This document shows positions 1 through 42,697 of a DNA stretch of 42,697 bases, in pieces. The first letter of the stretch is position 1. Each line of letters opens with the position of its first letter. A program made the position numbers and the translations under genes. The notes under the pieces were generated by a model. That model was not told the origin of the DNA and did not search any database. It saw nothing but the letters and a program-made list of their open reading frames with translations. The stretch is from Myxococcota bacterium (GTDB taxonomy: Bacteria > Myxococcota_A > UBA796 > CAJQPC01), in NCBI GenBank assembly GCA_023150845.1, contig JAKLKD010000074.1, forward strand, positions 1 to 42,697, given 5' to 3'.

Positions 1-2111
1 TGGGAGGCCCAGGCGCCGCCGAGGTGGCAGGCGTCGCGCCACTCCTCGGGGGTGATGGTGACGCCTAAGGTCGCGGCGAGCTCAAGCGCGCGCTCCTCCT
101 TCGGGTCAAGGGCGCCGAGCAGGCCCTCGACGCGGGCGCTCCAGAGGCCGTGGAGGTCGTCGGGCAGGCTCGCCTGGGCGTCGGGGCGCAGCCGGAAGCC
201 CCCGGGCCCCGGCTCCAGGAGCCCCCGCTGCACCCAGTCCCCGACGAGCTGCACCACAAAGAGCGGGTTCCCGGCGCTTCGCTGATCCACCTGCCGGGCG
301 AGCTCCCCGTCGAGGTCGAGGAGCTGCTGCACGAGCTCCGCCCGGTATCCCGGCGCCAAGGGCCCGAGCGGCACCCGAGCGGCGCCGGGCGTGCCCAAGA
401 GCTGCCCCAACAGGCGGCCCTCCGGGGACTCCGGCGCCACCTCCCGGGCGGTCATCAGGAGGAGGATCGGCGCCTCGGGCTGGGTCTCGATGAGGCTCAA
501 GGCGAAGGCGAGGCTCGCGTGGCCCCACTGCACGTCCTCCAGGCGGAGGATCAGAGGCCGCGTCCGGGCCAGCCCGGCGAAGAAGCTGGCGAGCAGGTCA
601 AAACGCTCCTTTCGTGAGCCCAGGCGCACGACGACGAGCCCGGCGCGCAGCTCCTCTTCAGTCGCGGGCCGGATCAGCTCGGCGAGGCCCTGGGCCTGGC
701 GCTCGCTCTCGTTGCTTTGGCGGCGCAGGGCGTCCCGCACCCGGCGGATGACGAGGCTCCGGGGGTGATCCACACAGCGCAGGTGCCGCCCGAGGCCGTA
801 GATGACGCCGTCCGTCGGCCCTCCTTGGGGGCTGTGGGTCGCGCCGATGACCTCCGCCGCGCCGAGCTCATGGGCCCGCTCACAGAGCCAACGCGCGAGG
901 CGGCTCTTGCCGTTGCCCGCCGGGCCTTGGAGCAGCGCCACCGTCGGCTGGCCGGACTCCGCGCGCAAGAGCGCCCGCCAGAGCTGGTCACGCTCCCACT
1001 CGCGGTCCACGAGCGGGATCTCCCGCAGCCCGAACAGCCCGAGGCCCGACGCGGCGAGGCCCCGCCGGGGGTTGACCTCGGGGCGGCGCCAGTCGAGCGG
1101 GGTCGGCGGCCGGTCCAGGGTCACCACGGCGTCGTCCGGCAGCGTGAGCGGCTCCTCGTCTTCAGCGCTGCGGGGCTCCGCCGGGGTCGTCGGCGTCTCG
1201 GACCAGCTCAAGGTGGTCAGGTCGAGGCCGCCCTCGATGGGGCTCACCCGGGCGCGGGTCGGCGCGAGGCCCCGCAACGCCCAGGCCGCGTCGGCGGCGC
1301 GCTGGTAGCGGCGCTGGGGCTCCTTCTCCAAGAGCCGCCGCACCCAGGGCTCAAAGCCGTCGGGCAGGAGCACCCGGGGCTCAAAGGCCGGCAAGGCGCC
1401 GTGCAGGTGGGCCTCGCGTAAGGTCTGGAAGTCGGACTTCAGGCCGAAGGGGGGCTCGCCGCAGGCCAAGGTCCAGGCCAGGGCGCCCAGGGCGTAGAGG
1501 TCGGTGTAGGGCCCGCAGAGCTGGGGATCTCCCCAGAACTGCTCCGGCGCCATGTACGGCGCGGTGCCGAACACGGCCTTGGGTCCGCCGGGCCGCTCCT
1601 CATCGGGGATGACCGCGAGGCCGAAGTCCAAGAGCTTGAGGGCCTCGCCGCCGTAGAGCGCGTTGCCCGGCTTGAGATCCCGGTGCACGAGGCCCCGGGC
1701 GTGGGCGTGGGCCAAGGCGTCGAGGAGCGCGAGCAGCATGCCGTAGAGCTCGTCCCAGCTCAGGCGGCCCCGGAACCGCATCAGCGGCTCGCCGCCGCAG
1801 AGCTCCATCGCCAGCCAAGGTGAGCCGACGCCGACCCCGCGGCTCAAGAGCCCCGGCGCCTCGGCCTCGCTCACCTCGCCGTGATCAAAGACCGTGACGA
1901 TGTGTGGGTGCTGCAGCCGGGCCACGGCGCGCACCTCGCTGGAGAACGCGCGGCGATACGCGGGCTTTCGGGCGATCTCCCCGCGGAGGATCTTCACGGC
2001 GACGGGGGTGGCGCGCGCCTGGTGCATCCCCCGCCAGACCTCACCCATGCCGCCGGAGCCGATGAGCTCCTCGAGCACGAAGGGGCCGAGCCTGGCGAGG
2101 TTCAAGGTCAT
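1..2111 (-). CDS. Serine/threonine protein kinase fused to an AAA ATPase module (3' end outside window)
   Basis: The start ATG (2109-2111) has GGAG 7 bases upstream, and the frame stays open to the window edge, giving about 703 visible residues. Residues 10 to about 260 form a Hanks-type kinase: glycine loop GSGGMGEVW (18-26), K40 of VAVKIL, catalytic loop VHRDLKPGN (142-150), DFG at 162-164, and an APE motif near 185. A Pro/Thr/Glu-rich linker follows, then a STAND/AAA-type ATPase with Walker A GPAGNGKS (396-403) and a Walker-B-like LRLEDVQW with D526. There is no membrane segment in the visible part, so it is probably cytosolic. Kinase-ATPase fusions of this PknK-like type are common signalling proteins in myxobacteria; many continue into a cyclase or TPR/helical sensor region, which would lie off the window here. 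It is divergent from the lipoprotein at 2269. The target is unknown. Confidence 0.9.
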   Translation of the reverse strand, partial: MTLNLARLGPFVLEELIGSGGMGEVWRGMHQARATPVAVKILRGEIARKPAYRRAFSSEVRAVARLQHPHIVTVFDHGEVSEAEAPGLLSRGVGVGSPWLAMELCGGEPLMRFRGRLSWDELYGMLLALLDALAHAHARGLVHRDLKPGNALYGGEALKLLDFGLAVIPDEERPGGPKAVFGTAPYMAPEQFWGDPQLCGPYTDLYALGALAWTLACGEPPFGLKSDFQTLREAHLHGALPAFEPRVLLPDGFEPWVRRLLEKEPQRRYQRAADAAWALRGLAPTRARVSPIEGGLDLTTLSWSETPTTPAEPRSAEDEEPLTLPDDAVVTLDRPPTPLDWRRPEVNPRRGLAASGLGLFGLREIPLVDREWERDQLWRALLRAESGQPTVALLQGPAGNGKSRLARWLCERAHELGAAEVIGATHSPQGGPTDGVIYGLGRHLRCVDHPRSLVIRRVRDALRRQSNESERQAQGLAELIRPATEEELRAGLVVVRLGSRKERFDLLASFFAGLARTRPLILRLEDVQWGHASLAFALSLIETQPEAPILLLMTAREVAPESPEGRLLGQLLGTPGAARVPLGPLAPGYRAELVQQLLDLDGELARQVDQRSAGNPLFVVQLVGDWVQRGLLEPGPGGFRLRPDAQASLPDDLHGLWSARVEGLLGALDPKEERALELAATLGVTITPEEWRDACHLGGAWAS

Positions 2112-2141
2112 CTGCGCGCTCCGGGAGGATCCGACCCTTCT

Positions 2142-2171
2142 CCTTGCCTTGTGCGCGGGGTCGTGGCAAGG
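2142..2171. repeat. 7-bp inverted repeat in the divergent intergenic region
   Basis: CCTTGCC (2142-2148) and GGCAAGG (2165-2171) are perfectly complementary around a 16-base loop. The repeat sits between the divergent kinase and lipoprotein genes, 31 bases from the kinase start codon. It could be an operator or a hairpin in the kinase leader. An alternative register, GCCTTG/CAAGGC, is also possible. No convincing -35/-10 pair was seen in either direction in this 157-base gap. Confidence 0.3.
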
Positions 2172-2268
2172 CGCGGCGGACCAACCGTCGATCGGGCGCC
2201 TCAACGCGCTAAGCTCCTCTGAATGCCGAGCGCTGCCGCTGCGTCGCGGGCTCGAACCTGGAGCGACC

Positions 2269-3006
2269 ATGACCCACTTCCGCCGCCTCGTCACCCTCCT
2301 CCCCCTGCCCTTCGTGCTCCTGGCCTGCGAGACGAACGAGGTCACCGAGACCTTGACCTTCGACGGGGACTACGCGGCGCTCTTCGCCCAGCTCGACGAC
2401 TCCGATCTCACCGTCGTCGGCGGCGCCATCGGCTCGGGCCTTGAGGTGCGTGTGGTGAGCTGGGGCACGGCCGTCGCCACCGACAAGGCCCAAGATCGCC
2501 TCGACGGCAACTCCTACTCCGCCACGGCGGACGGAGAGGTCGTCAGCCTCACCAGCCGCTCCACGGAGAACCGCGCCGGGGTCGATTTTGACGTGCTCTC
2601 CCCCGAGCTCCTGAGCCTCGACGTCGCCATCGACAGCGGCCGCGCCCACCTGGAGTACCTCGAGGGCTCCCACCTCATCACCGCGTCCAGCGTGCGCGGC
2701 GAGGGCCTCATCGGCGAGATCGACGCCTACGCTGACAGCGGCGACAACGTCATCGCCATCTGGCCCTACGAGAACGCGCGTATTCGTGTCGAGACCTACT
2801 CCGGCTCCAACGTGCTCACCCTGCCCTACGGCCTCGACTACGACCTCACCATCGTCGGCGACCCCGAGTACGCCATGAGCGTCGAGGACCTCGGCTTTGA
2901 CGTGGCCTACGCCTCGGGCGCGGCCTACGTCGCCCAGCGCGGCGCGGCGACGATCCGCATCGAGGTGTTCACCTCTGGCGGCGACACCACGATCTACGCC
3001 GACTGA
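2269..3006 (+). CDS. Predicted lipoprotein with DUF4097-like beta-repeat region
   Basis: 245 residues. I chose the ATG at 2269 (GGAG 5 bases upstream) because it gives a lipoprotein signal peptide: basic MTHFRR, a hydrophobic stretch, then the lipobox LLAC with Cys19. A longer frame upstream only adds residues antisense to the kinase gene. The mature part is rich in short alternating beta-type segments (DVAIDSGRAHLEYLEG, GEIDAYADSGDNVIAI, IRVETYSGSNVLTL), the pattern of the DUF4097 'putative adhesin' beta-helix family. It contains no catalytic motif that I recognise. It is likely tethered to a membrane facing the periplasm or surface. It converges with the gene at 3019 with 12 bases between. 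The family call is moderate; the lipoprotein call is firm. Confidence 0.75.
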   Translation: MTHFRRLVTLLPLPFVLLACETNEVTETLTFDGDYAALFAQLDDSDLTVVGGAIGSGLEVRVVSWGTAVATDKAQDRLDGNSYSATADGEVVSLTSRSTENRAGVDFDVLSPELLSLDVAIDSGRAHLEYLEGSHLITASSVRGEGLIGEIDAYADSGDNVIAIWPYENARIRVETYSGSNVLTLPYGLDYDLTIVGDPEYAMSVEDLGFDVAYASGAAYVAQRGAATIRIEVFTSGGDTTIYAD

Positions 3007-3018
3007 CCGCCGCGGCGC

Positions 3019-3627
3019 TCAGAACCCGAGCCGGGCCTTGAGCTTGCCCCAGAGGCCCTCGGGCTCGGCGGCGGCGGGCGCAGAAGCCGCGGCGCCGCTG
3101 TCTCCGCCCCGGCCCGCGCGCACGTCAGGGGTGCCCGCGCCGGGGGTGACGTCGCCGAAGAGCAGCTCAACCTTCGCCCAGTCCTCGGGCTGCTCGTACT
3201 CCTCCTTGACCCCGTGCTCGTAGGCGACCCGGGCGATCCGCACGACGAGCTCCGCGGGCACCACGAGCAGCGGGGTGTCCTGGGACATCGCGGCGAGCTT
3301 CATGTTGAGCTCGTTCACGGTCTGGAGCGGCCAGAGCTCCAGCTCGATGATGCCTTGCTCGGCGAGATCGACGTCCATCGACGCGGCCATGACCCGGCCC
3401 GAGGGGTGCTTACGCACGAAGATCGCCGGGACACGCGCGCCGTCCTCATGCCACTTGTCGCCGACGTAACACTCGCCCAGGGGCCAAGCGGCGGCCTCCT
3501 CGACGGAGATGTCCCGGGTCTTGCTCATGTGTTGGCGTTTGGACGCCGCGACGCGGTGGCGCTCCCGGTCCCGAGCCTTCTTCCGGGCCCGCGCCTTCTC
3601 CGCGATTCGATCCTGCTTTGACGCCAT
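3019..3627 (-). CDS. Hypothetical protein with basic N-terminus
   Basis: 202 residues. The ATG at 3627 has GGAGG 6 bases upstream, which supports this start. Residues 1-33 are almost wholly Lys/Arg/Glu/Ala, probably a charged helix. Residues 35-160 look like a mixed alpha/beta domain (PLGECYVGDKWHEDG, VRKHPSGRVMAASMDVDL, then a helical part ending EEYEQPEDWAKVELLFGDV). The last 40 residues are a Gly/Ala/Pro linker and a short amphipathic end, LWGKLKARLGF. There is no signal peptide or membrane helix. I do not recognise the family, and its neighbours give no clear role. The sequence reads like a real gene in codon use. Confidence 0.7.
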   Translation of the reverse strand: MASKQDRIAEKARARKKARDRERHRVAASKRQHMSKTRDISVEEAAAWPLGECYVGDKWHEDGARVPAIFVRKHPSGRVMAASMDVDLAEQGIIELELWPLQTVNELNMKLAAMSQDTPLLVVPAELVVRIARVAYEHGVKEEYEQPEDWAKVELLFGDVTPGAGTPDVRAGRGGDSGAAASAPAAAEPEGLWGKLKARLGF

Positions 3628-3765
3628 GCTGAGCCTCCGAGCGTCCCCCCTTAACCCGCTCGCCCTCTGGCCGCGTCAAGTCGCCGCGCGGTCACCTCGC
3701 CGTCACCTGGCGCGCGGCCTACGTCACTTCGCGGGGCGACATGGAGAGAGCACCGCCGGAGACCC

Positions 3766-4365
3766 ATGCACGCCACCCTCGACACCCTCAGAGGCCTCTG
3801 GATCGCGGGCGGCGACGTCATGCTGCCTCTGGTGATCGTCGGCGGGCTCTTGTGGTGGACCCTCGGCGAGCGATGGTCCCGCACCCGAGGCGGGCCGAGC
3901 TTGCCCCTGCGCCAGCTCGTCGAGCGCGCCCGACGCGGCGAATCCGTGCCCGGCGACGGCCCGGTGCAGCGCGCGCTGCTGCTCGGCGTCGCCGCCTTGG
4001 CCCAGGGCCAAGACGCCCTGGACGAGACCCTCACCCAGCGCTTCAGCGCCCTGCGCGACGAGCTCGGCCAAGGCGCGTCCCTCTGCGCCACCTTGGTCGG
4101 CGTCGCCCCGCTCTTGGGGCTCCTGGGCACGGTGAGCGGCATGATCACCACCTTCGACGCCTTGGCGACGATGACCATGTTCAGCCGCTCCGGCGGCATC
4201 GCCGGGGGCATCTCCGAGGCGCTGGTGAGCACCCAGGTCGGCCTCACCGTCGCGATCCCCGGCGCCATCGCCGCCAAGCTCATGGACCAGCGCGCCGCCC
4301 GGCGCCGGGAGCAGCTCGATGAGCTGGAGCAGATCCTCCGTGGGCTCGCAGAGGAGGCCCGATGA
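3766..4365 (+). CDS. exbB: MotA/TolQ/ExbB proton channel protein
   Basis: 199 residues; GGAG lies 4 bases before the ATG. It is an inner-membrane channel subunit that, with ExbD, converts proton-motive force into work on a TonB protein. It has an N-terminal helix (MLPLVIVGGLLWWTLGE), then a cytoplasmic domain, then the family's conserved TM2-TM3 hairpin: LVGVAPLLGLLGTVSGMITT and GGISEALVSTQVGLTVAIPG (about 107-170). The length is typical of the short ExbB group. The stop overlaps the exbD start by 4 bases (ATGA), so the two are translationally coupled. It opens a five-gene unit ending with a TonB-dependent receptor. A TolQ role is less likely because no tolA, tolB or pal is nearby. Confidence 0.92.
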   Translation: MHATLDTLRGLWIAGGDVMLPLVIVGGLLWWTLGERWSRTRGGPSLPLRQLVERARRGESVPGDGPVQRALLLGVAALAQGQDALDETLTQRFSALRDELGQGASLCATLVGVAPLLGLLGTVSGMITTFDALATMTMFSRSGGIAGGISEALVSTQVGLTVAIPGAIAAKLMDQRAARRREQLDELEQILRGLAEEAR

Positions 4366-4769
4366 GACGCCTGCGTGAGAAGAAGGACAGCCGCGTCGAT
4401 CTCGACATCTCGCCGCTCATCGACGTGGTGTTCTTGCTGCTCATCTTCTTCATGGTGACGACGAGCTTCACCAAAGACATGAAGCTCGATCTTGAGCGCC
4501 CCGGCGCCAAGAGCCAGATCGCCGCCCCGGCGAAGGCCCTGCGCGTCTACATCGACCAAGGCGAGCGGGTCTACGTCGATGAGCTCCCGGTGAAGACCTG
4601 GATGCTGGAGAGCCGCGTGCGGGAGCAGCTCAGCGGCCTCGCCGACCCCACGGTGCTCGTCGTCGCCGACCGCAGCATCCCCGCCCAGACCTTGATCGAG
4701 GTGATCGACCGCTGCCGCCTCGCTGGGGCGGCCCACGTCGGCGTGATCACCCAGCAGGAGGAGGGATGA
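4362..4769 (+). CDS. exbD: ExbD/TolR family biopolymer transport protein
   Basis: 135 residues with a single N-terminal membrane anchor. The hallmark is DISPLIDVVFLLLIFFMV (about 14-31), with the membrane aspartate of PLID that couples proton flow. The periplasmic part (about 35-135) has the ExbD fold pattern, including RVYIDQGERVYVDELPV and VLVVADRSIPAQTLIEVID. It overlaps exbB and the next gene, tonB, by 4 bases each. It should form the ExbB-ExbD motor that energises the TonB-like protein immediately downstream. Confidence 0.92.
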   Translation: MRRLREKKDSRVDLDISPLIDVVFLLLIFFMVTTSFTKDMKLDLERPGAKSQIAAPAKALRVYIDQGERVYVDELPVKTWMLESRVREQLSGLADPTVLVVADRSIPAQTLIEVIDRCRLAGAAHVGVITQQEEG

Positions 4770-5455
4770 ACGCCTCGCCCCGGACCTTGGCCCGCGTCCC
4801 CTACGACCTCGGCCTAGACACACGCCACGCGGAGGCCCGGCGCGCCCGAAGGGTCGGCGCGCTGGGGGCGCTCCTCGGGCTCTTGGGCATGACGCTCTTA
4901 AACCTCAGCCTCGCCTCGACGGCGCCTGAGGCCCCGGTGAGCGCCGCCGCCGCCGTGACGGAGCTCGCCGCGCCGCCGAAGGATCCCCCCAAGCCGCCGC
5001 CCCGGCCCGCCCCGCCGCCGAAGGCCCGGCCCAAGGTGAGCGCCGCCCCGCCCGCCCCGGCCTTGGGCGCGTCCCTCGCGGGCCTCGACCTCGGGCTCCT
5101 CGGCCTCGGGGAGGTGGATCTCGGCGCCGGACAAGACACGGTCGGCGACGTCGGCGACGTGGTGATGACCGAAGACTCCGTCGACAGCCCGCCCCAGGCC
5201 ATTGAGCGCCAGCCCGCGGCGTACCCCGCGAAGGCCCGGGCCAAAGGCATCACCGGCTACGTCGTGCTGCGCCTGCGGGTGGGCGCGGACGGCGCCGTGC
5301 AGGACGTTCAGGTGCAGGAGGCCACGCCGCCGGGGGTCTTTGAGGAGACCGCGGTGACGAGCGTGCGCGGCTGGCGCTTTGAGCCCGCGACCTATGAGGG
5401 CCGCCCGGTGACCGTGCAGGTGACACAGACCGTACGTTTTGAGCTGAGCGGCTGA
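4766..5455 (+). CDS. tonB: TonB family energy-transducing protein
   Basis: 229 residues. A single inner-membrane helix lies at about 30-50 (VGALGALLGLLGMTLLNLS), preceded by a basic cytoplasmic tail. A Pro/Lys-rich span follows (about 66-100, PPKDPPKPPPRPAPPPKARP), the usual periplasm-crossing rod. The C-terminal TonB domain (about 150-229) has the family pattern: proline-led entry QPAAYPAKARAKGITGYVVL, then VGADGAVQDVQVQEATP, and the final strand VTVQVTQTVRFEL. It transmits ExbBD work to an outer-membrane receptor, most likely the one encoded two genes downstream. Its start overlaps exbD by 4 bases, and its stop shares one base with the next start (TGATG). Confidence 0.9.
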   Translation: MNASPRTLARVPYDLGLDTRHAEARRARRVGALGALLGLLGMTLLNLSLASTAPEAPVSAAAAVTELAAPPKDPPKPPPRPAPPPKARPKVSAAPPAPALGASLAGLDLGLLGLGEVDLGAGQDTVGDVGDVVMTEDSVDSPPQAIERQPAAYPAKARAKGITGYVVLRLRVGADGAVQDVQVQEATPPGVFEETAVTSVRGWRFEPATYEGRPVTVQVTQTVRFELSG

Positions 5456-6612
5456 TGGCTCGCCGACTGTGGCGCTACGGCCTCAGCCTCGTGTTGGCGC
5501 TGGCGCTCTCCGGCGGCGCGCTCTACGCCGAGCGCCCCAGCGACGACGTCGATCCCCTCGCCTTGGCGGCCCTGCTCATCTCCGATGGGCGCTGGGACAA
5601 GGCCGCCGCCGCCTTGGCCGAGGTGAACCCCGACGACAAACACCTCGACCGCGCCCGCTACTACACCCAGCTCGGGCTCATCGCGCGGCACGAGGAGCGC
5701 TGGGCCGAGGCCGCGACGTTGCTCAGCCGGGCCATCGCTGAAGGCGCGACGGACCCCAACCTCCGCCTCATGCTCGCCCAGGCCGAGCTCAAGGCCGACG
5801 CCCCCAAGAAGGCGCTCCAGGCCCTCGACGCGGACCGCGCCGCGCTCGACCCGCTGGGCGCGTCATGGCTCCTCCGTGCGCAGGCCCACCGGGCGCTCGG
5901 CGACACCGACGGGGCCTGGGCGGCGCTGACCGACGGGGCGAACGCCGTCCCCGACGACCTCCGCCTCGCCGAGCAGCAGGTGCTCCTGCTGATTGAGCTC
6001 GGGCTCTCCCAGGAGGCCCTGGCCCGGGCGCAGCTCCTCCTGCGCGCTGAAGGTGCCGGGGCCGAGCGCTGGATCTTGCTCTCCGAGGCCCTGCGCGGTG
6101 GCGGCCAAGACGTCCGGGCGGCGGCGCTCTTGGAGGAGGCCCGGCTGCGTTTCCCCGAGGACGAGCGGGTGCCCCTGGCCTTGGCGAAGACCTACCTCGC
6201 CCTCGACCAGCCCCTCTCCGCCGGGCTCGTGCTGCAGTCGGCGGCGACGCGGCGCCCAGAGCTCGCCGTGGAGGCCGCCGAGTGTTTTCGCCGCGCAGGC
6301 CAGCTCGACCGCGCCATCCGCCAGAACGGCGAGGTGCCCGACGGCCCGACGAAGACCCGCCAGCGCCTCGGCCTGCTCTTGGAGGCTGAAGACTTTGAGC
6401 GCGCCGCGGCCCTCACCCCCCGGGCGACACGCCTCGGGCTGGTCGAGGAGGACGAGGTCGCCTACGGCCTGGCCTACGCCTGGATGCGGCTCGGCGAGGC
6501 CCAGCAGGCCGAAGCCCTGCTCAAACACATCGAGGATCCCAAGGTGTTTCAGCGCGCCACCCAGCTCCGCGCGGCCCTGGCCGCCTGCGCCGCGGAGGGC
6601 ACATGCGGCTGA
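5455..6612 (+). CDS. Membrane-anchored TPR-repeat protein of the TonB unit
   Basis: 385 residues. The N-terminus has a single hydrophobic segment (LWRYGLSLVLALALSGGALYA, about 3-24), acting as an uncleaved anchor or signal peptide, so the rest is probably periplasmic. From about residue 35 to 380 it is nearly all helical tetratricopeptide-type repeats (for example RARYYTQLGLIARHEERWAEA, PNLRLMLAQAELKADAPKKA, SWLLRAQAHRALGDTDGAWA). TPR arrays bind protein partners. The position between tonB and the receptor, with overlaps of 1 and 10 bases, suggests a periplasmic adaptor or chaperone for this machine. No enzyme motif is present. The partner and role are inferred only from context. Confidence 0.85.
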   Translation: MARRLWRYGLSLVLALALSGGALYAERPSDDVDPLALAALLISDGRWDKAAAALAEVNPDDKHLDRARYYTQLGLIARHEERWAEAATLLSRAIAEGATDPNLRLMLAQAELKADAPKKALQALDADRAALDPLGASWLLRAQAHRALGDTDGAWAALTDGANAVPDDLRLAEQQVLLLIELGLSQEALARAQLLLRAEGAGAERWILLSEALRGGGQDVRAAALLEEARLRFPEDERVPLALAKTYLALDQPLSAGLVLQSAATRRPELAVEAAECFRRAGQLDRAIRQNGEVPDGPTKTRQRLGLLLEAEDFERAAALTPRATRLGLVEEDEVAYGLAYAWMRLGEAQQAEALLKHIEDPKVFQRATQLRAALAACAAEGTCG

Positions 6613-9600
6613 GCCCGGCGCTCTTCGGCCTCCTCGGCCTGCCGGGCCTCGCCTGGGCTGAGCCCTCGGGGCGTGTCGTCGGCTGGGCCTTTGAGGAGGG
6701 CGGCGCCCCGGCGGAGGGCCTCTCCTTGACCCTCTGCGGCCAAGTTGTCGTCACCGACGCCCAAGGCGCCTTCGCCGTGCCCTGCGCCCCGGGAGAGGTC
6801 GCCCTCACCGGCCCCGGCTGGTCCGCGCTGAGCGTCGTCGCCCCGGGACTCGACACAGAGGCCCTGCTCACGGTCAAGGGCGGCGTCATCACCTCGGCCT
6901 CGGTCGAGGCCCCGCCGCTGGCCGAGCGTGTCGCCGAGGACGCCGTCTTCGTCAACCTGACCGGGGTGATCCTCGACGCTGAGACCGGCGCCCCCGTGCC
7001 CGGCGCCCGGGTGTACGCCCGGGGCCAAGACGCCGAGGGCCTCAGCGACGAGGCCGGGCGCTTCACCCTGAGCCTGCCCGTCGGGGAGCACCAGCTCTCC
7101 GTGGTCCACGCCCGCTACAGCGCCGAGAGCCTCGCCGTCACCGCGACACCTGACACAGTCGCCACACCCCTGAGCCTCAGCCTGCGCCCCGCCGGGCTGA
7201 GCCTCGCCGACTGGGTCGTCTCCGCGCCCCGGGTGGAGGGCGGCACCGCCGCGCTCCTCGACGAGCGCCGGGAGGCCAGCACGGTGAACGACGTGCTCGG
7301 CGCTGAAGAGATGGCCCGCTCCGGCGCGTCCGACGCCGCCGCCGCCTTGCAGCGTGTGACCGGCCTCACCCTGGTCGGCGGGCGCTACATCTACGTCCGC
7401 GGCCTCGGCGAGCGCTACTCCTCGACCCTGCTCAACGGCTCGTCTTTGCCCTCCCCCGAGCCCGAGCGCCGGGTGGTGCCCCTCGACCTCTTCCCGGCCT
7501 CGATGCTGGAGGCGGTCATCGTGCAGAAGTCCTACTCCCCGGACATGCCCGGGGAGTTCGGCGGCGGCGTGCTCTCGCTGCGCACCCGCAAGGCGCCGAG
7601 CGAGCCCACCCTCAAGATCGGGCTCTCCGGCGGCTTCACTCAAGGCGTCACCGGGCAGACCGGGCTCATGGCCCCCGGCGGCGCCCGGGACTGGACCGGC
7701 CGCGACGACGGCAGCCGGGCCATGCCGCTGGGCATCGCCACCGCCGACAAGGCCCTCACCACCGGCAACATGTTCGTCGAGGGCTACAGCGACGAGGAGC
7801 TTGAGGCCTTCGGCGAGAGCCTGCCCAACCGCTTCGTGATGAGCCCCCGCACCTTGCCCCCGGACGCAGGGCTCTCGGTGTCGGGCGGTGACAGCGTCAC
7901 CCTCGGCGGCCTCACCTTGGGCGGCCTCGCGGCCGTGAGCTACGGCCAGAGCTGGGACCTCAACCGGTACGAGCGCACCTGGTACTCCTTGGGCAGCGAC
8001 GGCCTCCAGGTCTATGAGCGCTACGACTTTGAGGAGGTCGAGCGCAACGTGCGCCTCGGCGGCGTCGTGACGACGAGCGCCCAGTGGGGCGACGAGCAAG
8101 AGATCGTGCTCACCAGCGCGCTCAACCGCAACACAGACCAGTCCGAGCGCCTGCAGGAGGGCTTCGACGCAGAGGAGGGCGCCTTGGCCCGCACCTACCG
8201 CTCTCGCTGGATCGAGCGGCAGCTCCTCTACGAGCAGGTCACCGGCCATCACCCCGTCGGCGACGGCCTGCTCATCGACTGGCGGTACGGCTTCGCCAAG
8301 GCCACCCGCGTTGAGCCCGACCGCCTGGAGTGGTCCACCCTGCAAGAGACCGACGGCGACTGGGTGATGCACCCCAAACAAGGCCGGTTCTTACGTTATT
8401 ACGGCGGCATGGTGGACCGCAGCCACGACGGGGCGTTTGATCTCACCGTGCCCGTCGAGCTCGGCGAGCGGTCGCTCACGCTCAAGGGCGGGCTGTGGAT
8501 GACGCACAAATCCCGGGCGTCGGAGCTGCGCCGCCTGGGCTACAAGATCGACAACGCCCAAGACATCGTCGGCCTCTCCTCGGACCAGTGGTTCACGAAG
8601 GAGCACATCAACGCCGACCAGATCCGCCTGGAGGAGTCGAGCGCCGAGAGCGACGACTACACCGCCCAGCAGCGCCAAGAGGCGGTGTACCTCATGGCGA
8701 CGGTGCCCGTGGGCGAGCGGCTGAACGTCGTCGGCGGCGCGCGGCTGGAGCGCTCTACCCAAGAGGTGCAGTCCTACAAGCTCTTCTCCGTGGACCCCAC
8801 CGACGCCTCCTCGACCACGACCCTGCGCACCACCGACCTCCTCCCCGCGCTCAACACCGCCTACGACTTGGGTGATACGCAGAAGCTTCGTGTGTCTTAC
8901 GCAAAGACCGTGAGCCGCCCCGACCTCCGGGAGCTGAGCGAGGTGCGGTACTACGAGGTCGTCGCCAACCGCGCCATTCAGGGGAACCCGGAGCTGCAGC
9001 GTGGCCTCATCCACCACGTCGACGCCCGCCTGGAGCGTTACCCCGCCCCTGGCGAGAGCGTGTCGTTGGCGCTCTTCTACAAGCGCTTCTTGGACCCCAT
9101 CGAGAGCGTGGTCATCCCCGGCAGCGACCAGACGCGCAGCTTCGACAACGCGCCGTCTGCGACGAACCTCGGCGTCGAGCTTGAGGCCCGGCGGGCGATC
9201 CCCTGGGTGCCGAACCTCTACGCCGCGGGCAATGTCTCCTTCATCCGCTCCCGGGTGGACCTCACCGGCCTCGACGGCACACAGACCTCGACGACACGGC
9301 CGCTCCAGGGCCAGTCGCCCTACGTCGTGAACGCCCAGCTCAGCTACGAGGACGCCGAGCGTGGCCTCAACGCCGCGCTCTTGTACAACGTCTCCGGCCC
9401 CCGCATCGACCAGGTCGGCGTCGCCGGGCTGCCTGACGCCTATGAGCTGCCCGTGCACCGCCTCGACCTCGTGGCCAGCGCCGGGCTGCCCCGGGGCTTC
9501 ACCGCCCAGGTCAAGCTGCAGAACCTGCTCACCCCGGCCCTGCGCTCCCGGATGGGCTCGGAGTACACCTACCTCCAGCCCGCAGACCAGTGGTCCGCGA

Positions 9601-9626
9601 GCCTCGGCCTGAGCTGGGGCCTCTGA
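6603..9626 (+). CDS. TonB-dependent outer-membrane receptor with two carboxypeptidase-regulatory-like domains
   Basis: 1007 residues with a signal peptide at 1-19 (ends GLAWA). Two beta-sandwich modules of the carboxypeptidase regulatory-like type follow, at about 20-95 and 118-195 (TGVILDAETGAPVPGARVYA, SDEAGRFTLSLPVGEH). The plug domain lies at about 220-330 (NDVLGAEEMARSG, YIYVRGLGERYSSTLLNGSS, PDMPGEFGGGVLSLRTR). The rest is a 22-strand-type barrel that includes the conserved LRVSYAKTVSRPDLREL and ends on a strand, ASLGLSWGL. I could not identify a TonB box. The N-terminal modules and size resemble Oar-type receptors; Myxococcus Oar is reported to serve protein secretion (PopC) with TonB-ExbBD. 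Export or import of an unknown substrate is therefore open. The start overlaps the TPR gene by 10 bases. Confidence 0.93.
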   Translation: MRLSPALFGLLGLPGLAWAEPSGRVVGWAFEEGGAPAEGLSLTLCGQVVVTDAQGAFAVPCAPGEVALTGPGWSALSVVAPGLDTEALLTVKGGVITSASVEAPPLAERVAEDAVFVNLTGVILDAETGAPVPGARVYARGQDAEGLSDEAGRFTLSLPVGEHQLSVVHARYSAESLAVTATPDTVATPLSLSLRPAGLSLADWVVSAPRVEGGTAALLDERREASTVNDVLGAEEMARSGASDAAAALQRVTGLTLVGGRYIYVRGLGERYSSTLLNGSSLPSPEPERRVVPLDLFPASMLEAVIVQKSYSPDMPGEFGGGVLSLRTRKAPSEPTLKIGLSGGFTQGVTGQTGLMAPGGARDWTGRDDGSRAMPLGIATADKALTTGNMFVEGYSDEELEAFGESLPNRFVMSPRTLPPDAGLSVSGGDSVTLGGLTLGGLAAVSYGQSWDLNRYERTWYSLGSDGLQVYERYDFEEVERNVRLGGVVTTSAQWGDEQEIVLTSALNRNTDQSERLQEGFDAEEGALARTYRSRWIERQLLYEQVTGHHPVGDGLLIDWRYGFAKATRVEPDRLEWSTLQETDGDWVMHPKQGRFLRYYGGMVDRSHDGAFDLTVPVELGERSLTLKGGLWMTHKSRASELRRLGYKIDNAQDIVGLSSDQWFTKEHINADQIRLEESSAESDDYTAQQRQEAVYLMATVPVGERLNVVGGARLERSTQEVQSYKLFSVDPTDASSTTTLRTTDLLPALNTAYDLGDTQKLRVSYAKTVSRPDLRELSEVRYYEVVANRAIQGNPELQRGLIHHVDARLERYPAPGESVSLALFYKRFLDPIESVVIPGSDQTRSFDNAPSATNLGVELEARRAIPWVPNLYAAGNVSFIRSRVDLTGLDGTQTSTTRPLQGQSPYVVNAQLSYEDAERGLNAALLYNVSGPRIDQVGVAGLPDAYELPVHRLDLVASAGLPRGFTAQVKLQNLLTPALRSRMGSEYTYLQPADQWSASLGLSWGL

Positions 9627-9640
9627 GGGCGCCCCCGCGC

Positions 9641-9667
9641 TTGAACGTGGCCGCGGTATCGAATAGT
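9641..9667 (+). promoter_or_regulatory. Candidate sigma-70-like promoter for the EF-G gene
   Basis: TTGAAC (9641-9646) and AATAGT (9662-9667) match four of six bases each to the -35 and -10 consensus, with a 15-base spacer, shorter than ideal. It lies in the 66-base gap after the receptor gene and 25 bases before the EF-G start. It would let EF-G be transcribed apart from the TonB unit. Weak evidence only. Confidence 0.25.
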
Positions 9668-9692
9668 GGGCAGCCCTGCCTTCGAGGAAGCC

Positions 9693-11738
9693 ATGGCCAA
9701 AGCCCCCGACCTCTCCAACGTCCGCAACATCGGCATCGCCGCCCACATCGACGCCGGCAAGACCACGCTCACCGAGCGGCTCTTGTTCTTCACCGGGGCG
9801 AGCCACCGCATCGGCGAGGTTCACAACGGCGAAGCGCACATGGACTACATGGCGGAGGAGCAGGCCCACGGCATCACGATCACCGCCGCGGTGACGAAGT
9901 GCCCCTGGAAGGGCCACCTCATTCAGGTCATCGACACCCCTGGGCACGTCGACTTCACCATCGAGGTCGAGCGCTCCATGCGTGTGCTCGACGGCGCTGT
10001 GGTCGTGCTCGACGGCGTGCGTGGGGTCGAGCCCCAGACCGAGACGGTGTGGCGCCAGCGCTCCAAGTTCGGCGTCCCGGCGATGTTTTTCATCAACAAG
10101 ATGGACCGCCCCGGCGCCGACTTCGGCCGGGCGATGGACACCATCCGCCAGCGCCTCAAGGCCGAGCCCGTGCCCGTCGTGGTGCCGCTCCCCAGCGAAG
10201 GCGCGGTGATTCACCTCATCGAGAAGACGCGCATCCGCTTCTTGGGCGAGAGCGGCGAGCAGGTCGTCTCCGAGCCCTGCGACGAGGACACCTGGGCGTC
10301 CTTGGCCGAGCACCGCGAGGGCCTCTTGCTCGCCTGCGCTGAGGTGGACCCCAAGATCGAGGAGCAGGTGATGATGGAGGAGGAGCCCAGCGCCGAGGCG
10401 TTATGGGCCGCGCTCCGCAAAGCCACTCTGCTCGGCAAGGCCAACCCCTGCTTCGGCGGCACCGCGCTCAAGAACCTCGGCGTGCAGCCGCTCCTCGACG
10501 GCGTCGTCGCGCTCCTGCCCGCGCCGCTGGACCGCCCGGCCTCCATCGGCACCACCGCCAAGGGTGAGGAGCTCGTCGAGATGGACCCGGCCGGCCCCTT
10601 CGCCGCCGTGGCCTTTAAGGTGCAGCTCTGGGAGGGCCGCCGCCACGTCTTCGCCCGGGTGTACCGCGGCCACCTCTCGCCGGGCGACGAGGTGCTCATC
10701 GCCGGGAGCGAGCCCCTCAAGAAGGAGCGTGTGGCGCGCATCTTTGATGTAGACGCCGCGAAGAAGACCCGCATCGAGGACGCCTGGGCCGGGGAGATCA
10801 TCCTCATGGCCGGGCTGCGCCACGTCACGACCGGCGACACCATCTGCGCTCCCGCGCACCCCGTGATGCTCACCCGCATCGAGGCCCGCGACCCCGTGCT
10901 CGGCCTGGCGATCGAGCCCATGGCCTCCAAAGACGAAGAGAAGCTCCTCGACGCCTTGGGCAAGATCCAGGAGGAGGACCCGACCCTCAAGCTCCAGGAG
11001 GACAAAGAGACCGGCCAGCGGGTGCTGCGCGGCATGGGCGAGCTGCACCTGCAGATCACCTTTGAGCGCCTCAAGCGGGAGTTTGGCCTGGAGGTGCGTG
11101 TGGGCCGCCCCGACGTCGTCGTGCGCGAGACCATCGCCGGTCCGGGCAGCGCCGAGGCCCTGTTCCACCGCGTCATCGAGGCCGACACCAAGACCATCGA
11201 GCTCAAGGCCGCGGCGAAGGCCTCCGTGCGCCCCCTCAACCGCGGCGACGGCATCAAGTTTGTCGGCAAGCCCAGCTTCAAGCCCGACGGTGTCCCGGTG
11301 ACCCCAGCCGTCGCCGACGCGGCGATGCTCGGCGCCAAAGACGCCACCATCGCGGGCGTGGTGGACGGCAGCCCTCTGCAGGACGTGGAGGTCACCCTCT
11401 ACGAGGTCGAGCTCTTCGGCCCGGCCTCGTCCCCCCAGGCCGTGCGTGTCGCCGCCGCCGAGGCCGTGCGCAAGAGCCTCCAGGCCGCGGGCGGCCTCGT
11501 CCTGCGCCCCATCATGGCCGTGGAGGTCGTCACCCCCGACGACACCCTCGGCGCCGTGCTCGGCGACCTCCAGTCCCGCCACGCCCTGATCCACGGCACC
11601 ACGAGCATGGGCGACGTGTCGTCTGTGCAGTGTGACTGCGCGCTGGACCGGCTCTTGGGCTACACCACCGTGCTGCGCAGCATGACCAAGGGTCGTGGGC
11701 AGTTCACGATGGAGTTTGCGCGGTATGACGTCGCTTAG
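9693..11738 (+). CDS. fusA: Elongation factor G paralogue (translocation GTPase)
   Basis: 681 residues from the ATG at 9693, which has GAGGA 5 bases upstream; a GTG at 9666 would add nine unlikely residues. It catalyses GTP-driven ribosomal translocation. G1 is AAHIDAGKTT (K23), G3 is DTPGHVDF, and G4 is NKMD. Domains II to V follow, with GMGELHLQITFERLKREFG and the C-terminal LRSMTKGRGQFTMEFARYDV. The switch I stretch reads EEQAHGITI; the near-invariant Arg of the usual ERGITI is His here. It has no rpsL, rpsG or tuf neighbours, so it is probably an extra EF-G (fusA2-type) rather than the str-operon copy. It converges with the gene at 11746, with 7 bases between. Confidence 0.9.
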   Translation: MAKAPDLSNVRNIGIAAHIDAGKTTLTERLLFFTGASHRIGEVHNGEAHMDYMAEEQAHGITITAAVTKCPWKGHLIQVIDTPGHVDFTIEVERSMRVLDGAVVVLDGVRGVEPQTETVWRQRSKFGVPAMFFINKMDRPGADFGRAMDTIRQRLKAEPVPVVVPLPSEGAVIHLIEKTRIRFLGESGEQVVSEPCDEDTWASLAEHREGLLLACAEVDPKIEEQVMMEEEPSAEALWAALRKATLLGKANPCFGGTALKNLGVQPLLDGVVALLPAPLDRPASIGTTAKGEELVEMDPAGPFAAVAFKVQLWEGRRHVFARVYRGHLSPGDEVLIAGSEPLKKERVARIFDVDAAKKTRIEDAWAGEIILMAGLRHVTTGDTICAPAHPVMLTRIEARDPVLGLAIEPMASKDEEKLLDALGKIQEEDPTLKLQEDKETGQRVLRGMGELHLQITFERLKREFGLEVRVGRPDVVVRETIAGPGSAEALFHRVIEADTKTIELKAAAKASVRPLNRGDGIKFVGKPSFKPDGVPVTPAVADAAMLGAKDATIAGVVDGSPLQDVEVTLYEVELFGPASSPQAVRVAAAEAVRKSLQAAGGLVLRPIMAVEVVTPDDTLGAVLGDLQSRHALIHGTTSMGDVSSVQCDCALDRLLGYTTVLRSMTKGRGQFTMEFARYDVA

Positions 11739-11745
11739 GCCGCGC

Positions 11746-13989
11746 CTACCGCAACCCCCGCCGCCGCCGTAGCCACCAGCTCAGGCTCGTGAACACGCCG
11801 ATGAGCGTGGGCCACAGCGGGGCGGCCCAGAGCGGGGTCTCCCGGGCCTCACGGACGAGGCGGCCGGCCTCGGCGTCGAGCTGGGGAGGGCCGTAGTCGC
11901 CGGGGGTGTAGTGGGTGCCGCCGACGGACTGGGCGAGGCGGGCCAAGAAGGCCGCGTCGGGGCTGAGCTCGTCGAGCTCGGGGTCGCGGTCGGTCACGGC
12001 GTAGACGGTCTCGCCTTCACCCAAGGCCCCGCCCGCGGCGCTCGCGGCCTTCACCTTCACCCGCCAGGGGCCACGGCGCTCGGCGGGCAGGCGGACGAGC
12101 GCCTCGCCGGTCTTGTCGGTGACGGCCTCAAAGGTCACGACCTCACCGCCGGACTGGGCGCTGCCCTCGATCACCGCGCCCTCGACGCCGCCGAAGCCGA
12201 CGTCGCGCACCCGCACGGAGAGCGGCACCTCCTCGCCCAGCAAGAAGTTCTCCCGGGCCGCGGCGACCTGCACACGGTCACCCTCGGGGTCCTTCACCAG
12301 CCAGCGCATCGTGTTCTTCCAGAAGCGCAGGTAGGCCTGGTTTCCTTGGCCCAAGGCGGCCTCGGCCATGATCCAGCGCCAGGTGGAGTCGCCCAGAAGC
12401 GCCATGGTGCGGCCGCGGCCCACCTCACGCACGGCGAGCACGGGCATAGGCTCGCCCTTCTGTGTGCGGAGGGTCGGGTGGCTCAGGAGCACCGCGCTGC
12501 CCGGCGCGGCGCCAGCGCTGAGGTTGAGGCCGTCTAAGGCCGAGAGCCGACCCCAGAGGGCCTCGTTCTCCGTGGCGTCCCCCAAGAGGCGCGTCACGGG
12601 GTGGACCCGCCCGGCGTTGGTGAGGCGAGGCTGGAAGGCCGCGGCGTCTGTGCGAGGTGAGCCCGCGCCCAGCTCGACGGGCAAGATGCCGCTGATGGGG
12701 GTGCCCTGGTAGTCGCCCTCGTCAAACGAGCGGTCGCCGCCGATCATCACAAACGCCCCGCCCTCCTTCACGAAGGTCGCGACGTTGCCGAGAAGCTCCC
12801 CGGCGAGCTCCTGAAAGTAGGGCCGGTAGTCGAAGTTCTGGAAGATGACGAGGTCAAAGCTCGCGAGATCCTCGGCGAAGAGCTGCTCGTAGGGGAACTT
12901 GATGAGGGAGAGCTCCTTCTCGTCGTAGCTCGACCGTGTGTCTTCGTGGGTGCGGAGGATGAAGAAGCTCACGAGGTCAACGGCGGGGTCTTGCTTGAGG
13001 AACAGCCGCAGAAACTTCTGGTCGAAGCTCGGCGATCCGCAGACCTGGAGCACCCGCAGGCGGTCGCGCACCACCCGCACCGCCACGGGCATCGTGTTGT
13101 TTCCCGGCACCGCGTCGCCCTCCCACACCGGGACGGAGACCTCGTACACAAAACGCCCGGACTTGTTGGGCTTCACCGAGAAGTTCACCTTGCCCGACCC
13201 GTCCGAGCCCAAGGCCACGTCGCGCTGGGCGAGCAGGCGGCCGTCTTGGGTGAGGCTCACCGGCACGTTTCGGCCCTCAAAGCCGGGCGCCGCCAAGGTG
13301 ACGTCGAGGGTGAAGGGGCTGTGCATGAAGCCGAAGCCGCCCGCGCTCACGGAGACGACGCTCACGTCGTCGAGGTCGCCAGGCACCCCGGCTTGATACA
13401 CGGTCAGGGGGCCGGGCAGGCGCGGCGGCTCGGGGCTGTCCTCGTTCGTGTAGCGGGCGCGCATCCCGCCACGGTCAAGGCCGTCGGTGAGCACGATCAC
13501 CCCGGCGAGGCGCTCCCCGGCGTACCGCTCGCTCACCCCCCGGAGCGCCTGGGCGAGATCGGTGCTGCCCTGCTCAAAGCTGGGCTCCCCGCCCGCCGTC
13601 AGCTCGCGGCCAAAACGGAAGACCTCCAGGCGATCTGAAGGCACGAGGCCCCGCACCTCGGCCAAGGCGCGCTCCCCCCGAGGCTTCCCCGCCTCCAGCA
13701 CCCCCATGGAGCGGCTGTCGTCGATGAGCAGCACGGTGCGCGGAGGCTCGCGGTGCCCCGCCTGCTCCACCCACACCGGGCCCGAGGCGGCGAAACAAGC
13801 CACGGCCAAGGCCACGGCGAGGCAGAGGAGCTCCACCCCGACGGGCGGGGAACGGCGGGCGTCACGCCAGGTCACAACGAAGATGACGATCGCCGCCGCG
13901 ACGGCGAGGCCCAAGAGCCCGCCGGGCGTCGTGAAGGTCAAGGCCGCGTCGGGGCCGACCTCACCGCCGAGCCACCACCAGAGGCTCAC
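11746..13989 (-). CDS. Membrane VWA / glutamine-amidotransferase-like protein, last gene of the MoxR cluster
   Basis: 747 residues. The GTG start overlaps the upstream stop by 4 bases (GTGA). Two N-terminal helices (about 25-41 and 53-69) precede a von Willebrand A-type domain with an intact MIDAS, DDSRS (D90, S92, S94). A region around 330-520 looks like the class I glutamine-amidotransferase-like fold seen in such proteins (LRVLQVCGSPSFDQKFLR, FVKEGGAFVMIGGDRSF), without a clear catalytic Cys nucleophile. A C-terminal helix (PLWPTLIGVFTSLSWWL) and a basic tail end it. Most of the protein should be periplasmic. The family occurs in MoxR/DUF58/BatA clusters; the biochemical role is unknown. 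It ends convergently with EF-G. Confidence 0.82.
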   Translation of the reverse strand: MSLWWWLGGEVGPDAALTFTTPGGLLGLAVAAAIVIFVVTWRDARRSPPVGVELLCLAVALAVACFAASGPVWVEQAGHREPPRTVLLIDDSRSMGVLEAGKPRGERALAEVRGLVPSDRLEVFRFGRELTAGGEPSFEQGSTDLAQALRGVSERYAGERLAGVIVLTDGLDRGGMRARYTNEDSPEPPRLPGPLTVYQAGVPGDLDDVSVVSVSAGGFGFMHSPFTLDVTLAAPGFEGRNVPVSLTQDGRLLAQRDVALGSDGSGKVNFSVKPNKSGRFVYEVSVPVWEGDAVPGNNTMPVAVRVVRDRLRVLQVCGSPSFDQKFLRLFLKQDPAVDLVSFFILRTHEDTRSSYDEKELSLIKFPYEQLFAEDLASFDLVIFQNFDYRPYFQELAGELLGNVATFVKEGGAFVMIGGDRSFDEGDYQGTPISGILPVELGAGSPRTDAAAFQPRLTNAGRVHPVTRLLGDATENEALWGRLSALDGLNLSAGAAPGSAVLLSHPTLRTQKGEPMPVLAVREVGRGRTMALLGDSTWRWIMAEAALGQGNQAYLRFWKNTMRWLVKDPEGDRVQVAAARENFLLGEEVPLSVRVRDVGFGGVEGAVIEGSAQSGGEVVTFEAVTDKTGEALVRLPAERRGPWRVKVKAASAAGGALGEGETVYAVTDRDPELDELSPDAAFLARLAQSVGGTHYTPGDYGPPQLDAEAGRLVREARETPLWAAPLWPTLIGVFTSLSWWLRRRRGLR

Positions 13990-14750
13990 AGCCGACCCTC
14001 CTTCATGAGCTCAGCGACGTGGGCCTGGTCTTGTTTGTAGTTGGAGGTGAGCGCGTACATCACGAGGTTCACCGCGAGCTTCACGGCCTCGCGGCGCTGG
14101 CTCTCGCCCCCCGGCGTGCAGGGGTAGGTGCCGCGGCCGTCCGCGCCCCGGGAGAGCGCGCCGGAGAGGTCGTTTCGGAAGTACACGAGCGGCGTGATCT
14201 CGCCTAAGCTCACCGCCTCGACGTGGTCAAAGAGCGCCACGCGGCCGACCGGGCGGTTGATGAGGAAGAAGCTGCGGAAGATCGCGTGGTCTGAGGGCAG
14301 CGGGAAGAGTGAACGTGTGGGGAACAGCCGCCCGATGAGCTTCCGCACGCTGTCGTCAAACGCCGAACGTTTGAGCCCCGTGGCGTCGTCGATGAGCAGA
14401 AACCCGCCGTAGGTGAGGTAACGGCGGAGCTGCTCGATGGCGGCGTCGCTGAGAGGCTCCAAGGCCGCGTCGCCGACGAGCGCCGCGAAGGGGTGCTCAA
14501 AGAGCGCCGGGTCCTCGGGGGCGATGCGCGGCACGCGGCTCACCGTCTCAATCGACGTGGTCTGGTCGATCTCAAACAGCAGGCGGCTCCAGGCCTCGGG
14601 CCGTGAGATCGAGCCCCCGGGCATGTTGATCTCAACACAGTCCACCTTAGACGCCTCACCAAACGCGAGGCTGTCCCGGGCGCCCAGACAGGCGGTGGCG
14701 GCGGCGGCGGCGCCGAGGCGGAGCGCGGCGCGACGGCTGAGCGGGCTCAT
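13986..14750 (-). CDS. Tat-exported DUF4159-like protein
   Basis: 254 residues; the ATGA overlap with the upstream gene fixes the start. The N-terminus MSPLSRRAALRLGAAAAATACLGA carries a twin-arginine signal (SRRAALRLG), so it is likely exported folded; the Cys21 may be a lipobox (TACL), making it a possible lipoprotein. The body resembles DUF4159 proteins, which also adopt an amidotransferase-like fold: PEDPALFEHPFAALVGDAAL, LRRYLTYGGFLLIDDATGL, and a terminal HVAELMKEGRL. Close neighbours in MoxR clusters of several phyla carry this domain. No catalytic residue can be named. The function is probably structural or regulatory, together with the two flanking VWA proteins. Confidence 0.78.
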   Translation of the reverse strand: MSPLSRRAALRLGAAAAATACLGARDSLAFGEASKVDCVEINMPGGSISRPEAWSRLLFEIDQTTSIETVSRVPRIAPEDPALFEHPFAALVGDAALEPLSDAAIEQLRRYLTYGGFLLIDDATGLKRSAFDDSVRKLIGRLFPTRSLFPLPSDHAIFRSFFLINRPVGRVALFDHVEAVSLGEITPLVYFRNDLSGALSRGADGRGTYPCTPGGESQRREAVKLAVNLVMYALTSNYKQDQAHVAELMKEGRL

Positions 14751-16810
14751 GAGGACTCCCGGCGGGCGACGAGGGCTTGGGCGAGCAAGCAGGTGATGGC
14801 GAGGCCCAGGGCCCAGGGGCCGAGGCGCACGTGGCGCTCGGTGAGGGCGGGGTCGATGGCGGCGGTGGCGGCGGTGAGCGGCTGGGGGGCGCGCACGTCG
14901 GACTCCTCCGCCGGGGTGTTCACGGCGATGAGCGCGACGGGGGGCTCGTCGCCGACCTGCACGGTGTAGGCGCCGGGCAGGCGGGGCAAGAAGCTCAGCT
15001 CGGTCTGCTCCCCCTGGGCGGTCTCCATCGGCACGTCGGCGCCGTCCGGGCCGGTGAGGCGCAGGGTGAGCCCGCCGAAGGGCAGGCGGAGGCTCGTCAC
15101 CTCACCGACGACCCCTTCAGCCCGGGCCGCGCCCCCGGCGGACTCGCCGCCGAGATAGGCCACGAGGCGCTGGGTGAAGGGCAAAAACACGGCCTGGAGC
15201 GGGGCGCTGCCCCAGCCGAGGTCAAAGGACGAGGTCCAGAGGAGCACCCGGCCTCGGCCGATGCGCCGCTCGACGAGCGCCGGGGCGCCGCCCTCAAAAC
15301 GCATGAGCACCCGCACGCCGTCTTGGCTCGTCTCGGTCCAGCCCGTCTCGGTGAACGCGCCGAGGCCCATCACCCGCCGTGTGGTCACCCGGCGGAAGGC
15401 CTGGCGCCCCTCCTCGGCGAAGGCCTCAAAGAGCTCCAGGCTCGGGTCGGGGAGCTCCAGGGGCACGCCGCCGGAAGCCGTGAGGTCGATGAGGTCCCGG
15501 GGGCGCTCCAGCGGCGCGGGCATGAGCGCCCGGAGGGGCTCGTTGTAGCGCTCGGCGGTGAGGTTGTCCCCGGCGCTGAAGATGACCCCGCCGCCGCCGC
15601 GCACGAAGTCGAGGAGCTTGCCCGCCCAGGGGGAGGGGTCGGCGACGTTGGCCAAGAACACGACCTGGTGCTCTTCAGCGCTCAAGGCCGCGAGGCCCGA
15701 GGGCGCGACGACCTGGGGCAGCACCCCGCCCCGGGCGCCGCCCCAAGGCGCCAAGGCCCGCTCCAAGAAGTAGACCTCGGAGCGCACGGGGGTGGCGCCG
15801 GGATCGCCGTCCACGACCATCACCCGAGACGCGCCGACCCGGGGCAGGTGGAAGTAGCGGGTGTTGTCGGCCTCCAGATCCGTGTCCATCACCCGGGCCC
15901 AGGCGACGCCGCCGGGCACGGTCGGGGGCACGGTGACGCGCTCCTCGGCCTCTCCCCCGGCGGGCAGCTCGACGAAGGCCGTGATCTCCGAGCCGTCGGG
16001 CAGGCCGACGGTGACCGGCGCCTCGACATCCACGCTGCCGTAGTTGGCCACGCGCAGAGTGACGCTGCCGCCCTCTAGGCCGTCGCCGTAGCGGGCGTCG
16101 AGCACGGTGAGGTTCGCCGGGGGGTCGTTGCGGGTGGGCCGGGGCAAGACCACCCCGCCGCGCTCGACCAGCCGCGCGAGCTCTCCTTGGGCCTCAGAGA
16201 TCGTCGTCGGTCCCGCCTCGTCGGTGTAGACCAAGACCTCGCCGCGCTCTCCGGCCAAGAGCGCCCTCGCCTCGCGGAGCCCACCCTCCAGGTCCGTTCG
16301 TCCGTAGCTCGGCTGAAGGTTGACGAGCGCGTCACGAATAAGCCCAAGCTCGGCGGTCAAGGTCGGGGTGAGCTGCCGGGCCTCACCGCCGATGAGCACG
16401 AGGCCGCAGAGCGTGCCCGGCGGGAGCTGCTCCAAGGCGGCGAGGGCCTCGTCCCGGGCCCGGGTGAGCAAGGTGCCCCCGGCGTCGCGCTGGCTCATCG
16501 AGAGGCTGTCGTCGACGATGAGCACCACGCGGCCGAAGGCGCCGATCGCCGCGGGGTCTCCTGGCCAAGAGAGCTGGGGCTGGGCGGCGGCGAGCACGGC
16601 GAACAACAGGGCCAAGACCCGCAGCGCCAAGAGCGCCCGATCCTTGAGGCGGCGGCGCTTCTCCAGGCGCTTCACCATCCTGCGCAAGAGCATCATCGCG
16701 CCGAAGGGCACCCGCTCCGAGGGGCGCTGCTGGGCGAGGTGCGCGAGGATCGGTCCCAAGGCCAAGGCGCCTAAGGCCAAGGCCAAGGGGGCGAGCAGGC
16801 CGAGGTTCAT
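14747..16810 (-). CDS. BatA/VWA-domain membrane protein
   Basis: 687 residues. The N-terminal BatA (aerotolerance-type) region, with helices at about 4-22 and 58-76, contains the typical PLALALGALALGPILAHL and the cytosolic basic loop RMVKRLEKRRRLKDR. A VWA domain follows with intact MIDAS DDSLS (D100, S102, S104). Around 325-440 is a second alpha/beta segment (VMVVDGDPGATPVRSEVYFL, FVRGGGGVIFSAGDNL), and a C-terminal helix lies near 665-682. It is predicted to be an inner-membrane protein with a large periplasmic part. It overlaps both neighbours by 4 bases. Bat proteins are linked to MoxR ATPases, which are thought to remodel or insert metal into VWA partners. Confidence 0.85.
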   Translation of the reverse strand: MNLGLLAPLALALGALALGPILAHLAQQRPSERVPFGAMMLLRRMVKRLEKRRRLKDRALLALRVLALLFAVLAAAQPQLSWPGDPAAIGAFGRVVLIVDDSLSMSQRDAGGTLLTRARDEALAALEQLPPGTLCGLVLIGGEARQLTPTLTAELGLIRDALVNLQPSYGRTDLEGGLREARALLAGERGEVLVYTDEAGPTTISEAQGELARLVERGGVVLPRPTRNDPPANLTVLDARYGDGLEGGSVTLRVANYGSVDVEAPVTVGLPDGSEITAFVELPAGGEAEERVTVPPTVPGGVAWARVMDTDLEADNTRYFHLPRVGASRVMVVDGDPGATPVRSEVYFLERALAPWGGARGGVLPQVVAPSGLAALSAEEHQVVFLANVADPSPWAGKLLDFVRGGGGVIFSAGDNLTAERYNEPLRALMPAPLERPRDLIDLTASGGVPLELPDPSLELFEAFAEEGRQAFRRVTTRRVMGLGAFTETGWTETSQDGVRVLMRFEGGAPALVERRIGRGRVLLWTSSFDLGWGSAPLQAVFLPFTQRLVAYLGGESAGGAARAEGVVGEVTSLRLPFGGLTLRLTGPDGADVPMETAQGEQTELSFLPRLPGAYTVQVGDEPPVALIAVNTPAEESDVRAPQPLTAATAAIDPALTERHVRLGPWALGLAITCLLAQALVARRESS

Positions 16811-17661
16811 ACCGCCCCGAGGTCGCGGTCGGGCATGGCGCGCCGCCCGGTGATCATCGGCGCCAAGGCCGCGTGCAGGGGGAGGTCCGTCCAGGCGGGG
16901 TAATAACGGCCGCGGTGCTCGGCGAGGCCGCCGCGCAGCTCCTCCAGCCAGGCGTTGAGCACCCCACGCAGCTCCGGCGCGGCGCCGATGGGGTCGATGG
17001 GCAGGGCCTCGCCGCCCTCGGGGGAGAAGTAGAGCGCCGGGCGCTCAAAGTCTAAGGTGAGCTCGCGGCGGTCCATCACATGAAAGACCGCGAGGTCCGG
17101 GCGCCGCCGGGAGAGCGCGGAGAGCGACGGCATCCAGCCCTCGGGCTCCTCCATCAGATCGGAGATCAGCGCCACGAGCCCCCGACGCATCCGGGCGAGC
17201 TGGGCGCCGCCCCCGCGGGCGGGCAGGTAGGCCCCGGCGCCCGGCCCCGACCCACCGAGCACGAGCAGGCCCACGGGCTCCTGCTGCTTGATGAGGTAGT
17301 AGGCCAAGGTCGCCGTCAACACCAAGGAGTATCCGAACTTGGTGCCCTCAAGCTCAGGCAAGGTGTAGGGCGAGCCTTGCCCCGTCGAGAGGTCCCCGGA
17401 GGCGTCCAAGACGAGCACACACTGCAGCTCCGTCTCGACCTCGTAGCGCCGGACCACGAGGCGATCCGAGCGGGCCAGCACCTTCCAGTCGAGGTCGCGC
17501 AGGCTGTCGCCGGGGCTGTAGTCCTTGTAGTCGGCGAACTCGACGTTCGCGCCGACGCGGCGGCTCTTGTGGCCGCCGTGCAGGAGCCCCTCCACCGTCT
17601 GCACCGCGAGGAGGTGCAGGCGGCGAACCCGGGCGAGGACGTTGGGATCCCAGAGGATCAC
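16807..17661 (-). CDS. DUF58 (VWA-like) protein
   Basis: 284 residues with a GTG start in a GTGA overlap with moxR. The DUF58 signature is clear: [19 protein letters not shown] followed by [18 protein letters not shown] (about 35-71). After it comes the VWA-like strand [11 protein letters not shown], where the MIDAS should read DxSxS; here it is D86-A-S88-G-D90, so the second Ser is replaced by Asp. It has no membrane segment and is probably cytosolic. DUF58 proteins are encoded next to MoxR ATPases and are considered their VWA partners or adaptors. Confidence 0.88.
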
Positions 17662-18641
17662 GAGCGGGGCACCCCGCGCAGGATCTCGGCGATCACCTGG
17701 CTGGGGGTCACGCCTTGGGCCTCGGCCTGGAAGTTGAGCAGCACGCGGTGGCTCAGCACGGCGGCGGCGACGGCGGCGACGTCATCGACGCTCGGCACCT
17801 CGTTGCCGTGGAGCGCGGCCCAGACCCGAGCGCCGACGGCGAGGTGCTGGGAGGCGCGGGGCCCAGCCCCCCACTGCACATAACGGCGGGTGGCCTCGGG
17901 GGCGTCGGGGCCAGGGCGGGTGGCCCGGGCGAGGCGCACGGCGTAGCGGGTGACGGCCTCGTTCGCGGGCAGGCGGCGCACGAGGCCCTGCAGCGCGAGG
18001 AGCAAGGAGCGGTCGAGCACCGGGACGATCTCCGCGGGCTCCCCCACCGTCGTGCGGCGCACGATCTCCAGCTCTTCAGCCTCGCTGGGGTAACCCACCT
18101 CGATGGAGAGCATGAAGCGGTCGAGCTGGGCCTCGGGCAGGGGGTAGGTGCCCTCTTGCTCAATGGGGTTCTGGGTGGCGAAGACCTGAAACGGCGCCTC
18201 CAAGGCGTGCGTTCGGCCCGTGACCGTCACCTGGCGCTCCTGCATCGACTGGAGCAAGGCGGCCTGGGTCTTCGGCGGGGTGCGGTTGATCTCATCCGCC
18301 AGGAGCAGGTTCGTGAACACCGGGCCAGGGATGAACCGTAAGGTCCGGCCGCCCGTCGAGCGGTCCTCCTCCAAGACCTCGGTGCCGGTGATGTCGCTCG
18401 GCATGAGGTCCGGGGTGAACTGCACCCGGGAGAAGCTCAGGCCGAGGGCCTTCGCCGTCGTCGAGACCAAGAGGGTCTTCGCGAGGCCCGGCACGCCGAT
18501 GAACAGGCAGTGGCCTTGGGCGAAGAGCGCGGTGAGCATCAGCTCCACCACGGGCTCCTGCCCGACGATCACCCGGCCGATCTGCTCTAAGAGGCGCTTG
18601 CGGGCCTGGGCCAGCTCTTCAAACAGCTCTACGTCGTTCAT
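17658..18641 (-). CDS. MoxR-family AAA+ ATPase
   Basis: 327 residues. The ATG at 18641 has AGAGG 6 bases upstream. Walker A is GVPGLAKT (49-56), Walker B is [20 protein letters not shown] (about 113-132), and sensor 1 is in [20 protein letters not shown]. The C-terminal lid domain ends [10 protein letters not shown]. MoxR ATPases are chaperone-like AAA+ rings that act on VWA proteins, and this one is followed by four genes of that kind. It starts 40 bases after the peptidase gene, the only true gap inside the run of overlapping genes, so it may have its own ribosome entry or a weak internal promoter. Confidence 0.93.
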
Positions 18642-18681
18642 CCTCAGCCTCTTGTGTCGGCGCGGGGGGCGCCTGCTTCCT

Positions 18682-20325
18682 CTACCGCGTCGCGCGCGCG
18701 CCCGCCGGGGCGTCTTGATAGCGAAGAATCACCAGCGCCCGCTCGTGGCGCGCCGCGAGCTCCGCCCGGCCTTGGGCCCGATAGAGCGCGACGAGCTGCT
18801 CGTGCAGCGCAGGGTCGAAGGGGTTCACGTCCGCCGCCGCCTTAAACGCCCGCAGGGCCGCGGCGTCCTCGTCTTGGGCGAGGAGCAGCTCGCCCAAGAG
18901 GCGCTGGTTCTTGGGGGAGCCGGGGTAGTAGATGAGGTTCTCCCGCAGCAAGGTGATCGCGAGGTCCGCCTGGCCACGGGCGGCGAGGGCCTCGGCGCGG
19001 CGCAGGGTGAGCAGCGGGCCAGGGGGCTCATCTTGGGGCACGGCGCGCTCGTAATAGACGAGCGCCGCCTCGTAGTGGCCGCGCTCGGCCATGAGCTCGC
19101 CGAGGCGGGTGAGGTTCGCGAGGTCTTGGCGCCGGGCGAGCACAGGGTCGGCGGCGAAGTCGGACTCCTCGCCGTCTAGTGTGGTGGGCGTGGCGGCGAC
19201 CTTCACGCCGACGAGCTCCAGGCCCTTGAGGTAGAGCCGCCAGCTCGCCTCAAAGGCGGGGAAGTCGCCGCCGTTGGCGACCTGGGCGACGGCCTCCCTG
19301 GCGTCTTCGCCCTCACGCACACGCTTGAGCACCCGCACGAGGGCCTGGCGATCCGTCGTGAGCTGCAGGTGCTCCATCATCGTGGCCACCTGGGCGTAGG
19401 CGAGGCCCGCCATGTCCGCCGTCGGCAAGAGCGCCATGGAGGGGTGCATCTGGTCAAAGGTCACCCACTGCCCGGACTGCAGGGCCCCGGCGAGCAAGGA
19501 CTGGCTGCGCACCTCCAGCACGAAGTCATCCTCACGCCAGAGCATGTCCATCGACTTCGCGATGCCCTCCTGGAGCCACACCGGGGCCTTGTCCTTGGAG
19601 TGGTACGACACGACGCCGTGGATCCACTCGTGCACGACGGTGTCTTTCCAGTCGTAGCCGCCGCCGCGGACACGGGGGCTCGTGACGAGCAGGCGGTTCC
19701 ACTTGGAGATGGCGACCACCCCCGTCGTGCGCACGGCCTCGCCGGGCAGCCCGGAGGCGACGATGAAGGACTGCCCGTCGGGGTAGAGCTCCAGGCGCAC
19801 GAGGCCCGGCACGTCGCCGCCGAGGCGGGGGGCGATGCGGGCGCGGGCGAGGTTCAGCGCCTCGACGGCCTCCTCGACGAGCACCCGCTCGACGCCGGGG
19901 TGGTGGCGGACCTCGACGTCCCCGACCCGGCTCACGACGAGGCCGGCGTGCACCTCCGCCGTCGCGGCGTAGAAGCGCTGCTCCCCGGCGAGGCCCGCGG
20001 CGATGTCGGCGGCGGGCTCGGCGCCGACGTAGGGGTCATGCGGCGGTGTCCCGGCGAGCTGGTCGAGCTTGATCTGGTTCGCCCGGGGCGCCAGGGCCTT
20101 GAGCCGCGCGGCGGCCCCGGCGGCGTCGCCCTCGTGGAAGAGCACCCGCCCGGCGAGCAGCTCGGCCTCCGGCGAGCGGTCCCCGTCGGCGGCGAGCTCG
20201 TCGACGACACGGCGCGCGCAGGTGAGATCGCCCTCCTTGAGGCAGACGAAGCCCTCGCGGGGGGTCGCCGCCTGGGCGAGCCCCGCGCAGAGGAGCAGGA
20301 GGCTACTGACGAACCAGCTCTTCAT
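18682..20325 (-). CDS. Secreted HEXXH metallopeptidase-like protein with C-terminal TPRs
   Basis: 547 residues. The ATG at 20325 gives a clean signal peptide (MKSWFVSSLLLLCAGLAQAA); an open frame extends further upstream, but only through the neighbouring gene in another frame. Residues 20-90 are TPR-like. The middle has the zinc site HEWIH (H232, E233, H236) followed by LQEGIA with E253, the gluzincin / peptidase-MA-like arrangement. Residues about 330-540 hold TPR repeats (ERGHYEAALVYYERAVPQ, QRLLGELLLAQDEDAALRAF-like). It should act in the periplasm or at the outer membrane. It overlaps the end of the upstream gene by 23 bases. The substrate is unknown, perhaps a cell-envelope protein handled by the MoxR/VWA assembly. 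Confidence 0.82.
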   Translation of the reverse strand: MKSWFVSSLLLLCAGLAQAATPREGFVCLKEGDLTCARRVVDELAADGDRSPEAELLAGRVLFHEGDAAGAAARLKALAPRANQIKLDQLAGTPPHDPYVGAEPAADIAAGLAGEQRFYAATAEVHAGLVVSRVGDVEVRHHPGVERVLVEEAVEALNLARARIAPRLGGDVPGLVRLELYPDGQSFIVASGLPGEAVRTTGVVAISKWNRLLVTSPRVRGGGYDWKDTVVHEWIHGVVSYHSKDKAPVWLQEGIAKSMDMLWREDDFVLEVRSQSLLAGALQSGQWVTFDQMHPSMALLPTADMAGLAYAQVATMMEHLQLTTDRQALVRVLKRVREGEDAREAVAQVANGGDFPAFEASWRLYLKGLELVGVKVAATPTTLDGEESDFAADPVLARRQDLANLTRLGELMAERGHYEAALVYYERAVPQDEPPGPLLTLRRAEALAARGQADLAITLLRENLIYYPGSPKNQRLLGELLLAQDEDAAALRAFKAAADVNPFDPALHEQLVALYRAQGRAELAARHERALVILRYQDAPAGARATR

Positions 20326-23300
20326 AATACCGGCGCTTCTGCGCCTCGTACTCCTCGGGGACCGTGGCCTGCATGCCCTCAAGCAGCGCCTTTCGGTACT
20401 CGTCGGGGGTGCGGAACTCTTCAGGGTTGGGCAGCTCGATGCGCCCGCCGGGGTCGTCACCGTCGGGGCCGTCGGCGGACTGGGCCTCCTCATCCCCCTC
20501 ACGACCGCCTTGGCCACCTTCTTGCTGCATTGCAGCAGACATCTCCCCCATGGCGGCGCCCGCCTGGGAGAGCGCCTCGATGGCCTGGCGGACGCGGTCG
20601 GCGGCGGCCTCTTCAGCGCCCTCGGCCTCGACGGCCCGGGCGCGGTCCAAGGCGGAGTCCGCCCGGCGCATCTCGCGGTCGGCGCCCTCCAGGCTCTCGA
20701 CGAGGCCCGGGGCGCCCATGGGGAGCTGCTCCGCGAGCTCTCGGGCGAAGGGGGTGACCTCCAGCACGTCGTTCCGGAGGGTCTCTTGGGTGGGCGACTG
20801 GCGCTGGAGCTTCTGGGCGAGGGCCGGGCTCGCGCGGTTCTCGCGCTCATCGGCGCCGGAGAGCAGCTCGACGAGCTCTTGGGCCACGGACGCGGCCTCG
20901 CTGAGCGCCGCCGTCGCCGCGGCGTCCCCGCTGAGCCCCGTCTCCCCGCGCCAGCCCTTCGCCGCGCTGATCGTGCCGTGGAGGTCGAGGGCCCCGAGCA
21001 TCGCCCGCTGGGTCTCTTGGCGGGCGGTGACGGCGTCTCGGGCGCCGACGGCGCGGGCGGCGCGCATGGCCTGGCGAAGCAGGCGCTCGCTGCGGGCGAG
21101 CTCGGCGTCAAAACGCTCCTCGGCGTTCAGGAGCACGGCGGCGTCGGCCTCTCGGGTGAGGGACTCCAGGCGCGCGGCGAGGCGGTCGGCCTCGGCCCAG
21201 AGGCTCGCGAGGTCATCGGCGCCGCCACCTTCACTCTTGCGCGCGGCCTGGGTCTCGGCGAGGAGCGCGCGCTCGGCGGCCTCGATGCGCTCAAGCTCCT
21301 CGATAAACTCCTTGATCTTCTGCTCGTCCTCCTCCGTCGTCTCGTCCATGTTGCGCTGGATGCTCTGTAAGGTCGCGGCAAAACGGGCGATCTGGTCGGC
21401 GAGGAGCAGGGACATCTGCTGGGCCCCGGCCTCATCCCCGGCGGCGATGAGCTGGCGGGTGCGGTCGCTGGCGCGGCCGATGTCCGCCATCCAGTCGTTC
21501 ACGAGCTCGCTCAGGGCGCCGCCGTCGTACTCCTTCGCCGTGCTCTGGAGCTTCTGCGCGAGCTCATCGAGCTGGCCCAAGCGCGTGAGCAGCTCACCGG
21601 CCGCGGCGCCGTCTTCAGCCCGCGCGGCGAGCTCGGCGCCTTGGGCGGTCATGGTCTCGGCGAGGCCGTAGAGCGTCTGGATGGCGCGGTACCGCACGAT
21701 ACGATCGAGCATGAGGATGTCGATCTCAAGCTGGCCCACGAGCTCGTCGTGCAGCTCGGCCAGGGTGGTGAGGTCGGCCTCGCTCAAGGGGAGCTTGTTG
21801 CGCGGGTCGCCGATCTCTTGGGCGAAGCGCAGGAGCGCGGCGCCGAGGCGCCTGAGCTCCTCGACCATCCGCCCCTCCATCGTCCGGTCGTCGAAGCCGT
21901 CCCAGTACTGATCGAGGAGCTGCTCCATGGGCTCAAAGCGCCCGCTGGACTGCCCGGCCCAGCGCGCGATCCCTTGGCGATCTTTGGCGATGGGTGAAGG
22001 ATCGACGATGAAGCCCGCGAGCACATCCACCAGGGCGTCGCGGAGATCCTTCCAGATCTTGAGCTGCCGCCGGGCCTCCCCTTTGGGCCCGAGCACGACC
22101 ACACGCACGCCCCGGGACTCGCCGGGCTTGGCGCCGCTGATCTCGTCGTTGTCAAAGGCGACGATGTGTAGCGTCACCTCGTCACCGGCCTTGAGGCCGA
22201 GCTTGTCTGGGGTGAGGCCCAGGGGCTCGCCGAGGACCTGCTGCGGGGTGAGCAGCCGGCGCAGCTCCTTCTCGCCGCGGCCGACGCGCACGAGCACCCG
22301 AGAGAGGCCGTAGTCGTCCCGGGCCTCCCAAGAGAGCGGGATCACCTGATCCCAGGAGACCTCCATGCGGTCCGCGGCGGCCTCGATCGTCACCGTCGGC
22401 GGGAGATCGGGGTCGGCGGTGATGGTGAAGTCTGGCGAGCGCTGGCGCTCGGCGCCGCGGTTGAAGAAGAAGCGGTAGGCGCCCTCCCCGGCGATGACGA
22501 AGCTGCCGGAGACGTCGCGGCCGCCGGTGAGCTCGCTGCGCTCCGGGGCGGCCTCATAGGCCTGGAGCGCGGCGTCATCAAACACCTCGCCGGTGCGCGC
22601 CCGCACGGTGACCCGGGTGCCCGGGGGCCCGTGTGCCTCACCGTTCGAGTTCGGCACCTCTAGCGGCGGGAGCCCGGTGTAGGCCGGGTACTCGTAGCGC
22701 AGGACCATGTCGCCGATGAGCGCGGTCACCTCGGCGGCGGGGACGACGGCCTCGGCTTGGGGCGTCGGCGCGGCCTCTCCGCCCAGCCAGGCGAAGGTCT
22801 CGACGGGGCCCATCGCCGAGCGAGTCGCGGTGATGGTGAACACCGCGAGCATCACGAGCGCGGCGGCGAGGGCCGGGCGGAGCGCCTTCCGGGGATAAAG
22901 CTCCTCGGCCCGGATGTCGGCCACGGCGGCGGCGGCGCGGCGGCTCGCCAAGGCCAAGATGAGCGAAGACTCCCCGGGGAGCGGGACGCCGCGGCGCTCC
23001 ATGACCGTCGCCAGGCGCCCTCGGAGCGCGGGCCGAGCGGCCTCCACCGCCGCGATCTGCCCACCCTCATCGCTGGCCCGTCGCCAGGCCCAGAGGAGCA
23101 CCGCGACGCCGACCAACACCAAGACGACCGCGCCGAGCCCGAGGCTGATGCGCGCCTCGCTGCGGCCGACGCCTCCATCGGCGAGGCCCATCGCCAGCGC
23201 CCACAGGCCCGCGACCCCAGCGACGCCCCAGAGGGCCGCCCGGGCCGCGACCATCCACCGCGCGCGGCGACGCAGGCCGTCGATGAGGCCGACGAGCGGG

Positions 23301-23341
23301 CTGATGTCGGGGGCGTCGGGCGCGTCCTCGGCGAAGCTCAC
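20303..23341 (-). CDS. Large membrane-anchored coiled-coil protein, DUF4175-like
   Basis: 1012 residues; the GTG start lies in a 4-base overlap. Three hydrophobic helices sit at about 32-52, 66-87 and 160-178 (VAARAALWGVAGVAGLWALA, SLGLGAVVLVLVGVAVLLWA, RPALAAALVMLAVFTITA). Residues about 200-420 form a beta-rich periplasmic part (EVTLHIVAFDNDEISGAKPG). Beyond about 430 it is almost entirely long, charged, Glu/Ala/Arg-rich helices, likely coiled coil. A Gly-rich region follows, then an end resembling PxxF-type repeats (NPEEFRTPDEYRKALLEGM). This order matches DUF4175 proteins found beside MoxR, BatA and DUF4159 genes in other phyla. It probably forms a periplasmic scaffold. Confidence 0.8.
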   Translation of the reverse strand: MSFAEDAPDAPDISPLVGLIDGLRRRARWMVAARAALWGVAGVAGLWALAMGLADGGVGRSEARISLGLGAVVLVLVGVAVLLWAWRRASDEGGQIAAVEAARPALRGRLATVMERRGVPLPGESSLILALASRRAAAAVADIRAEELYPRKALRPALAAALVMLAVFTITATRSAMGPVETFAWLGGEAAPTPQAEAVVPAAEVTALIGDMVLRYEYPAYTGLPPLEVPNSNGEAHGPPGTRVTVRARTGEVFDDAALQAYEAAPERSELTGGRDVSGSFVIAGEGAYRFFFNRGAERQRSPDFTITADPDLPPTVTIEAAADRMEVSWDQVIPLSWEARDDYGLSRVLVRVGRGEKELRRLLTPQQVLGEPLGLTPDKLGLKAGDEVTLHIVAFDNDEISGAKPGESRGVRVVVLGPKGEARRQLKIWKDLRDALVDVLAGFIVDPSPIAKDRQGIARWAGQSSGRFEPMEQLLDQYWDGFDDRTMEGRMVEELRRLGAALLRFAQEIGDPRNKLPLSEADLTTLAELHDELVGQLEIDILMLDRIVRYRAIQTLYGLAETMTAQGAELAARAEDGAAAGELLTRLGQLDELAQKLQSTAKEYDGGALSELVNDWMADIGRASDRTRQLIAAGDEAGAQQMSLLLADQIARFAATLQSIQRNMDETTEEDEQKIKEFIEELERIEAAERALLAETQAARKSEGGGADDLASLWAEADRLAARLESLTREADAAVLLNAEERFDAELARSERLLRQAMRAARAVGARDAVTARQETQRAMLGALDLHGTISAAKGWRGETGLSGDAAATAALSEAASVAQELVELLSGADERENRASPALAQKLQRQSPTQETLRNDVLEVTPFARELAEQLPMGAPGLVESLEGADREMRRADSALDRARAVEAEGAEEAAADRVRQAIEALSQAGAAMGEMSAAMQQEGGQGGREGDEEAQSADGPDGDDPGGRIELPNPEEFRTPDEYRKALLEGMQATVPEEYEAQKRRYYEELVRQ

Positions 23342-24819
23342 GGCGACTCCACCGGCGACCAGGCCGGGACAAGAGGCAGCGCGCGGCGTTTCCCGATCTC
23401 CATCGTGAGCCCAACGTAGCCGCGCTCAGGACCTATCACCACGGCCACAGGTTTCGTCTCATAGAGAAGCATCGTGCGGATCGCACGATCTCGGACCGCC
23501 CGTGACGACAGCCGGTGATCCTGCACCCCGTAGAGCCACCAGAGGCAGCCGTCCCCCTCGGCGCGCAGGGCCTCGGCCTCCGCGGCGTCCAAGAGGTTGA
23601 AGTGGGATCTCTGCTCATCTTCAGGCACCACGCGGAAGTCCTCAACGATGAGCGCGCAGGCGGGCAGGTCGTTCACGTAGATCTTCGGCAGCGCTGGATC
23701 CAGCGCCGCGGCGAAGGCCTCTTCGCTCGCGTAGTACCTACGGCGCAGGTCGCTCAGATCCTGCATCATCGGCACAAGAAGCAGGAGCGCCAAGGGCGCC
23801 GCCCAACGACGCGCGGCGAGGCCCCCCGCGGCGACGCCCAGGCCGAAGCCCACGTTGAGCAGGTGCCGCGCGCCATAGTCGTCGAAGGTCGCCGACGCGA
23901 GGTGAATCCCGGGGATGAGCAAGAGGAGCGGCACAGCGAGCTTAGGTCGCTCGACCAGGGCGATCGCGGCGCCGACGATCAGCGCGGGCCAGGTGATCGG
24001 CGCGTCGAAGGGCGCAAAATAGGCGAAGATCCCCAGGTTCATCCAGAACGACGCCGCGCGGGCGTCCGCCCCGGGGGCCTCCCCAGCGCTGAGCACGAGC
24101 GCCATAGCGACCGCCCCCAAGACCCCGCCTAGGACGAGGCCCGGCGCCCAACGACCCGGCGCGGGCGGCCGGTAGAGCGCCAACATCAGCAGGGCTGACG
24201 GCGCCACCAAGGCCCCCTCCACACGCGTCGCGACGGCCAGCGCGAAGGCCCCGCCCGCCAAGGCCCCCGCCGGACCCGGGCGCGCGCCGTCGATGAGCAC
24301 CGCCAGAGCCCAGAGCCCCACGGCGAGCAGGGTGTGAGGCAAGATGACGTTGTACGCCGAGGACGACCAGAACACCGCGTCGCCCCAGAGCGCCATGAGG
24401 AGCCCCGCGGCCAGCGCCGGGCCGGGCCCCCAGAGCCGCCGCGTCGCGCCCATCCCCGCGGCGATCCCCACGAGCGAGCAGGCCGTCGAGAGCACGATCA
24501 GCCAGCGTGGATCGTCCAGCACGATCCCCAGCCCGGCGTAGAGCCACTGCATCGCCGGATAGAGCAAGGTGCCGCCGCGCCCCACCGCCCGCGCGCCCAA
24601 GAAGAGGTCGCGGTACTCTGCCTCGTGGCCGTCGAACTCGTGGCGGTGAAGCGGCACCCACAGCGCCCGCACCGCCAAGGCCAGGACGAGCACCACGACG
24701 CTCCAGCGGTCCAGGCCCAGCTCACGCCGGAGCCCCCAGGCGCCCCACAGCGCCATGAGCAGCGCCGGGAGCGCGGGCCAGACCGTCTGCCAGGGCTCAA
24801 GAGGCGCCACCGGGGTCAC
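23338..24819 (-). CDS. Polytopic membrane protein, GT39-like (glycosyltransferase C fold)
   Basis: 493 residues, GTG start in a 4-base overlap with the upstream gene. About ten hydrophobic helices cover residues 10-350, followed by a soluble C-terminal part of about 130 residues. The first external loop holds acidic and His residues in the pattern RHEFDGHEAEYRDLF, like the metal/lipid-phosphosugar site in GT39/ArnT-type transferases, which move sugars from polyprenyl phosphate carriers on the periplasmic face. Overall sequence similarity to a named family cannot be judged by eye. It sits between a second protein of the same type and the DUF4175 gene. Sugar and acceptor are unknown. Confidence 0.72.
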   Translation of the reverse strand: MTPVAPLEPWQTVWPALPALLMALWGAWGLRRELGLDRWSVVVLVLALAVRALWVPLHRHEFDGHEAEYRDLFLGARAVGRGGTLLYPAMQWLYAGLGIVLDDPRWLIVLSTACSLVGIAAGMGATRRLWGPGPALAAGLLMALWGDAVFWSSSAYNVILPHTLLAVGLWALAVLIDGARPGPAGALAGGAFALAVATRVEGALVAPSALLMLALYRPPAPGRWAPGLVLGGVLGAVAMALVLSAGEAPGADARAASFWMNLGIFAYFAPFDAPITWPALIVGAAIALVERPKLAVPLLLLIPGIHLASATFDDYGARHLLNVGFGLGVAAGGLAARRWAAPLALLLLVPMMQDLSDLRRRYYASEEAFAAALDPALPKIYVNDLPACALIVEDFRVVPEDEQRSHFNLLDAAEAEALRAEGDGCLWWLYGVQDHRLSSRAVRDRAIRTMLLYETKPVAVVIGPERGYVGLTMEIGKRRALPLVPAWSPVESP

Positions 24820-26264
24820 AGCCGCCCCTCCACCACACAGAGCAGGTCGCGGCCGAGGCCGTGGTCCTCCCCCACCGAGACGCAGCGGTGTGTGTAGGGC
24901 CGCAAGGCGCGGCGGAGCTTGCCCTCGTAGTCATAGGCCGGGCTGTGGTCGTAGAGCACAAACCAGATCTTGCGCCCCGCGTCGAGGTGCCATCCGAGCG
25001 CGGCGTCGAGCTGGGCGGGCCAGAGGTCGGTGCTCGTGTGCACGACGCGCCCCCCGAGCCAACGCGGCTGCCCAAAGCCGTAGTCGCTGTACTCGAAGGC
25101 CGGCGCGCCGCCTTCTCCACGCCAAGGCGGCGCGGGCTCGAAGGGGCTGAGCCGCCAGAGCACGTCGGAGCTCTGCCGCTTGTCGTCGTCGGGCGCGAGC
25201 CCCGGCGCGAGGAGCCACAGGGCGTCCCCCGGCCGTGAGCCCAAGAGGGCCTGGTCCACCCCACGCTCCCAGCCCCGGCGGGCCCAGAGCGCCGAGGCGT
25301 CTTCCCAGACCGGCCGGAGCTGCGAGGCCGACACGACGAGGGCGAAGGCCACGAGGACCCTCGGCGCCGCGCCCCAGAGCCCGGCCACGGCGAGGCTCAA
25401 GAGGAGCCAGTAGGGCTGCTGGTGCGGCGCGGCGACGCCGAGGGCCATCCAGCCCAAGACGACGAGGCCATAGACGACGCCGACGAGGCCGATTCCCAGC
25501 CGCCGCCCCAAGAACACCACCCCGAGGCCCCAGAGCCAGATCACCGGGCCCAACTTCACGCCGAGCCCCTCCCCGACGGTCATGAGGCTGAGCCCGGCCT
25601 GGCCGAAGGTCCCCTCCCCGCCCGCGAGCTGCGCCGCGCGCACGACCACCGCCGCGTCGATGGCCGCCATCAGCGCCAAGGCCGTCACCGCCGCCCGCCG
25701 ATCCCGGCCTAAGACGCTCAGGGCGCAGAGCCCGCCCCACACCCCGCCGAGCAGGTGGCACCAGCCGCCGAGCCCGCCGAGCACGCCGAGCCAGGCCCCG
25801 CCGCCTCCCGACATCACCCGCTGCCGCGCCGCCCAGGTCGCCGCCCCCAACAGGCAGAGCGTCGGGTAGTTGTTCACCTCGGCGGCGTACTGGAGCTGCA
25901 GGGGGTCCAAGGCCAGCACCCACGCCGCCGCGGCGCCCTCGGCGCGCCCCATGAGCCAGACCGCCCCGGTCGAGGCGAAGGCGCTCCACAAGATCCAGCC
26001 CGCCGGGACGCCCCAGGCGAGGTCGAGGGCCCAGAGCACCAAGGAGTGCAGCGGCGGGTGCAGGCCGGTGAAGGTGCCGAGCGCCGCCGCCCACTCCCCC
26101 GCCGCCGCGCGGTCGAGCCAAGGCTGGGCGTAGGCCACATACGCCAAGGCCAGCTCATCCCAGCGAAGCGCCGCCTGGACGAGCCGCAGGCCCAACGCGA
26201 CGACCACCGCCGCCCCGACGGCGCGGACATCGACGGCGCGTTGTGGGGGCGCGGTGTTCACCAC
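24816..26264 (-). CDS. Polytopic membrane protein, second GT39-like transferase
   Basis: 482 residues, GTG start (a second GTG follows directly). About nine to ten hydrophobic helices cover residues 10-330, and a soluble C-terminal domain runs from about 330 to 482. The first loop contains WDELALAYVAYAQPW and, further on, GLHPPLHSLVLWAL, the His-Pro-Pro motif of the GT-C class after TM2. It is likely an inner-membrane transferase using a polyprenyl-linked donor. It differs clearly from its downstream neighbour, so this is a pair and not a recent duplicate. Its start lies 26 bases after the lexA stop with no visible terminator, and a short GGTAGG is the only ribosome-site-like sequence. Confidence 0.72.
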   Translation of the reverse strand: MVNTAPPQRAVDVRAVGAAVVVALGLRLVQAALRWDELALAYVAYAQPWLDRAAAGEWAAALGTFTGLHPPLHSLVLWALDLAWGVPAGWILWSAFASTGAVWLMGRAEGAAAAWVLALDPLQLQYAAEVNNYPTLCLLGAATWAARQRVMSGGGGAWLGVLGGLGGWCHLLGGVWGGLCALSVLGRDRRAAVTALALMAAIDAAVVVRAAQLAGGEGTFGQAGLSLMTVGEGLGVKLGPVIWLWGLGVVFLGRRLGIGLVGVVYGLVVLGWMALGVAAPHQQPYWLLLSLAVAGLWGAAPRVLVAFALVVSASQLRPVWEDASALWARRGWERGVDQALLGSRPGDALWLLAPGLAPDDDKRQSSDVLWRLSPFEPAPPWRGEGGAPAFEYSDYGFGQPRWLGGRVVHTSTDLWPAQLDAALGWHLDAGRKIWFVLYDHSPAYDYEGKLRRALRPYTHRCVSVGEDHGLGRDLLCVVEGRL

Positions 26265-26290
26265 GACAGCCTACCCCACCCCGGCCTCGC

Positions 26291-26923
<633 letters not shown>

Positions 26924-26956
26924 GTCGGCTCCACGTCGTCGGGACACAACACCCTT

Positions 26957-26980
26957 ACTGAACAGACGTTGCTCTGTCAA
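26957..26980 (-). promoter_or_regulatory. lexA promoter -35 with overlapping operator-like inverted repeat
   Basis: On the minus strand TTGACA (26980-26975) is a perfect -35 box. Overlapping it is the perfect inverted repeat ACAGA-N6-TCTGT (26962-26977), followed by GTTCAG (26963-26958). The 17-mer AGCAACGTCTGTTCAGT (26973-26957) agrees at 13 of 17 positions with the Myxococcus xanthus LexA-binding motif as I recall it (CTRHAMRYBYGTTCAGS), including the whole second half HAMRYBYGTTCAG. The -10 at 17-base spacing (TAAGGG) is poor. A repressor bound here would block polymerase, so lexA autoregulation is likely. Confidence 0.65.
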
Positions 26981-27011
26981 TCCATTCAGGGGCGCATCCG
27001 CCGCAGCGGGC

Positions 27012-27797
27012 TCAGGCGCCGAGCGCCAGCCGCGCCCGCACGACGTAATCGTCGAGGTCGTCCCAGACCGAGACCTCCTCGGGGAGCTTCGAACGATCGT
27101 GGGCCTCGGTGAGCGCGGCGTCGAGGGCGTCTAGCGCCGGGTTGTGGTGCGCGACCTCCTCCGCAGAGATGCCGCCCTTCTCTTCGCCGTGCACCTTCCG
27201 CTCGATGAGCGCCTCGACGGCGAGGCGATCGATCGGCGCGGCCTGCTCCCGCAACAGCGTCGGCAGGTTCGCCTCGATCACCCCGGCTCGCAGGGCGTAG
27301 ATGCCCGTCAGCGCGACGCGGTAGGCGTAGAGCAGCTCCTTGACCGTCGCCGAGGGCTTCGCCAAGAGCTTTCGTTGGGAGCCCAAGAAGCCCCGGTAAT
27401 GGAAGTACAAGGGGCGGATCATACAGCCGCGCCCGATCTCCCGCAGCTCATCCAGCCAGGGACCGCCGTGCACCACGAGGGGGCTCGTGAGCTGCTCTAA
27501 GACGTAGCCGTTGCGGCGGGTCATGAGCCCGACGAACTTGCTCAGGTCATGGGCGACCCAGTCGAGCTCCAGGCCCCGGACCTCACCGAGCACGACCCGG
27601 GTGTCCTCAAAAGGCCGCAGGCGCAGGACCTCCCGGAGCGGCGCGACGAAGGCGCCGCGCAGGTCGACGTCGGAGTCCGGCGAGCAGAAGCCGTAGAGGT
27701 GCGCGCCGCTCACCGTCGCGAAGAGCGGCTGGGGGCCACGGTTGAGCAGCTCCACGAGCGCGGCCCGGGCGTCATCAGGGAGCACAGCGAAGGGCAC
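27012..27797 (-). CDS. RlaP-type predicted nucleotidyltransferase (PF10127-like)
   Basis: 261 residues. The GTG start has GAGG 6 bases upstream, placed directly after the helicase stop (12-base gap). Pol-beta-fold nucleotidyltransferase motif: SGAHLYGFCSPDSDVDLRG (30-48), with metal ligands D43 and D45; a third acidic residue is likely D77 in LELDWVAHD. The middle is helical (RNGYVLEQLTSPLVVHG, YFHYRGFLGSQRKLL), as in the RNA-ligase-associated RlaP family. No RNA ligase gene is next to it here. It probably adds a nucleotide to nucleic acid or a small substrate in repair. Coupling to a SWIM/SNF2 helicase and proximity to lexA fit a repair role, by inference. Confidence 0.82.
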   Translation of the reverse strand: MPFAVLPDDARAALVELLNRGPQPLFATVSGAHLYGFCSPDSDVDLRGAFVAPLREVLRLRPFEDTRVVLGEVRGLELDWVAHDLSKFVGLMTRRNGYVLEQLTSPLVVHGGPWLDELREIGRGCMIRPLYFHYRGFLGSQRKLLAKPSATVKELLYAYRVALTGIYALRAGVIEANLPTLLREQAAPIDRLAVEALIERKVHGEEKGGISAEEVAHHNPALDALDAALTEAHDRSKLPEEVSVWDDLDDYVVRARLALGA

Positions 27798-27809
27798 AGC
27801 GTACCTCGG

Positions 27810-30800
27810 TCAGAGTCCGTCAGGAGGCGCCGCGAACACCGCGGCCAGGTCCTCCACAGACAGCCTTGCCACGTCTATCCCGCCGTCGTCCACCGCAGCG
27901 TGCAGAAGCGCGCGCTTCTGGGCGTGGAGCGCGAGCACCTGCTCCTCTACGGTGCCCTCAGCGACGAGGCGATACACGCTCACGGGCCGGGTCTGACCGA
28001 GCCGGTGGGCACGATCCGTGGCCTGATCCTCCACCGCCGGGTTCCACCAAGGATCGAGGTGAAAGACGTGATCGGCGGCGGTGAGGTTGAGCCCCGCGCC
28101 GCCAGCCTTGAGGCTCACCAAGAAGACGGGCGGGCCGTCATCGGCCTGGAAGCGGTCCACGAGGCGCATTCGGTCTCGGGTGGCGCCTTCGAGCAAGAGC
28201 CAGCTCACGCCCCCACGATCGAGGCGATCGGCGACGAGGCGGAGCAGGCTCGGCCACTGGGAGAAGACGAGGCTCTTGTGCCCCTCGGCGATGGCCGTCT
28301 CTAAGGACTCCATGAGCACGTCGAGCTTCGCCGAGCCCTCGACGAGCCGCGCCTCGGGGAAAGGCAGCAGCGCGGGGTGGCAGCAGGCCTGGCGCAGCCG
28401 GGTGAGGGCCTCCAGGACATGAAGCGTCGCCCGCTCGATGCCGACCTCGTCTACCTGGGCCATGACCGAGCTGCGGTAGCTGTCGCGCACCTGGTCGTAG
28501 AGCGCCCGCTGGGCCCGGGGCAAGGTGACGCGCAGGGTGACCTCCTGCACCGGGGGCAGCTCCGTCGCGACCTTGGACTTGAGCCGCCGCAAGAGGAAGG
28601 GCCGCACCCGCTGGCGTAAGGCCGCGACGGCCTCGGCGTCGCCCCGGCGCACGGGCTCGCCGTAGCGGCGGGTGAACTGCGCGCGTGAGCCAAAGAAGCC
28701 GGGCATCAAGAACTGCATGAGGCTCCACAGCTCGTGGAGGTCGTTCTCGATGGGGGTGCCGGTGAGGGCGAGGCGCCGCTCGGCCTTGAGCGCCCTCGCC
28801 GCCCGGGCGACCTGGCTGTCGGGGTTCTTGATGTTCTGGGCCTCGTCGAGCACCACGCAGCGCCAGTGCACGGCGCCCAACCGCTCGGCGTCGAGGCGTA
28901 AGAGCGCGTAGCTCGTGATCACGAGCTCGTCGCAGAAGTCCGGGTTGTCCCAGCGCCGCGGGCCTTCGTGTACGCGGGGGCGCAGACCCGGCGCGAAGCG
29001 TTCGGCCTCGCGGCGCCAGTTGATGAGCACCGAGCTCGGGGCCACGACCAGAGCCGGGCCGGTGCGGGGCTGGTCAGCGAGCACGGCGAGGGCCTGCACG
29101 GTCTTGCCGAGGCCCATCTCGTCGGCGAGGCAGCCAGCGAGGCCGACCTCGTGGAGCCAAGACATCCAGCGGTAGCCGTCGAGCTGGTAGGGGCGCAGCG
29201 TCGCGGTGAAGCCCGGCGGCAGGGGGCGATCAGGCACGCCCTCGACCCCGTCCAGGCGGCGGAGCACCGCCTGCCAGGCCCGGGTGTCCCCCTCAGCCTC
29301 CTCCAAGAGCGGCGCGGCCAGAGCGACGGCGTGGCCGCCTAGGGCCCCGCCCGCGCCCCGGCGCAGCTCCTCCAGCTCGCCCAGCCGGGCGCCATGACGG
29401 CGGAGCCACTCCTCGGGCAGCCGCGCCAAGGCCCCGGCACCGAGGCGCACGACGGAGCGCCCGGCGAGCCAAGACTCCAGCACCGTCATCACCGAGACCT
29501 CGTCGCCGTCGATCTCAAAGAGCGCGCGCAGCTCAAACCAGTCCGTGCCCGAGCCCACGACGACCCTGGGGCGCAGGGTGCCCTTCACGCGGTCACGCAG
29601 CAGGCGATCCTGGCCGTAGATCGTGAGCATCGGCGCGAGCCCCGGCACCCGCTCGGTCAAGAAGCCCGTCGCCGCCTCGCCGCGCAGGCGCAGGGGCAGC
29701 CCCTCGGGCACCAGGGTGGCGACGACCTCGGTGACCTCGGCCTCCCAGGCCCGATCCCGGAGCAGCCAGCGCGGCTCGTCGTCCTCTTGGGGGAGCGGCA
29801 GGGCGGCGCGGGGATCGCCGTCTTTGACCACGAGCACGTGGCTGCCGAGGCTGTAGGCGAAGCGAAGCTCGGCGACGAGCTCCGGGCCGTCCTCACGCAG
29901 CTCCAGACGCGCCTCGCGGCCATCAGCGCCGACCAAGGGCCCGCCGTCAAAGGCCTCGATGCGCACCGGCAGCGCGCTCACGCCGACAAAACGCTCGACG
30001 AAGGAGCGCACCTCCCCCTCAGGCACCCGGGGGAGCGGCGTGGTGAGCAGCTCGACGCAGCCCGCCGGGAAGCGTGGGCTCAGCGGCCGCAGGGCGCCGT
30101 CGCCGAGCGCGAGCCAGGTCGTGCCCCAGCCCACCACGGCCCGGACCTCCGGGGACCAGCGCAGGTGCAGCCCGCCGAGCTCATCTTGGGCCTCGCTGAC
30201 GCAGATCTCCGGGCAGACCGGCTCCCGGGTGACGAGGATGGGCTCCCCGTCGAGGCGCACGTCATCGGCCTTCGCTAAGGCGCCGAGGAGCTGATCCTCA
30301 AGCTGACCGACGAGGCGCTCCATGGGCTCCCGCATGCCTCGCCAGGACCGCCGCAGCGTCTCCAGCAGCTCGGTGCGGGCCTCCCAGGCCTCGTGGAACA
30401 CCTTGTCTTCAGCGCGGAGGCCCCGGAGCTTGGCGTGCACCTGGGGCCAGCTCTTCGGGCAGGCCGTGGGCTGCATCGGCTCGCCCTTCTTGCTCAGGCG
30501 CACGAGGCTCCGCTGAATCTCCCAGCGGGACTCGCCGCCGAAGTCCGCCGCGCGGCAGAGGTCGTAGCGGATCCAGCCGTCGCGGTCGGCGCGCTTCACC
30601 GGGGGGATGAGCGCCTGGTGCCGCTCGGCGGGGTAGAGCACGAGCTGCCAGCTCGGCTTCTGGAGCCACTCCCGGCCCTCGGCGTCGCTCCAGGCCATGA
30701 GCAAGAGCACGGCGGTGATGTGCTCGCAGCTCTGGGTCATCGAGAAGGAGCAGCTACAGTGCAGGCTCGTCGGCAGCACGGGCTGGTCGGCGCGGCCGTA

Positions 30801-31001
30801 GTAGGTGACGCGGTGCTCGTCGAAGGTCCAGGCGAGGCGCCGCGGGTCACCCTTCGGCGCGCGCTGCACCTGGACGAGGGCGGCCTCGGCGACGGCCTCG
30901 GTGACCACACGCCGAAACAGCACCTTCATCAAGAGCGCGACCCGCTCCGCGGTCAACAGACCCGGCGGCGGGGTGCTCTGCGCCTCACCAGTCGGCTCCA
31001 T
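27810..31001 (-). CDS. SNF2-family helicase with N-terminal SWIM zinc finger
   Basis: 1063 residues from the ATG at 31001, which has GGAGG 5 bases upstream; the frame stays open 15 codons further. The SWIM finger is HCSCSFSMTQSCEH with C82, C84, C92 and H94. A central region follows without known motifs. The SNF2 ATPase begins near 590: motif I DEMGLGKT (K633), motif II VLDEAQNIKN (a DEAQ variant), TGTPIEND, and motif VI ATDRAHRLGQTRPV near the C-terminus. HepA/SWIM-SNF2 proteins translocate on duplex DNA and remodel nucleoprotein or transcription complexes. The last base is 12 bases from the nucleotidyltransferase start, so the two form an operon. Confidence 0.93.
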   Translation of the reverse strand: MEPTGEAQSTPPPGLLTAERVALLMKVLFRRVVTEAVAEAALVQVQRAPKGDPRRLAWTFDEHRVTYYGRADQPVLPTSLHCSCSFSMTQSCEHITAVLLLMAWSDAEGREWLQKPSWQLVLYPAERHQALIPPVKRADRDGWIRYDLCRAADFGGESRWEIQRSLVRLSKKGEPMQPTACPKSWPQVHAKLRGLRAEDKVFHEAWEARTELLETLRRSWRGMREPMERLVGQLEDQLLGALAKADDVRLDGEPILVTREPVCPEICVSEAQDELGGLHLRWSPEVRAVVGWGTTWLALGDGALRPLSPRFPAGCVELLTTPLPRVPEGEVRSFVERFVGVSALPVRIEAFDGGPLVGADGREARLELREDGPELVAELRFAYSLGSHVLVVKDGDPRAALPLPQEDDEPRWLLRDRAWEAEVTEVVATLVPEGLPLRLRGEAATGFLTERVPGLAPMLTIYGQDRLLRDRVKGTLRPRVVVGSGTDWFELRALFEIDGDEVSVMTVLESWLAGRSVVRLGAGALARLPEEWLRRHGARLGELEELRRGAGGALGGHAVALAAPLLEEAEGDTRAWQAVLRRLDGVEGVPDRPLPPGFTATLRPYQLDGYRWMSWLHEVGLAGCLADEMGLGKTVQALAVLADQPRTGPALVVAPSSVLINWRREAERFAPGLRPRVHEGPRRWDNPDFCDELVITSYALLRLDAERLGAVHWRCVVLDEAQNIKNPDSQVARAARALKAERRLALTGTPIENDLHELWSLMQFLMPGFFGSRAQFTRRYGEPVRRGDAEAVAALRQRVRPFLLRRLKSKVATELPPVQEVTLRVTLPRAQRALYDQVRDSYRSSVMAQVDEVGIERATLHVLEALTRLRQACCHPALLPFPEARLVEGSAKLDVLMESLETAIAEGHKSLVFSQWPSLLRLVADRLDRGGVSWLLLEGATRDRMRLVDRFQADDGPPVFLVSLKAGGAGLNLTAADHVFHLDPWWNPAVEDQATDRAHRLGQTRPVSVYRLVAEGTVEEQVLALHAQKRALLHAAVDDGGIDVARLSVEDLAAVFAAPPDGL

Positions 31002-31053
31002 CGGGGCCTCCGATCCCCTGCTATGGCCGTCATGGCCCCGGCGCAAGCGCGGC

Positions 31054-31860
31054 TCAGCGCACCCAGATCTGAATCTCGCTCACCACGACGTCTTCAGGGC
31101 TGCCCTGGTCAGCGACCTCCCAGCGCAGCTCTTCAGAGGGCGGCAGGCGCTCCTCCGGCCAGGACCAGACGCGCTCGCCATAGAGCCAAGAGTTCCAGTG
31201 CATCCCCCACTCTCCGCCGATCTTGGACTCCAGGCGCTCGGTGCCGAACTTGAGGTAGCCCCGGCAGTCGTCCGGGGGCTCACCCCAGCCGCCCTCGCCG
31301 TGCACGTCGTCGTGCTGGCTGGCCTCGGTCGAGGCCCCGCCGCGCCAGGCGCCGCGCCAGGTCTCAAAGGTGAACGGGAGCCGCGCCGTGGCGCGAACGG
31401 CGACGGTGAAGCAGCCCTCGACGCTCACCGGATCGAGCATGAAGGCGTCATCATCGAGCCAGCCCTGCTCGCCGAGGCCGTCGCCCGCCACGAGCTCAAA
31501 GCTCATCCAGCCCTGCTCGCGGATGAGCGCGCCGTCGATGCGGGTGAAGCCGCCCGCGGCCATGTCGCAGGTGACCTCAAAGGGCTCGGCCCCTTGGCCG
31601 TCGCCGTCGGGATCGATGGTGTAGACGCCGTCCGGCGCGCCGGGGCGGCGGGTGAGGTGCTCCAAGCAGGTGCGCGGCGTCGCGCAGGCGCCGGCCTCGC
31701 CCGGGCGGCGCGCGTCGACGACGCAGTCCAAGTTCGTGTCACCCAAAGCGGCGAGCGCGCCGGCGGTGACGTCCATCTCTTCGTAATCGCCCCAGCCAGT
31801 GTCATGAGCGATGGGCGCGGTGCGGCAGCCGAGCGCCGCGAGCGCGATGAGCGCGAGCAT
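31054..31860 (-). CDS. Fibrinogen-like-domain lipoprotein
   Basis: 268 residues from the ATG at 31860, with GGAGG 6 bases upstream; two Mets further upstream lack such a site. The N-terminus MLALIALAALGC is a lipobox signal with Cys12. A stretch around 80-110 (GVYTIDPDGDGQGAEPFEVTCDMAAGGFTRID, quoted here as two parts GVYTIDPDGDG and EPFEVTCDM) matches the start of fibrinogen C-terminal-like domains. Later WLDDDAFMLDPVSVEGCFTV and a Trp-rich C-terminal half (GEWGMHWNSWLYGE) follow. Such domains bind glycans or proteins on surfaces. It is likely anchored in the outer membrane. The full domain is not certain because the classic calcium-site pattern is not obvious. Confidence 0.78.
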   Translation of the reverse strand: MLALIALAALGCRTAPIAHDTGWGDYEEMDVTAGALAALGDTNLDCVVDARRPGEAGACATPRTCLEHLTRRPGAPDGVYTIDPDGDGQGAEPFEVTCDMAAGGFTRIDGALIREQGWMSFELVAGDGLGEQGWLDDDAFMLDPVSVEGCFTVAVRATARLPFTFETWRGAWRGGASTEASQHDDVHGEGGWGEPPDDCRGYLKFGTERLESKIGGEWGMHWNSWLYGERVWSWPEERLPPSEELRWEVADQGSPEDVVVSEIQIWVR

Positions 31861-31964
31861 GATTGTCCTCCGATTTGACCCGAAGAACATATCGGGCCCC
31901 CCAGCCATAATTTGTCCGCAAGGCCCGTCAGGCCCGCCTTTTCTTCCGCGCTCAGAACCCAGAA

Positions 31965-32258
31965 TTACTCAGTTTCAAACCGGTAAATCGTGGACCCTGG
32001 CGGAGCGACCAGCAGCTCCTGCGCGGCGAGGCGCTGGACGCCGATCCGGTCTTTGTCCATCGCCCGAATCTGGCGCCTTAGCGCAGCGTTCTCCCGCTCG
32101 ATCTCGGCGAGGCGAAGCTCGGTCTCGCCGATCTGCGCGCGGAGCTCATGGCGCCGAACGAGGCCGTGATCGCCAAAGATGGCCATGAGCACCACCGAGC
32201 CCATGAGCACGAAGGGCACGATCGTCATGACGAGGCGACGAGCGAGGAGAGCGTTCAT
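31965..32258 (-). CDS. ftsB: FtsB/DivIC-like septum formation initiator
   Basis: 97 residues with a short cytosolic N-terminus, one membrane helix at about 10-29 (VMTIVPFVLMGSVVLMAIFG), and then a periplasmic coiled coil (about 35-70, ELRAQIGETELRLAEIERENAALRRQ, given here as ELRAQIGETELRLAE plus IERENAALRR). The end, LAAQELLVAPPGSTIYRF, matches the family's conserved C-terminal pattern (ExxLxxPGExxYRF). FtsB links FtsL and FtsQ in the divisome. There is no enolase gene nearby, the usual neighbour, and the upstream genes are an ExbB/ExbD pair. The ribosome site is not obvious, but a good promoter lies about 70 bases upstream. Confidence 0.82.
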   Translation of the reverse strand: MNALLARRLVMTIVPFVLMGSVVLMAIFGDHGLVRRHELRAQIGETELRLAEIERENAALRRQIRAMDKDRIGVQRLAAQELLVAPPGSTIYRFETE

Positions 32259-32326
32259 CGGTGGCAGCCGCAGCGGGGTTCAGCAGGGATGGCCACGCCG
32301 CAGGCGCGATCGGGCGGGCGATCCTC

Positions 32327-32354
32327 AGTATATGAAACGATCGGAGAACGTCAA
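32327..32354 (-). promoter_or_regulatory. Sigma-70-type promoter upstream of ftsB
   Basis: On the minus strand TTGACG (32354-32349) and TATACT (32332-32327) are separated by 16 bases. That is five of six matches at each hexamer (-35 TTGACA; -10 TATAAT), in a genome where such AT-rich words are scarce. Transcription should start near 32320 and leave a leader of about 60 bases before the ftsB ATG at 32258. It begins 10 bases after the end of the exbD-like gene, so ftsB can be expressed on its own. Confidence 0.65.
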
Positions 32355-32364
32355 GGAGGATCGA

Positions 32365-32805
32365 CTAGTTGCCCGGCGTCTCATCAGGCGACTTCGAGCC
32401 CTGCCCTTGCGGATCCGTGGCGATCGCGATGCGGGACAGCCCGTGGCGGCGCGCGAGGTCCATCACGGTGACCACCCGGCCATGATCCACGGCAGCGTCG
32501 GCCTTGATGATCACGAGCGAGGACGGATCCTTCAGCGCCACGGCGCGCAGGCGCGCGTCGAGGTCCTTCCGCGTCACGGGCTGATCATCGACGTAGACCT
32601 CCCCCTTCTCGGTGAGCCAAAGGGTGATCTGCTCCTTGTCTGAGAGCACGACCTCGGCGCTGGAGCGGGGCAGATCCACCTGGATGCCCGGCGCCGAGAT
32701 GAAGGTCGTGGACACCATAAAGAACAGCACGAGCTGGAAGATGATGTCGATGAGGGGCGTGATGTCGAGGGTCGGCATCACCCGCCGCGTGGCGCGGAAC
32801 TTCAC
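32365..32805 (-). CDS. Second ExbD/TolR family protein
   Basis: 146 residues, GTG start in a 4-base overlap with the ExbB-like gene. It has the membrane motif TLDITPLIDIIFQLVLFFMV with the proton-relay Asp of PLID at about 20, then the periplasmic domain (ITLWLTEKGEVYVDDQPVTR, SLVIIKADAAVDHGRVVTVM). The C-terminus ends in a short polar tail. It is paired with its own ExbB but no TonB or TolA is nearby, so it may serve a Tol-like role in envelope constriction or energise an effector encoded elsewhere. It differs clearly from the ExbD at 4362. Confidence 0.88.
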   Translation of the reverse strand: MKFRATRRVMPTLDITPLIDIIFQLVLFFMVSTTFISAPGIQVDLPRSSAEVVLSDKEQITLWLTEKGEVYVDDQPVTRKDLDARLRAVALKDPSSLVIIKADAAVDHGRVVTVMDLARRHGLSRIAIATDPQGQGSKSPDETPGN

Positions 32806-33440
32806 TCCGCGCTCCCGGCGCTCGGGCGCTCGGCGCTGGGCTCCGCCGCCACGCGGTCGAGCAGCTCAAGGGCGGCCTCCTCCATGTCGAGGAGCAGGTC
32901 GTCCACCCGGGAGAGCAGCCAGCGGTGGGCCATGAGCGCGGGGATGCCGACGCTCAGCCCGGCGAAGGTCGTGACCAAAGCCGTCGAGATGCCCCCGGCG
33001 AGCTGGCCGACCTGGCCGATGCCGCCCTCCTCGATCACCCGAAAGGTGAGGATCATGCCCCAGACCGTGCCCAAGAGGCCGAGCAAGGGCGCGATCGCCG
33101 CGACGATCCCGACGATCCCCGAGTAACGCTCGAGCTCCGCGGCCTCCCGGCGGCCCACCTCTTCAGCGAGCTCCTTCACCTCGGACCGCACCCGGCCGCG
33201 GCCGCGCAGAACCGCCTCCGCCACCCGGCCCCAAGGCGAGTCCGACTGCCGACAGGCGATGAGCGCGTCCTCGAAGCGCCCCTGGCGCACCAGGTCCATC
33301 ACCATCACCCGGAGGCTGCGCGGCAGCACCCGCCCCTGCCGGAGCGCCCAGAGGCGCTCCAAGAACGCCGCCAGCCCCACGACCGAGCAGAGCCCGATGG
33401 GGATCATGAGAGGACCACCGCTCTTCAAGAACTCGAACAA
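32802..33440 (-). CDS. Second MotA/TolQ/ExbB proton channel protein
   Basis: About 212 residues. I chose the TTG at 33440, since GGAG lies 6 bases before it and the result begins FEFLKSGGPLMIPIGL, the family's usual start. The frame also opens at a TTG at 33497, but that TTG is part of TTGACA, more likely a -35 box than a start. Helix 1 follows, and then the TM2-TM3 hairpin VAAIAPLLGLLGTVWGMILT and GGISTALVTTFAGLSVGIPA. Its stop overlaps the ExbD-like gene by 4 bases. The TolQ versus ExbB choice is open. The adjoining FtsB-like gene makes a division-related Tol role plausible. Confidence 0.88.
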   Translation of the reverse strand: MFEFLKSGGPLMIPIGLCSVVGLAAFLERLWALRQGRVLPRSLRVMVMDLVRQGRFEDALIACRQSDSPWGRVAEAVLRGRGRVRSEVKELAEEVGRREAAELERYSGIVGIVAAIAPLLGLLGTVWGMILTFRVIEEGGIGQVGQLAGGISTALVTTFAGLSVGIPALMAHRWLLSRVDDLLLDMEEAALELLDRVAAEPSAERPSAGSAE

Positions 33441-33555
33441 GACCGGCTCCAGGTGTGGCGCTCGGCTCAACTTCGCCGCTCGCCGGGCGCGTGTCAACCG
33501 CGCTCACCGGGCGTCACGGCCGCCAGCCCAGGGCGGAGTGTGTCACGATGCGCGT

Positions 33556-34659
33556 ATGGACCGCCTCACCCCTCCAGCACGGCTGAAGCTCCCGCTCACG
33601 CTGCTCACCCTCGTGCTCCTCGGGCTGAGCCTCACCCCGGGCTGCCGCGTCGGTTACCTCGTGCGCTCGGGCTACTTCCAGGCCGAGCTGCTGCTCTCCC
33701 GGGAGCCCGTCGCGGAGGTTCGCGCCTCGGGCACGCTCAGCGAGGAGGCGCTCACCCGGCTCGACCTCGTCGCTGACGTGAAGGCCTGGGGCCGGGAGAT
33801 GGGGCTCAGCGCCACGGACAACTACGAGACCGTCGCCGTGCGCTGGCAGCGGCAGATCTGGAACGTGAGCGCCTGTGAGCCCCTCTCGTTCACGCCGCGG
33901 ACCTGGTGGTTCCCCATCGTCGGGACGATGCCTTACCTCGGCTACTTCCGTAAGGAGGACGCCGAGGCCCGGGCCGAGGCCCTGCGCGAGGACGAGCTCG
34001 ACGTCTATGTGCGCACGGCCGGGGCCTACTCCACCTTGGGCTGGTTTAAGGACCCCATCCTCCCCCAGATGTTGACCTGGGACGACTTCAACCTCGCCGA
34101 CACCGTGCTGCACGAGCTCGCCCACGCGACCTTGTGGGTGCCGGGCTCGGTCAAGTTCAACGAGAGCTTCGCCAACTTCGTCGGGGAGATCGCCGCCTTA
34201 CGTTACCTCCAGGAGCGGCGCGGCAGCCACGACCCCGAGCTCGCCCGGGCCATCGGCCGCATGGAGGACCTGCGCGTCTATCGTGCGCTCCAGCACGCCC
34301 TCTACCAAGAGCTCAGCGCGCTCTATGAGGATCCCGCGCTCTCCGATGACGAGAAGCTCGCTCGGAAGCAGGAGATCCTCACCGTGGAGTGGCCCGCCCG
34401 GGTGGCCGCGGCGCCGTTCAACGACCCCACGAAGTTCGTCGAGGCCGCCACGAAGGGCGTGTGGAACAACGCCCGGCTGATGCAGTTCAAGACCTACAAC
34501 ACCCATGAGGACGTGTTCGCCGCGGTCTTGGAGCAGGAGGACGGCGACATCTTACGTTTCATCGAGCGTGTCGGCGAGCTGACCCGCCGCGAGCGCGACC
34601 CCTTCGCCGCCCTGCGGCGCGGCGCGGGCCTGCCGGAGGAGCCAGAGCAGGCGGAATAA
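33556..34659 (+). CDS. Predicted aminopeptidase lipoprotein (PF10023-like)
   Basis: 367 residues from the ATG at 33556. A signal and lipobox are visible: [14 protein letters not shown], then [19 protein letters not shown], the typical entry of this family. The zinc site is HELAH (H186, E187, H190), followed by [12 protein letters not shown] with E203, so it is a gluzincin type. Family members are called predicted aminopeptidases, but substrates are not well established. It should be attached to a membrane on the periplasmic side. No clear ribosome site precedes the ATG, and the divergent ExbB-like gene shares the 115-base gap upstream. Confidence 0.85.
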
Positions 34660-34666
34660 CGCGGTT

Positions 34667-34683
34667 CTGGATCTCCGCTCCAG
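34667..34683 (+). terminator. Weak hairpin after the aminopeptidase gene
   Basis: CTGGA (34667-34671) and TCCAG (34679-34683) are perfectly complementary with a 7-base loop. The hairpin lies 7 bases after the stop codon, followed by CCTTTGT with only a short T run. It could be a weak intrinsic terminator separating this gene from the sigma factor gene. Confidence 0.2.
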
Positions 34684-34713
34684 CCTTTGTCCCCTCCGCG
34701 CGCCGATCTGTGG

Positions 34714-34719
34714 CATAAC
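34714..34719 (+). promoter_or_regulatory. Possible -10 element for the sigma factor gene
   Basis: CATAAC is close to TATAAT and is the most AT-rich hexamer in the 103-base gap. No good -35 stands at 16-18 bases upstream, so this is weak and could need a different sigma factor. The start codon GTG lies 43 bases downstream. Confidence 0.2.
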
Positions 34720-34762
34720 GGAGGCTGCCCGCTTGGACCGCTTCCACGTAGGAGGGTGCGAC

Positions 34763-35650
34763 GTGCGCCGCAATCGCGGAACAGTAGGCCACTTTGAGCC
34801 AGAAGACGGGCTTCAAAGCGCGCTGCTGAGCACATACCTCCGCCACATGGGCGGCATCCCGCTCCTGTCTCGCGCCGATGAGCTTGAGGTCGCGACCCGT
34901 GTGCGTGAGGGCGGCCCGGAGGCCGATCTCGCCCGGGTCATCCTCATCAACGCGAACCTCCGCCTCGTCGTCTCGTTGGCCAAGCAGTACAGCTACCGCG
35001 GCCTGCCGATGCCCGATCTCATCCAAGAGGGCAACATCGGGCTCATGCGCGCCGTGGAGAAGTTCGACCCCTCCCGGGGCTTCAAGTTCTCGACCTACGC
35101 CTCATGGTGGATCCGCCAGTCCATCGCCCGGGCCGTCGAGTCCCAGATCCGCACCATCCGCATCCCGATCTACAAGCTGGAGCTGGTCAACAAGATCAAC
35201 CAGACCCAGCGGAAGCTGTTCCAGGAGCTCGGCCGCGAGGCCAGCTACGACGAGGTCGCCGAGCGGCTCAACATCGACGTCGAGAAGATTCACGCCGTCC
35301 TCCGCCTCACCCGTGAGCCGCTCAGCCTCGACAGCCCCGTCGGCGACGAGCAGGAGTCCACCCTCGCCGACTTCATCGAGGCCGAGGAGACCCCGCACCC
35401 CACGGACACGATGGAGGAGGCCGCGATGCGGGAGGAGGTCTACAACGTGCTCGGCGGCCTCAGCCCCCGCGAAGAGAAGGTGCTGCGGATGCGCTACGGC
35501 ATCGGCGAGCCCAACACCTACTCGCTGGAGGAGATCGGCCTGCAGTTCAACCTGACCCGGGAGCGAATCCGGCAGATTGAGCTCAAGGCGCTCCGCAAGC
35601 TGCGCCAGGCGCGGAAGCGGCGGTCGAGCGCCCTGCGTGAGCCCGACTGA
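34763..35650 (+). CDS. RNA polymerase sigma-70 family factor, short group-2 type
   Basis: 295 residues from the GTG at 34763, which has AGGAGG 7 bases upstream; a TTG at 34733 would add ten residues without such a site. It has region 1.2 ([20 protein letters not shown]), regions 2.1-2.4 ([54 protein letters not shown]), region 3 and region 4.2 ([20 protein letters not shown]). It lacks region 1.1 and the large RpoD insertion. In the region 2-3 linker there is QRKLFQELG (from Q149), close to the RpoH-box word QRKLFFNLR. It is probably an alternative factor similar to RpoS/RpoH or myxobacterial SigB/SigC types; which genes it serves is not visible. Confidence 0.92.
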
Positions 35651-35659
35651 GCGGGCTCA
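35638..35659. terminator. Bidirectional hairpin overlapping two convergent stop codons
   Basis: TGAGCCCG (35638-35645) and CGGGCTCA (35652-35659) form a perfect 8-bp stem with a 6-base loop. The sigma gene's stop TGA (35648-35650) lies in the loop, and the amidase gene's stop (35657-35659) is part of the stem. A stem that reads the same way from both strands between convergent genes suggests a shared terminator or mRNA 3' end. No T tract follows on either strand, so it would be atypical. Confidence 0.35.
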
Positions 35660-37216
35660 GGCCCGGCGGCGGCGCCCGATGAGCCCGAGCAAGGCGCCCA
35701 AGGCCAAGGCCGACACACCACGAGGGACCGGCGCGCTCACGCAGCCGAGGCTCGACATCGCCACACGCTCACCCGGCGTCACCGCCTCGTCCGCGCCGCT
35801 GGGGCTCGGGCGGCCCGGATCGTTGGTGTCGTCCGTCGGCTCGGCGCTGTCATCCGTCGGCTCGGCGCTGTCCCCGCCTCCGCCGTCACCGCCGCCGTCA
35901 CCGCCCGTGGTCGCGGGCATCAACGCGACGGAGCACCACCACTGGCCGCTGCCCGAGGTGATGTCTTTGGTGCAGCGGCCGTCGTCGTACCCATCGGCGC
36001 GGACGGTCACCGACCAGGTGCCCGAGCCGAGGCTGTCAAAACGGTAGAGCCCGGAGGAGTCCGTCGTCGTCGTCTCGCCGGTCTGGTCGAGGGTGACGGA
36101 GACGCCGGTGAGCGCCGCGCCGGTGTAGATGTCGGTGTCCGCCACCTTCCCGATGAGCTCCGCTGTGTCTACGACGCCGCCAGAGCCGTCGATGAGGCCC
36201 ATGTAGTAGTCCCAGTCCCAGCCCGTGCCCGGATCGGTGTGGGTGGCGCTAGGGACCTCGACGTGGCCGATGATGTGGCTGCGGTCGAGCGGGATGCCGT
36301 TTCGAGCGGCGATGTCGGCGGTGAGCTTGGCCGACTCGGTGTACATCGCCGTGGTGTACCACTTGCCGGGGTCATCGACGTAGCCCTCGTGCTCGATGCC
36401 GACGGACTGCTCGTTGTAGGTCCAGTTCCCGGCGTGCCAGGCGACGTCCTCCTCCCACACCATCTGGGTGATGGCGCCGTCGGAGCTGCGCACGACGTAG
36501 TGCGCCGAGACGCTCGCCGAGGAGTTCTGGAACCAGGAGATGCAGCCCGAGTAGCTGCCCTGGACGGTGTGGATGATGACGTAGTTGATGTCGGAGGCGT
36601 CGCGGGAGTAGTTCGAGTAGTTCGAGCTGCTCGCGTTCACGAAGCTGTCGACGCCGGAGTAGTCGCCGCCGGGGGCGGGCGGCCTCACGCCGAGGGTGAC
36701 CGCGTCGAAGTCGATGTCCCGGGGGAGGCCGTAGGCGTCACGCACGGCGAAGCCCGAGCTGACGACCTCGTAGAGGTACTCGACGTACATCGCCTGGAGC
36801 TCAGGCTCTTGGCGCCCGGAGAAGCCACGCAAGGCCGGGGCCCACTCCTCAAGCGCCTCGACCGGCGGCAGGCGACCGTCCTCGCTGAGGTTCTTGGCGT
36901 GCCACGCGAGCAGGGCCGCGGCGCCCCGGACCTGGGTGGTCACGTCGGCGCGCAGCACGTCCGGGGAGACCTCGAGTAAGGTCGCGACCTGCTCCAGGCC
37001 GGGCCCGTCGGTCTCGTCGTCCTCACGCAGGTCGAAGAGGCCGTACCCACCCCAAGCCGATGTGGCGGTAGGCTCAAGTCGCGAGGCCTCATAAGCCAGG
37101 GCCATGAGCAGAGGCTCAGGCACGTCAAACTCGTCGGCGGCCTGCGCGAAGATGGGGTTGAGCGAGCCCGCGGCGGCGATGTTTGACCAGATCGCGAAGG
37201 AGAGCAGCGCGCCCAT
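35657..37216 (-). CDS. Secreted N-acetylmuramoyl-L-alanine amidase with MYXO-CTERM-like tail
   Basis: 519 residues; ATG with GGAGG 7 bases upstream. A hydrophobic N-terminus (GALLSFAIWSNIAAAGS) acts as signal peptide, then a helical region of about 150 residues. The Amidase_2 (T7-lysozyme-like) domain follows: INYVIIHTVQGSYSG, VAWHAGNWTYNEQSVGIEHE, SHIIGHVEV and THTDPG, supplying the zinc-binding His residues and the Asp of the DPG motif. Next are a carboxypeptidase-regulatory-like beta domain (GVSVTLDQTGETTTTDSSGL) and a Gly/Asp/Ser/Thr-rich linker with DSAEPTD twice. It ends GCVSAPVPRGVSALALGALL and a GRRRRA tail, a Cys / hydrophobic helix / Arg-cluster signal like MYXO-CTERM. It cleaves the peptide stem from peptidoglycan sugars, presumably at the cell surface. 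Confidence 0.9.
   Translation of the reverse strand: MGALLSFAIWSNIAAAGSLNPIFAQAADEFDVPEPLLMALAYEASRLEPTATSAWGGYGLFDLREDDETDGPGLEQVATLLEVSPDVLRADVTTQVRGAAALLAWHAKNLSEDGRLPPVEALEEWAPALRGFSGRQEPELQAMYVEYLYEVVSSGFAVRDAYGLPRDIDFDAVTLGVRPPAPGGDYSGVDSFVNASSSNYSNYSRDASDINYVIIHTVQGSYSGCISWFQNSSASVSAHYVVRSSDGAITQMVWEEDVAWHAGNWTYNEQSVGIEHEGYVDDPGKWYTTAMYTESAKLTADIAARNGIPLDRSHIIGHVEVPSATHTDPGTGWDWDYYMGLIDGSGGVVDTAELIGKVADTDIYTGAALTGVSVTLDQTGETTTTDSSGLYRFDSLGSGTWSVTVRADGYDDGRCTKDITSGSGQWWCSVALMPATTGGDGGGDGGGGDSAEPTDDSAEPTDDTNDPGRPSPSGADEAVTPGERVAMSSLGCVSAPVPRGVSALALGALLGLIGRRRRA
35832..35873 (-). repeat. Tandem 21-bp repeat (2 copies) in the amidase linker
   Basis: Two adjacent 21-base units (35832-35852 and 35853-35873) differ only in the last base and encode DSAEPTD twice. 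Directly next to them, at 35874-35910, a run of GGN/GAC codons makes a Gly/Asp-rich stretch. This is a low-complexity, slippage-prone spacer between the catalytic part and the sorting-like tail, so copy number may vary between strains. Confidence 0.85.
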
Positions 37217-37286
37217 AAGAGCACCTCCGCCCGTAGCTTACACCAACCCGCAGAGGTGCGCAAACGGTGACCGACCCCCTGGCCGA

Positions 37287-40163
37287 TCACTTCGCGGCGG
37301 CGAGCTCCTCGACCGTCGGGCAGGTGCAGACGAGGTTGCGGTCGCCATAGGCGTTGTCGACACGACCCACCGCCGGCCAGAGCTTAAAGTCGCGGAGCCA
37401 AGGCGCGGGGAAGGCCGCCTGCTCCCGGCTGTAGGGACGATCCCAGACCGCGGCCGTCACGACGTCGGCGGTGTGCGGGGCGCCCTTGAGCGGGTTGTTG
37501 TCGCGGCTGGCCTCGCCGCGCTCGACGGCCCGGGCCTCGTCGCGAATGCGGATCATCGCCTCGACGAAGCGGTCGAGCTCCACCAGCGGCTCGCTCTCCG
37601 TCGGCTCCACCATCAAGGTGCCGACCACGGGCCAGGACATCGTCGGGGCGTGGAAGCCGTAGTCCATGAGCCGCTTGGCGATGTCGTCCACCTCGACCCC
37701 GGCGCTCACCTTGAGCGGGCGGGTGTCGAGGATACACTCGTGCGCCACGAGGCCGTAGCTGCCGCGGTAGAGCACGTCGTAGTGGCCCGCGAGGCGCGCC
37801 GCGACGTAGTTGGCGACGAGGATCGCCACCTCCGTCGCCTTCTTGAGCCCGTCGGGGCCCATCATCCGGATGTACATCCAGGAGATCGGGAGGATCGACG
37901 GGCTGCCCCAAGGCGCCGCGGAGATCGGGCCGAGCTCACCGCCGACCTTGATGACGGGGTGCCCCGGCCGGAAGGGCGCGAGGTGGGCCTTCATGCAGAT
38001 CGGGCCCATGCCCGGTCCGCCGCCGCCGTGGGGGATGCAGAAGGTCTTGTGCAGGTTGAGGTGGCAGACGTCCGCGCCGATGTCGCCGGGGCGGCAGAGG
38101 CCGACCTGGGCGTTCATGTTCGCGCCGTCCATATAGACCTGGCCGCCGCGCTCGTGGATGATGGCGCAGATCTCCTTGATGCCCTCCTCAAAGACCCCGT
38201 GGGTGGACGGGTAGGTCACCATGAGCGCCGAGAGACGGGCGGCGTGCAGGTCGGCCTTCGCGCGCAGGTCGGCGAGATCGACGTTGCCCGAGGCGTCACA
38301 GGCCACGGCGACCACCTCAAGGCCGGCCATCACCGCGCTCGCGGGGTTCGTGCCGTGGGCCGAGGTGGGGATGAGGCAGATGTTGCGGTGGCCTTCGCCC
38401 CGGCGCTGGTGGTAACGCTGGATGACGAGCAGGCCCGCGTACTCCCCTTGGGAGCCGGCGTTCGGCTGGAGCGACACGGCGTCAAAGCCGGTGATCTCCG
38501 CGAGCCAGTCCTCAAGCTGCTGGAACATCTGGGCGTACCCCTCGGCCTGGTCCACTGGCGCGAAGGGGTGAAGCCCGCCGAACTCGGCCCAGGTGACGGG
38601 CTCCATCTCGGCGGTGGCGTTGAGCTTCATGGTGCAGGAGCCGAGCGGGATCATCGCCGCGTTCAGCGCGAGATCCTTGGCCTCCAGGCTGTGCAGGTAG
38701 CGCAGCATCTGCGTCTCGGAGTGGTTCGCCGAGAACACGGGGTGCCGCAGGTAACGGCTCTTGCGGGCGTGAAGCGCGGGCAGGCTGGGCTCGTCCCCTT
38801 GGGCCAGCGCCCCGACCCGGCCGCCGTCGGCGCCAAACGCCGTGAGCACGTCGGCCACGTCGCTGAGGCCGACGGTCTCGTCAAAGCTCACGCAGAGCGT
38901 GCCGTCGCCCATGTCGCGGAGGTTGATGCCGAGCTTGAGGGCCGCGGCGAGCACCCCCGCGGCGCCACCCTTGGCGGGGCGCACCCGGAGGGTGTCGAAG
39001 TAGTCGGCGTGCACGACCTGGTGACCGACCTCGGTGAGCCCAGCGGCGAGGACCGCCGCCATGGCGCGCACGCGGCGGGCGATGGCCTTGAGGCCCTCGG
39101 GGCCGTGGTAGATGGCGTAGGCCGCGGCCATCACCGAGAGCAAGACCTGGGCGGTGCAGATGTTGCTCGTCGCTTTGTGGCGGCGGATGTGCTGCTCGCG
39201 GGTCTGGAGCGCCATACGCAGGGCGCGCTCGCCGCGGGAGTCCTTCGAGACGCCGATGATGCGGCCCGGCATCTGGCGGCGGAGCTCTTCACCACCGGCC
39301 ATAAACGCCGCGTGGGGGCCGCCGTAACCGAGGGGCACGCCGAAGCGCTGGCTGGAGCCGACGCAGAGGTCGGCGCCGAACTCGCCCGGCGCCCGCAGGA
39401 GCGTCAGCGAGAGCAGGTCCGCGGCGACGGTGACCAGGGCCTTGTGGGCCTTGGCGGCGGCGCAGAAGCCGCTGTAGTCGATGATCGCGCCGTCCGTGGC
39501 CGGGTACTGGACCAGGGCCCCGAACACCGGCGTCGCGGCGAAGTCGAAGCTGCGGTGGTCGCCGACGATGACCTGGATGCCCGCGAACTCGGCGCGGTTC
39601 TGCACGACGGCGATGGTCTGCGGGTGGCAGAGCTCGCTCACGAAGTAGGTGTCGGAGCTGTTGGCGCGATCCCGGGCGCGGTGGCTGAGGCTCATCGCCT
39701 CGGCGGCCGCTGTGCCCTCGTCCAGGAGCGAGGCGTTCGCCGCCGGGAGCCCGGTGAGGTCGGTGATCACCGTCTGGAAGTTGAGCAGCATCTCCAGGCG
39801 GCCCTGGGCGATCTCGGCCTGGTACGGCGTGTAGGCCGTGTACCAACCCGGGTTCTCCAGGATGTTTCGCTTGATGACGCCGGGGGTGACGGTGCCGTGG
39901 TAGCCCATGCCCAGATAAGAGCGGTAGACCTTGTTCTTGAGCGCGATCTGCCGCAGCTCGTCCAAGGCCGCGCGCTCCGTCGCCGCCGCAGGCAGACACA
40001 TCGCCCGGTTGAGCCGGATGCTCGCCGGGACGGTCTTCTCGACCAGCTCGTCCAGATCCCGCACACCCACCACGCGGAGCATGTGGTCAATGTCGGCGTC
40101 GCTGGCGCCGATGTGGCGGCGGGCGAAGACGTCCGGGGGCTTGAGCAGGTCTTGCAGGCTCAT
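37287..40163 (-). CDS. gcvP: Glycine dehydrogenase (decarboxylating), P-protein
   Basis: 958 residues, single-chain form of the usual length (about 950-960). It decarboxylates glycine with pyridoxal phosphate and passes the aminomethyl group to lipoyl-GcvH. The start is [18 protein letters not shown]-like. The PLP site is [18 protein letters not shown] with K706. The two half-domains look complete, including [19 protein letters not shown] and [16 protein letters not shown]. It is the last gene of the gcvT-gcvH-gcvP order, 71 bases after gcvH, with AGGG before the ATG. The lpdA (L-protein) gene is not in the window. Confidence 0.97.
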
Positions 40164-40234
40164 GGGGTCCCTCTCAACACGGCGCGATGGTTGGGTAGAG
40201 GCGGCGATATAGGGCGTTCGAGGCGGGATAGACG

Positions 40235-40624
40235 TCAGGAGTTGGCGGCGACGTAGGCCGCGTAGGCCTCAGAGTCCATCAGCGCGTCGAGCTCCGCGGC
40301 GTTCTGGAACGTCATACGCACGAGCCAGCCCTTGCCGTGCGGATCCGCGTTGAGCAGCTCCGGGTCCTCCAAGACGTCGGCGTTGCGCTCGGTGATCGTG
40401 CCGGTCAGGGGGCTGTAGAGCTCACCGACGGCCTTCACGGACTCGATGGTGCCGATCTCGTCCCCGGCCGCCGCGGTGCGCCCAGCCTCGGCGAGCTCCA
40501 CGAAGACGACCTCGCCGAGCTGGGTCTGGGCGAAGGAGGTGATGCCGACGGTGGCGATGTCCCCCTCGACGTTTACCCACTCATGCTCGCGGCTGTACTT
40601 GTACGCGGAAGGATAAGAGGACAC
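40235..40624 (-). CDS. gcvH: Glycine cleavage system H protein
   Basis: 129 residues from the GTG at 40624, chosen because GGAGG stands 5 bases before it. The alternative GTG two codons upstream at 40630 would overlap that site. It carries the lipoyl-lysine shuttle arm: [16 protein letters not shown] with K64. The N-terminal [20 protein letters not shown] and the C-terminal half ([20 protein letters not shown]) fit the family over its whole length. It carries the aminomethyl group from GcvP to GcvT. The gap to gcvT is 42 bases. Confidence 0.97.
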
Positions 40625-40666
40625 GGTCACCTCCAGATGCGGTCGGCTGAGCTGGTTGAAGAAGGA

Positions 40667-41764
<1,098 letters not shown>

Positions 41765-41797
41765 GGGGTGACCTCCTGGGAGCGGCCCCATAACCCA

Positions 41798-41821
41798 GGG
41801 CCCTCTGGGGCGGGAGGGCCC
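41798..41821. terminator. 8-bp perfect hairpin between folD and gcvT
   Basis: GGGCCCTC (41798-41805) and GAGGGCCC (41814-41821) pair perfectly around an 8-base loop. The stem sits in the 73-base gap between folD and gcvT, 34 bases from the gcvT start. No T run follows on the minus strand, so it is not a classic terminator. It could attenuate, stabilise or process the mRNA at this junction. Confidence 0.35.
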
Positions 41822-41837
41822 GCGGCGCGGCGGCTGG

Positions 41838-42689
41838 TCAAGTCGTGGTGAGCCGACGCTCCGCGCTCAGGAGCGTGCTCTGCATCAGCATCGCGATGGT
41901 CATGGGGCCGACGCCCCCTGGCACCGGGGTGATCCAGGACGCCCGGGCGGCGGCGGCGTCGAAGGCCACGTCGCCGACGAGGCGGCCGTCATCCAAGCGG
42001 TTCATGCCGACGTCGATCACCACCGCGCCGTCCTGAACCCAGTCCCCTTGGACGTGCTCGGCGCGGCCGATCGCGGCGACGACGAGCTCCGCCCGGCGCA
42101 CCTCACTCGCGAGGTCGGCGGTGCGGGAGTGCGCGAGGGTCACCGTGGCGTTGGCCTGCTCCAAGAGCTGGGCCATGGGGCGCCCGACGATGTTGGACCG
42201 GCCGATCACCAAGGCGCGGCGCCCGGCGACGGGGATCTGGGCGTCCTCGAGGAGCCGCATCACCCCGAAGGGCGTGCAGGGCACGAAGCGTGGGCGCCCT
42301 TGGCTCAGCCGACCGGCGTTCTCGGGGTGGAAGCCGTCGACGTCTTTGTCCGGGCTCACCCGATCGAGCACCCGAGTGGCGTCGATGTGCCGAGGCAGGG
42401 GGAGCTGGACGAGCACGCCGTCGATGACGGGATCCTCGTTGAGGGCGTCGATGACGCTCAAGAGCGCCGCCTCGCTGGTGTCCGCGGGCAGGGTGATCTG
42501 CCGGTGATGGAAACCCAGGCGCCCGGCGACCTCGCCCTTCCGGCCGACATAGACCTTCGAGGCGGGATCTTCACCGACGAGCACCACGGCGAGGCCCGGC
42601 GGGCGCGGCAAGGCGGCGGCGCGCGGGCGCACGACCTCCTGGTTGAGCCGCCGGGCGAGGGCTTTTCCGTCAAGCAGGCTCGCGCTCAC
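41838..42689 (-). CDS. folD: Bifunctional methylenetetrahydrofolate dehydrogenase / cyclohydrolase
   Basis: 283 residues from a GTG at 42689; only eight bases remain upstream, so a slightly earlier start cannot be excluded, though SASLLDGKALA matches the usual N-terminus. FolD interconverts 5,10-methylene- and 10-formyl-tetrahydrofolate with NADP. Motifs: DPASKVYVGRKGEV (catalytic K51), VLVQLPLPRHID, GRSNIVGRPMAQLL (nucleotide binding), and TPVPGGVGPMTIAML. It joins the glycine cleavage genes functionally by handling the methylene-folate they make, and lies 73 bases upstream of gcvT on the same strand. Confidence 0.97.
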   Translation of the reverse strand: MSASLLDGKALARRLNQEVVRPRAAALPRPPGLAVVLVGEDPASKVYVGRKGEVAGRLGFHHRQITLPADTSEAALLSVIDALNEDPVIDGVLVQLPLPRHIDATRVLDRVSPDKDVDGFHPENAGRLSQGRPRFVPCTPFGVMRLLEDAQIPVAGRRALVIGRSNIVGRPMAQLLEQANATVTLAHSRTADLASEVRRAELVVAAIGRAEHVQGDWVQDGAVVIDVGMNRLDDGRLVGDVAFDAAAARASWITPVPGGVGPMTIAMLMQSTLLSAERRLTTT

Positions 42690-42697
42690 GAGCTTGT

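Follow-up and report, generated by a model that had tools for sequence, protein, structure and literature searches.

The window, a stretch of 42,697 nucleotides from a Myxococcota bacterium (assembly GCA_023150845.1, contig JAKLKD010000074.1), contains five genes on the + strand which, as the sequence-only reading had described, overlap one another by 4, 4, 1 and 10 bases. They encode a short ExbB of 199 aa (3766..4365, Pfam MotA_ExbB 6.9e-24), an ExbD of 135 aa (4362..4769, Pfam ExbD 9.3e-28), a TonB of 229 aa (4766..5455, Pfam TonB_C 9.6e-21), a TPR protein of 385 aa (5455..6612, Pfam TPR_19 7.6e-13) and a TonB-dependent receptor of 1007 aa (6603..9626, Pfam barrel 2e-26 and Plug 8e-10), with a GC3 of 0.91-0.94 across all five genes. 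The channel segments of ExbB are conserved and common to relatives, the membrane Asp segment of ExbD (SPLIDVVFLLLIFFMV) is conserved, and TonB is laid out as a single membrane span, a proline-rich linker and a C-terminal domain. A signal peptide was read by eye on the TPR protein, whose ORF begins on the final base of tonB. The TonB of E. coli has a histidine in its membrane span; the spans of the window TonB and of most relatives compared are without this histidine.

A gene of unknown family on the opposite strand (3019-3627) lies 5' of the unit and an elongation-factor-G-like ORF (9666-11738, translation read by eye) lies 3' of it, and no phosphate genes were recognised around the operon in that stretch. 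The window also carries, on the - strand, a second ExbB-ExbD pair of TolQ/TolR-like type at 32365-33497, with no TonB recognised beside it, and at 11746-14750 a large von Willebrand A/BatA-type-like membrane protein followed by a DUF4159-like protein (both read by eye).

A scan of bacterial genomes gave 36 relatives of the receptor. Where contigs were long enough, many of these lay directly 3' of ExbB-ExbD-TonB-TPR genes with a long second ExbB-like protein (TtpC) in front, and the gene 5' of this long protein was identified by Pfam as DUF3450. With profiles built for this analysis the order DUF3450-TtpC-ExbB-ExbD-TonB-TPR-receptor was found in both Myxococcota and Gammaproteobacteria, and this recurrence upholds the earlier proposal of a motor dedicated to one receptor. 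DUF3450 is TtpB in the literature on the Vibrio TonB2 and TonB3 systems, which share with our locus the six motor genes and their order, from DUF3450 at the start to TPR at the end; this ttpB-ttpC-exbB-exbD-tonB-ttpD order has also been described in Teredinibacter turnerae (PMC10734418). The present operon differs in that it has gained the receptor and a partner protein, here called X, in that its regulation is tied to phosphate and not to iron, and in that ttpB-ttpC are detached in the genus of the window.

The TPR gene had been regarded as foreign to TonB systems, a view which the Vibrio precedent overturns, since TtpD occupies the same place after tonB and, together with TtpB, is essential for siderophore import by the V. 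vulnificus TonB2 system (PMC6957404). By position, length (385 aa vs 425 aa for TtpD in V. vulnificus) and TPR repeats the window protein matches a TtpD-like periplasmic motor subunit, and is thus a known kind of motor component and not a foreign addition. The suggestion that it selects cargo in the periplasm was set aside because the TtpD precedent is simpler. Absence of the TPR gene from homologous loci had been named in advance as an argument against the unit; instead, the gene accompanies the motor genes everywhere, being found at the same position wherever a relative carries the motor and has enough sequence to tell, and is missing only where receptor and X are paired without a motor. It was present in 20 of the 58 genomes compared, which comprise the window's own genome and relatives.

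In intact relatives TtpC is encoded directly 5' of exbB, a position at which it is not found in the window, and the full order reads X-TtpB(DUF3450)-TtpC-ExbB-ExbD-TonB-TtpD-receptor. The missing genes were located on another contig of the same genome, C239 (locus L075), where X (2441-3802), TtpB (3841-4605, DUF3450 1.4e-27) and TtpC (4602-5915, MotA_ExbB 1e-24) stand together. The split recurs in the sister species G001, with X on its contig C37 and the receptor on C30, while the operon of the family mate G002 is intact. The operon has therefore been split in the genus of the window, and the detached half has moved elsewhere with the same regulatory site kept. On C239 a protein of the serine beta-lactamase family whose start resembles that of a lipoprotein (L075 5935-7692) is encoded directly 3' of TtpC and a PilB/GspE-like ATPase (L075 1-1023) is encoded 5' of X; a gene similar to the latter lies near X in L083.

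The regulatory site is a Pho-box-like operator, GGTCAC-N6-GTCAC-N16-GTCAC, at 3690..3727 on the + strand, ending 38 bases before the exbB start at 3766. This three-part operator has exactly two perfect matches in the 7.13 Mb genome, the second at 2356-2393 of C239, ending 47 bases before X; a reversed control pattern had zero matches in the genome. The two-part core KGTCAC-N6-GTCAC occurs seven times genome-wide, and a third copy of it ends approximately 22 bases before the PstS-PstC-PstA operon (PstA read by eye). The probability of one site falling before pstS by chance was estimated at ~5e-5 (5 other sites, a 150-base target and 14 million strand-positions). The window is where the repeat first came to notice, so the independent evidence comes from elsewhere: from the second operon, from pstS, and from the sister species, in which the sites before exbB, X and pstS are all conserved. 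Direct repeats of PhoB type with an 11-base period, the mark of a Pho regulon, precede the window operon. Two more conserved GTCAC-N6-GTCAC sites, both on the - strand, lie at L122 4452 and L123 4734 (contigs C321 and C405 of the window genome) and are followed, as read by eye, by an X-Pro aminopeptidase-like gene and a gene for a 125-aa secreted protein, which are possible further Pho-regulon members. For the remaining two of the seven two-part boxes no counterpart was seen in the sister species, and these two may have arisen by chance.

Relatives of the locus carry similar signals. The sequence CTGTCAT or CTGTCAC recurs every 11 bases in L032, where it precedes X, and in L044, where it precedes the receptor; these repeats resemble the classical E. 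coli Pho box more closely. L032 is flanked by PstA, PstB and PhoU on one side and by Ppx, Ppk and a histidine kinase on the other; Pst genes and PhoU stand beside L033/L034; PstC-like, PstS-like, kinase and response-regulator genes adjoin L088; and PhoX and Porin_O_P adjoin L021 and L016, respectively. OmpR-type response regulators adjoin many other relatives, a generic observation made without a control. Many relatives' loci had no phosphate gene within reach, and most Xanthomonadales receptor loci had no phosphate neighbour within ~9 kb.

X, a protein of approximately 450-600 aa without a Pfam family, is either secreted or a lipoprotein and has a predicted beta-helix fold; it adjoins the operon in relatives, 5' of TtpB in Myxococcota and 3' of the receptor in most Gammaproteobacteria. 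Nearly all loci with sufficient flanking sequence have X next to the receptor or the receptor operon, and X-receptor pairs also occur at loci without motor genes. Among the 58 genomes, 28 have X and the receptor, two the receptor alone, six X alone and 22 neither (Fisher p 1e-8), and X was present in all 20 genomes carrying the TPR gene. A structural model of X (pLDDT 85, pTM 0.85) matched right-handed beta-helix proteins in the PDB (AlgE4, pectate lyase Pel9A and tailspikes), matches which are weak in detail (best E 8.5e-4, TM <= 0.37, identity ~10%), so that the predicted fold class is supported and an enzyme activity is not. X had no SusD match in Pfam or NCBIfam, unlike the partner lipoprotein of a SusCD system. 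In Bacteroidota a homologue of X whose gene neighbours that of a more distant receptor has a T9SS sorting domain, which indicates that this homologue acts outside the cell and gets there by an export route of its own. A divergent second cluster in G010 (L136 3011-12380) contains a receptor, two X paralogues and ExbB/ExbD-like genes, and its receptor groups, on long branches, with the Bacteroidota receptor of L043. In L019, on a contig titled Klebsiella pneumoniae, the receptor is identical to one in G023, a member of the window's order, and the record looks mislabelled.

The receptor had been credited with two carboxypeptidase-regulatory-like modules. Pfam recognised one of these (residues 119-188), while the AlphaFold model (pLDDT 77) places two beta-sandwich modules, at ~23-102 and ~116-194, ahead of the plug, so that on the predicted structure the count of two appears fair. 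A TonB-box-like sequence, LADWVVSAP, was seen by eye near residue 201. The receptor scored 4e-62 against NCBIfam TIGR01782, which is under the family cut-off, and its nearest solved folds are mostly iron receptors, at 9-14% identity and with a match that spans the whole receptor class. The modules had suggested a likeness to Oar, which needs TonB/ExbBD to secrete PopC (PMC6434023). This likeness did not hold up beyond the common regulatory-domain module. We found no match in the receptor, at E 0.1 in Pfam, to PF25183, which we take to be the Oar-like barrel family. Three other receptors of the same genome do match it, and in a tree these fall apart from the window receptor, on long branches; the comparison was made with these same-genome receptors, and we have to regard the separation as support and not as proof. 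By its sequence grouping the window receptor is instead placed in the X-linked, phosphate-linked family. A firm grouping with a nutrient-uptake clade had been held in advance to speak against export, and it is with the phosphate-linked clade that the receptor groups.

Oar and the window receptor do share their class, a regulatory-like N-terminal domain (that of Oar as given in the sequence-only reading) and linked Ton genes. The Oar motor is described as TonB1, ExbB1, ExbD1 and ExbD2 with no TPR gene (PMC6434023), whereas the system studied here has one ExbD together with the TPR protein, TtpB and TtpC, and phosphate is the context of the window locus as PopC secretion is that of Oar. A TPR protein and a regulatory-like domain alone are not evidence for an exporter of the Oar type.

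Closer parallels were found among published receptor-lipoprotein pairs. In Flavobacterium johnsoniae low phosphate induces the pairs Fjoh_0545/0546 and Fjoh_3857/3856, one of them in an operon with phoBR and oprP, and the lipoproteins are described as pectin-lyase-like in fold and as 31-36% identical to a lipoprotein of Caulobacter (PMC8115612). We identify this lipoprotein as ElpS by matching the descriptions in the two papers. ElpS (Cc0170) of Caulobacter crescentus is a surface lipoprotein of ~50 kDa made under phosphate starvation, and its gene adjoins that of the TonB-dependent receptor Cc0171, which was not phosphate-induced although its partner ElpS was; homologues of the two were reported to co-occur (PMC2996285). 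The F. johnsoniae clusters resemble our locus in having a phosphate-controlled receptor beside a pectin-lyase-like lipoprotein and differ in phylum and in that the passages considered mention no TonB motor belonging to them (PMC8115612). The ElpS/Cc0171 pair likewise joins a phosphate-starvation lipoprotein to a neighbouring TonB-dependent receptor, but the Caulobacter genes lie beside type II secretion genes and no linked motor is described (PMC2996285). As in the ElpS/FI-FII pair, X adjoins its receptor, separated in the window's genus but with the operator shared, and is modelled with a pectin-lyase-like beta-helix fold. By neighbour, fold and regulation X thus matches ElpS and the F. johnsoniae lipoproteins, and it is presumably homologous to ElpS. 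The XusA-XusB and TbpA-TbpB systems also combine a receptor with a surface lipoprotein (9gbc and 9cmg were among the receptor fold matches); partner and ligand are different there, and the resemblance is an analogy only.

Taken together, we read the system, with a probability of about three in four, as one of the Pho regulon that takes up a phosphorus compound across the outer membrane and that has both a TtpB/C/D-type motor to itself and a partner protein at the surface. Its regulation and composition are well supported; the direction of transport and the nature of the substrate we infer. In combination, regulation by phosphate, a motor of TtpB/C/D type and, in Bacteroidota, an X with an export route of its own speak for import. 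In phosphate shortage PhoB would bind the GTCAC repeats in front of exbB as well as those in front of the detached X-ttpB-ttpC. ExbB/ExbD together with TtpC would, by homology, use the proton gradient, and TonB with periplasmic TtpD and TtpB would pull on the receptor plug through the TonB-box-like sequence. X, presumably at the surface, may bind or process the ligand outside the cell, and the receptor would then import a phosphorus-bearing compound. The five genes of the window would be the second half of this uptake system and are probably not a protein exporter.

Export of a protein by receptor and motor, in the manner of Oar and PopC (PMC6434023), was what the sequence-only reading had proposed, and X, delivered to the cell surface, would be the likeliest cargo. 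The pairing of X and receptor with and without motor genes is consistent with such a role, as is the report that ElpS does not need the type II system of Caulobacter to reach the surface and takes some other route there (PMC2996285). The phosphate-starvation regulon context points to nutrient uptake instead, the Bacteroidota X homologue beside a related receptor has its own T9SS route, the receptor is without the Oar-like barrel profile found among the same genome's receptors, and neither motor comparison helps, as that of Oar has two ExbD and no TPR (PMC6434023) and the tested TtpB/C/D system, TonB2, imports (PMC6957404). We consider protein export unlikely, and an Oar-like exporter was rejected as the best reading on the missing PF25183 match, the separation in the tree and the T9SS-tagged X homologue. 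The narrower proposal, that the receptor and its TtpB/C/D-type motor move X to the outer membrane or flip X across it, is quite improbable; if true, it would be a TonB-powered exporter of surface lipoproteins and would explain how ElpS-like lipoproteins arrive at the surface.

Uptake of iron or of a siderophore, as by Vibrio TonB2, would fit the motor architecture, which is that of a known siderophore driver (PMC6957404), and the closest solved folds. That fold match does not single out iron receptors within the class, inspection of the relatives' flanks and of the Pfam scans showed no neighbouring gene for iron or siderophore functions, and the phosphate box and phosphate neighbours point elsewhere; we hold this reading to be very improbable. 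The last alternative is that the receptor is a sensor, reporting the presence of a phosphorus ligand by way of the TPR protein. Response regulators and kinases do adjoin many relatives, but these two-component genes look like PhoB/PhoR and already explain the regulation, the receptor has no STN domain, and no anti-sigma gene was found among the proteins scanned, which leaves sensing the least probable of the readings considered.

A literature search combining TtpC with phosphate starvation found no paper, and the titles and abstracts returned for exbB with Pho box held nothing on the present system; the Vibrio TonB3 cluster is described as having no known function (PMC10734418). The TtpB/C/D system that has been characterised transports iron, and the window locus ties the same motor type to the phosphate regulon. 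One operon here joins a TtpB/C/D-type motor, a receptor of low-phosphate type and a beta-helix partner, which gives the system a directly testable role, and the operator common to its two separated halves is a natural experiment in coordination after an operon has split.
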